From the IMG/VR virus record IMGVR_UViG_3300006917_000073, positions 1 to 36,708 of that record: DNA of 36,708 nt; one strand, 5' to 3'. How positions within the stretch are numbered: position 1 is the stretch's first letter; each line of letters starts with the position of its first letter. The notes beneath the pieces are model-generated. The model had not been told where the DNA came from, ran no database searches, and worked only from the letters and a program-made list of their open reading frames with translations. The position numbers and the translations under genes were made by a program. Source of the DNA: a virus. Shown in pieces: positions 1 to 36,708 of this stretch.

Positions 1-214
1 CCTGCGCCGCCGTGTTCTTGAGCGCAGCATCCCATCCTCGCTGCGCCATCGTTTTCGGGTCCATCGTGTCGAAGGACGCGCTGATCCACCATTCCTCGAA
101 GGTTCGCTGATTGGCAGAGGGGAGCGATTTGTCCTGAAGCCTCATGCAGCCGCCCGCCGAGCAGCAGTGCTTGCAGTAGCAAAAGGGGCACGATTTATCA
201 GGGGACTCAGCCAC
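1..214 (-). CDS. Cys-rich hypothetical phage protein, 3' end cut by window edge
   Basis: Leftward frame open from a GTG at 214-212 to the window edge, so only the first 71 codons are visible. The N-terminus is Cys-rich (CPFCYC, HCC and GGC within the first 23 residues), which suggests a small metal-binding knuckle. The next part ends in a W-W and G-W-D-A-A-L pattern, a style common in small phage proteins of unknown role. The start overlaps the end of the 25-codon gene upstream by 8 bases, so it belongs to the leftward operon. The GTG choice rests on this overlap and on the Cys-rich block following at once. Function is not recognised. Confidence 0.6.
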   Translation of the reverse strand, partial: MAESPDKSCPFCYCKHCCSAGGCMRLQDKSLPSANQRTFEEWWISASFDTMDPKTMAQRGWDAALKNTAAQ

Positions 215-284
215 GGCAACCTCCATGAATCATGCCCAGGATGTAGCAGGCGATGCACAGCGCGAACAGGGCGGCTTCGGTCAT
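207..284 (-). CDS. 25-aa hydrophobic micropeptide
   Basis: Very short leftward reading frame, MTEAALFALCIACYILGMIHGG followed by CRG. It is almost entirely one hydrophobic helix (residues 3-18) and would be a single-pass membrane micropeptide if translated. Its ATG (284-282) overlaps the TGA of the DUF551 gene upstream as ATGA, and its own end overlaps the next GTG start. That is the same coupling used by every gene in this operon. The seamless overlaps are the main evidence that it is real. No function can be assigned. Confidence 0.45.
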   Translation of the reverse strand: MTEAALFALCIACYILGMIHGGCRG

Positions 285-634
285 TTCGGGGCCTCCGGGA
301 GCGGCATCCAGTGGGTCGTGAACGATCCGACCCAGTGCTTTGTGTCGAAATAGAAGTAGCGTTCGGAGATGTAGGTTTCTCCGTCGTCATAGGTGGCGCA
401 AGTCAGGTAGCGTCCAGACTTCTCCGGCAGTCGCTCCGTCACCGGAATCCATCGCGGCTGTTTCTCCGAGGGAGGCGAGGTGAATTCCAGAAGGTCGCGG
501 ATGATCCCCTGAAGATGCAAGGCCATGCTTTGCGCTCCGTCGAACGTGAGGGGAACCGGACGGTTCATCCACGCAAGTGCCTGAGCGCGGGCCTTCAGGA
601 ATTGTTCGCCGTCGCGCGGTTGGGACTCAGCCAT
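281..634 (-). CDS. DUF551-domain protein
   Basis: 117-aa protein. The C-terminal half carries the DUF551 signature: a W-I-P-V-T-E-R-L-P-E block near residue 61, a G-R-Y-L strand, a central aromatic stretch, and a closing T-H-W-M-P-L-P-E-A-P block. DUF551 proteins are common in phages and prophages and have no established biochemical role. The N-terminal 55 residues are helical and not part of the domain. The ATG at 634 is preceded by a strong GGAGGA Shine-Dalgarno on the minus strand. The longer frame upstream of it is low-complexity shadow and was rejected. The start overlaps the upstream gene by 8 bases. Confidence 0.85.
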   Translation of the reverse strand: MAESQPRDGEQFLKARAQALAWMNRPVPLTFDGAQSMALHLQGIIRDLLEFTSPPSEKQPRWIPVTERLPEKSGRYLTCATYDDGETYISERYFYFDTKHWVGSFTTHWMPLPEAPK

Positions 635-875
635 TGCTTTCCTCCGTGGTGAGCGCCGCCGTGTCCTCGGCCAGCCTGCGGCGGCGGTACTTGATGACCT
701 TCCAGAGCGCCAAGGCGATGTACTTGACCCACCAGAACTCGCAGCGCAGATGGACATGGGTCAGCGCCCCTGCTGCCGTCTTGCCGAAGAACACCAGCAC
801 GAACGCGGACGACTCCAAATGAACGTCAACGTGGTACGGGTCGATCTTCACGATCCTGGGCTTGGCGTCAGCCAT
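627..875 (-). CDS. Hypothetical phage protein, 82 aa
   Basis: ATG at 875 with a good GGAGG element 5-6 bases upstream. The first 50 residues look like beta strands (V-K-I-D, H-V-D-V-H-L, F-V-L-V-F-F). A hydrophobic/aromatic segment F-W-W-V-K-Y-I-A-L-A-L-W follows, then a basic R-R-R-R cluster. This could be a membrane-proximal helix with a positive-inside flank, or an amphipathic dimerisation helix. It overlaps the next gene by 8 bases. No family recognised; the call as a gene rests on the ribosome site, codon composition and operon coupling. Confidence 0.7.
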   Translation of the reverse strand: MADAKPRIVKIDPYHVDVHLESSAFVLVFFGKTAAGALTHVHLRCEFWWVKYIALALWKVIKYRRRRLAEDTAALTTEESNG

Positions 876-908
876 TGCGTCCTCCGTCGTCGGGGTATTG
901 GGGTCGAT

Positions 909-1190
909 TCACGCTTGCACTCCTATGATTTCCAGCGCCTTTCGGGCACGGCGGATGCTGTCCTGCCTCCAGCCACGAACGAACGGACGCTCCAGGCGTT
1001 CTCCGTCCTCCCAAACGTCGCCGCACCCGAGGCACGTTTGCGCCCATCCGTACCACTCCTGAAACTGGCACAGGAAGCGGCGCATCCGCTGGCACGTCGG
1101 ACACACCATGACCGCGCATTCGGTGCGGCTGTAGCGCGTCCAGTTGATGTGGACGACGGCTTCGTGCGATGGGGTAATCGGTTGAGTCAC
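909..1190 (-). CDS. Zinc-finger-like hypothetical protein, 93 aa
   Basis: GTG start at 1190 preceded by AGGAGG at short spacing. An in-frame ATG at 1220 lies inside the methylase gene and lacks such a site. Two CxxC knuckles, C-P-T-C near residue 31 and C-L-G-C near residue 52, are separated by an aromatic segment. This is the arrangement of a small zinc ribbon. The C-terminus is basic and helical. A DNA- or RNA-binding accessory role is plausible but not shown. The start overlaps the stop of the methylase-like gene as GTGA, indicating translational coupling. Confidence 0.7.
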   Translation of the reverse strand: MTQPITPSHEAVVHINWTRYSRTECAVMVCPTCQRMRRFLCQFQEWYGWAQTCLGCGDVWEDGERLERPFVRGWRQDSIRRARKALEIIGVQA

Positions 1191-1759
1191 GCGACCTCCT
1201 GTTGAGCCAGCCAGCCCCACTGCTCGGCAATCGCCTGGGCGATGCCTTCGTAGGTGCGACTGCGCTCCTTCCAGCGGTCAGGGCTGGGGGCCATCTTGTG
1301 AACCCGCGCTTCCCGGCCTTCCACGATGTTCGTGGGGACCAGCTTCGGCAGGTTCTTGAGCCACAGACAGGTGGCCTTAGTCTCCCCGTGCCCGAATTGC
1401 CACGGCTGGATGATCTGGTCGGGCTTGCGAATCCGGCTGCTGATGACGCTGACCGGGTTCTCCAGCGCGATACGGGGGATGGGCGCGTTCAGGAGGGCGC
1501 GCACGAACTCCAGCGCCTCAGCCTGCTCCTTGGCCTTCTCCTTGAACCAGCGGGCACCAGACACGGCCAGATGGGTGCAGGGAGGGTGAGCCACCATCAG
1601 GTCCCATCCTTTGTCCAGGAGCCCGAGAACATTGCCTTGAATGTGGAATCGAGGATCGCCCTCGGCCGGCAACAGGTCACAAGACCAAGCCTCATGCCCG
1701 CGCTGGCGAAACGCCCGGCGAACGGCCCCGGAATACTCGCAAGCGACAAGCACCCTCAT
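1187..1759 (-). CDS. Small phage C5-cytosine methylase-like protein
   Basis: 190 aa, similar to the compact cytosine-specific methylase-like proteins common in phages. The N-terminal M-R-V-L-V-A-C-E-Y-S-G strand-loop resembles motif I. A-H-P-P-C at residues 57-61 carries the proline-cysteine dipeptide that is catalytic in C5 methylases (motif IV). A-L-E-N-P at 98-102 corresponds to motif VI. A later block reads I-R-K-P-D-Q-I-I-Q-P-W-Q-F-G-H. The protein is far shorter than restriction-linked methylases, and no clear target-recognition domain is visible. It may modify phage DNA against restriction or be a diverged relative. The ATG at 1759 overlaps the upstream stop as ATGA. Confidence 0.85.
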   Translation of the reverse strand: MRVLVACEYSGAVRRAFRQRGHEAWSCDLLPAEGDPRFHIQGNVLGLLDKGWDLMVAHPPCTHLAVSGARWFKEKAKEQAEALEFVRALLNAPIPRIALENPVSVISSRIRKPDQIIQPWQFGHGETKATCLWLKNLPKLVPTNIVEGREARVHKMAPSPDRWKERSRTYEGIAQAIAEQWGWLAQQEVA

Positions 1760-1962
1760 TTGCGTTCCCCTGTGGCAATCGACGGAATAGGTGCGGGTCT
1801 TTCCCCGCCGTCAGCCACCCCACTGTTCTCGCGGTATTTCCCCTCTCGGCCCTTACTAACCGGCTCCGAGGCGGTTCCCTGATTACCAGGCCACCCGTTC
1901 AGGGAGGGGCGGCCCCCACCCATCAATTCTTTGTGGTCCGTATAGCTGTCTCGGGCGCTCAC
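1756..1962 (-). CDS. Small hypothetical protein, 68 aa
   Basis: Short hydrophilic frame between the coiled-coil gene and the methylase. The GTG at 1962 overlaps the upstream TGA as GTGA, and the stop overlaps the methylase ATG as ATGA. An internal ATG at 1923 would give 55 aa. Composition is Gly/Ser/Pro/Glu-rich with no predicted fold, so a coding role rests only on perfect coupling at both ends. It could be a linker frame that keeps ribosomes on the message. Confidence 0.4.
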   Translation of the reverse strand: MSARDSYTDHKELMGGGRPSLNGWPGNQGTASEPVSKGREGKYRENSGVADGGERPAPIPSIATGERK

Positions 1963-2147
1963 ACCGCCCCCTTGAGCACATCCGCCGCGGGCGCCTCGGC
2001 CATCTGCAGCCGTTGCACCCGCGCCAGTTCCGCCTCGGCCACCCGCAGGCGTTCGGCGTGGTTTCGCATGAGGGCGCGGCCGTTCTCGACCTCGGCCAGC
2101 AGAACAGCCTCGCGGTGGCGCAGGAACCACAACCGCAACCGGCGCAT
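1959..2147 (-). CDS. Small coiled-coil phage protein, 62 aa
   Basis: ATG at 2147 directly after the upstream TGA (TGATG overlap). A GTG one codon earlier is also possible. The N-terminus is basic and hydrophobic (M-R-R-L-R-L-W-F-L). A long heptad-rich helix from about residue 12 to 48 follows, with A/L/V at a/d positions, typical of a short coiled coil. It may dimerise or be peripherally membrane-attached. No known family. It is co-translated with the RecT gene through the intervening 27-aa frame. Confidence 0.6.
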   Translation of the reverse strand: MRRLRLWFLRHREAVLLAEVENGRALMRNHAERLRVAEAELARVQRLQMAEAPAADVLKGAV

Positions 2148-2230
2148 CACGCGAGCCTCCAGAGGGCTTCGAGGACCGCGTAGGCGCCGATGGCGATGGC
2201 GGTGAGGGCGTTGGCTTGGTCGCCGGTCAC
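2147..2230 (-). CDS. 27-aa hydrophobic micropeptide after recT
   Basis: GTG at 2230, two bases after the RecT stop codon. A GAGAAGG stretch in the recT 3' end acts as a possible ribosome site. The peptide, (M)TGDQANALTAIAIGAYAV then LEALWRLA, is one hydrophobic or amphipathic helix. The stop overlaps the next start as TGATG. The coding case rests on spacing and composition. It is the second hydrophobic micropeptide in this operon (see 207-284). Function unknown. Confidence 0.4.
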   Translation of the reverse strand: MTGDQANALTAIAIGAYAVLEALWRLA

Positions 2231-2232
2231 GG

Positions 2233-3300
2233 CTACACCTTCTCGCCGTTCTGATGCCGGCCGATGCACACCTCCACCTCGCGGCGGTCGGTGTCCGTGA
2301 AGCCAGCGCCCTTCACCAGATCCCACGCCGCGTCGTACTCGCCGCCGTTGATGAGGTTCAGGGCGTCCTGGATGGTCGGGGCGCCGGAGGGTTCGGGGGC
2401 GGGCTTGGGCTTGGCGGCCTTCGGTGCGGCGGCCGGCGCGGGCTCCTGCTCGATGGCCTCGCCCGTGTCCGGGTCGATGTCCACCACGTCCTCCGACGAG
2501 GCGGGTGGCGCATACCCGCCGGAGATCGCGTCGTCCAGGTGGATGTTCTGCGCCTGCCCCTTCCCGTGGGCGTCCTCGAGGGCGAGGGCCTGCGCCAGTT
2601 CCGGGCTCTTGGGCAGGGTCTTGCACAGGCGCCGGATCACGGTCTTGGACCCCATTTCCTCGTAGTGGGTGTCCCAGGGCGTGTCGCGCTTGTACTTCTT
2701 CGCCATCTGGTAGCCGCGGCTGCCGTCCCGGATGCGGTCGATGGCGTCGCGGCCCATGACGACGAAGGTGCGGGTGCCGTCCTTGAACACGGCGACGGCG
2801 TAGAAGCCGATGATCTCGCCGCGCTCCTTGTCTGAGGCCGGGAATCCTCCGGTCTTGGCGAGGGGCTTGTGCTCCAGCTTGCGCTCCAGCCCGAACGAGC
2901 AGGAGAAGCTGTCCTTCTCGCGCACCGCCATCGCGTAGATGTCCACGATCTGCCCGGTCTGTTTGGCGAGTTTGATGAGGCCTTGGTAGCCCGGTATGAG
3001 CTGCGCTTGGCCGCCGAAGGGAACGATATGCGCCTCGCCCATGAGGCCGGGTTCGATGCCGAGCTGCGCGGCCTGGATGACAGCGGCGAACACGGATTTC
3101 GGGTCGCACTCGCCCAGCTTCGGGACGGCCCGAAAGCAGGTGAGGGCGATGCGGGTCATTCGGTCGGCGTTCAGGTGGCGGGGCAGGGCGCGGGCGATTT
3201 CACCCTTCCACGCGGTCAGCATGGCAGGAAAGTCCTTCGGCGCCTCGCGCTTGGCGATGGCGTTCTTGGCGGCGTCGATTCCGGTGACAGCGGCGGTCAT
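2233..3300 (-). CDS. recT: RecT-family single-strand annealing protein
   Basis: 355 aa. Residues about 15-230 match RecT: F-P-A-M-L-T-A-W-K and L-P-R-H-L-N-A-D-R-M near the start, then Q-A-A-Q-L-G-I-E-P-G-L-M-G-E-A-H-I-V-P-F and Y-Q-G-L-I-K-L-A, the characteristic core. The C-terminal third is a long Pro/Ala/Glu-rich linker followed by a small helical tail, longer than in RecT of Rac (269 aa). RecT anneals complementary single strands produced by its partner exonuclease, here encoded immediately upstream. The ATG at 3300 has AAGGAG on the minus strand and overlaps the exonuclease stop as ATGA. The two are therefore made together, probably for recombination or genome circularisation. Confidence 0.93.
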   Translation of the reverse strand: MTAAVTGIDAAKNAIAKREAPKDFPAMLTAWKGEIARALPRHLNADRMTRIALTCFRAVPKLGECDPKSVFAAVIQAAQLGIEPGLMGEAHIVPFGGQAQLIPGYQGLIKLAKQTGQIVDIYAMAVREKDSFSCSFGLERKLEHKPLAKTGGFPASDKERGEIIGFYAVAVFKDGTRTFVVMGRDAIDRIRDGSRGYQMAKKYKRDTPWDTHYEEMGSKTVIRRLCKTLPKSPELAQALALEDAHGKGQAQNIHLDDAISGGYAPPASSEDVVDIDPDTGEAIEQEPAPAAAPKAAKPKPAPEPSGAPTIQDALNLINGGEYDAAWDLVKGAGFTDTDRREVEVCIGRHQNGEKV

Positions 3301-4169
3301 TCTTTGCTCTCCTTGTGGTTGACGAAGCGGCCGTCGATGTAGGTTTGCGCCTCGACGGTGTAGGGTTTCTTGGTGACGACCTTGCGGCGCAGTGCCTTGC
3401 CGTCCGGGAACACCAGCGCGGCGGCCTCCTTCATCTGCCAGAGCAGGTGCGACTTCGCGCCGGCCGCGAGGTTGGCGTAGTGGCCGGAGAGTTCCTGCGC
3501 CTCCTCTAGCGCCGTGCGCCAAGCCATGTGCTGCTCAGTGGCCTGCAGAATCTCGCCGTTGGTGCCGGGGTACAGGCTCTTGATGAGCTCGCGGTCGCTA
3601 TCGCCGTTGAAGTTCGGGTCCGGCGCCCGGCCTTCCTGCACCCGACTCCAGAAGTCCGCCTCGCCGTCCAGGATCATCTGCTGCAGTTCCCTGTCGGCCG
3701 GGATCTCGTAGGTGCGGAAGTCCTGCCCGCCGATCAGCACCGCGAGGTCCGTGACCGGCGTAGCCGTGACCAGCATGACGTGCTGACACTGGATGAGGTA
3801 CGCCTGCGGAACCTGGTCGGTGCCGGGCTCGCCCCAGCCGTCCGCGGTGCGCGCGGTCTTGCCCTCGTAGGCCCGGCCGTCCGTGGTCAGGCCGTCCGCA
3901 TGGGCGATGACGAAGCCGTGCTTGGGGTGGCGCATCAGCGGCGGGACGGTGACTTCTCGGCCGGTGCGGCGGGCGTATTCGTTGCGCACCACGGGCTCGA
4001 GCAAAGTGCCCCACAGGGTCGCCTCGTTCCCCTCGAATGGCGGGAGCTCCCCGCGCTTCTCCATGTACAGTTCCAGTTGCGAGCGGTACGGGCTCAAGCC
4101 CAGGGCGGCGGCGGCATCCGAGCCACCGATGCCAGTGAGGCGGTCGGCGTGGAATTGAGAGCGGTCCAT
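3297..4169 (-). CDS. YqaJ-family viral exonuclease
   Basis: 290 aa, YqaJ viral recombinase family (PD-(D/E)xK exonuclease, functional counterpart of lambda Exo and RecE). It begins with R-L-T-G-I-G-G-S-D-A-A-A-A-L-G-L-S-P-Y, the family's entry motif. Then come E-P-V-V (general E), G-F-V-I-A-H-A-D-G-L, and Y-E-G-K-T-A with the catalytic E-x-K near residues 100-120. The Y-L-I-Q-C-Q-H-V-M motif lies about 20 residues on. It degrades one strand of duplex ends to feed RecT. I took the ATG at 4169; the 49 residues upstream in frame belong to the shadow of the 53-aa gene. Its end overlaps recT by 4 bases. Confidence 0.92.
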   Translation of the reverse strand: MDRSQFHADRLTGIGGSDAAAALGLSPYRSQLELYMEKRGELPPFEGNEATLWGTLLEPVVRNEYARRTGREVTVPPLMRHPKHGFVIAHADGLTTDGRAYEGKTARTADGWGEPGTDQVPQAYLIQCQHVMLVTATPVTDLAVLIGGQDFRTYEIPADRELQQMILDGEADFWSRVQEGRAPDPNFNGDSDRELIKSLYPGTNGEILQATEQHMAWRTALEEAQELSGHYANLAAGAKSHLLWQMKEAAALVFPDGKALRRKVVTKKPYTVEAQTYIDGRFVNHKESKE

Positions 4170-4176
4170 GTCCCGC

Positions 4177-4338
4177 TTACGCGTGCGTAGAGAAAAGAAC
4201 GCGGCCGGTGTAGCTCGCAGCAGCCCACGCGCTGCGCAGCTTCTCCAAGTCGCGTCGGGCCTCTTGGCGTTCACGGAACACCTTGGCCCATCGGTAACCG
4301 ATGTGGCGATGCCCAAACCGCTCCCAAAACTGCATCAT
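4177..4338 (-). CDS. First gene of the left operon, 53-aa basic helical protein
   Basis: Small leftward gene starting MMQFWERFGHRHIGYRWAKV, all charged/aromatic helix, then a tail of similar character. The ATG at 4338 (a second ATG follows at 4335) is preceded by GTGGAG. Its stop lies 7 bases before the exonuclease start. It is the first gene after the promoter at 4354-4381. The basic, aromatic composition suggests nucleic-acid contact, but no family is recognised. Confidence 0.6.
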   Translation of the reverse strand: MMQFWERFGHRHIGYRWAKVFRERQEARRDLEKLRSAWAAASYTGRVLFSTHA

Positions 4339-4353
4339 GCGTGAATTCTCCAC

Positions 4354-4381
4354 GTTATAATTCAGTATGTTACAGCGTCAA
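4354..4381 (-). promoter_or_regulatory. Sigma70-type promoter for the recombination operon
   Basis: Reading leftward: TTGACG (4381-4376), 16-base spacer, TATAAC (4359-4354), then GTGGAG and the ATG at 4338. Both hexamers are 5 of 6 matches to consensus. It sits between the 3' end of int and the first gene of the leftward operon, where a promoter is needed. Confidence 0.75.
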
Positions 4382-4398
4382 TGTCGCCAGGACCCGGC

Positions 4399-5739
4399 CT
4401 ACGCCGCGTCCTTTCGCTTCAATGGGTTAGCGATGCCCGGAGCAGCATTGTGATTCCGGTTGTTGTGGGTTCGAGTCCCATCGGCCACCCCACCATTTTC
4501 CCCTGAAGCCACAACGAGTTGCGCGATAGTGTCGGAATCTCGACACCCTTGGTAAACGTCGCTCACTCCCAAACCGCTCCCAAAATTGCGTCCGTCCTGC
4601 GTGTACCGGGCGGCGTTCCCCGCGAATTGCGCGGTGTAGTCCGCGGCGAGGTGGGCATAGCGTTGCACCATCGCCAGCGACGCCCAGCCGCCCAACTTCT
4701 GCAGCACCGGCAGCGGCGTTCCCGCCATGACGTGCCAGCTCGCCCACGTGTGCCGCAGGTCGTGCCAGGTGAAGTCCTCGATGCCGGCGCGCTCAAGCGC
4801 CTGCTGCCACGCAAGGCCGGCGGGCTCGGTGACGGGCCGCGGCTTCGCGTTCCACTCCGGCAGGCCGGCCGCCACGCGGCGCCTCGCGCGTAGCTTCGCC
4901 ATGTCGGACTCGCCCATAGGCCGCGCGTAGGCGAACACGAACACCGGATGTGCGTACATGGAGCATTCGCGCGCCTGGGTGAGCAAGGCGCAGGCTTCCG
5001 CACTCAGGGGGATGGGAATGGGCTGTCCTGCCTTGGCATCCTCGGGATGCACCCATGCCACCCGGCGCGCGAGATCCACATTCGACCAGCGCAGGCCCGT
5101 GACGTTGGACTTGCGCAGGCCGGTAAAGAGGGAGAAGGCGGCCATGCGGCGCAGGTGCAGCGGCAATTCCTCAAGCAGCCGCGCGGCTTCCTCGCGCGTG
5201 AGCCACCGCACCCGGCTCGGAGGCTGGCGCAGCCGGCGCACCGCGGGGAAGGGGATCTTGTGGAACCCGAAGAGGCCCGTGAGAAACGAGCGGTGCCGGT
5301 TGCGCGTGCTCGCAGACCACTCGCGTTCCTTCACGCCCCGGTCCAGAGCGCGCTCGATCATGTCGCCCGTGAGGTCGCGCAGTTTCTTGCCGGCGAAGTC
5401 GCGGTGGAGGAACCGGGCCTTGTCGCGGTCGTTTTCAATGTCCCGCTTACGCTCCAACTCCTTCTCGCGGAACCACGCCACCACGGCCTCGTCCCAGGTG
5501 AGCGGCGGCGCCTCGCCTAGTTCTTTCTGCCGCCACGCATCGCTCGCAATCTTGGCGCACCATTCCTGCGCCGCCTTGCGTTCGGTCGTGCCCGTAGAAC
5601 GTCGGATGCGTCGGCCGGAGGCATAGAAGTCGCACTCCCACTCGGCGCCGCGCCGATCACGATGGAGGCCGTATTGGTCGTCGCGCTTTCGATCTCCCCG
5701 TTGAGAAACGCCCTCGCCCTGTCGGGCGAGATCCGCCAC
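4399..5739 (-). CDS. int: Tyrosine site-specific integrase
   Basis: 446 aa from the GTG at 5739. An ATG at 5868 gives 489 aa, but the extra N-terminus is a shadow of the overlapping excisionase frame. The arm-binding-type strand G-A-E-W-E-C-D-F-Y-A-S-G-R-R comes first, then a SAM-like core-binding domain (about 75-165). The catalytic domain shows T-G-L-R (Arg 209), a Lys near 236, H-D-L-R-H (His 326, Arg 329), G-G-W (352) and R-Y-A-H-L with the nucleophile Tyr 361. The last 30 or so residues are encoded by the tRNA-His attP core, so the C-terminus would change on integration. Transcribed leftward from the control region at 5913-5942. Confidence 0.93.
   Translation of the reverse strand: MADLARQGEGVSQRGDRKRDDQYGLHRDRRGAEWECDFYASGRRIRRSTGTTERKAAQEWCAKIASDAWRQKELGEAPPLTWDEAVVAWFREKELERKRDIENDRDKARFLHRDFAGKKLRDLTGDMIERALDRGVKEREWSASTRNRHRSFLTGLFGFHKIPFPAVRRLRQPPSRVRWLTREEAARLLEELPLHLRRMAAFSLFTGLRKSNVTGLRWSNVDLARRVAWVHPEDAKAGQPIPIPLSAEACALLTQARECSMYAHPVFVFAYARPMGESDMAKLRARRRVAAGLPEWNAKPRPVTEPAGLAWQQALERAGIEDFTWHDLRHTWASWHVMAGTPLPVLQKLGGWASLAMVQRYAHLAADYTAQFAGNAARYTQDGRNFGSGLGVSDVYQGCRDSDTIAQLVVASGENGGVADGTRTHNNRNHNAAPGIANPLKRKDAA
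4447..4492 (+). other. attP: attP core: 3' half of tRNA-His(GUG)
   Basis: 46 bases on the plus strand read as the 3' part of a tRNA-His gene. They include the anticodon loop with GTG (within ATTGTGATT), the 3' anticodon-stem strand TCCGG, the T-arm GTGGGTTCGAGTCCCAT, acceptor strand CGGCCAC, discriminator C73 and an encoded CCA ending at 4492. The His-specific C73 and GTG anticodon make the identity firm. The 5' half (D-arm, 5' acceptor) is absent, so this is a recombination core and not a functional tRNA. It lies entirely inside the int reading frame, encoding a D-G-T-R-T-H-N-N-R-N-H-N tail. Integration would regenerate the host tRNA 3' end. Confidence 0.88.
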
Positions 5740-5855
5740 ACTCGGCCGATCCTCACGCCCACCTTCGGCGCCAGCTTCAACGCCGTCATGTAGTTCACGC
5801 CGAGGAAACGCGCGAACGCCCCTACGTCCCATGCCTGCTCTGTCGTTGTCGTCAT
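5517..5855 (-). CDS. Excisionase/AlpA-like HTH protein overlapping int
   Basis: 112-codon frame. The first 55 residues (D-V-G-A-F-A-R-F-L-G-V-N-Y, then V-G-V-R-I-G-R-V-W-R-I-S-P-D-R) form a MerR/AlpA-style winged helix-turn-helix typical of phage excisionases and DNA-binding recombination directionality factors. The remaining half runs across the integrase N-terminal region in another frame and looks like shadow sequence. The real gene therefore either has a long non-domain tail or is joined to int by a -1 frameshift. No canonical slippery heptamer is visible. The ATG at 5855 lies 13 bases inside an ATG of the int frame. Confidence 0.6.
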   Translation of the reverse strand: MTTTTEQAWDVGAFARFLGVNYMTALKLAPKVGVRIGRVWRISPDRARAFLNGEIESATTNTASIVIGAAPSGSATSMPPADASDVLRARPNARRRRNGAPRLRAMRGGRKN

Positions 5856-5912
5856 CTTCTCGCGTCATGGTTGGTCTGACCCTGCGAGCGCCCGTTAATT
5901 CAGTGGGAAAGA

Positions 5913-5942
5913 ATGGTAAGCGCGAAACGTACCGCGTGTCAA
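5913..5942 (-). promoter_or_regulatory. Putative leftward promoter for xis-int
   Basis: Leftward TTGACA (5942-5937, perfect -35), 18-base spacer, TACCAT (5918-5913, 4 of 6). It is followed by a leader of about 50 bases before the excisionase ATG. It overlaps one copy of the 18-bp GTAAACGCGAAACGGACC-like motif (5916-5933). Confidence 0.6.
5916..5933 (+). repeat. 18-bp motif, copy 1 (control region)
   Basis: GTAAGCGCGAAACGTACC. It differs from the consensus GTAAACGCGAAACGGACC at two bases. Overlaps the leftward xis-int promoter. Confidence 0.4.
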
Positions 5943-5957
5943 CTACTTGAGGCTATG

Positions 5958-5972
5958 TCAGGAAAACCCTGA
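5958..5972. promoter_or_regulatory. Inverted repeat, candidate operator 1
   Basis: TCAGG-aaaac-CCTGA: perfect 5-bp arms with a 5-bp spacer, located between the divergent int and regulator promoters. The size suits a dimeric HTH repressor. Binding is inferred only from position. Confidence 0.45.
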
Positions 5973-5985
5973 GTAAGTTTCACGA

Positions 5986-6000
5986 TTACATATAGTGTAA
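5986..6000. promoter_or_regulatory. Inverted repeat, candidate operator 2
   Basis: TTACA-tatag-TGTAA: perfect 5-bp arms around a 5-bp spacer, the same architecture as candidate operator 1 but a different sequence. It overlaps the -35 position of the rightward regulator promoter, so binding here could autorepress that gene. Confidence 0.5.
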
Positions 6001-6019
6001 CAATAGGTTAGGCTATACT
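5991..6019 (+). promoter_or_regulatory. Putative promoter of the double-HTH regulator, leaderless
   Basis: TATACT (6014-6019) is a good -10. The hexamer 17 bases upstream (TATAGT, 5991-5996) is a poor -35, which suggests an activator or weak basal activity. Transcription would start about 7 bases after the -10, at or next to the ATG at 6026. No Shine-Dalgarno fits between, so the message is probably leaderless, as for lambda cI from PRM. Confidence 0.5.
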
Positions 6020-6025
6020 TGTTTT

Positions 6026-6568
6026 ATGCAACGATCGCCACAACGTAAGCGTCCGGGGGCAAGGAAACGGAGGCACAAAATGCTTGAGCAAGCGGTATCC
6101 ACACCCACGGCGGCGCCGCGGAACTGGCGCACCTGGCCGGATTCGGTGGTGGAGCGCGCCATCAGGATTTGCGGGGGCTTCCCCGTGGATCTGCAGCATC
6201 GCATTTCCAGGCACCTGAAGCGCGACATTTCCAAGCAAACCGTGCATGGCTGGCGGCTGCGCGGGATCTTCCCGAAGGACATGATTTTTGCGGTCAACGA
6301 GGTCACGGGAATTCCCGTGGAAGAACTGCTCCTCGCCAAGCCCATCCACAAGAGCAAGCCCAGCTGCGTCGTGCGCGCAATTGCCAAGGCCGGAGGCACG
6401 GCATCGAAGTTCGCCGCCGAGCTCTCGCGTTCCTCGGGCCGGGACGTGACCCGGCAAATGGTGAGCAACTGGCTTGCCGCCTGCCAATTCCCGCGCGCCT
6501 ATGTCCTGGACATTCACTTGCTGACCAAACTCCCCATTGCCGAGCTCATGGAGAAGGACGAGCGGTAG
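6026..6568 (+). CDS. Phage transcriptional regulator with two tandem YdaS/Cro-like HTH domains
   Basis: 180 aa. After a basic 38-residue N-terminus come two copies of one domain, residues 40-101 and 113-174, aligning without gaps (offset 73, about 20 identities in 62). Shared positions include R-A-I, G-G, S-R, R-D, Q-x-V, W, F-P, T, P and E-L. Each has the layout of a YdaS/Cro-type helix-turn-helix, with V-x-x-W in the recognition region and a T-x-x-P-x-x-E-L tail. No S24/LexA protease domain is present, so SOS cleavage is unlikely. As the only rightward gene in the immunity region, it is probably the lysogeny repressor or the Cro-type switch protein. Its likely promoter overlaps an inverted repeat. 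Confidence 0.75.
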   Translation: MQRSPQRKRPGARKRRHKMLEQAVSTPTAAPRNWRTWPDSVVERAIRICGGFPVDLQHRISRHLKRDISKQTVHGWRLRGIFPKDMIFAVNEVTGIPVEELLLAKPIHKSKPSCVVRAIAKAGGTASKFAAELSRSSGRDVTRQMVSNWLAACQFPRAYVLDIHLLTKLPIAELMEKDER

Positions 6569-6570
6569 AC

Positions 6571-6672
6571 TGTTAGAATCTCGACACCCCGCCCTGGTCA
6601 GGTGGGGGAGTCCTGCCGGCGGGCGGTCCTGCCGTACAGGCAGCAAAGCCCGGCTTCGCGCCGGGCTTTGTC
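6571..6672 (+). ncRNA. Candidate small RNA between the regulator and the convergent operon
   Basis: An extended -10, TGTTAGAAT (6571-6579), follows the regulator stop by 2 bases. A transcript from about 6586 would fold into three hairpins. The first is CCCCGCC/GGTGGGG (6587-6593 with 6601-6607, one G-U pair). The second is CTGCC/GGCAG (6629-6633 with 6639-6643). The third is the terminator at 6645-6669. No -35 is evident, and the region may equally be the structured 3' UTR of the regulator message. Confidence 0.35.
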
Positions 6673-6674
6673 TT
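6645..6674 (+). terminator. Strong intrinsic terminator
   Basis: Perfect 10-bp stem AAAGCCCGGC / GCCGGGCTTT (6645-6654 with 6660-6669), 5-base loop TTCGC, then GTCTTT. It separates the rightward regulator from the convergent leftward operon whose last stop is at 6676. The A-run on the other side is short, so it may also weakly terminate leftward transcription. Confidence 0.85.
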
Positions 6675-6675
6675 T

Positions 6676-6897
6676 CTAGATCCGCCTTCCTCTGCGCCTT
6701 GAGACTTCCATGATGATCGCCTGCACGTCGGTGGGCGTCATCGCTTCCTCTTCATCCCCGAATTGCGCGTCGAGGATGGATTCCAGCGCCAGCGGGTCCA
6801 CGTCGCTATTCGTGGCCTCTTCCAGCGCCTCGATTAGCTTGAAGAACTGACGGCGGTTACATGCCATCGCCTGCAGGATTGCGCGGTTTCCGACCAT
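6676..6897 (-). CDS. Last gene of the early left operon, 73-aa hypothetical
   Basis: ATG at 6897 with an AGGGGA ribosome site. An alternative ATG at 6864 would cut the overlap with the upstream gene from 41 to 8 bases. The central part is acidic and helical (F-F-K-L-I-E-A-L-E-E, then D-P-L-A-L-E-S-I-L-D) and the end is basic (R-R-R-G-R-R-I). It may be a small protein-protein adaptor, but no family is recognised. It lies directly against the terminator at 6645-6674. Confidence 0.65.
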   Translation of the reverse strand: MVGNRAILQAMACNRRQFFKLIEALEEATNSDVDPLALESILDAQFGDEEEAMTPTDVQAIIMEVSRRRGRRI

Positions 6898-7195
6898 GTT
6901 TTCCCCTGAGATTGAGCACCGAGCCGCACACTGCGCACCTTTTTTTCTCGCCCGGCTGCAGTCCGTCGCGCATGATCTGCTTCAAGCGCGCGACGGCTTC
7001 CCCGACCTGCTGGCGGTGCTTCATGCCGCACTTTCGCGCGGCCTCGATCAGAGTAACACCTTCCACGATCACCATACGCGCGGCGTTGACTGTTGACGGA
7101 CGCATTCTTGTATTGGCAGCCGCGGCGTCGAGTGCTGCTGCCAGTTTTTCACGCCCGGCTTCGGTTTCGTCGTGGTTTTGCGGATTGACGGTCAT
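6857..7195 (-). CDS. TrfB/KorA-like DNA-binding regulator
   Basis: 112 aa. Residues about 25-75 resemble the TrfB/KorA transcriptional repressor family of broad-host-range plasmids: S-T-V-N-A-A-R-M-V-I-V-E-G, then T-L-I-E-A-A-R-K-C-G-M and a recognition helix R-Q-Q-V-G-E-A-V-A-R-L. The C-terminus carries a C-A-V-C knuckle and a basic tail. KorA-type proteins bind palindromic operators near promoters. A plausible target is the near-palindrome at 11703-11734 that covers this operon's own promoter. The ATG at 7195 overlaps the upstream stop. The similarity is by eye and the operator link is inference. Confidence 0.65.
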   Translation of the reverse strand: MTVNPQNHDETEAGREKLAAALDAAAANTRMRPSTVNAARMVIVEGVTLIEAARKCGMKHRQQVGEAVARLKQIMRDGLQPGEKKRCAVCGSVLNLRGKHGRKPRNPAGDGM

Positions 7196-7389
7196 ACCAT
7201 GCGCTCCCAATGGAGTCGGCCGTCCTCGCCTTCGACGTAGCGGCCGACCTCGCCGCGGACCTCCATCCAGGCGGAGGCGCGGCTGTGCTCGGTCAGAATC
7301 ACGGCCTCGCCCTGCATCGGCCCATCGGCGCACTTGTGCGAGCGGGTGAAGAGGGCGAGGGCGCGAGTAAGAAAGCGGGAAAGTTTCAC
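7192..7389 (-). CDS. Hypothetical early protein, 65 aa
   Basis: GTG start at 7389 with AAGGAAG upstream, stop overlapping the TrfB-like gene's ATG as ATGA. A short basic N-terminal helix is followed by a small beta-rich part (E-A-V-I-L-T-E, then R-Y-V-E-G-E-D-G-R-L-H-W). The fold is probably tiny and all-beta. Nothing suggests an enzyme. Gene status rests on coupling to both neighbours and on normal composition. Confidence 0.6.
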   Translation of the reverse strand: MKLSRFLTRALALFTRSHKCADGPMQGEAVILTEHSRASAWMEVRGEVGRYVEGEDGRLHWERMV

Positions 7390-7679
7390 GCCCGGCTTCC
7401 TTTCTTTTGGACAGGGACCGGGGACGCGAACAGGTCGGCACCGCGATCCTCGCCAGCAAAAAGGCGCCCGTACTCCTCGCGCCTGCGATCCGTGCGCATG
7501 ATGCGCGTGCGGATGTGTCTTTGCGCAGCTTTGGCCGAGCTGATCGCAAGCTGCACGCGCCGCAAAGTCCTGGGGGCGTCTGCAACGCGCAACAGAACGC
7601 GCGCCTCCCGCAATAGCTGGATGGCGTCGGCCATTACGCGTTTGTGCGCCGGGTTGGCGTAGCGAGTTTTGCGGGTCAT
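7386..7679 (-). CDS. Basic helical hypothetical protein, 97 aa
   Basis: ATG at 7679, overlapping the upstream gene through the repeated GGAGGCCGCATGA junction. Largely helical and very basic (M-T-R-K-T-R at the start, R-T-L-R-R-V and R-T-R-I-M-R-T-D-R-R-R in the middle), ending K-K-G-S-R-A. The composition suggests nucleic-acid binding. The extra 121 codons open upstream in this frame are a shadow of the next genes and were excluded. Function unknown. Confidence 0.65.
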   Translation of the reverse strand: MTRKTRYANPAHKRVMADAIQLLREARVLLRVADAPRTLRRVQLAISSAKAAQRHIRTRIMRTDRRREEYGRLFAGEDRGADLFASPVPVQKKGSRA

Positions 7680-7921
7680 GCGGCCTCCACCGTATACCGC
7701 GGATATTTTCCGCTCACCTTGACGACGCGGCGCGTGCCGAAGTCTCGCGCGATCCATGCACGCAATACCTTGATCGGCACGCCTTCGCGCTTGTAAACGT
7801 AGCGCGTAGCATCCTCGAAAACCGCGAAATGCCCGCGCGGAACTGCGGCGTAATAGCTTGCCTCTCCGGCGCGGTGTTTTGTGGAAAGCTGAGTTCCTAT
7901 CATGTCGTAGGGCGGTTTCAT
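7676..7921 (-). CDS. Hypothetical early protein, 81 aa, ends in -VEAA
   Basis: ATG at 7921 with a perfect GGAGG five bases upstream. A mixed alpha/beta small protein: an aromatic central part (Y-Y-A-A-V-P-R-G-H-F-A-V-F) and a basic R-R-V-V-K-V-S-G-K-Y-P-R-Y end. Its last codons, V-E-A-A, double as the ribosome site of the next gene. It resembles small uncharacterised proteins of phage early regions, but I cannot name a family. Confidence 0.65.
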   Translation of the reverse strand: MKPPYDMIGTQLSTKHRAGEASYYAAVPRGHFAVFEDATRYVYKREGVPIKVLRAWIARDFGTRRVVKVSGKYPRYTVEAA

Positions 7922-8115
7922 GCGGCCTCCGGAGTGATGATGTTTCCGCCACCCGCAATGCCTGACAGCAGGGCGATGCGGGCGCGGGCGTTGACGGATT
8001 CGCGCAGGCGCATGAATACCGCGATGCGGTGCGCGTCGGCACGATCTGCTCGCGCCTGGCGGATCTGAAGGGAGAGCGCGTGGCCGGGCATGGCGGCGGC
8101 GGGGCGGCGGGTCAT
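7918..8115 (-). CDS. Small helical hypothetical protein, 65 aa, ends in -PEAA
   Basis: ATG at 8115 overlapping the stop of the DUF3560-methyltransferase gene. A basic Ala-rich helix pair (about residues 14-45) is followed by a hydrophobic tail with a glycine hinge (I-A-G-G-G-N-I-I-T). The 45 codons open upstream in frame lie inside the methyltransferase gene and are shadow. No recognised domain. It ends with the same E-A-A junction as its neighbours. Confidence 0.55.
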   Translation of the reverse strand: MTRRPAAAMPGHALSLQIRQARADRADAHRIAVFMRLRESVNARARIALLSGIAGGGNIITPEAA

Positions 8116-9893
8116 GATTGCGCCCCTTCGATCACCAGAAGGGCCGTATTGACCTGCGTTCCCTGGGCGGCGAAGGTTCCCGCCGGCAAATCTTCCCAAT
8201 GCGCCGCGATCGGCTGCAGGGCTTCGCGTTGCCGCGGGCCGTTGGCGCAAATGGCGACAAGGCGCCCGCCGGGCTTGAGCATGCCGGCCGCGTGCCGAAT
8301 GTGCTTAATATCGGCGCCGTTCTCGAAAGGGGGGTTCATCAACACCCGGTCGAAGGCGCCGAGGTCGCCATTCATGGCGAGGAAATCGCCAGCGCGAACC
8401 TCGGTTAGGGGGAATTCAGCGCGCAGCCGATCCGCAAGACGCTGATTCACTTCCACGGCCACAAGCTCGCCGCCCTGGGCGTGCCACGTAGCGCCAAGCG
8501 CGCCGATGATGGCGCCCGTTCCGGCGCTGGGCTCCAGCACTCGCGCGCCGGGCTGAATGTCAGCGAGTTCGGCCATGCGCTCGGCCAGCTCGTGCGGCGT
8601 CGGGAAAAGCTGCGGCGCCGTCACCACCTGCACGCCACCATTGCGCAGAGTTTCGCGCATGGCGGCGAACGTCTGCGCTTCCTGCTTGCGGGCCTCGGCT
8701 GCGGCCACGGCTTCATTGTGCGCGATGTGGGCCGCCTCGCCGCGGGTCGGCGCGCGGCTTTCGTTGTCGCCTTCGGGGCGGACGTAGAAGCCGACCTTTT
8801 CAATTTCCGCCAGCCTGCCGGCCGCGCGCAGTTCCGCCACCTTCGCGGCCGGCATGATCTCGGCCAGCTTGTCGAAGGGGATATTCCGCGCAAAGAATCG
8901 CTCCCCGTTGTACGTGTCCAGAATGCTGACGCTAACGCGGTTCACCTTCTGGATATACGCCCAGCCTTTCCCGTACCCAGGCGACGCCCAGCAGCGCACG
9001 GCGCCGCCCTTCTCGGGCTTCACCTTGTCGGACTCGATCCCGCCATCGGCGGCGAGCATGGCGCGCTCGTAGGTCAGGCGGTTGCGGTAGTGCTCGGCCC
9101 ACTGCTCGCAACGCTTGAGGGAAGCGGCGGACATTTCGCGCGCCTTGTTCTGCGCCTCTTCCGGCGTGATCCTGCCGTCCTTGAGGTCAGACCAAAGCCC
9201 CCAGCGGCCAATGTTCAGAACGTGCAGCATGCGTTCCTCGAATGTGCCGCGCGATCCGTCCTGCTTCTTGAGCGTGGTTTTCGCGTCGTCGTGGATGTCG
9301 GCCAGAATGCGCAGGTTGACTTTGTTGGCGGCCGCGCTTTTGTCCACCTTGCGAAGCTCGGCTTCGATGTTCCGGATACGGCGGGCGCGCACGTCCGGCC
9401 GCTCCTTGTACTTGGCATGCCGAATCGCGCCGGCCGCGCGGTCCTGCCAGTATTGCGAGGTTTCCCACATCTTGACCGCCCGGCGCATGCCGTTTTCGAT
9501 CTTCTCGGCGTCCTTGCGGGCCTTCTTCTCGCTGTGGTGGCCGATAAGGATCGGTTGGCCCAGCTCGAAACGCTGGGCGATGCCGTCCACGGCTTCACGC
9601 GCGGCCGCGGCATCCTTCGCGCGGTTGTCGCTGTAGCCGTCGAAGCGTTCCGCGCGCTCCTCGGCGCGGTCGGTAAGCGTGCGGTCCTCGTCGTCGATCT
9701 GGCCGGCGAGTTCTTCGCACAGTTCCGCGCGCTCCGGGGTCCACATCGGCGCCACGAAAAGCTCTTGTTTAGGCGCCCAGGCGAATCCGGCCGCGCGGAT
9801 GCGGTCGTAAAGCTCCCTCGGCAGGCGGTGCGCCGGATAGAGGCGCAGCTTGTTGTCCTCGGGGCTGTAGGTTGCTGCTGTTATGTCGTTCAT
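8112..9893 (-). CDS. DUF3560-class I methyltransferase fusion
   Basis: 593 aa, the largest early gene. The N-terminal 300 or so residues match DUF3560-type proteins of plasmids and integrative elements: a compact beta start (Y-S-P-E-D-N-K-L-R-L-Y), then long charged helices with W-E-T-S-Q-Y-W and R-I-x-N-I-E-A-E-L. A middle helical linker follows. The C-terminal domain is a SAM-dependent methyltransferase with V-L-E-P-S-A-G-T-G-A-I (motif I, 452-461), an acidic strand end V-A-V-E-V-N, and N-P-P-F (motif IV, 520-523), typical of N6-adenine or related amino-methylases. It probably modifies DNA, perhaps to evade restriction. ATG at 9893 with AAAGGA upstream. Confidence 0.85.
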   Translation of the reverse strand: MNDITAATYSPEDNKLRLYPAHRLPRELYDRIRAAGFAWAPKQELFVAPMWTPERAELCEELAGQIDDEDRTLTDRAEERAERFDGYSDNRAKDAAAAREAVDGIAQRFELGQPILIGHHSEKKARKDAEKIENGMRRAVKMWETSQYWQDRAAGAIRHAKYKERPDVRARRIRNIEAELRKVDKSAAANKVNLRILADIHDDAKTTLKKQDGSRGTFEERMLHVLNIGRWGLWSDLKDGRITPEEAQNKAREMSAASLKRCEQWAEHYRNRLTYERAMLAADGGIESDKVKPEKGGAVRCWASPGYGKGWAYIQKVNRVSVSILDTYNGERFFARNIPFDKLAEIMPAAKVAELRAAGRLAEIEKVGFYVRPEGDNESRAPTRGEAAHIAHNEAVAAAEARKQEAQTFAAMRETLRNGGVQVVTAPQLFPTPHELAERMAELADIQPGARVLEPSAGTGAIIGALGATWHAQGGELVAVEVNQRLADRLRAEFPLTEVRAGDFLAMNGDLGAFDRVLMNPPFENGADIKHIRHAAGMLKPGGRLVAICANGPRQREALQPIAAHWEDLPAGTFAAQGTQVNTALLVIEGAQS

Positions 9894-9984
9894 AGTCTGC
9901 GGTCCTTTGGTCGTTGGTCGGTTTGGTGCGTGGTCGTCGCACCCTGTAGCCCTGTCGTGGGGACCAGGGCTAAGGGGTGAGGCG

Positions 9985-10248
9985 CTAGAAAAGCCCGCGC
10001 TGCTTCAACAGGTCGCGGCGCGTGCGCTTGGCGGCCTCTTTCCCGAGGGCGTAGCCTTCGGAATAGGCGTTACTCCATTCCGGGATGCTGTCCCATGCGG
10101 GCAGATTCGGCCGTTCGCAGGCGTAGCCGTCGCGGTATCCGGCATTGAAGCAATTGCGCGCGGCCTGGGCGCGCTGCTCCTCGTCGGCGCCCTTGAGCAA
10201 TGCGCCGTGGTGCTCGGTGCCGTGGGCGGCGTTGTGGGCTTGGGTCAT
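9985..10248 (-). CDS. Hypothetical early protein, 87 aa
   Basis: ATG at 10248 overlapping the upstream stop. The centre reads R-N-C-F-N-A-G-Y-R-D-G-Y-A and, later, S-N-A-Y-S-E-G-Y-A-L-G-K. This is a repeated (N/S)-x-(A/G)-Y-x-x-G-Y-A pattern of two related helices separated by 25 residues, often seen in small phage proteins of unknown role. A 91-base gap separates its stop from the methyltransferase ATG, the only real gap in this operon. It may hold an internal promoter or processing site. Confidence 0.65.
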   Translation of the reverse strand: MTQAHNAAHGTEHHGALLKGADEEQRAQAARNCFNAGYRDGYACERPNLPAWDSIPEWSNAYSEGYALGKEAAKRTRRDLLKQRGLF

Positions 10249-10625
10249 GCCGCGGCCTCCATAACTTGCGCGTGCACCTGTCCATCATGGAACAGATACG
10301 CCACCGGGAAGAATTCCGGCCCCTGGGGCTCAATGCCGGACAGGGCGGCGAAAGCGGCAAGGTCGCCAACGGCCGCACCTTCGCCCGGCTTCATGCGTCG
10401 CGGCTGTCCCCAAATCGGGAATCCGGTTTCACCCTTGCGGACCGGGCGGCCGGCCTTACGCCAGTCGTGGAAGGTGTGCCATTCGCGCGCGCCGGTTTCG
10501 GCGGTGTAGTGCGCAAGAATCGCCGCGTTGACGTTCGGGAATGCGCCGGCCTTTACCAAAGGCTTAACGGCCATGCTCAGGGCGCGAAGCTCGGCGCGGC
10601 GTGGGTTTGGCTTGTGCGTGCTCAT
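10245..10625 (-). CDS. ArdC N-terminal-like protein, 126 aa
   Basis: The middle, W-H-T-F-H-D-W-R-K-A-G-R-P-V-R-K-G-E-T-G-F-P-I, matches the single-strand-DNA-binding core found at the N-terminus of ArdC-type antirestriction proteins and related polyvalent proteins. It continues with the strand F-F-P-V-A-Y-L-F. There is no C-terminal metallopeptidase (no H-E-x-x-H), so this is a stand-alone DNA-binding version. It may protect incoming single strands or assist a neighbour. ATG at 10625. The frame upstream is shadow. It ends M-E-A-A-A through the shared junction. Confidence 0.65.
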   Translation of the reverse strand: MSTHKPNPRRAELRALSMAVKPLVKAGAFPNVNAAILAHYTAETGAREWHTFHDWRKAGRPVRKGETGFPIWGQPRRMKPGEGAAVGDLAAFAALSGIEPQGPEFFPVAYLFHDGQVHAQVMEAAA

Positions 10626-10867
10626 GCGGCCACCTTCACGCCAGCGAAAGCCCGGCCCTTGTCCGTGGCGGTGTAGAGCTCGCCGGCCTTGTGCAGCAGG
10701 CCGGTATTGGTCAGGGCGCCCATGAGCTGCTGAAACTGCGAAAGGCTGCATCCCTTCGTCATGAGGGCAGCATAGAGGCTGCCACCCGGCACGCCCTCGG
10801 GGCAGTCGTTGACGGCGGCCACCACGGCGAAGGCGAGCAGGTAGGCGGCGGGGATCTTGTCGGTCAT
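10622..10867 (-). CDS. Winged-helix-like small protein, 81 aa
   Basis: ATG at 10867 overlapping the upstream stop. Helices A-A-Y-L-L-A-F-A-V-V-A-A-V, then L-Y-A-A-L-M-T-K-G and L-S-Q-F-Q-Q-L-M-G-A-L-T-N-T-G-L-L, then a hairpin with A-G-E-L-Y-T-A-T-D-K-G-R-A-F. Helix-helix-helix plus wing ending in T-x-K-G is the usual layout of a winged helix DNA-binding domain. It may regulate early transcription. Identification is by fold pattern only. Confidence 0.55.
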   Translation of the reverse strand: MTDKIPAAYLLAFAVVAAVNDCPEGVPGGSLYAALMTKGCSLSQFQQLMGALTNTGLLHKAGELYTATDKGRAFAGVKVAA

Positions 10868-11166
10868 TCGGCCTCCCCGAGTTCGAGGAGAAGATTTTCG
10901 GCGCGGTCGAGGGCGTCCCCGAACCGCCCGGCGGTGGCCCCGGTCAGACGGCGTAGTTCCGATAGGTGATCGCGCAGGTTCATCACGGTGGCGACGAGTT
11001 CCGGGTAGGCGTTGGCGGCGTGGGCGATGTAGGCGGCGTCGGTAAGCATTTCGCGTTGGTCGATGCCCATAGGCGCGCAAACTTCCTGCGCGTTGTCGTC
11101 GGAAACAATCCCGGAGTCCCCGACACCCCACGGCAACGGCGTAGCAGGCTTATGGTTCGTGCTCAC
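10864..11166 (-). CDS. Conserved phage protein with KPATPLPW start, 100 aa
   Basis: GTG at 11166 overlapping the upstream TGA. The N-terminus H-K-P-A-T-P-L-P-W and the later D-A-A-Y-I-A-H-A-A-N-A-Y-P-E-L-V form a pattern that recurs in many proteobacterial phages and prophages (uncharacterised). The C-terminal half is a helix rich in L/R/E, ending L-G-E-A-E. The frame is open for another 67 codons upstream, but those are shadow. Biochemical role unknown. Confidence 0.75.
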   Translation of the reverse strand: MSTNHKPATPLPWGVGDSGIVSDDNAQEVCAPMGIDQREMLTDAAYIAHAANAYPELVATVMNLRDHLSELRRLTGATAGRFGDALDRAENLLLELGEAE

Positions 11167-11294
11167 GATTGCCCCCCTTCGCAGGTCGTGCAGGGCTTGA
11201 GCACGGCGGCCAGAGCGGCGCCGGCAATGGAGCCCACCAGCGCGGCGGCGATGAACAGTGCCGCGATGGTGAGGCGTTTCAGGGTGGGGAGCAT
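11163..11294 (-). CDS. 43-aa single-pass membrane protein
   Basis: ATG at 11294 overlapping the upstream TAA as TAATG. After a short basic start (M-L-P-T-L-K-R-L) there is one membrane helix, T-I-A-A-L-F-I-A-A-A-L-V-G-S-I-A-G-A-A-L, then L-K-P-C-T-T-C-E-G-G. The CxxC near the end could be a redox or metal site, or the helix an uncleaved signal. Coupled to both neighbours; role unknown. Confidence 0.55.
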   Translation of the reverse strand: MLPTLKRLTIAALFIAAALVGSIAGAALAAVLKPCTTCEGGQS

Positions 11295-11482
11295 TACGCG
11301 GCCTCCTTCGCGGCAAGCGGGAGCGTCCAGTAAGCGCGCATCGCGGTATCACGGGCGAATTGCTCATGATCGGCGCCGAGCTTTTCGACTTCCTGGAGCG
11401 CGGCGTAAAGCTGACGCAGGGCCGGCGACGCGTGGCTGTCGCTCTCGGCGTATTGCTGCACGGTGATTTCGATGCTGTCCAT
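11294..11482 (-). CDS. Hypothetical early protein, 62 aa, ends in -KEAA
   Basis: ATG at 11482 overlapping the upstream TAA. A short beta start (S-I-E-I-T-V-Q-Q-Y) is followed by two helices (A-L-R-Q-L-Y-A-A-L-Q-E-V-E-K-L, then H-E-Q-F-A-R-D-T-A-M). Its K-E-A-A end is made by the shared junction. It looks like a small adaptor or regulator, but no family is recognised. Confidence 0.6.
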   Translation of the reverse strand: MDSIEITVQQYAESDSHASPALRQLYAALQEVEKLGADHEQFARDTAMRAYWTLPLAAKEAA

Positions 11483-11652
11483 TAGGCGGCCTCCTCGATG
11501 TTGAAGGAGTCGCCCACGCTCACAATCTGCCCGCGCACAAGCTCAATAAGCGCGTCGCGTATTGCGTCGTCGTTGTCCTCGTTGACTCGCAGCGTGCGGG
11601 AATCCAATTCCCCGCCCGATCCGTTCCAGGTGATGCGAATGACTTGTTTCAT
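11482..11652 (-). CDS. First gene of the early left operon, 56-aa hypothetical
   Basis: Leftward gene beginning M-K-Q-V-I-R-I-T-W-N-G-S-G-G, with a beta hairpin, then a helix (D-A-I-R-D-A-L-I-E-L-V-R) and a strand, ending N-I-E-E-A-A. The ATG at 11652 has a GGACC-type weak ribosome site. It is the promoter-proximal gene of the 14-gene operon, about 55 bases after the predicted promoter at 11707-11735. Small alpha/beta fold, unknown role. Confidence 0.6.
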   Translation of the reverse strand: MKQVIRITWNGSGGELDSRTLRVNEDNDDAIRDALIELVRGQIVSVGDSFNIEEAA

Positions 11653-11702
11653 GGGGTGCGGTCCTTTCGTGGTTGTGGTCTGCGTCGCGGGTCAGGCGAC
11701 GG

Positions 11703-11735
11703 TGACAATGTGCAGGCGTCCTGCGTCAATGTCAA
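11703..11735 (-). promoter_or_regulatory. Early-left promoter overlaid by a near-palindromic operator
   Basis: Leftward TTGACA (11735-11730), 17-base spacer, CACATT (11712-11707, weak -10). The same bases form an imperfect palindrome: outer arms TGACA (11703-11707) and TGTCA (11730-11734), and an inner perfect repeat GCAGG-cgt-CCTGC (11712-11724). An operator placed on the promoter in this way suggests tight repression, perhaps by the double-HTH regulator or the TrfB-like protein. Confidence 0.55.
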
Positions 11736-11859
11736 TAGTACAGACAAGAGAAACGGGAGGGAAATTCCGGTGGTTCGCTATGCGGAACGGCTTATCTCGG
11801 AGTCCTGCGCGCCGGCTCGGGCTGGCGGGATCGGTGGCAAGTGCCTAGAGTCCCGGCGC

Positions 11860-12390
11860 ATGGCAGGCAACGCAGCAGGGGCGGCTAAGGCTCGGGCAAG
11901 GGCGGCAGCTCGTCGGGCCCAGGAAGAGGCCATAGAGGCCGGAATCAGGGAGGCCAAGGCGGCCGGCGATCAGGTCAACAACCTGTTGCCCGAGCCATCA
12001 GAGCCAGATTCCGCTGTTGGTGCACCAATTCAGGGCGAAGTGTCCGGAAAACAGACAGTTGGGGCCGATCCGATCCTCGCGGCGGCCGAAATCCATGCCG
12101 CAGCAAACGTTTATCGCGTTGTGGCGGGGCTGGAGAAGGTCCCCCCGCAGGTCAAAGTGCAGACTTCCCTAACCCTGTTGGCCGGCCGCGGGCACCTGCA
12201 AGGCGGAAAGGGCGGCGGCCAAGCTCGGGACACGATGGGCGCCGTTTTGGAGGCCCTGACGCGCGCCTTGGAGCTCCGCGGCCGCGCTGCGGCCAGCGTG
12301 CCGGCCGTGGTCGTCGAGGCCAGGAATGGGAGCGGATTGGACAATTCCGCGCCGTCAGGGCCGGAATCCTCCAAGGTATCAGGCACATAG
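11860..12390 (+). CDS. Hypothetical phage protein, 176 aa
   Basis: First rightward gene of the replication arm. ATG at 11860, no good Shine-Dalgarno, preceded by 207 bases of divergent control region. The N-terminus is an Ala/Arg-rich coiled coil (residues 5-35). The middle helix A-A-E-I-H-A-A-A-N-V-Y-R-V-V-A-G-L and the next T-S-L-T-L-L-A-G-R-G-H-L-Q-G-G look structured, and the C-terminus is Pro/Ser-rich. The length and helical layout would suit a small terminase subunit or a regulator, but I see no diagnostic motif. Gene start and function are both uncertain. Confidence 0.6.
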   Translation: MAGNAAGAAKARARAAARRAQEEAIEAGIREAKAAGDQVNNLLPEPSEPDSAVGAPIQGEVSGKQTVGADPILAAAEIHAAANVYRVVAGLEKVPPQVKVQTSLTLLAGRGHLQGGKGGGQARDTMGAVLEALTRALELRGRAAASVPAVVVEARNGSGLDNSAPSGPESSKVSGT

Positions 12391-12400
12391 TCGCCTCGAT

Positions 12401-12421
12401 GGTCGGATAGCGAATCCGACC
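12401..12421 (+). terminator. Hairpin after the 176-aa gene
   Basis: Perfect 8-bp stem GGTCGGAT / ATCCGACC with loop AGCGA (12401-12408 with 12414-12421), 11 bases after the stop codon. No T-run follows, so it is either a weak or Rho-assisted terminator or an RNA-processing/stability hairpin. The rest of the 12422-12622 gap is GC-rich, and I see no gene in it. Confidence 0.4.
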
Positions 12422-12622
12422 AGCGCCCGAAACGCCCGAAACTCGCCAGGATCGCGCAGGATCGACGCAGTGCGCCCCGGATGGGTCAGGAGCCGTCCGG
12501 CGCCCGTAGCGCAGCGCAGGCGCCAGCGTGGCGCGGCCGGCGGCCATGCGCCCACCACCCCGCCGCCACCCCCGAACGCGATCGCGCATTTTCAGTCTCC
12601 CCCTCCCTCCCAAAAATTTCGC

Positions 12623-12651
12623 TTGCCATAACTTCTATCCTTCGCTAGTCT
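12623..12651 (+). promoter_or_regulatory. Putative promoter of the replication operon
   Basis: TTGCCA (12623-12628), 17-base spacer, TAGTCT (12646-12651). Transcription would begin about 4 bases before the ATG at 12659 with no room for a ribosome site, so the first message is near-leaderless. A T-rich/C-rich tract precedes it. Confidence 0.5.
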
Positions 12652-12658
12652 TGGGTTC

Positions 12659-12856
12659 ATGTCGAATTTACCCAAGACCAGGCAGGACGCCATCAGGGGC
12701 GGAATCCCGAGGTACTTCAGCGGGGAACCCTGCAAGCGGGGGCACATGAGCGAGCGCTGGACGCTCTCTGGCGGGTGCCTTCAGTGCATCGAGGAGAACA
12801 AGGCGAAGGAGCGTGCTGAGTTCCAGGCGGCAAGGGAAGCGAGGGCCGGGGGATGA
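12659..12856 (+). CDS. Small zinc-binding (PCKRGH-CxxC) phage protein
   Basis: 65 aa. The motif Y-F-S-G-E-P-C-K-R-G-H followed by R-W-T-L-S-G-G-C-L-Q-C gives Cys-x3-His ... Cys-x2-Cys, a treble-clef-like zinc site related to the small HNH-type proteins carried by many phages. The HNH catalytic residues are not evident and the C-terminus is a charged helix. It probably binds DNA or RNA. The stop is 2 bases before the first iteron-like element, so this gene forms the left edge of the origin region. Confidence 0.7.
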   Translation: MSNLPKTRQDAIRGGIPRYFSGEPCKRGHMSERWTLSGGCLQCIEENKAKERAEFQAAREARAGG

Positions 12857-12858
12857 GT

Positions 12859-12990
12859 TTGTCCACACACGCGCGGGGTGTTTGTATTTATCTGCTTCTG
12901 CTTCTGTATGGGTGGACTTCCACACTTTCCACAGGTGTCCACCAGCGTCCACACCATGTCCACATCGGTCCACAAATGTCCACAGTGGAC
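12859..12990 (+). repeat. oriV: Iteron array, predicted replication origin
   Basis: Seven copies of an (n)TCCACA/C element begin at 12919, 12928, 12938, 12948, 12959, 12969 and 12979 (position of the T). Spacings are 9, 10, 10, 11, 10 and 10 bases, about one helical turn, with consensus TGTCCACA. An eighth outlying copy, TTGTCCACA (12859-12867), differs from the DnaA box TTATCCACA at one base. Between them lies a T-rich stretch (12880-12910) that could unwind. The array opens with a GTGGA/TCCAC inverted repeat (12912-12923) and closes with a perfect one, GTCCAC-a-GTGGAC (12978-12990). It lies immediately upstream of the initiator-like gene. Confidence 0.8.
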
Positions 12991-13001
12991 GAGGAATCCT
13001 G

Positions 13002-13730
13002 ATGTTCGCCAAACTTTTTGCGTCGATGTACGACGGCACGCTTTGCTCGCGCGGACCTTGGCAGGCTTTGGTCACGTTCCAGCAGATGCTCATTTTGTGC
13101 GACGCGCAAGGCGTCGTGGACATGACCGCGGAGGCGATCGCGCGCAGGACTTCGATCCCCGTGGACGTGATTAAGACCGGCATCGAGGCGCTTGAGCAGC
13201 CGGACCCGGACAGCAGAAGCCCGGACGATGATGGCAGGCGCATCCGAAGGTTGGACGAGCACCGCGCCTGGGGCTGGCAGGTGGTGAACCACGCCAAGTA
13301 CCGGGACATGCGCTCAAACGAGGACCGAAGGGAGTATTTCCGCAACTACAAGCGCGAGCAGCGGGCAAGGCAGGGGAAATCCCACAGTGGGGGCACTGTG
13401 GGGCGCGGGGAGAAGAAGGAGCGAGGAGGTGGTGAATCGCCCGAGGGCTTCGACGCCTTCTGGTCCGCCTACCCGAAGAAAGTCGCCAAGCCGGCCGCGC
13501 AACGCGCGTTCAAGGCGCTCGGCCTGAAGAACGGAGACTTGGAGCGCGTGCTTTCCGCGGTGCGCTCGCAGGCCGAAAGCGAGGACTGGACGAAGGACGG
13601 GGGGCGGTTCATCCCGCATCCGGCGACGTGGCTGAACCAGCGCCGGTTCGAGGACCAGGCGCCGCAGGTGCCGAGGGTCTACAAGCCCGGCGACCGGCTG
13701 CCATCCGGCGAGTACAAGGTGGCGATATGA
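13002..13730 (+). CDS. Replication initiator-like protein
   Basis: 242 aa. N-terminal 100 residues: a helical, winged-helix-like domain (M-F-A-K-L-F-A-S-M-Y, Q-G-V-V-D-M-T-A-E-A-I-A-R-R-T, then V-I-K-T-G-I-E-A-L), the layout of phage O-type replication proteins. A Gly/Lys/Arg-rich linker (about 125-155) follows. The C-terminal domain F-D-A-F-W-S-A-Y-P-K-K-V-A-K ... F-I-P-H-P-A-T-W-L-N-Q-R-R-F-E-D is a standard module in phage primosomal/loader proteins. The ATG at 13002 has GAGGAA upstream, and the frame before it is the iteron array. It probably binds the iterons and loads the helicase encoded next (4-base overlap). Confidence 0.8.
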   Translation: MFAKLFASMYDGTLCSRGPWQALVTFQQMLILCDAQGVVDMTAEAIARRTSIPVDVIKTGIEALEQPDPDSRSPDDDGRRIRRLDEHRAWGWQVVNHAKYRDMRSNEDRREYFRNYKREQRARQGKSHSGGTVGRGEKKERGGGESPEGFDAFWSAYPKKVAKPAAQRAFKALGLKNGDLERVLSAVRSQAESEDWTKDGGRFIPHPATWLNQRRFEDQAPQVPRVYKPGDRLPSGEYKVAI

Positions 13731-14701
13731 GCGACCAGGGCGATCCGATCCCGGACGACCTTGAGCGCCAGGCGACGTTGCTCATGGACGCCCCCATGGT
13801 CGGGGTGGGAGCGGAAGCGTTCCTGCCGAGGATCTTTGACCTTTGGGCGAAGGGCTTGCCGCCGGGGACAAGGACCGGCTGGCAGAACGTGGACGAACTC
13901 TACACCGTGGCGCCGGGGCAGTTGACGATCGTGACCGGGTGGCCGGGCTCAGGGAAGTCGGAATGGCTCGATGCCCTGCTGCTCAACATCGCAAGGCAGG
14001 ACTGGCGGATATGCCTGCATTCCCCGGAGAACCGTCCAGAGGAGATTCACGTCGTCAAGTACCTCGAGAAGTTCACCGGCAAGCCGTTCGGTGAGGGCGT
14101 GAACGAACGCCTGACCGAAAGCGAAGTCGCGGAGGCGGTGCACTGCATCAAGGATTGGTTCGGGTTCCTGGTGGCCTCCGCCGACGCGGAGCAAAGCACG
14201 TTCAACATCGAGCAGATCATGGGCGCCGCGGAGCTGTGGTTTCGCATGAAAGGCTACTGGCGAAAGAAGCCCTGCGGGCTGGTGATCGACCCGTGGAACG
14301 AACTCGACCACCAGCGCCCGAGTCATTGGTCGGAAACCGAGTACGTGAGCGCGACACTCACCGCGCTGCGGAGCTGGGCAAGGACGCATGGGGTGCACGT
14401 GTGGGTCGTGGCGCATCCGCAGAAACTTCCGCGCGACCAGAAGGGCGAACTGCCCGTGCCGCGGCCGGACACGATTTCGGGCTCGCAGCATTGGTGGAAC
14501 AAGGCCGACAACTGCGTGACGGTGTGGCGAGACTACGACAACCGCGACGCGCCCGTGCAGGTGCACGTGCAGAAAGTGCGGTTCAAGCACATCGGCAAGA
14601 TCGGCATGGCGAAACTCGACTATGACCGCGTGACCGGCCAGTACCGGATGCACCGGGAACCGGGCGAATACTACGGACCAAGGGAGGTGCGGCGTGCGTA
14701 A
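13727..14701 (+). CDS. Twinkle/DnaB-type replicative helicase
   Basis: 324 aa RecA-fold helicase without a primase half. Walker A is G-W-P-G-S-G-K-S (71-78). S-P-E-N follows motif Ia. Walker B is L-V-I-D-P-W-N-E-L (about 184-192), then R-P-S-H-W-S-E-T-E-Y and V-A-H-P-Q-K (motif III/IV area), ending with I-S-G-S-Q-H-W-W-N-K-A-D and a V-H-V-Q-K-V-R-F-K arginine-finger/sensor part. This suite is typical of short phage Twinkle-like DnaB proteins. It unwinds the replication fork as a hexamer. The ATG overlaps the initiator stop as ATGA. Confidence 0.9.
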   Translation: MSDQGDPIPDDLERQATLLMDAPMVGVGAEAFLPRIFDLWAKGLPPGTRTGWQNVDELYTVAPGQLTIVTGWPGSGKSEWLDALLLNIARQDWRICLHSPENRPEEIHVVKYLEKFTGKPFGEGVNERLTESEVAEAVHCIKDWFGFLVASADAEQSTFNIEQIMGAAELWFRMKGYWRKKPCGLVIDPWNELDHQRPSHWSETEYVSATLTALRSWARTHGVHVWVVAHPQKLPRDQKGELPVPRPDTISGSQHWWNKADNCVTVWRDYDNRDAPVQVHVQKVRFKHIGKIGMAKLDYDRVTGQYRMHREPGEYYGPREVRRA

Positions 14702-14876
14702 CGAAGTGCTACGGATGCTCGAGCGCGCAAGGGAGCGTGCGCTGAAGCTGGGCAGCGTGTCCGCGTTCGGGCTGCTGGTGCTTTCCTGCTGGCCCACCCT
14801 TCGCGCGGGGTTCATTGCCATGACTCCGCCAGCGCGCGGCGAGGCCGCCAACGATGAAAGGTTTGCCGATGGGTAA
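14694..14876 (+). CDS. Small membrane-helix protein, 60 aa
   Basis: GTG at 14694, overlapping the helicase end by 8 bases and preceded by GGGAGG. A basic amphipathic start (V-L-R-M-L-E-R-A-R-E-R-A-L-K) leads into one hydrophobic helix F-G-L-L-V-L-S-C-W-P-T-L-R-A-G-F-I-A-M, then a polar tail. It overlaps the following start by 8 bases. Real-gene status is moderate; function unknown. Confidence 0.5.
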   Translation: MRNEVLRMLERARERALKLGSVSAFGLLVLSCWPTLRAGFIAMTPPARGEAANDERFADG

Positions 14877-15084
14877 ACGCGACACGAACCGAAAACCGCG
14901 CCTTTCGGAAACGATCGACATGATCGTGGTTGTTGGCGAGGTGCGCGGCCTGAAGGCATCCGAAATCCACGGATGCATCCACGCCGCCAGGCGCTCTCCT
15001 GTGGCCGCGCACCGCTGCTACGCGGCAATTCTTGCCAGTCACGGAATCCACATGACCAAGGAGCCACGATGGACGATCAACTGA
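14869..15084 (+). CDS. Small basic HTH-like protein, 71 aa
   Basis: ATG at 14869 with AAAGG upstream; an ATG at 14854 lacks one. A basic start (M-G-K-R-D-T-N-R-K-P-R), then helices E-T-I-D-M-I-V-V-V-G-E-V-R-G-L-K and A-S-E-I-H-G-C-I-H-A-A-R-R, resembling a small helix-turn-helix. Codons 2-8 coincide with one copy of the 18-bp GTAAACG-type motif (14873-14890). It is part of the coupled replication operon. Function unknown. Confidence 0.6.
   Translation: MGKRDTNRKPRLSETIDMIVVVGEVRGLKASEIHGCIHAARRSPVAAHRCYAAILASHGIHMTKEPRWTIN
14873..14890 (+). repeat. 18-bp motif, copy 2 (start of the 71-aa gene)
   Basis: GTAAACGCGACACGAACC: two differences from the consensus. Occupies codons 2-8 of the gene at 14869, so here it is also coding and coincidence is possible. 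Confidence 0.35.
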
Positions 15085-15320
15085 ATCCAGCATCCGCCGC
15101 CACGCAGACCGCGCAGATACGAGCCTACATGGAGGCCGGGCACTGGATCAGCGGCTTGGACGCACTGGCGAAGTTCAAGTGCTTCCGGCTCGCCGCGCGC
15201 ATCCACGACATCAAGGCCGAGATGCAGGACAGCGGAAGGCAGGTGGTCAAGCGCGTGCGCACGCTGAACGGCGGCAAGCGCATTGCGGAGTACACGATCG
15301 CCGTGAGGGAGGCGACATGA
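15069..15320 (+). CDS. Phage helix-turn-helix protein, 83 aa
   Basis: ATG at 15069, overlapping the previous gene by 16 bases. Q-I-R-A-Y-M-E-A-G-H-W-I-S-G-L-D-A-L and F-K-C-F-R-L-A-A-R-I-H-D-I-K form a compact winged helix typical of the small HTH proteins carried by many phages. It ends with a beta hairpin (R-T-L-N-G-G-K-R-I-A-E-Y). It probably binds DNA. The next ATG overlaps its stop as ATGA. Confidence 0.75.
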   Translation: MDDQLNPASAATQTAQIRAYMEAGHWISGLDALAKFKCFRLAARIHDIKAEMQDSGRQVVKRVRTLNGGKRIAEYTIAVREAT

Positions 15321-15541
15321 AAGGCGACGTTCCTGCTGCTGCGCTGCGGCTGCTGAATTCCCTGCCAAAGCGCACCCACGAATTCAAGCCCTACCACCGC
15401 GACCGTAGCAAGGCGGCGATGGCCGCCAAGCGCGCCATGTCCGAGGCCCAGGAGCGTGCGCGGCGAGCGAACGGCAAGCGCATGGCGAGAAAGAAACGCG
15501 CTCAGGAAGGTTTCGAGGACGACGAGGAGGACGCGGAATGA
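15317..15541 (+). CDS. Charged helical hypothetical protein, 74 aa
   Basis: ATG at 15317 overlapping the upstream TGA, with GGGAGG just before. The middle is strongly basic (K-A-A-M-A-A-K-R-A-M, R-A-R-R-A-N-G-K-R-M-A-R-K-K-R) and the tail acidic (F-E-D-D-E-E-D-A-E). This charge-split helix may bind nucleic acid. No family recognised. Confidence 0.6.
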   Translation: MKGDVPAAALRLLNSLPKRTHEFKPYHRDRSKAAMAAKRAMSEAQERARRANGKRMARKKRAQEGFEDDEEDAE

Positions 15542-15783
15542 ACGGTCTGGTGCTGCTCATCATCATCGTGGCCGCCTTAATCGGCGGGACGTGGGCGTAC
15601 ATGGTCTGGAAGCTGATCGAGTACCGCGACATGCGCGAGCGGCGCAGGATCGAGCAGGACAAGATCAACCGCTACGCGCAGGCCATGATCGACCGCGACA
15701 AGCTCCGCGGCTGGGCGGCGGACGGCAGCGGACACCACGGGGATCTCACGACGGATTTCCGCGACATGAGGCCGGGGTCATGA
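15538..15783 (+). CDS. Single-pass membrane protein with cytoplasmic tail, 81 aa
   Basis: ATG at 15538 overlapping the upstream stop. Residues 3-20 (G-L-V-L-L-I-I-I-V-A-A-L-I-G-G-T-W-A) form a clear N-terminal membrane helix. A highly charged helical part (R-D-M-R-E-R-R-R-I-E-Q-D-K) and a polar tail follow. It may anchor something at the membrane during replication or be an early host-takeover protein. No family recognised. Confidence 0.65.
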   Translation: MNGLVLLIIIVAALIGGTWAYMVWKLIEYRDMRERRRIEQDKINRYAQAMIDRDKLRGWAADGSGHHGDLTTDFRDMRPGS

Positions 15784-16013
15784 GCCGGCGCCGCGGCGCG
15801 GGGTTCAAGGAGGCGACGTGCCAGGGGAAGGTGACGTTTGCCACCTATGCCGAGGCGAAGAAGAACGGAGTGCATTCCGAGCGGGCGAGGCGTAACGGCG
15901 TGCACCCGTACAAGTGTCCGCACTGCCGTCTGTTTCACGTCGGCGCGACAAAGCCAGGCCCGAACAAGCGCGTGATGCTCGAGCGCATCCGCGAAATGGA
16001 GTGCATGGAATGA
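15780..16013 (+). CDS. Zinc-ribbon-like phage protein, 77 aa
   Basis: ATG at 15780 (ATGA overlap). Contains Y-K-C-P-H-C-R-L-F-H-V-G, a CxxC followed by His four residues on, preceded by a lone Cys at the N-terminus and two R-R-N-G-V/K-N-G-V-H turns. This is the pattern of a small conserved phage zinc-binding protein, often found next to nuclease or replication genes. Probable nucleic-acid binding. The 47-50 base gap after it carries a new AAGGAG ribosome site for the next gene. Confidence 0.7.
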   Translation: MSRRRGAGFKEATCQGKVTFATYAEAKKNGVHSERARRNGVHPYKCPHCRLFHVGATKPGPNKRVMLERIREMECME

Positions 16014-16063
16014 TGTTCCGCAGGATGTTCAACTGAGGAAGTACCAACACAAGGAGAGTCGTG

Positions 16064-16426
16064 ATGGAAAAATACGCGAATGCATTTGTGGCGACTCCCG
16101 GCGCAATCCGTGGTTGCGCGGCGGGCGGCGCGGCATTGGCGGGTGCGCCGATGATTAACCGGCAGAATGACAGCCCTCGACAGGTGCAGCAGAGCATGGT
16201 GGATATGGATCGATGGTGCATGGAACTCATGGCGGTGGTGGGTGAACTTGAGGTGCGGCTGGCTCCCGTGGTGCACCACGAGCTTCCCGTCCAGCAGGCG
16301 AATGCTGGGGCGACCGTTCCGAGGGAAGTTCGGGTGCCGCTGGCCGAGGCAATTGAGGTGGCGTCCGAGCGCATCCAAGAGGCAACCCGTCGCCTTTCTT
16401 CGCTCTACAACCGCCTCGAGGTGTGA
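16064..16426 (+). CDS. Hypothetical protein, 120 aa
   Basis: ATG at 16064 preceded by AAGGAGAG (a GTG at 16061 is also possible). The N-terminal 40 residues are Gly/Ala-rich. From about residue 45 there are two helices with heptad character (M-V-D-M-D-R-W-C-M-E-L-M-A-V-V-G-E-L and L-A-E-A-I-E-V-A-S-E-R-I-Q-E-A-T-R-R-L). These probably pair as a coiled coil. It sits where some phages carry a small terminase or a replication accessory protein, but no diagnostic motif is visible. Confidence 0.6.
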   Translation: MEKYANAFVATPGAIRGCAAGGAALAGAPMINRQNDSPRQVQQSMVDMDRWCMELMAVVGELEVRLAPVVHHELPVQQANAGATVPREVRVPLAEAIEVASERIQEATRRLSSLYNRLEV

Positions 16427-16430
16427 CGTG

Positions 16431-16892
16431 ATGCCTGGGAGACAACGCGCCCGCCGCCGCAAGGCGTACAAACCCCTCGAGCACGACATCCAGGTCGCGG
16501 CCTTTGCGTGGTGGGCGCTGTATGCCAATGCGCACAAGATCCCCGAGCACCTGCTGTTCGCGGTACCGAACGCGGCCAAGATGTCCTACCGCGCTGCGGC
16601 ATGGATGAAGGCAGAGGGGCGCAGGGCCGGGGTGTCGGACGTGTTCCTCATGATCCCGGCCGGAGGGTTCCACGGGCTCATTTTCGAGTTCAAGCGCCCG
16701 GGCGAGAAGCCAACCCCGGAGCAGGAGGCGTTCCTTTTTTCGGTTCGTCGGCATGGCTACAACGCGCTGGTGGTGCATAGCACCGAGGAGTTCATCCGGG
16801 CCGTGAAGGCGTACCTCGCGCAGCCCAAGCGGCCCGCCAGTGTCGGGAATTTGACAGGCCCCTGCCAACCGCCCACTATCGCGCCACCGTAA
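16431..16892 (+). CDS. VRR-NUC domain nuclease
   Basis: 153 aa. A VRR-NUC (PD-(D/E)xK family) nuclease: an N-terminal E-H-D-I-Q-V-A-A-F-A-W-W helix, V-P-N-A-A with basic residues, G-R-R-A-G-V-S-D-V-F-L (the catalytic Asp), then I-F-E-F-K-R-P (E-x-K), T-P-E-Q-E-A-F and a closing G-Y-N-A-L-V-V-H-S-T-E-E-F. Such enzymes are structure-specific nucleases, often acting on branched DNA during phage recombination or packaging. The ATG at 16431 follows the previous stop by 4 bases. A possible late promoter lies within its last codons. Confidence 0.9.
   Translation: MPGRQRARRRKAYKPLEHDIQVAAFAWWALYANAHKIPEHLLFAVPNAAKMSYRAAAWMKAEGRRAGVSDVFLMIPAGGFHGLIFEFKRPGEKPTPEQEAFLFSVRRHGYNALVVHSTEEFIRAVKAYLAQPKRPASVGNLTGPCQPPTIAPP
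16851..16879 (+). promoter_or_regulatory. Putative late promoter upstream of the tail fibre
   Basis: TTGACA (perfect -35, 16851-16856), 17-base spacer, CACTAT (16874-16879, weak -10). Transcription would start near 16886, so the 18-bp motif at 16889-16906 would form the first bases of the message, just before the GTG start at 16914. Confidence 0.5.
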
Positions 16893-16906
16893 ACGGGAAA
16901 CGGACG
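16889..16906 (+). repeat. 18-bp motif, copy 3 (tail-fibre leader)
   Basis: GTAAACGGGAAACGGACG: two differences from the consensus. Noncoding, 7 bases before the GTG at 16914 and just downstream of a TTGACA promoter. Confidence 0.5.
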
Positions 16907-16913
16907 CGGAACC

Positions 16914-18692
16914 GTGGGGCAGCCTACAGCCTGGAACAAGACCACCGACTTCAGCGAATACGCAACGGCGCACCCGTCCGCGCCGTTCGCCCCGGCGGAA
17001 CTTGACACCGAGCTCGACAACGCCCGCACCACGGTCGGGCAACTCCGCACCAACATTGCGCTCATCCAGCGCGACGACGGCGAACTGGCAAACGAGTCCG
17101 TGGGGATCGACCAGCTTGCGGACGAAACGCTGGCCCTTTTCACGCTTGGCGAAGCGGACATCATCGGCCCTTGGGCGACCGCGACGGCCTACACTGTCGG
17201 CAACGTGGTGGGGCAAGGTGGCGTGGCCTACGTCTGCGTCACGGCGCACACCTCGGGCACCTTCAACACCGACCTTTCCGCCGGCAAGTGGGCGGCGATG
17301 GGCGCCACCACCTCGAGCCTTGCGGCCACGGCGATCACGTTCTCCGCAGCCGGCACCGTTTCCGCGGCCACCGTACAGGCTGCGATTGAGGAACTGGACA
17401 CCGAGAAGGCGAAGGTGGCCGGCGACTCCTCGCAGACCTTCTCCGTGTCGGCGGCAACCTCTGCTGCGCACGCTGTCACGATGCGCCAGATCCAGCGCAA
17501 CACGCTGCTTCACGCCGTCGCGGGCGGCAGCGCGGATGCTCTGACGGCGACAATTGCGTCAGGCGAAACTGCGCTTGTGGACGGGATGCGGGTGCTGATC
17601 GAGGCCGCAGCATCGAACGCAACCACAGCGCCGACGCTAAACCTGACCCTCGGCTCAACCGCCACCGGGGCAAAGACGATCAAGAAGGGCTCTGCGAATG
17701 CGCTGCTGGCCGGCGACATCGAAGGCGCCGGCATGAAGCTCGACCTTGCATGGGACTCCGATGGCGACTGCTGGCTGCTGCTCAATCCGGCGAACCCCGT
17801 GGCGAGCGCGGCGGCGAGCATCAACGACCTGACCGAACTGCTGCAGCCCAATCGCACGAACGACTACGGCGAGGTCTATTCATCCTCGGCAGGGGCGTCG
17901 CGCAAGGTCGCTCTGCAGAACTACCCACTGCCACGGTCCTACCTTGCGGGCGGAACGCTGTCCAACAACGGAAGCGATGCGACGAACGACATCGACATCG
18001 CAGCCGGCGCGTGCCGGGATTCCACGGACACGGTGAACATCCGCTGGTCATCCTTCACCGGCAAGCAACTGGACGCCTCATGGGCGGAGGGCAGCGCGGC
18101 CGGGATGCGCGACACCGGCTCCATCGCCAACGGAACATGGCACATCTACGCCATCCTCAAGGACTCCGACAACAGCGCGCAAATCCTGGCGTCCACGTCG
18201 GCATCGAGCCCGACCATGCCAAGCGGGTACACGTACTTCCGCCGCATTGGGTCCATTTTGCGAGAGGGCGGGGCGATTGTCGGGTTCCTGCAGGACGGCG
18301 ACGATTTCTACAGAAAATCACCGATCCAGGATGTCTCAACCACCGGCTTTGCCGCCGGAACAAGCGCGGTGTCTCGAACCTTGAGCGTGCCTACTGGCAT
18401 TCGAGTCAAAGCCTATATGTCAGTGGCGCTTGGAACGCAGACGGCGGCGATGATCTACATGCTCCTGTCGGACCTTTCGGCAACCGATGTGGCTCCGAGC
18501 TCAACAAACTTCACGCTGTCTGCTGGATATGGCGCGGCGAGTGGCTCTACGGACGATCAGGTTGGCGCGCAGTGCTCTGTGTGGACGAGCACAGGCGCGC
18601 AAATCAGGTCGCGCATGGGTGCCAACGATGCGCAAGACAAACTGTACATCAACACTCTCGGCTGGATGGATCGCCGCGGGCGCGACGCATGA
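16914..18692 (+). CDS. Tail fibre / receptor-binding protein
   Basis: 592 aa, GTG start. Modular and typical of podovirus tail fibres. The N-terminal 100 residues (W-N-K-T-T-D-F-S-E-Y ... A-E-L-D-T-E-L-D-N) form an attachment-type helix/turn part. Next is a carbohydrate-module-like part with G-P-W-A-T-A-T-A-Y-T-V-G-N-V-V ... H-T-S-G-T-F-N-T-D-L-S-A-G-K-W-A-A (about 84-125). Ala/Thr/Ser-rich beta repeats follow, then a sandwich-like C-terminus with G-T-W-H-I-Y-A-I-L-K-D and I-G-W-M-D-like closing strands. It probably binds the host surface. No variable-repeat/retroelement signature is present. Placed before the lysis genes, away from the structural block. Confidence 0.8.
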   Translation: MGQPTAWNKTTDFSEYATAHPSAPFAPAELDTELDNARTTVGQLRTNIALIQRDDGELANESVGIDQLADETLALFTLGEADIIGPWATATAYTVGNVVGQGGVAYVCVTAHTSGTFNTDLSAGKWAAMGATTSSLAATAITFSAAGTVSAATVQAAIEELDTEKAKVAGDSSQTFSVSAATSAAHAVTMRQIQRNTLLHAVAGGSADALTATIASGETALVDGMRVLIEAAASNATTAPTLNLTLGSTATGAKTIKKGSANALLAGDIEGAGMKLDLAWDSDGDCWLLLNPANPVASAAASINDLTELLQPNRTNDYGEVYSSSAGASRKVALQNYPLPRSYLAGGTLSNNGSDATNDIDIAAGACRDSTDTVNIRWSSFTGKQLDASWAEGSAAGMRDTGSIANGTWHIYAILKDSDNSAQILASTSASSPTMPSGYTYFRRIGSILREGGAIVGFLQDGDDFYRKSPIQDVSTTGFAAGTSAVSRTLSVPTGIRVKAYMSVALGTQTAAMIYMLLSDLSATDVAPSSTNFTLSAGYGAASGSTDDQVGAQCSVWTSTGAQIRSRMGANDAQDKLYINTLGWMDRRGRDA

Positions 18693-18738
18693 CCTGGCAC
18701 GCCACCTTCCTCTCCCGCTCCACTAGAGAATCCAGAGA

Positions 18739-18966
18739 ATGTCCTGGGACCAGGTTTTTCTAGAGTTCCTGAAACTCTACGGCCCGCTGTCATTGGGCTG
18801 GGTCGTTGCGGCGTATCTCGGAGTTTTCATTTTGAAACGGTATGACGTAGACATTCAATCGAAGGTGCAGCTTGCCATTGCGCTCGACAAGTTGGCCGAG
18901 TCTGTCGAATCAAGGAAGGCGCTCTTTGATCGAATCGAGAATGCTCTTAATCGGGGTCCGCAATGA
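18739..18966 (+). CDS. Small single-pass membrane protein, 75 aa (lysis cassette)
   Basis: ATG at 18739. Membrane helix L-S-L-G-W-V-V-A-A-Y-L-G-V-F-I-L near residues 17-32, then a charged helical tail with heptads (K-V-Q-L-A-I-A-L-D-K-L-A-E-S-V-E). It opens the cassette that leads to the holin and lysozyme, so a holin-accessory or antiholin role is possible. No lipobox or spanin pattern. Its stop overlaps the next ATG as ATGA. Confidence 0.65.
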   Translation: MSWDQVFLEFLKLYGPLSLGWVVAAYLGVFILKRYDVDIQSKVQLAIALDKLAESVESRKALFDRIENALNRGPQ

Positions 18967-19127
18967 TCCGGTGGCTGCGGGCGTTCTTCAACGATAGGAG
19001 AAAACGCAACGTCACGCCTTCGTTTGAGCGAAGGGTGGTTTTAAACAAGGCACAGGCAGACGAGCGATTCCAGCGGGCAATGGAGCGCCTGACGGTTGCG
19101 GTTTCATCTGAGGGCAAGCGGAAATGA
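18963..19127 (+). CDS. Basic 54-aa hypothetical protein
   Basis: ATG at 18963 overlapping the upstream stop as ATGA, and its own stop overlaps the next ATG the same way. It starts M-I-R-W-L-R-A-F-F-N-D-R-R-K-R, an amphipathic basic helix likely to sit at the membrane surface. A polar helix (K-A-Q-A-D-E-R-F-Q-R-A-M-E-R-L) follows. The perfect overlaps on both sides argue that it is translated. Role unknown. Confidence 0.55.
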   Translation: MIRWLRAFFNDRRKRNVTPSFERRVVLNKAQADERFQRAMERLTVAVSSEGKRK

Positions 19128-19528
19128 AAATCGAAATTGCGCTGCTGGCGTCCCTGTATGTACCCGTGGTGGTGTTCTGCGCCTTTGCCATTTTCCGGTA
19201 CGCGGGCGGGCTGTTTGGCGTGATTTACAGAGGCGACTTCTCGATGGAGCGTCACGGTGTATGGGTGGCGCTCGTCTGCATGATGTCGGCCGATCTTGTG
19301 GAAAACATTTACTACGGGATGGCTCGCTATTCGGCAGAGGTTTACGCACGGCTGGGCTGGATGTCGGGGGCGATCATCCCCATGAAGCTGCTGATTCTTA
19401 CGGGGGCAATCGTCGCTTGCTCGTCGTGGTGCGAGGTTAGGTATAGGAATTCCGTGCTTATCCAAGCCGCTCTCATTGCGGCGGTTTTGTGGTTAGCCGC
19501 ATTTGCGTTCCTCATGCGCATGCAATAA
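19124..19528 (+). CDS. Four-helix membrane protein, 134 aa
   Basis: ATG at 19124 (ATGA overlap). Four hydrophobic segments: L-L-A-S-L-Y-V-P-V-V-V-F-C-A-F-A-I-F, V-W-V-A-L-V-C-M-M-S-A-D-L-V, I-I-P-M-K-L-L-I-L-T-G-A-I-V-A-C, and L-I-Q-A-A-L-I-A-A-V-L-W-L-A-A-F-A-F. The loops are short and basic. It lies between small membrane proteins and the 3TM holin, so it is a lysis-related membrane protein candidate. Base composition is slightly more AT-rich than the structural genes, hinting at separate acquisition. Confidence 0.65.
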   Translation: MKIEIALLASLYVPVVVFCAFAIFRYAGGLFGVIYRGDFSMERHGVWVALVCMMSADLVENIYYGMARYSAEVYARLGWMSGAIIPMKLLILTGAIVACSSWCEVRYRNSVLIQAALIAAVLWLAAFAFLMRMQ

Positions 19529-19554
19529 ACGGTAGTTTTGCGACGAGGTAGAAG

Positions 19555-20025
19555 ATGATTTTCTCCGCACTGTTTTCCTTCCTCGGCGGGTCCGCCTTCC
19601 GCATGATCTGGGGCGAAATCGCCGCGTGGATGAACAAGAAGCAGGATCACGCGCACGAAATGGACATGCTGCGCCTGACCTCGACTCTGGAAGCCGAGAG
19701 GCACGCGCGCAACCTCGAGCAGCTTCGCTTGGCCGCCGACCTGAAACTTTCGGAGATCCGGGTGGCTGGCGACGTGATGGTGGAGAAGGCTGCGGCCGAT
19801 GCGTTCATGGAGGCGCAGAAAACGCTGCGGGCGCCTACCGGGATCAAGTGGGTGGACGGGTGGAACGGCTCCATCCGTCCGGCGATGGCGACGATCGCAC
19901 TGGCGCTGTGGGTGTTCGCGCTTGCGAAGGCCGGGTTCGTGACCGGGGAGTGGGACCGCGAACTGATCGCGGGCATCCTCGGGTTCTATGTTGCGGATCG
20001 AACGCTGGCGAAGCGCGGCAAGTGA
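19555..20025 (+). CDS. Holin, GTA-holin-3TM type
   Basis: 156 aa. Resembles the three-transmembrane holin family first named for gene-transfer-agent release. There is a hydrophobic start (I-F-S-A-L-F-S-F-L-G-G-S-A-F), then a long amphipathic helix with R-L-T-S-T-L-E-A-E-R-H-A. The signature W-V-D-G-W-N-G-S-I-R-P-A-M-A-T-I-A-L-A-L-W-V follows (membrane helix), then A-G-I-L-G-F-Y-V-A-D-R-T-L-A-K-R-G at the end. It would permeabilise the inner membrane and release the lysozyme encoded next (GTGA overlap). Confidence 0.8.
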   Translation: MIFSALFSFLGGSAFRMIWGEIAAWMNKKQDHAHEMDMLRLTSTLEAERHARNLEQLRLAADLKLSEIRVAGDVMVEKAAADAFMEAQKTLRAPTGIKWVDGWNGSIRPAMATIALALWVFALAKAGFVTGEWDRELIAGILGFYVADRTLAKRGK

Positions 20026-20444
20026 ACGACCTCGCCGCCCTGTTCCGCCTCATCCGCCGTTTCGAGGGCTGCCACCTCATGCCCTACATCTGTCCGGCGG
20101 GGGTGTGGACGTGCGGCTGGGGCTCCACCGTCCCGGACTTGATCCCCGGCCAGCCGTGGACGCAGGAGTACGCCGACCACCGCTGCAACCTTGACGCCAT
20201 CCGGTTCGCCAAGGGCGCGCTTGCGATGTGCCCGTCGCTGGAGGGCGATTCCCTGTCGGCCATCGCGGACTTCGCCTACAACCTGGGCCTCGGGCGCCTG
20301 CGCGCGTCTACCCTGCGCCGCCGGATCAACGAGGGAGACATGGCCGGGGCGGTGGCCGAACTCGGCAAGTGGGTTCGGGGCGGCGGGCGCGTGCTGCCCG
20401 GCCTTGTCGCGCGCCGCGCCGCCGAAGCGAGCCTCCTCGCGTGA
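20022..20444 (+). CDS. Endolysin, GH24 lysozyme
   Basis: 140 aa, GTG start overlapping the holin stop. The catalytic region E-G-C-H-L-M-P-Y-I-C-P-A-G-V-W-T-C-G-W-G-S-T has Glu 15 and Thr 30, but the usual Asp of T4-type lysozyme is Cys 24, a variant known in many GH24 phage lysozymes. Later blocks A-I-A-D-F-A-Y-N-L-G and the R-R-x-x-E-A-x-L-L end fit the family. No signal sequence, so export depends on the holin. The stop overlaps the TerL GTG, so lysis and packaging genes are translationally linked. Confidence 0.9.
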   Translation: MNDLAALFRLIRRFEGCHLMPYICPAGVWTCGWGSTVPDLIPGQPWTQEYADHRCNLDAIRFAKGALAMCPSLEGDSLSAIADFAYNLGLGRLRASTLRRRINEGDMAGAVAELGKWVRGGGRVLPGLVARRAAEASLLA

Positions 20445-22132
20445 ACTTCGACCTCGCCCGCTTCGCCGCGCTGCCGGAGGCCGAGCAGGTTGCGGTCATC
20501 AATTCGCTCACCGAGGAAGAGTACGACGCCCTGGTGGGGTGGAAGGAGTGGCATGGGCTGCGCGTCGCGGCCCGCAGCGACATCCTTTCCCTGCTACGGT
20601 TCGTCATGCCGCACCCGGAGCACTTCCAGGACGGCCGCAAGTCTCGCTACGGCGTCAACGTCCACCACAAGGTCATGGCAGAGGGGCTGGAGGAGGTGCT
20701 GGCCGGCAAGTGCCTGCGCCTTGCGATTTCCATGCCTCCGCAGCACGGCAAAAGCACGACGGTCAAGGGATTCCTTGGTTCGCACGTGGGGCGCTTCCCG
20801 TGGAAGCACCTCATGTTCGGCACGTACAACCAGACGTTTGCCGACGAGAACGGCGACGACCTTCGCGCCATCATCAACAGCGACGAATTCAAGCTCGCGT
20901 TCCCGAAGGCGGGCCTTCGCACCGGCTCCAAGGCGAAGGATCACATGGTCACGACCGAGGGCGGCAAGCTGTCCTTCCTTGGCCGCGGCGGTTCCGGTAC
21001 GGGCCGTCCGGCGGACGGGTTCGTGATCGACGACTTCTTCAAGGACGCGAAGGAGGCGGAGTCGAAAACTATCCGTGACGACGCCTGGAACTGGATCACG
21101 CGCGTCGCCAACACTCGTCTGCACGCGCTGTCGTGGTGGGTGATTGTGGCAACGCGCTGGTCCGACGACGACCCCATCGCGCGCCTGACCGACCCGAAGA
21201 ATCCGCACTACAACGAGAGCGTGGCGAAGCAGTGGAAGGTCATCAACCTGCCCGCCATCGTTGACGAGCCGAACATCGCGCAGATCCTCGGGAAGAACCT
21301 TGGCGACGCGCTGTGGCCGGAACGCTTCCCGCTGGAGTTGCTGCACACCGCGCGGCAGATGGACCCCTACGGCTTCTCGGCGCTCTACATGGGCCGCCCG
21401 ACGCCGCCCGAGGGTGCGTTCTACAAGGACTGGATGCTCGCCACCTACGACCATCCGAAGCAATTTCCGTCGCGTGGCCGCTTCTACATGACGGCCGACC
21501 TTGCCGTGAGCCCGGAGCGCGACGCGGACAAGTCCTGCATCGGCATTTGGGGGCTGGACGAAAACGGCGACCTGTACCTGCACCCGGAGCTCTTTTGGGA
21601 CAAGAAGGCGTCCGATGAGTCCGTGGAGCGGCTGATCTATCTCGGGTCCACGTTCCATGTGTCCGACGCCTATTTCGAGAAGGGGCAAATGGACCGCGCG
21701 ATCGGCCCGTTCCTCGAGAAACGCCATCAGGAATTGGTGCAGGCCGGCAAGGGCGCCTCGCCCGATGGCACGCCCTACAAGCCGCGCTACTTCAACATGC
21801 AGCGCATGCCCGTGGCCGGAAGCAAGGGGCTGCGTTCGGTGTCCGTGCGCGGCCTCATGTCGCAGAAGCGCGTGAAGTTCCCGTCGTTCGCGCCGTGGTG
21901 GACTGCGGCGAAGGAACAGTTGCTCAAGTTCACCGGCAGCGGCAACGACAAGGAGGATGACTTCGCGGACATGCTGGCCTTGATCGGCCAGGCCGTCGAA
22001 GATCAAGTCCGCCCCTCCGCTGAAGTGGAGGACAAGGTGATCCAGTTCCGCCCGACGATGCGCTGGATGACCGCCAACCACCGCGCCGAGCGCGAAGCCG
22101 CGCGCCTGCGGGCCAATCTCAGGGGTATGTAA
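20441..22132 (+). CDS. terL: Terminase large subunit
   Basis: 563 aa. ATPase: Walker A S-M-P-P-Q-H-G-K-S-T (97-106), Walker B G-F-V-I-D-D-F-F (193-200) with a following acidic residue, and coupling motif A-T-R-W (237-240). Nuclease: T-A-D-L-A-V (Asp 353) and a terminal D-D-F-A-D-M-L acidic pair (507, 510), as in RNase H-type terminase nucleases. It packages DNA and cuts it. The GTG at 20441 overlaps the lysozyme stop, and the longer frame upstream is shadow. No small terminase is recognisable directly upstream, which is unusual. The portal begins at the next base after its stop. Confidence 0.95.
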   Translation: MNFDLARFAALPEAEQVAVINSLTEEEYDALVGWKEWHGLRVAARSDILSLLRFVMPHPEHFQDGRKSRYGVNVHHKVMAEGLEEVLAGKCLRLAISMPPQHGKSTTVKGFLGSHVGRFPWKHLMFGTYNQTFADENGDDLRAIINSDEFKLAFPKAGLRTGSKAKDHMVTTEGGKLSFLGRGGSGTGRPADGFVIDDFFKDAKEAESKTIRDDAWNWITRVANTRLHALSWWVIVATRWSDDDPIARLTDPKNPHYNESVAKQWKVINLPAIVDEPNIAQILGKNLGDALWPERFPLELLHTARQMDPYGFSALYMGRPTPPEGAFYKDWMLATYDHPKQFPSRGRFYMTADLAVSPERDADKSCIGIWGLDENGDLYLHPELFWDKKASDESVERLIYLGSTFHVSDAYFEKGQMDRAIGPFLEKRHQELVQAGKGASPDGTPYKPRYFNMQRMPVAGSKGLRSVSVRGLMSQKRVKFPSFAPWWTAAKEQLLKFTGSGNDKEDDFADMLALIGQAVEDQVRPSAEVEDKVIQFRPTMRWMTANHRAEREAARLRANLRGM

Positions 22133-24247
22133 ATGGAAGAACTTGCCGAACAACAATCCTCCGGCGTCGAACGAGAGCCGCCGCAGACCTCCGAGGCGGA
22201 AACGAAGCTCGTCAAGCAGTGGTGCGAGGACATCGAGAACGCCAAGCGCCATTGGGAGGACGACTTCAAGCGGATGCGCGACGACGCGAAGTTCGAGCGC
22301 GGCCTGCAGTGGGAGAACCAGAGGGCGAAGGACGATCGCTACATCGCCAACCTGACTAAGAGCCACATCCGCAGCAAGGTCGCGGCGCTCTACGCGAAGA
22401 ACCCGAAGGTGCAGGCGAGGCGCCGGCCGAAAATCTACTACCAGGCGTGGGACGGCTCGCCGGAAATGCTGCAGCAGGCGCAGTTGACCCTCGCGGCCAT
22501 GCAAAACCCGGCCGGAGCGCAGGCCGCCATTGCCGCAGGGCAGGCGCCCCAGCCTACGATGGACCCGGAAACCGCGACGCTGGTCATGCGGGACCACGAA
22601 CAGGGCCGGGCCATGAAGGCGGTCTACGACAAGATGGGCCGCACGCTCGAGATCGTGGCGCAGTACAGCCTCGATGAGCCGATCCCCAAGTTCAAGACCC
22701 GCGCGAAGCAGTTGGTGCGGCGCACCTCCATCTGCGGCGTCGGCTACGTGAAGCTGGGCTACCAGAGGCTGCTCAACCGCAGCCCGGATCTCATGGGCCG
22801 GATCAAGGATTCGACCGACCGCCTTGAGCACCTGAAGCGCATCCGGGACGACCTGACCGACGACAAGCTGGACGTGGCCGACGCCGAGGCCGCGGAGCTG
22901 GAGCTGAACCTTGCCTCGCTGCAGAAAGAGGCCGAGGTCATCATCCGCGAGGGTCTGGTGTTCGACTTCCCGAAGGCGTGGAGCATCATCATCGACCCCG
23001 CCTGCACGGAGATCAAGGGCTTCATCGGCGCGGGCTGGGTGGCGCAGGAGTTCATCTTCACCCCGAAGAAGGCGCAGGAGATTTGGGGCGTGGACGTGTC
23101 CTCGTCCTTCACCCCGCACTCAGCCGAAGGCCGGCGCATCGCCGCCACCTCCAAGGCGCAGAAGCTCGCCGCCTTCTACGAGGTCTATGACCTGACCGGC
23201 CAGGTGTGCTTCACCCTCTGCCTCGGCTACCCCGGCTTCATCAAGGCGCCGGGGGAGCCTGACGTGTGGCTGGAGCAATTCCACCCCTTCTACCAGCTCA
23301 CCTTCAACGACGTGGAGGACGACGAAAGCATCTATCCGCCCTCGGACGTGAGCCTCCTGCGGCCGATGCAGGTGGAGTACAACCGTTCCCGCGAGGCCCT
23401 GCGCCAGCACCGGATCGCCAATCGGCCGGCGTGGGTGGCCGTGAAGGGGCTGTTCGGGGAGCACACGAAGGAACGGTTCGGAAACCACGTCGATCACGAA
23501 GTCATCGAGCACGACCTGCCGCGGGACGTGGATCTGTCCAAGGCGCTGCGCGAAAAGCCCAAGGCGCCCATCGACCCGGCGGTGTACGAAACCGAGCACC
23601 TGTACGCGGACATGATGCGCGCGGGCGGCCGGCAGGCGGCGAACTTGGGGGGCACTTCCGGCGCCACGGCCACGGAAGTCACGGTGGCCGAGCAGTCCCG
23701 GTCGGACGGGGATTCCTCGAACGTGGACGACCTGGACGAGTTCCTGACCGACGTGATGCGCGGGGCGGGGCAGATCCTGCTCCTCAACATGAGTGAGCAA
23801 ACGGCCAAGGAGATCGCCGGTCCGGGCGCGGTGTGGCCGCAGCAGTCGAAGAAAGAGGTGGCGCGGGAACTGTGCCTTGAGGTCCGGGCCGGTTCCTCCG
23901 GGCGCCCGAACCGCCAGGCGAGGCTGCTTGCCATCGAAAAGACGGCCCCGTTCCTCCTGCAGACGCCGGGCTTCAAGCCGAAGAAGCTGGGCGAGCTTAT
24001 CTTGATGGAGGTGGACGAAACCCTCGACATCGAGGAGTTCTACGAGGACGGCCAGCCTTCCATCGTCGCCATGAACGCCGCGAAGAACGCGATCGGCGGG
24101 GTGGGCGCGGGCGGCGATGCGCCGATGGCCGCGCTGCAAGGCGGTCAGGGAGGCATGAATGCGCCGCAGGCCGCGGAGTCCGGCGCGCGCACGCAGAACC
24201 TGGGCGGGGCGGGTGGAGGCGCGCCTAACCCTTTGACAGTGCAATGA
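22133..24247 (+). CDS. Portal protein
   Basis: 704 aa, near the size of P22-type portals (about 725). N-terminal W-C-E-D-I-E-N-A-K-R-H-W-E-D-D-F, then N-Q-R-A-K-D-D-R-Y-I-A-N-L. The middle shows helices and an F-I-F-T-P-K-K-A clip-type part. R-Q-A-A-N-L-G-G-T-S-G-A-T-A-T-E-V-T and G-G-x-G/A-rich tails close it. The dodecameric portal forms the unique vertex where TerL docks. It starts immediately after the TerL stop and precedes the scaffold, the usual order. Confidence 0.85.
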   Translation: MEELAEQQSSGVEREPPQTSEAETKLVKQWCEDIENAKRHWEDDFKRMRDDAKFERGLQWENQRAKDDRYIANLTKSHIRSKVAALYAKNPKVQARRRPKIYYQAWDGSPEMLQQAQLTLAAMQNPAGAQAAIAAGQAPQPTMDPETATLVMRDHEQGRAMKAVYDKMGRTLEIVAQYSLDEPIPKFKTRAKQLVRRTSICGVGYVKLGYQRLLNRSPDLMGRIKDSTDRLEHLKRIRDDLTDDKLDVADAEAAELELNLASLQKEAEVIIREGLVFDFPKAWSIIIDPACTEIKGFIGAGWVAQEFIFTPKKAQEIWGVDVSSSFTPHSAEGRRIAATSKAQKLAAFYEVYDLTGQVCFTLCLGYPGFIKAPGEPDVWLEQFHPFYQLTFNDVEDDESIYPPSDVSLLRPMQVEYNRSREALRQHRIANRPAWVAVKGLFGEHTKERFGNHVDHEVIEHDLPRDVDLSKALREKPKAPIDPAVYETEHLYADMMRAGGRQAANLGGTSGATATEVTVAEQSRSDGDSSNVDDLDEFLTDVMRGAGQILLLNMSEQTAKEIAGPGAVWPQQSKKEVARELCLEVRAGSSGRPNRQARLLAIEKTAPFLLQTPGFKPKKLGELILMEVDETLDIEEFYEDGQPSIVAMNAAKNAIGGVGAGGDAPMAALQGGQGGMNAPQAAESGARTQNLGGAGGGAPNPLTVQ

Positions 24248-24258
24248 CATTGCCTCAG

Positions 24259-24276
24259 AGTAAACGCGAAACGGAC
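24259..24276 (+). repeat. 18-bp motif, copy 4 (scaffold leader)
   Basis: GTAAACGCGAAACGGACC, the form used as consensus. Noncoding, 5 bases before the ATG at 24282, with a perfect TTGACA at 24231-24236 upstream. The position relative to the start codon matches copy 3. Confidence 0.5.
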
Positions 24277-24281
24277 CCTAA

Positions 24282-25442
24282 ATGACCACCGAAACGCAGG
24301 AAGTCGCGCCGGACGCCACCGCGGAAACCACCGCGGCGACGGATGCCGGCCATACCGCCACCGGGGAAGCCGGCGGCACCAGCACGCCCACCACCGAGCC
24401 GCAAGGCGCGGAAGGGCAAGGCGCAACGGCGTCGGCCTCGCCAGCCGACAAGGGCAAGCAAGCCGAACCCAAGACCACCTTCGAGGCACTGCAGCGCGTG
24501 TACGAAAAGTCGCGTGCCGAGGCCGAAAAGGCGGCGGGGAAAACGGCAAACGGGGAGTCGCCCGACCCGGAAGCGAGTGGTGAGCCGGCGAAAGCCGGCG
24601 CGGAGGCCGAGAAGTCTGCGGCCCCTGCGGATGACCTCCTCGGCAGAGTCCCGGATGCGGAGTGGAAAGCCACCCCGCGAAAGACGCGCGAGCGCATCGA
24701 AGCGTTCCGCGACCGGGTGAAGGCACTCGATGGGACGGTCCAGGAACTTGCGCCCAAGGCGAAGGTTGCGGACCAGCTCGGCGGCTACCTGCAGCGCACC
24801 GGCATGACGGTGGAGCACGCGAACAGCGCGCTTGCCCTCTATGCGGCGGTGCTGCACGACCCGGCGAAAGCCAAGGCGGCGCTTGCGCCGCTGGTCGAAT
24901 ACGTGGACCGGCAACTCGGGGAAATCATGCCCGATGACATCCGGCAGCGTGTGGATGCTGGCGAAATCAGCGAGGCGGCGGGCAAGGAATTGGCCCGCAC
25001 GCGGATGGAGGCGGCCCGTTCCGGTGCCCGTGTCCAGCAGCACGCCGAGCAGACCCAGCGGGTGAACGAGGAAGGCAAGCGGCGCGAGGAAGTCGCGCGG
25101 CGTGCCCAGGAGGTGACGCAAGGGGTTTCGACGTGGGAAGCGTCGTGGCAGGCAACGGACCCGGACTACTCGAAAAAGGCGCCGCACGTCATCAAGCGGC
25201 TCACTCGGGTACTGGAAGCCGAGGCGAAGTCCGGTGTGATCCGCACGCAGCAGGAGGCGGTCGCGCTGGCGAAGGAAATTCGCGCCGAGGTGGAAAAGGA
25301 TCTTGCGGAGCTTGCTCCGCGCCCGCGTGAGCAGCGAGTGGTGACTGGCGGCAATCAACCCGTTGCCGCACCACCGCCCAAATCCAGCCTCGAGGCCGTC
25401 AACCGCGCCTACGAGGAAATGCGGCGGAGGAACGCGGCGTAG
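24282..25442 (+). CDS. Scaffolding protein
   Basis: 386 aa. The first 120 residues are Thr/Ala/Glu-rich and disordered. The remainder is a long chain of charged amphipathic helices (E-A-F-R-D-R-V-K-A-L-D-G, R-R-E-E-V-A-R-R-A-Q-E-V) with a basic C-terminal end (Y-E-E-M-R-R-R-N-A-A). This composition and its place between portal and capsid mark an assembly scaffold. It would direct coat assembly and leave the procapsid. Preceded by copy 4 of the 18-bp motif. Confidence 0.75.
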   Translation: MTTETQEVAPDATAETTAATDAGHTATGEAGGTSTPTTEPQGAEGQGATASASPADKGKQAEPKTTFEALQRVYEKSRAEAEKAAGKTANGESPDPEASGEPAKAGAEAEKSAAPADDLLGRVPDAEWKATPRKTRERIEAFRDRVKALDGTVQELAPKAKVADQLGGYLQRTGMTVEHANSALALYAAVLHDPAKAKAALAPLVEYVDRQLGEIMPDDIRQRVDAGEISEAAGKELARTRMEAARSGARVQQHAEQTQRVNEEGKRREEVARRAQEVTQGVSTWEASWQATDPDYSKKAPHVIKRLTRVLEAEAKSGVIRTQQEAVALAKEIRAEVEKDLAELAPRPREQRVVTGGNQPVAAPPPKSSLEAVNRAYEEMRRRNAA

Positions 25443-25460
25443 TCCTAAAAGGAAAACGCC

Positions 25461-26498
25461 ATGGCGCTCACCGCCGACGAACTGGTTTCCCTCAGCAACG
25501 CCTCGCTCGACCACTACATCCGGTCGCAACCGGAGTCGCAGATCCTCCAGGATCGGCCGCTCTACAACGACATGATGGCGAACGCCAAGTCCTTCAACGG
25601 CGCGGAGGAGTACATCCGCAAGAACGTGAAGGGCGTGTACTCGTCCAGCATGGTCGGCTACTCGCACGACGACGAGGTTTCCTACGTCAACCCGGCCAAC
25701 ATCAAGCAGGCGAAGGCCAAGTGGTACGAAGTCGCCTCGGGCATCAAGGTGTTCTACACCGAGCTCAAGGCGAACGGCATCCACGTCCTCGACTCCGCGA
25801 TGGGCAAGAACGTGTCGGCCTCGGCCGATGAGCTGCAGCGCATCAGCAACATCTTCGACGACAAGAACGAGGATCTGATGGAAGGGTCCGAGCGTTCGCT
25901 GGCGGAGATGTTCTGGCGCGACGGCACGCAGGACGCCAAGGCGCTGCCCGGCATCCTGTCGTTCATCGTCAACAGCCCCTCCACCGGCACGCGCTTCGGC
26001 ATCGACGCCGCGGCGAATTCCTGGTGGCGCAACCGGGCGAACCTGGCGATCGACGCCTCGACGGCCAGCAACAACAACCTGGTCAACGAGCTCCAGCAGG
26101 AGGTCCGCCAGCTCCGCCGCTACGCCCGCAAGCCCAAGCACAAGGTCTACGCGGGGTCGGACTGGATGGAGGCGTTCGAGAAGGAACTGCGCGCCAAGGG
26201 CAACTACACCCTGACCGGGTGGGCGAAGTCCGGCCGCATCGACGCCAGCATCGCGGACCTGGAGTTCAAGGGCATCGAGATCGTGTACGAGCCGCTGCTG
26301 GATGACCTGTCCCGCGCGAAGTACGGCTACATCCTCGACCTGAACGCCATCCGCCTCTGGAAGATGGACTCGGAGTGGATGGTGCGCCACAACCCGGCGC
26401 GTCCGGCCGAGCAGTACGTGCTCTACCGTGGCATCACCTGCACGGGCGCGATCATGGCGACCCAGCTCAATTCGAGCTGCGTCACCTCGATCGCCTAA
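25461..26498 (+). CDS. Major capsid protein
   Basis: 345 aa. Regular alternation of helices and strands without low complexity, Tyr/Trp-rich, with S-F-N-G-A-E-E-Y-I-R-K-N-V-K-G near the N-terminus and W-W-R-N-R-A-N-L-A-I-D in the middle. The size, the position straight after the scaffold, and the hairpin that follows fit a major coat protein of HK97-type fold. The ATG has AAAGGA upstream. It is likely the most expressed late gene. Confidence 0.85.
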   Translation: MALTADELVSLSNASLDHYIRSQPESQILQDRPLYNDMMANAKSFNGAEEYIRKNVKGVYSSSMVGYSHDDEVSYVNPANIKQAKAKWYEVASGIKVFYTELKANGIHVLDSAMGKNVSASADELQRISNIFDDKNEDLMEGSERSLAEMFWRDGTQDAKALPGILSFIVNSPSTGTRFGIDAAANSWWRNRANLAIDASTASNNNLVNELQQEVRQLRRYARKPKHKVYAGSDWMEAFEKELRAKGNYTLTGWAKSGRIDASIADLEFKGIEIVYEPLLDDLSRAKYGYILDLNAIRLWKMDSEWMVRHNPARPAEQYVLYRGITCTGAIMATQLNSSCVTSIA

Positions 26499-26508
26499 AG
26501 CAGCAACG

Positions 26509-26533
26509 GGGGCCGGGCATGGTGCCCGGCCCC
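26509..26533 (+). terminator. Strong hairpin after the capsid gene
   Basis: Perfect 11-bp stem GGGGCCGGGCA / TGCCCGGCCCC with a 3-base TGG loop, 10 bases after the capsid stop. No T-run follows, so it may be a partial terminator or an mRNA-stabilising stem that raises capsid expression over downstream genes. Confidence 0.6.
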
Positions 26534-26551
26534 GTCACCAAGCGAGGAAAC

Positions 26552-27076
26552 ATGACTTCGACCAACCCGATCACCCTCAAGACCTATACCGCTGTCCTGC
26601 GCCACGCCGGCAACCTGCTGCACGAAATCCCGGTGGAGGGCGAGGATGGCCGCGGCGTGACCGAGCGCGAACTGCGCTACCTGCGCCACCTGCACGGCGC
26701 CGAGAACATCGTCAAGGTGCAGGAGGTGGGCAAGGTCGAAGTGGACGAAACGCTGCACTACTACAACATCGTGGAGAAGTACGGCAGCAACGACGACTTC
26801 ACGAAGCAGGAAATGGTGAAGGCCAAGGTCGAAAAGCTGTTCAACGTGGAGCTGCACGGCTTCAACGAGTACATCGCCAACAAGGCCGACACCAAGCCCA
26901 AGGTCACGTTCCGCGACGCCCCGGTGGTGGATGAGTCGGCGCTGCGCGAGAAGATCGAGGCCGAAATGCGGGCCAAGATCGAGGCCGAGGTCCGCGCGAA
27001 GATCGCCGCCGAGCAGCCGTCCGCGCCGCCCTCGCGCACCCTGGGCCTGCCCGGCAAGCAGCCGGTCCCGGCGTAG
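26552..27076 (+). CDS. Hypothetical virion protein, 174 aa
   Basis: ATG at 26552 with GAGGAA upstream. The N-terminal 110 residues are a mixed alpha/beta part (T-Y-T-A-V-L-R-H-A-G-N-L-L-H-E, then L-R-H-L-H-G-A-E-N). The C-terminus repeats a basic/acidic helix (R-E-K-I-E-A-E-M-R-A-K-I-E-A-E-V-R-A-K-I), a short coiled coil. It lies between capsid and connector, so it may be a minor head or head-decoration protein. Not recognised by family. Confidence 0.7.
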   Translation: MTSTNPITLKTYTAVLRHAGNLLHEIPVEGEDGRGVTERELRYLRHLHGAENIVKVQEVGKVEVDETLHYYNIVEKYGSNDDFTKQEMVKAKVEKLFNVELHGFNEYIANKADTKPKVTFRDAPVVDESALREKIEAEMRAKIEAEVRAKIAAEQPSAPPSRTLGLPGKQPVPA

Positions 27077-27087
27077 CGGAGTAGGCC

Positions 27088-27813
27088 GTGGCGCTGCGCA
27101 ACACGCTGACGGAGGTGGTGGAATTCGTGAGGCAGGAAGCCCGCCTCTCCACCAATTCGTCGCGTGGGACGGACAACCTCGAGAACATCGAGCGCCTTAT
27201 CAAGCGCCACTACACCACGCTCGCGGAGGACTTCGACTGGCAGCACCTTGTCCTGAAGCGCAACGACAGCGCGGCAAGGAAGGTGCTGTCGGCCGGGCAG
27301 CGGATCTACTCCTTCCCGGCCTCCGTGAACGTGCTCAAGATCGAGCGGGCATGGGTGAAGCACTCCGGTCTGTGGAAGCCGCTGGAGTACGGCATCGGCC
27401 CGGACCAATTCAACGCCTACGATTCCGACGACGACGAGCGCACCGACCCGGTGGAGCGGTGGGCGTTCCACGACGACGACGAATTCGAGGTGTGGCCGCT
27501 GCCCGCCACGAACGGCGCGGCCAACGGCGACGGCGAGATTGCCTTCGAGGGCCAGCGTGCCATCGAAACCCTGTCCAGCAACAGCAGCCGCCTGGACATG
27601 GACGGGATCATGGTGTCCCTCTTCGTCGCCGCCGAGATCCTAGCCGGCAACGGGCAGAAGGCCGCAGCCGAGATCAAGGCAGCGGCAGCGGCGGCGCGCC
27701 GTGATCGGCTGAAGATGAGCCTTGGCGACAAGTCGAAGTGGACGATGGGGGCCGGGCAACCCGGCGTTCGGCGCAGTGTTCGCCATCCGGTTTACATCAA
27801 CCGGAGCGGGTAA
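27088..27813 (+). CDS. Head-tail connector (adaptor) protein
   Basis: 241 aa, GTG start. The pattern R-L-I-K-R-H-Y-T-T-L-A-E-D-F-D-W-Q-H-L, then Y-S-F-P-A-S-V-N-V-L-K-I-E-R-A-W, W-K-P-L-E-Y-G and P-V-E-R-W-A-F ... F-E-V-W-P-L-P matches the alpha/beta adaptor proteins that join portal to tail in short-tailed phages (gp4/gp11-like). The C-terminal tail is basic. The assignment rests on this pattern plus its place after the head genes and before the tail hub. Confidence 0.75.
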   Translation: MALRNTLTEVVEFVRQEARLSTNSSRGTDNLENIERLIKRHYTTLAEDFDWQHLVLKRNDSAARKVLSAGQRIYSFPASVNVLKIERAWVKHSGLWKPLEYGIGPDQFNAYDSDDDERTDPVERWAFHDDDEFEVWPLPATNGAANGDGEIAFEGQRAIETLSSNSSRLDMDGIMVSLFVAAEILAGNGQKAAAEIKAAAAAARRDRLKMSLGDKSKWTMGAGQPGVRRSVRHPVYINRSG

Positions 27814-29235
27814 GTGCCCTACACCGTCGTCGCGGATGTCCGCCTCGGCGTGGACCGTTCGCGTCCGATATACGCCGGAGCCTCGGGCTCTGTGTGGGTG
27901 GCGAAGAACGGCCACCTGACGCGCGGCGGCGACTTCGAGAAGCGCAAGGCGTTCGTCGCCAAGTACGCGCTTCCGGCCAACACGTTTGGCATGAAGGCGA
28001 CCGCGAGCAGCATCTACGTGTTCGGCTCGGCGGCAGCGCCCACGGTGCCCTCTGGCATCACCTACCAGCAGCTTGCGCATGCCGATGGCGTCACCGCCAT
28101 GACGGCGCTGCTCTCGGCGGAGCTGTACACCGGAAAAATCTACGCCATCGCGGAGTACGCGGACGGCGCGGTGCATCACTTTTACGACGGAACGCGCATC
28201 ACCGATTGGGACGGCGGCACCGGCAATCCGACCACCAAGGGCCGCACGGCGCGCACCCTGCAGCGCAAGGTGTACTCGGCGGGCGGGTCGCTGCTGTCCT
28301 TCTCAGGGGTGGACACCGCAACGGGGTGGACGACCACGACGGACACGGGCGCCGGGCAAATCACCATGAGCAACCACCTCGCCGGCTCGGAAACGCTGAC
28401 GGCGCTGGCGGTGTACCAGGCGAAGCTCGCCGTGTTCTCGCGCTACGTGGTGCAAATCTGGCTGATGTTCGCGGACCCCGCCGACAACGCCCAGGATCAA
28501 GTGCTGGAGAACACCGGGACGCGGGCGCCTAAATCGGTACTGTCGTTTGGCGACAACGACGTGTTCTATCTTGCGGACTCTGGCATCCGGAGCCTTCGCG
28601 CGCGGGACAGCACGAACACGGCTGGCGTGAACGACATCGGAACGTCCATCGACTCGCTCATTGGCGAATGGGTGGCGGACCTGACGGACGACGAAGTTGA
28701 GGCGGCCGTGGCCGTGGTCGAGCCATACGAGGGACGATTCTGGATGGCGATTGGCGAGCAGATCGCCGTGTTCAGCTACTTCCCGTCCAAGAAGATTGCC
28801 GGGTGGACGTGGTACGAGCCCGGATTCACGATCTCGGATTTCACGACGCTCGACGGGCGAGTGTACGCGCGATCGGGAAACACCATTTACCTGTACGGCG
28901 GGGATGATGGCGCGGAGTATGGAACCTACGAGGTTGAATTGCAGTTGCCGTTCCTCTCCAGCGGCAAGCCCGGCCACAACAAGCAGGTTCAGGGTTTCGA
29001 TGTGGCCGCAAGCGGGGAATGGACCGTTGACCTGCTGGTGGACCCGAATGATCTGGACGTGGAGGAGCACTGCGGGACTCTGGATGGCGTGACCTTCGGC
29101 AACGCCTTTGCCGGGCACGCGAGCCACCACACCCATATTGCACCGCGGCTTCGCAACGAGACAGCCGGATACGCCAGCGTGTCGAACGTGGCGGTATATT
29201 TCCAGGGCGCGGATTCCGAGGGCGGGACTCAGTAA
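27814..29235 (+). CDS. Tail hub/nozzle protein (stabilisation type)
   Basis: 473 aa, GTG start directly after the connector stop. Repeated beta blades with S-x-x-I-Y-V-F-G, Y-T-G-K-I-Y-A-I, F-Y-D-G-T-R-I-T-D-W-D-G-G, V-F-Y-L-A-D-S-G-I-R-S-L and G-R-V-Y-A-R-S-G-N-T-I-Y-L-Y-G-G-D-D suggest a beta-propeller or barrel-rich nozzle, as in gp10/gp12-type tail proteins of podoviruses. It would form the tube end below the connector. Confidence 0.75.
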   Translation: MPYTVVADVRLGVDRSRPIYAGASGSVWVAKNGHLTRGGDFEKRKAFVAKYALPANTFGMKATASSIYVFGSAAAPTVPSGITYQQLAHADGVTAMTALLSAELYTGKIYAIAEYADGAVHHFYDGTRITDWDGGTGNPTTKGRTARTLQRKVYSAGGSLLSFSGVDTATGWTTTTDTGAGQITMSNHLAGSETLTALAVYQAKLAVFSRYVVQIWLMFADPADNAQDQVLENTGTRAPKSVLSFGDNDVFYLADSGIRSLRARDSTNTAGVNDIGTSIDSLIGEWVADLTDDEVEAAVAVVEPYEGRFWMAIGEQIAVFSYFPSKKIAGWTWYEPGFTISDFTTLDGRVYARSGNTIYLYGGDDGAEYGTYEVELQLPFLSSGKPGHNKQVQGFDVAASGEWTVDLLVDPNDLDVEEHCGTLDGVTFGNAFAGHASHHTHIAPRLRNETAGYASVSNVAVYFQGADSEGGTQ

Positions 29236-29244
29236 GGAGGCACC

Positions 29245-30957
29245 ATGGCGGGCGACAGCATCACCGACATCTTTGCGCAGAAGTACGGCCTGAACATGTA
29301 CGACCCCCGCTATGAGGGGTCGAACGCCATCGCGCTCATGCAGCAGGATGCATTGCGGGCCGCGGCGAAGCAGCAGAGCGACGCTTACGCAGCGATGCCG
29401 GAACTGACGCCGACCGGCGCAATCACGCGAAGCCCTCGCGGGACGTACTGGATCGTGCCCACGGCCGATGGCATCCGCTACGTGCGCCCGTCGTGGGCCA
29501 GCACGACGGCGACCGAGGATCTTGCCTTGCCCACCACCACCGGCTCGGACTGGACGGTGAATCAGGGCAACGGCGACTGGACGGCGCTGGGCGACGGTGC
29601 GACGGGCATGCGCTTTGGCGGCGCTCTGCCGGGGATGGACAGGTCGCTGGACAGCCTTGCGCGCTATGACGTGTGGGACAAGGCGCCGACCGAGAAGTAC
29701 CTGGAGCGCGCGCCCGAAGAATCGTTCCTGCAAAGCGCCCGCGGATTGATGACGGTTCTCGGGCCGTTCCTTGCTCTTGGTGGTGCGGCAGCTTTGTCGG
29801 GAGGCGCCATAGGAGGTAGCGGAAGCGCGGCGCTGAACAGCATGAACACCGGGGCTATTGGCGGCGTAAGCGGCGCTATGGATGCCGGAGGTGCGCTGGC
29901 TGGGGCTGGTGGTGCTGCGGGGGCTGGTGGTGCTGCCGGAGTTGGAAGTTTTGCTGAGTGGGCTTCCAATGCCGAAGCTACGGATGCGCTTAACGGCTCA
30001 CGCATGTTGCAAAACGGCAATTTCAATTACAACGACCTTTTTCGCCAGCCGATCAGGCTCTCGGATTGGGCTGACGCAGCCGATGCAACGGATACTCGAG
30101 AAGGTCAGCGCATGCTGGAGAATTTGCGGTACACGCCGCAAGTTCCTGTTGAAGAACGCAGCAAGGTATACGATCCGAACTCGCAACTCGGGACGAACGA
30201 CCCATTCAACATCGCCAAGAACCTCCTCTCAATCGGCCAGGAATCTCTGGTTGCCGGGCCTGGCGGTGGTCCCGCGACCTCCGACCTCGGCAAGCTGCGC
30301 CAGAACCTCTCCATCGCCTCTGCGGTGGGCTCTATCCTCTCCGGCCTGAAAACTCCGTCGCAAGGCGAATTCGCGTCGCTCTCGCGCGCTTCGGATGCTG
30401 GGCGCAGGCAGGTGGTGAACAGCAACCTGCAGCAGATCAACGACGCCTTCAAGGGCTTCGATGACACCTACTTCAACAGCATCGCCAACGCCTTCAAGAA
30501 CTACTACCAGCCGCAGGTGAACGACACCTTCAACGACGCCACGCGCAACCTGATCTACCGCGCGCCTGGCGGAGTTGGCAGCACGGCGTTCGCGGAGAAC
30601 TTGGGCAAGGTCGAGCGCGACCGACAGCTTGCCGACGTGGCCGTGGGCGAGCAGGCGGCGGGTGAGGCGCAGCGCGCGAAGCAGACGGTGGAGGCGAACC
30701 GCGCCGCGCTGACGGGCTTGGCCGAAACCTCCGAGGACCCCGGCGCCTTTGGGGCGCAGGCCGTGGCGACCGCCAAAGCAAGCGCCGCGACACCTACGTA
30801 CAATCCCCTCGCGGACCTCTTCAGCCGGTACGCGATGCTGGCGGCGAATGCCGGGGCGGCCGAGCGGGCAGGGTACGGTAGCGCGACACGGCCGACCATG
30901 ACGAGCGGATACGGTTCTGGCGGTTCGGGCGGCAGCGTCAAGACGATCTGGAGCTAG
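29245..30957 (+). CDS. Internal/ejection-type virion protein A, 570 aa
   Basis: ATG at 29245 with AAGGAGG upstream. The N-terminal 150 residues are ordered (R-G-T-Y-W-I-V-P, F-G-G-A-L-P-G-M). A striking Gly/Ala-rich hydrophobic part from about residue 165 to 232 follows, then helical segments (N-D-A-F-K-G-F-D-D-T-Y-F, then L-A-D-V-A-V-G-E-Q-A-A-G-E-A-Q-R-A-K), with a Gly/Ser tail. Such membrane-active Gly/Ala segments are seen in podovirus proteins ejected into the cell. It is the first of three candidate ejection proteins in a row. Confidence 0.65.
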   Translation: MAGDSITDIFAQKYGLNMYDPRYEGSNAIALMQQDALRAAAKQQSDAYAAMPELTPTGAITRSPRGTYWIVPTADGIRYVRPSWASTTATEDLALPTTTGSDWTVNQGNGDWTALGDGATGMRFGGALPGMDRSLDSLARYDVWDKAPTEKYLERAPEESFLQSARGLMTVLGPFLALGGAAALSGGAIGGSGSAALNSMNTGAIGGVSGAMDAGGALAGAGGAAGAGGAAGVGSFAEWASNAEATDALNGSRMLQNGNFNYNDLFRQPIRLSDWADAADATDTREGQRMLENLRYTPQVPVEERSKVYDPNSQLGTNDPFNIAKNLLSIGQESLVAGPGGGPATSDLGKLRQNLSIASAVGSILSGLKTPSQGEFASLSRASDAGRRQVVNSNLQQINDAFKGFDDTYFNSIANAFKNYYQPQVNDTFNDATRNLIYRAPGGVGSTAFAENLGKVERDRQLADVAVGEQAAGEAQRAKQTVEANRAALTGLAETSEDPGAFGAQAVATAKASAATPTYNPLADLFSRYAMLAANAGAAERAGYGSATRPTMTSGYGSGGSGGSVKTIWS

Positions 30958-30960
30958 GAC

Positions 30961-31650
30961 ATGGACATCACCGACGCGATCAGGGGATTCTTCGAGGACT
31001 ACGGCATCCCCTTGGCGCTGGGCGGTCAGGCGGCTTCCGTGATGATGCGCCGGGCGGCCGAGAAGAAGGCCGTGGAGCAGAGGAACGCCCTTGCGGAGCA
31101 GGAAATGGCGCGGCAGGCGGCCATTGCCGCGCAGTCCCGTGACCGCTTCCAGCAGGTCGTGCCGCAGGTGTCGGCCGACAACTTCGAGGCCCGGCGGCAG
31201 GCCGAACAGGACAAGATCCGCGGCATCGTGGCCCCACCGACCGAGGCCAGCGCCATCACGCAGAACTACCAGCAGGCCCGCGTCGGCGATCCGCAGGTGG
31301 TGGGGAACAACATCGCCGCCGCCGTGGGGCGGGCGCTGACGCGCGGGCAGGATCAGGCCACGAATGCCGCCATTGCCCGGAGCTTCGGCGCGGCGCAGGC
31401 GGGCGACCAGGTGGCGCTGGGCCGCGCAAGCGCGGACATCGGCCGCCTCAGCCGGGACGCGCAACGCAGCGCGGACATCTTGCCCCTTGAGCTCTACGAG
31501 GCCAACATGCGTTCGGCCCGGGCGCCCATGCGCACCCTGTCGGACGCCTTCGGGGCAGCAGCAGACATCGCCGGGAATGTTGCGCTGCGCAAGCGCCGTC
31601 CGGCCCAGCCCCAGGATGCGTGGTGGGGCACCACGGAGCGGAATTTCTAG
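30961..31650 (+). CDS. Internal/ejection-type virion protein B, 229 aa
   Basis: ATG three bases after the previous stop. Almost entirely helical: V-M-M-R-R-A-A-E-K-K-A-V-E-Q-R-N-A-L-A-E-Q-E-M-A-R-Q-A-A, then repeated A/Q/R-rich helices and a basic end (R-K-R-R-P-A-Q-P). The length and composition are like the smaller ejection proteins of P22-type phages (gp7/gp20), but the sequence is not recognised. Located in the ejection block. Confidence 0.65.
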   Translation: MDITDAIRGFFEDYGIPLALGGQAASVMMRRAAEKKAVEQRNALAEQEMARQAAIAAQSRDRFQQVVPQVSADNFEARRQAEQDKIRGIVAPPTEASAITQNYQQARVGDPQVVGNNIAAAVGRALTRGQDQATNAAIARSFGAAQAGDQVALGRASADIGRLSRDAQRSADILPLELYEANMRSARAPMRTLSDAFGAAADIAGNVALRKRRPAQPQDAWWGTTERNF

Positions 31651-31670
31651 GCCGGGAGGTCAACGCGACA

Positions 31671-33032
31671 ATGCCCGCTTACCCCAACCCTTTCCGACGC
31701 GGTTTCGGGCCGACCTTCCAGCCGCAGACCGACACGGGCCGCGCGCTGCAGGCGGCGACGGCCGCACTGTTCGCCGGGCAGACCCCTGTGGAGCAGGAGG
31801 CGCTGGCGCAGAAGGCGGCGCTGAACGAGGCGCACATGCGCCTGTACGGGGAGCAGGCAAGCAAGACGGCAGCCGAGCGGGCGATCCTCGAGGCTCGCCA
31901 GCGGCTTCTCTCGCAAGATGGCATGGACGAAACCGCCGCGAACATGGCCGGGACCACGCTTGGCGGGGTGCGCACGGCACGAGACTACGTGGCCGGCACG
32001 CCGGGCGTGACCACCATGCCGCCCGCCGGGCCGGTGCTGGAGGCGATCCAGCGGGCGCAGGCGGCATTGCGCACGGGGGCGATGGATGCGACCGTGGACC
32101 CGACGCAGATCGCCAAGGCGTTCGGCGCATACCGCGATCAGGCGGTGGCGGAAGGAGTGCGCGACGGCACGATTGATCCGACGAGGGCCGCCCAAGCGGC
32201 GATTCTCGGGAAGGTGGCGCCCTTCAGCATCCGCGAGGAGGGCGCAGGTAACGTGCTCACGGGTGACTTCCGCCTGAACCCCGTGGGCGAAGGCGAGGCG
32301 CGATACCGTAATGCACAGGCTGGCGCGCAAGACGCCCTGGCAAGATCGAGCGATGCCTTGGCCGGGGAGCGGGGGGCGCGGACGCGGCAAATCGATGCCG
32401 AAACGCGCGCCGGCGTGCGGATGGGCGCCCCGGTTGTGGTGAACGACCCGGAGGCAGGGCCGATCTACACGGCGCCAAGCGCGGCGATTGGCCGCACGCC
32501 GGGCGCAAGGCCGCTGGATGATGCCACGGCCGCACTGCGCGCGTCGCAAGCGAACCTCGCTGACGCCCGTGCCGCTACTGGCGGCTTTGCGCCGACGCGC
32601 GGAGGCCCCGCGGCGCCGCAGGTGAGGCCGCTGTCCAGGGCGGAAACCGACACGATGGCGGGCACGATTCAGGGGCTTGCGGGCGGGAAGCTGGACCCGA
32701 CCGTGAGCGCCCGAATCCTTGCCCGCGCCACGCAGATCGCCCAAGACCCGCAAAGCGAATGGTTCCGCAACCCGGCCGGCGCGGCGGAGGCGGCGGTTCA
32801 GGAAATGGCGCCTGGCGGCTTCCAGCCCGGCGGGACGCGGTTCGTGCCTTTCACCGGAAACGGCAGGGTGCTGGCGCCGCACCCAGGCATCGCCGCCGCG
32901 AAGGCGGGCGAGACTCCGGCCACCGCAGGCGCAGTCCCCCCGCCCGCCCAGCGCGTGAAAGACAGGGTGTACAACACGCCGCGCGGCCCGATGAAGTGGT
33001 CCGGCACCGGCTGGCTGCCGGCGGATATGTAA
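31671..33032 (+). CDS. Internal/ejection-type virion protein C, 453 aa
   Basis: ATG at 31671 with GGGAGG upstream; the earlier frame is shadow. The N-terminus N-P-F-R-R-G-F-G-P-T-F is followed by Ala/Gln/Arg-rich helices (L-A-Q-K-A-A-L-N-E-A-H-M-R-L-Y). A long Pro/Thr/Ala region comes next, and the C-terminus ends V-Y-N-T-P-R-G-P-M-K-W-S-G-T-G-W-L-P-A. The low-complexity alternation of helices and flexible parts suits a protein threaded through the tail. It stops immediately before the giant polyvalent gene. Confidence 0.65.
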   Translation: MPAYPNPFRRGFGPTFQPQTDTGRALQAATAALFAGQTPVEQEALAQKAALNEAHMRLYGEQASKTAAERAILEARQRLLSQDGMDETAANMAGTTLGGVRTARDYVAGTPGVTTMPPAGPVLEAIQRAQAALRTGAMDATVDPTQIAKAFGAYRDQAVAEGVRDGTIDPTRAAQAAILGKVAPFSIREEGAGNVLTGDFRLNPVGEGEARYRNAQAGAQDALARSSDALAGERGARTRQIDAETRAGVRMGAPVVVNDPEAGPIYTAPSAAIGRTPGARPLDDATAALRASQANLADARAATGGFAPTRGGPAAPQVRPLSRAETDTMAGTIQGLAGGKLDPTVSARILARATQIAQDPQSEWFRNPAGAAEAAVQEMAPGGFQPGGTRFVPFTGNGRVLAPHPGIAAAKAGETPATAGAVPPPAQRVKDRVYNTPRGPMKWSGTGWLPADM

Positions 33033-36000
33033 GTGGCGCGCGAACTCTCAGACGCCGAGGTGGGGCTTGCCGGCGGCCCGCGCGAACTGACCGACGCGGA
33101 GGTATTCGGGGGTGACTCATCTGGTGGGCCACCGAAGCGCGACGTTGGCGTGCTCGAGTCCGCGGGGCGAGGGTTCGGGGAGCGTGGTGCGCAGGCAGCG
33201 AAGGCGCTCAACCTTGCCGCCTCGACACCGTTCGTCGCGTTCGATGCCGTCGCCAACCTGTTCCGCAGCAAGCCCTCCTACGGCGCCTCCGATTGGGCCT
33301 TCCGCAACTTCGTTGACCCGGCGCAGGGCGCGGAGGACTACTGGAAGATCGATCCGCGCACCGAGCAGCAGACCATGGCGAGCAAGGTTGCAGGTGGCAT
33401 CGGCGGCCTCGGCATTGATCTGCCGGTCATCATCGCTACGGGCGGCGGCGCTGCGTTGCCGCGCGCCTCGGCCACGGCCGTAAGCGACATCGTGGGCCCG
33501 GCCATCGCCGCGACTACCCGTTCGATGGGGTTCCCGGCCGTCGTGTCCGGCACCAACACCGCGCAGCGGCTCCAGGAGCAGGGGGTAGGCGTTCCCACGG
33601 CGACCGCAGCGGCCATGAACACGGGCTTGAACACCATCGCTGGCGGGGTGCTGCCGCTGAACGCTCCCGGCAACCTGGCAAGCCGGATGGTTCAGGGCGG
33701 CGCCTCCGGGGTGGTGCAGGGGCAGACCGAACGGGTGCTCGAGAACGCCATCCTCAACGCGGGCGGCTACGGCGACAAGGGGCGGCCATTTTCGATGGAG
33801 GAAGCGGCGACGCAGGCCATCCCGGCGGCCCTGCTGGCGGGGATCATGGGGCCGCGCCCGACCGCAAGGATGCCAAGCCGGGAGTCGATGGGGTACTTCC
33901 CTCTGGAGCCCGTGCCGGCCGCGCCGGGCGCGCGGGAGCGTGTGGAGGCAGCCCTTCCCCCCGATGCAGTGCCCGCAAGCGTGGCTCGCCAAGAGCAAGC
34001 CGGACGGGTCAAGGACCGTCGCAGCGCCTTCAAGGAGGCGCTGGATCAGGGCGTCGTCTACAGCCGCGCCGACGTGCAGGACGGCGCCTTGCCGCCGGAT
34101 GCGCGGCCGGTGGAAACCGCCCGTGGCACGGTGCCGACAGGCCCAGAGGATCTTGCGGCACTGCGTCAAGGCGAACGGGTGCTGGCCGAGCGTGCTCTGC
34201 GGCAGTCCGCGCGCCGGGTGCAGGGCTTGCCCGATGTCATGGGCGTGGACACGCAGGGCAGGGTGGACGCCGGCGATCCGCGCGCCCCCGGGGTCAAGGC
34301 GTCCATGTTGTCGCAGGGCGGCGATGCGGCCAGGGGTGAGGCCGAGGCCCGCCAGGCGTTCGATGCCGCCGAAGCACAGCGCCAGAGGAAGCAGGGCGCC
34401 CAGGACACCTCCGCCATTACCGGCGAGCCCCGCGATCTGCGGGAAGCCCGTTCGTCGGGCACGATGTCCACGGAGGGTACGGCGGCGACGGCCCCGCAGC
34501 GGTTCGCCTTCCTCGACGTGAAGCGCGGCAGGGATGGCCGCCCCATCAGCACCGGCCCCGAGGTGGAGATTCGCGGCGAAACCACCCTGCGGGACGCGAA
34601 CGGCAACCTGATCCCGGCCTATGAGGTGGCCTACACGCGCGAGCTGCCCGATGGCACGCAGGAGCGGGTGTACAGCACCGTGGCGCAGGCGAGGGTGGGG
34701 GCGCTGGAGCGTCCGGCCAACCCCAGGTTCTCGCAGGACGTGGCCGCCGACGCCTACGCGCCGCCAAGGGGAACGGGAACCGGCCCGGACCAGCCGCAGC
34801 CGCGCGCCGCTGCGCAGCGCATCACCACCGAGCCGTCGCCGGAGTTCATCCCCGGCAGCGGAAGCCAGCGCCCCGGCCCCCTGCCGTCCCGCGCGCCCCG
34901 CCGGGCGCCGGAGGACGTGACCAGCCAAGCGTTCCCGCTCGTCGGCCAAGACCCCAATACGCCGCCCCCGGCCGCAGAGCCGGTGGCCCCTGAACCGAAG
35001 CCCTCGGCGCCGGAGGCTGGGCCTGCCACTCCCCCCTCCTCCAGAACCCAGCAGGACGCCCCCGCGCCGAGGGCGGAGGCCGACCCGTTCCCGCCGCCGG
35101 CCGACGCGCCGCCTGCGCCGGAGCCGGCGGCCGATGTCGGCCCGGCGCCCAAGGCGACCAGCCTGATCGGCCGCATCCGGGCGATGGGCGGGATCGACCT
35201 GACGGAGATCCGCGACATTTCCGGCGAGGGCAGGGCGGGCGGCAAGGGCAGGAAGGGCTCCCCGCCGCCCGGCCTGTTCCGGCGCGACGGCACGACGCTG
35301 GACGACCTCGCAACCCAGCTCCGGGACGAAGGATGGCGGATCGACACCGAGCAGGTTGACGGCGGGGTCCAGCAACTCCGGGACATGATCCGGGACGAAC
35401 TGGACGCCCCAGGCACGCATCTGCGCATGGAGGACGAAATGGCGCGGATGGACTACGATCGCGCCATCCAGGAGGCCGAGCAGGCTGCGCAATATCAGGG
35501 ACTCGGCAAGCAGGATGCGCCCGACGTGGACATGGTGGCGCGCGCGAACGACATTGACCCGGACGCGGTTGAGCGCGCTGCTATTCAGCACGAAAACGAC
35601 GACGCGGCCTTCATGGCGGCGGTGCGGAGGATTGTCGATGGCGACCAAGCAGCGCGGCAGGGTGCAGAAACTCGTGGCGGCGGCCAAGATGCTCAAGCGA
35701 ATCCGGCAGCAGGCGAGCCCGCAGGACGCGCGCCGGGAGAAGATGGCGGCCAAGTACGAGCGGAGGATCGGCAGGCCCGCCCCGACTTCGGACTCGAGCA
35801 GCCTACCGAGTCAGGACTCCGGGCAAGAGCCGATGCCGCAGAGCGCGCCGATGCCGAGCGAGCCCGCGTAGAGGCGGCGCCCGCGCCCGAGGACTTCACG
35901 TTGACCGGCAGCAACCGATCGGCGGATGAAGGGGCGGCGCAGGGGCAGCAGGATCTTCTTTCTGTGTCGCGTCAACAGCCATCCGCTGACAAGCCGCTGT

Positions 36001-36708
36001 CGGAAGAAGCGTTTTACGACAGGTATTACCAACACATCGACATTCGCGGACGCTCTGGCGGTGATGCGCGCGAGGCGATCATGCGCGATGGTTTTAAGTC
36101 CACATACGTCAACGCGATACAGGCTCGCAAGTCGTATGACTCGTTCTCGTCAAAGTACAAGCCGCGCGATGGCGACACCGTGTATTTGGTGCCGCGGGAG
36201 TTTGTGAAGTCAACGGGCAACGGGCCGAAGATTAAAGATGGCTGGAAGCCGAAGCCCTACGAAATCGTCAAGATCACTGACGCCAACAAACCGCTTTACG
36301 AGCATTACCTGCAGAACTTCAATGAGGGCGGCGGCACCAAACTCTACGGTGGCCTGCCCCTCGACGCCATTGCCGAAGGCGTGCAGAAAGCCTACGGCTG
36401 GGCGAAGGGCGAGGCGCGGCAGTGGGCCGACAGCATCGGCAACTACGCACAGGCCGTTGGCGAAGCGGACATTCCGCGCGCTGTCACCAATTTCGTGCGT
36501 GCCGTGTTCGACTCCTCCACGGGCGCGGTGCGCGCGGCGGCCACCAAGAGCAAGACAGCGCAGTGGGTCATCGACCAATTCGCGGAGAAGCCCGGCGACC
36601 TGTCGCAAGCGCGCGGCGAAACCTTCGCTGCGGCATGGCAGGCGTTCACCTCGCGGCAGAGCAACCGCCTTACGCGGGCGCTGGAAGGAATGTCCGAGGC
36701 GGAGCGGC
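33033..36708 (+). CDS. Giant polyvalent (DarB-like class) virion protein, 5' part only
   Basis: GTG at 33033, immediately after the previous TAA. Open to the window edge (1,225 codons, no stop). It starts with a short acidic repeat (E-L-S-D-A-E-V, E-L-T-D-A-E-V). A hydrophobic Gly/Ala part with T-G-G-G-A (about 115-150) follows, then long charged stretches and a Pro-rich linker (about 600-705). From residue 709 come domains typical of phage polyvalent proteins (L-I-G-R-I-R-A-M-G-G-I-D-L). The linker motif F-T-L-T-G-S-N-R-S-A-D-E-G-A-A-Q-G-Q is near 954. An alpha/beta module with H-I-D and a G-F-K-S strand pair is near 993. Such proteins are packaged and injected, often against restriction. 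Its full domain list lies outside the window. Confidence 0.75.
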   Translation, partial: MARELSDAEVGLAGGPRELTDAEVFGGDSSGGPPKRDVGVLESAGRGFGERGAQAAKALNLAASTPFVAFDAVANLFRSKPSYGASDWAFRNFVDPAQGAEDYWKIDPRTEQQTMASKVAGGIGGLGIDLPVIIATGGGAALPRASATAVSDIVGPAIAATTRSMGFPAVVSGTNTAQRLQEQGVGVPTATAAAMNTGLNTIAGGVLPLNAPGNLASRMVQGGASGVVQGQTERVLENAILNAGGYGDKGRPFSMEEAATQAIPAALLAGIMGPRPTARMPSRESMGYFPLEPVPAAPGARERVEAALPPDAVPASVARQEQAGRVKDRRSAFKEALDQGVVYSRADVQDGALPPDARPVETARGTVPTGPEDLAALRQGERVLAERALRQSARRVQGLPDVMGVDTQGRVDAGDPRAPGVKASMLSQGGDAARGEAEARQAFDAAEAQRQRKQGAQDTSAITGEPRDLREARSSGTMSTEGTAATAPQRFAFLDVKRGRDGRPISTGPEVEIRGETTLRDANGNLIPAYEVAYTRELPDGTQERVYSTVAQARVGALERPANPRFSQDVAADAYAPPRGTGTGPDQPQPRAAAQRITTEPSPEFIPGSGSQRPGPLPSRAPRRAPEDVTSQAFPLVGQDPNTPPPAAEPVAPEPKPSAPEAGPATPPSSRTQQDAPAPRAEADPFPPPADAPPAPEPAADVGPAPKATSLIGRIRAMGGIDLTEIRDISGEGRAGGKGRKGSPPPGLFRRDGTTLDDLATQLRDEGWRIDTEQVDGGVQQLRDMIRDELDAPGTHLRMEDEMARMDYDRAIQEAEQAAQYQGLGKQDAPDVDMVARANDIDPDAVERAAIQHENDDAAFMAAVRRIVDGDQAARQGAETRGGGQDAQANPAAGEPAGRAPGEDGGQVRAEDRQARPDFGLEQPTESGLRARADAAERADAERARVEAAPAPEDFTLTGSNRSADEGAAQGQQDLLSVSRQQPSADKPLSEEAFYDRYYQHIDIRGRSGGDAREAIMRDGFKSTYVNAIQARKSYDSFSSKYKPRDGDTVYLVPREFVKSTGNGPKIKDGWKPKPYEIVKITDANKPLYEHYLQNFNEGGGTKLYGGLPLDAIAEGVQKAYGWAKGEARQWADSIGNYAQAVGEADIPRAVTNFVRAVFDSSTGAVRAAATKSKTAQWVIDQFAEKPGDLSQARGETFAAAWQAFTSRQSNRLTRALEGMSEAER

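Follow-up and report, generated by a model that had tools for sequence, protein, structure and literature searches.

Iteron plasmids of the RepE/RepA type and phage P4, with its type I iterons, carry short direct repeats beside an unwinding region; these repeats are bound by the initiator, are often autoregulatory and, in plasmids, are usually 17–22 bp long. In lambda and the Stx phages, the iterons and an AT-rich unwinding region lie in the middle of the O gene, at the boundary between DNA binding and helicase loading, and the palindromic iterons, four in lambda and six in the Stx phages, measure ∼18–20 bp (PMC7466680). The origin oriL of phage SPP1 lies within gene 38 and comprises an AT-rich DUE and direct repeats to which the SPP1 initiator binds, and a second origin is located elsewhere, ∼13 kb away (PMC6316719). 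Pseudomonas phage MD8 carries repeats inside an O-like initiator gene, with no phasing, tract or motif turnover described in the relevant passages (PMC8508860).

The window, i.e., the whole stretch of 36,708 nucleotides of the IMG/VR virus record IMGVR_UViG_3300006917_000073, belongs to a temperate phage, for which no nucleotide similarity to known phages was found. Its left part encodes on the minus strand an integrase, RecT, a YqaJ nuclease and a DNA methyltransferase, and genes for the terminase, a portal-like protein and the major head protein are present to the right of the replication genes. Direct repeats also occur around the integrase gene, namely, CCCAAACCGCTCCCAAAA(C/T)TGC at 4312 and 4568 and AATCTCGACACCC at about 4536 and 6577; these (4312–4592 and 4521–6589) are possibly attachment-site or integrase arm sites. 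An ORF of 592 aa (16914–18692) with a CBM_5_12 carbohydrate-binding module at aa 87–116 is flanked by a VRR-NUC nuclease gene and by the packaging genes.

The sequence-only reading of the window had described an array of TCCAC-like repeats at 9–11 bp spacing in front of the initiator gene, with inverted repeats at both ends and a T-rich stretch before it, and all of these features were recovered (Table 1). The T of TCCAC falls at positions 12919, 12928, 12938, 12948, 12959, 12969 and 12979 of the plus strand, which gives spacings of 9, 10, 10, 11, 10 and 10 (mean 10.0 bp). Seven copies of TCCAC within 75 bp of one strand are beyond simulated chance: when the whole window was simulated 300 times with a third-order Markov model, the maximum was four; for [GT]TCCACA, six copies were observed against a simulated maximum of two. 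The inverted repeats at 12912–12923 (GTGGACTTCCAC) and 12978–12990 (GTCCACAGTGGAC) are exact, and both represent head-to-head iterons, with inverted GTCCAC at 12912–12917 and 12985–12990. The array is contained in a 145-bp gap (12857–13001) between a small gene (12659–12856) and the start codon of the initiator gene at 13002, and ends 11 bp before this codon. Rfam and tRNA searches gave no match, and a scan of the region for sigma-70 promoters and terminators found nothing, such promoter scans being weak. The switch in GC skew expected at the array by the earlier reading was absent, the cumulative minimum being at 7326, 5.6 kb away; the skew follows gene orientation in this phage and was set aside as a weak, uninformative origin marker.

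Table 1. Coordinates of the putative origin module and of the adjoining replication genes in the window.
Feature	Position	Strand	Remark
Outlying TTGTCCACA; probably a further iteron	12859..12867	+	
GC-poor hexanucleotide tract CATACAGAAGCAGAAGCAGATAAATACAAAC; probable unwinding element	12879..12910	-	33% GC, junction-profile match
Inverted iteron GTCCACC	12911..12917	-	Directly adjoins the tract; same as the GTNNRCC "last iteron" at the junction of relatives
Seven-unit iteron array, KTCCAC(A/C)	12919..12984	+	One unit per ∼10 bp
Inverted iteron GTCCAC	12985..12990	-	Initiator-proximal array end; head-to-head with the unit at 12979
242-aa phage replication initiator (P0001)	13002..13730	+	N-terminal domain aa 1–127, short array-free linker, C-terminal phrog_270-type domain aa about 150–223
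DnaB/Twinkle-like ATPase, presumed replicative helicase	13727..14701	+	Next gene after the initiator

The 242-aa initiator had no Pfam match, and no sequence homology to lambda O was found. Its C-terminal domain matches phrog_270, which is of the "replication initiation" type, and searches of a viral library returned phage replisome organizers and DUF1376 proteins. Structure prediction with AlphaFold showed a confident, helical, winged-helix-like N-terminal domain (aa 1–127) ending in a long helix, after which come a linker predicted with low confidence and a small C-terminal domain. A Foldseek search of the PDB gave no match at E ≤ 0.001; only weak winged-helix matches were present (CodY, E 0.2), with RepE54 and pPS10 RepA at E about 1 only, and when PDB sequences were searched with the family profile, only chance-like matches resulted. 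The N-terminal domain is 71% identical to that of the closest relative, L002 (5001–5699), and the C-terminal domains of the two proteins are unrelated. Across the family, the C-terminal parts match many phrogs, including DnaD-like loaders, Phg_2220_C and O-like proteins (the O-like phrog being matched by 2 of 48 relatives), so that the loader domains joined to the N-terminal domain are exchangeable. The array accompanies such differing C-terminal domains, which ties it to the N-terminal domain.

Relatives were gathered by alignment of the N-terminal domain, which yielded 84 loci (80 viral and 4 from metagenome-assembled genomes), mostly uncultured metagenomic contigs. An array was scored when a 7-mer with at most one mismatch occurred in at least three copies at a spacing of 9–11. 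By this measure, a phased array was present in the initiator linker of 41 of the 57 non-redundant loci, the window being counted among these. Each of two control coding stretches gave 0/57, and shuffled linkers averaged 0.6; about a quarter of the relatives had no scorable array. In most of the relatives, the array is positioned inside the initiator gene, ∼360–450 bp past its start, in the linker that follows the N-terminal domain, and many relatives contain a smaller upstream array besides. When spacings of 7–13 were allowed, 10 was the commonest (72), followed by 9 (38). Autocorrelation peaked at lags 10, 20 and 30 for the array and at lags 6, 12 and 18 for the tract described below. As neither 10 nor 20 is a multiple of three, the repeat is one of DNA and not of amino acids, and selection acts on DNA. 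The helical phasing is thus conserved in related phages, and the comparative evidence supports well the assignment of the iteron array to the phage initiator.

While the spacing is kept, the iteron words differ from phage to phage, e.g., GTCAACA, GTTAGCA, GTAAACA, GTCGACA, GTCGCAA, GTCCGCA and GTTCAAC, and 28 distinct 7-mers were counted in 42 non-redundant loci by a script that required an initial GT. The word GTCCACA is confined to the window and a distant relative, L169, among these loci. At unchanged spacing, GTAAACA, GTCGACA, GTAAACC, GTCAACA, GTTAGCA, GTCCGCA, GTTAGCC or GTAACGG is found in the 11 nearest relatives whose array could be scored. Phages with more similar N-terminal domains have more similar motifs; the correlation is weak but significant (Mantel r 0.27, p 0.0002), and shared ancestry alone could yield it. 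The linker motif of a phage also tends to recur upstream of its own ATG, the value for shared 8-mers being 2.62 for the own upstream region and 0.85 for those of other loci (p ≤ 1e-4; control regions 0.80–0.97). The same motif at two sites of one genome is the trace to be expected of one DNA-binding protein with two targets and a drifting specificity.

Many linkers show a tract of hexanucleotide periodicity directly after the last iteron (GTNNRCC), e.g., (GCAGAA)n or (N)ATAGCAGAAGCAGAAGCAGA; the tract encodes AEAE, THTH or TDTD and varies in sequence among the relatives. The T-rich stretch of the window is such a tract read from the opposite strand, and junction and tract read GTCCACC-CATACAGAAGCAGAAGCAGATAAA from 12917 to 12887 on the minus strand. 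A junction profile was built from 14 linkers, with the window and loci L162 and L212 excluded, and was scanned against 718 kb (85 loci, some of which, other than these three, had also trained the profile). Twenty-three matches were obtained: 21 in initiator linkers on the plus strand, two upstream of the initiator gene (window and L212) and none elsewhere. The match at 12920–12887 (minus strand, E = 0.0018) is the only one in the window, and CAGAAGCAGAAGCAG had no second match within two mismatches anywhere in it. As against ∼65% GC in the genome as a whole, the tract belongs to the 0.18% of 30-base windows that are equally GC-poor, and the 40-bp duplex energy at this site is -50.0 compared with a mean of -62.7 (sd 3.8). 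An easily melted AT-rich region therefore adjoins the repeats, as in origins of the lambda/SPP1 type. The tract is non-coding in the window, which argues for its selection as DNA.

A scan of IMG/VR with the junction as a 21-letter degenerate DNA pattern, without protein information, retrieved 19 loci. Inspection by eye assigned at least 13 of these to linkers of initiator-like ORFs, four to an array or tract with a broken or short ORF and two to chance-like matches. They include N-terminal families missed by the protein search, suggesting that the junction signature is wider than this initiator family; for example, L241–L258 comprise initiators of other N-terminal families beginning MYGKHFASMYTGSMVGAG... 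and MSETYSKLFSS.... A scan of IMG/VR for three copies of GTCCAC matched at least 120 stretches and was judged non-specific. Three named phages, Pseudomonas phage PfAn1 (L238), Brevibacterium phage Rousseau (L235) and Pontimonas phage phiPsal1 (L231), share the C-terminal domain of the window initiator and have other N-terminal domains. Apparent linker repeats were seen in PfAn1 (GTCAACGAAACGTCAACC-ATACAGATACAGATACAGAT, just before locus position 1201), in Rousseau (ATCGCATG units, then GGCAGAGACAGAGACAGAGACA) and in phiPsal1 (TTCCACTGTGGA units).

The position upstream of the initiator gene, as given by the earlier reading, is correct for the window and is not the normal one, because the main array is present inside the initiator gene in most relatives. 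No array was found in the linker of the window initiator itself, and most of the window iterons are oriented opposite to the tract-side iteron, unlike in most linkers of the relatives. The loss of the repeats in relatives with the same initiator, named beforehand as evidence against the array, is seen in L002 as far as the upstream region is concerned, where at most one GTAAACG is present; yet its gene contains four copies of GTAAACA at spacings of 11, 10 and 9. A firm parallel to the window is L212, which lacks both the linker array and the C-terminal domain and has the module inverted in the upstream intergenic gap (junction profile on the minus strand, E = 0.0011). The L212 initiator (5001–5471) consists of the N-terminal domain only (156 aa), and a convergent gene on the other strand (5477–6193) encodes a loader-like AAA+ ATPase. 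A similar upstream inverted layout was noticed by eye in L162, where the junction profile is weak (E = 1.9), and L212 alone was counted. Supported branches of the tree separate the window from L212; hence, upstream placement arose at least twice, or it is old and was repeatedly lost. Expansion of the small upstream array present in many relatives could be one route for the move of the module.

An array that ends so close to a start codon could be an operator only, through which the initiator represses itself, with the origin elsewhere in the genome, and the smaller upstream arrays that many relatives add to the linker array fit such a role for the upstream copy. This reading is unlikely, since in the window it is the upstream array that is accompanied by the origin-like junction and the GC-poor tract, the linker lacks an array, and the phage genome has no further array or tract; the region also yielded no sigma-70-like promoter, weak as such scans are. 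It is scarcely credible that the repeats are functionless products of slippage or low-complexity linker sequence. Simple tri- and hexanucleotide tracts do arise in this way, and the tract sequence varies between relatives, but the spacers between iterons have diverged while the motif and its 10-bp phase were kept, and neither the agreement of the motif across ∼400 bp within a genome, nor the specificity of the junction, nor upstream placement in two separate supported clades would be expected of slippage.

The sequence-only reading had further proposed that the initiator and host DnaA compete or cooperate on the same repeats, and a cluster of DnaA boxes, bound by DnaA either by itself or as a competitor of the phage initiator, would account for the resemblance of TGTCCACA to a DnaA box and for the single mismatch between TTGTCCACA at 12859 and TTATCCACA. 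The array units, on the other hand, have at least two mismatches to TTATCCACA and likewise do not fit the DnaA box TTATNCACA (at least two mismatches), and head-to-tail spacing at 10 bp is not the usual arrangement in oriC. The identity of the outlying element as a DnaA box was not borne out either, as two further sites in the window are also one mismatch away. The relatives keep the geometry with motifs that do not resemble DnaA boxes, and the motif agrees between two sites of one phage, so that it follows a phage protein. As the motif drifts freely and looks like a DnaA box only in the window and L169, sharing with DnaA is not supported; a DnaA cluster is highly improbable, and the likeness of the array motif to DnaA sites is very probably a coincidence of sequence.

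Judging from the sequence comparisons, positions 12859–12990 are most probably the initiator-binding part of a replication origin, with the tract at 12879–12910 as its unwinding element, and the layout is best read as an origin of the lambda/SPP1 type, i.e., iterons and unwinding tract, lying before the gene and not within it. Binding by the N-terminal domain of the initiator would occur at one iteron per helical turn, so that consecutive protein copies would be aligned on nearly the same side of the double helix. The resulting complex may melt the neighboring tract, and the C-terminal domain could then recruit the DnaB-like helicase, the product of the following gene. With only 11 bp between the array and the start codon, bound initiator should also repress its own expression. 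In most relatives, the module is ordered as array, GTNNRCC and tract in the linker between the two domains of the initiator; in the window, it is intergenic, with junction and tract inverted and the linker copy absent. Points that count against the origin reading are the relatives without a scorable array, the distant GC-skew minimum, the orientation of most window iterons relative to the tract-side unit and the variability of the tract sequence.

Clustering of repeats at or in the initiator gene, a trait of lambda/SPP1-type origins, was observed here, and a putative origin inside the initiator coding sequence is found in most relatives and not in the window, where it occupies the gap at 12857–13001. 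Most relatives share with lambda and the Stx phages the arrangement of iterons and unwinding region within the gene; the differences are units of ∼7 bp at a 10-bp pitch, the hexanucleotide tract, the fixed GTNNRCC junction and, in the window, the upstream, inverted placement. The likeness to SPP1 consists of initiator repeats and an AT-rich DUE in the initiator gene together with a second site; the initiator family and the repeats differ, and the second origin of SPP1 is not directly upstream of the gene. Iterons of 17–22 bp with an initiator of the RepE/RepA type were not found, the period in the window being 10 bp. P4, whose iterons are similar in size to the window units, has an unrelated primase-helicase as its initiator. 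Searches of the open-licence literature yielded no description of 10-bp-phased iterons together with a hexanucleotide tract in phage initiator linkers. Lambda, the Stx phages and SPP1 have the nearest known kinds of origin, and the locus differs from these in its short units at one helical turn, rapid motif turnover, a tract with a fixed junction and an inverted position outside the gene.

Tentatively, these features may define a widespread phage origin cassette that combines iterons repeated at each helical turn with a fixed GTNNRCC junction and a hexanucleotide tract; the tract might be a single-strand element with sequence specificity, similar to the DnaA-trio. In such a cassette, the geometry would be fixed, the iteron sequence would turn over rapidly together with the DNA-binding domain of the initiator, and the whole could move out of the gene and function, inverted, at an upstream position. 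Since initiator genes can be retrieved from IMG/VR with nothing more than a 21-letter degenerate pattern, origins in uncultured phages may be found from sequence only. The constant geometry of the arrays with varying recognition sequences provides a natural series from which initiator specificity could be decoded, and, as the putative origin usually forms part of a coding linker, its existence outside the gene would allow constraint at the DNA level to be separated from that at the protein level.
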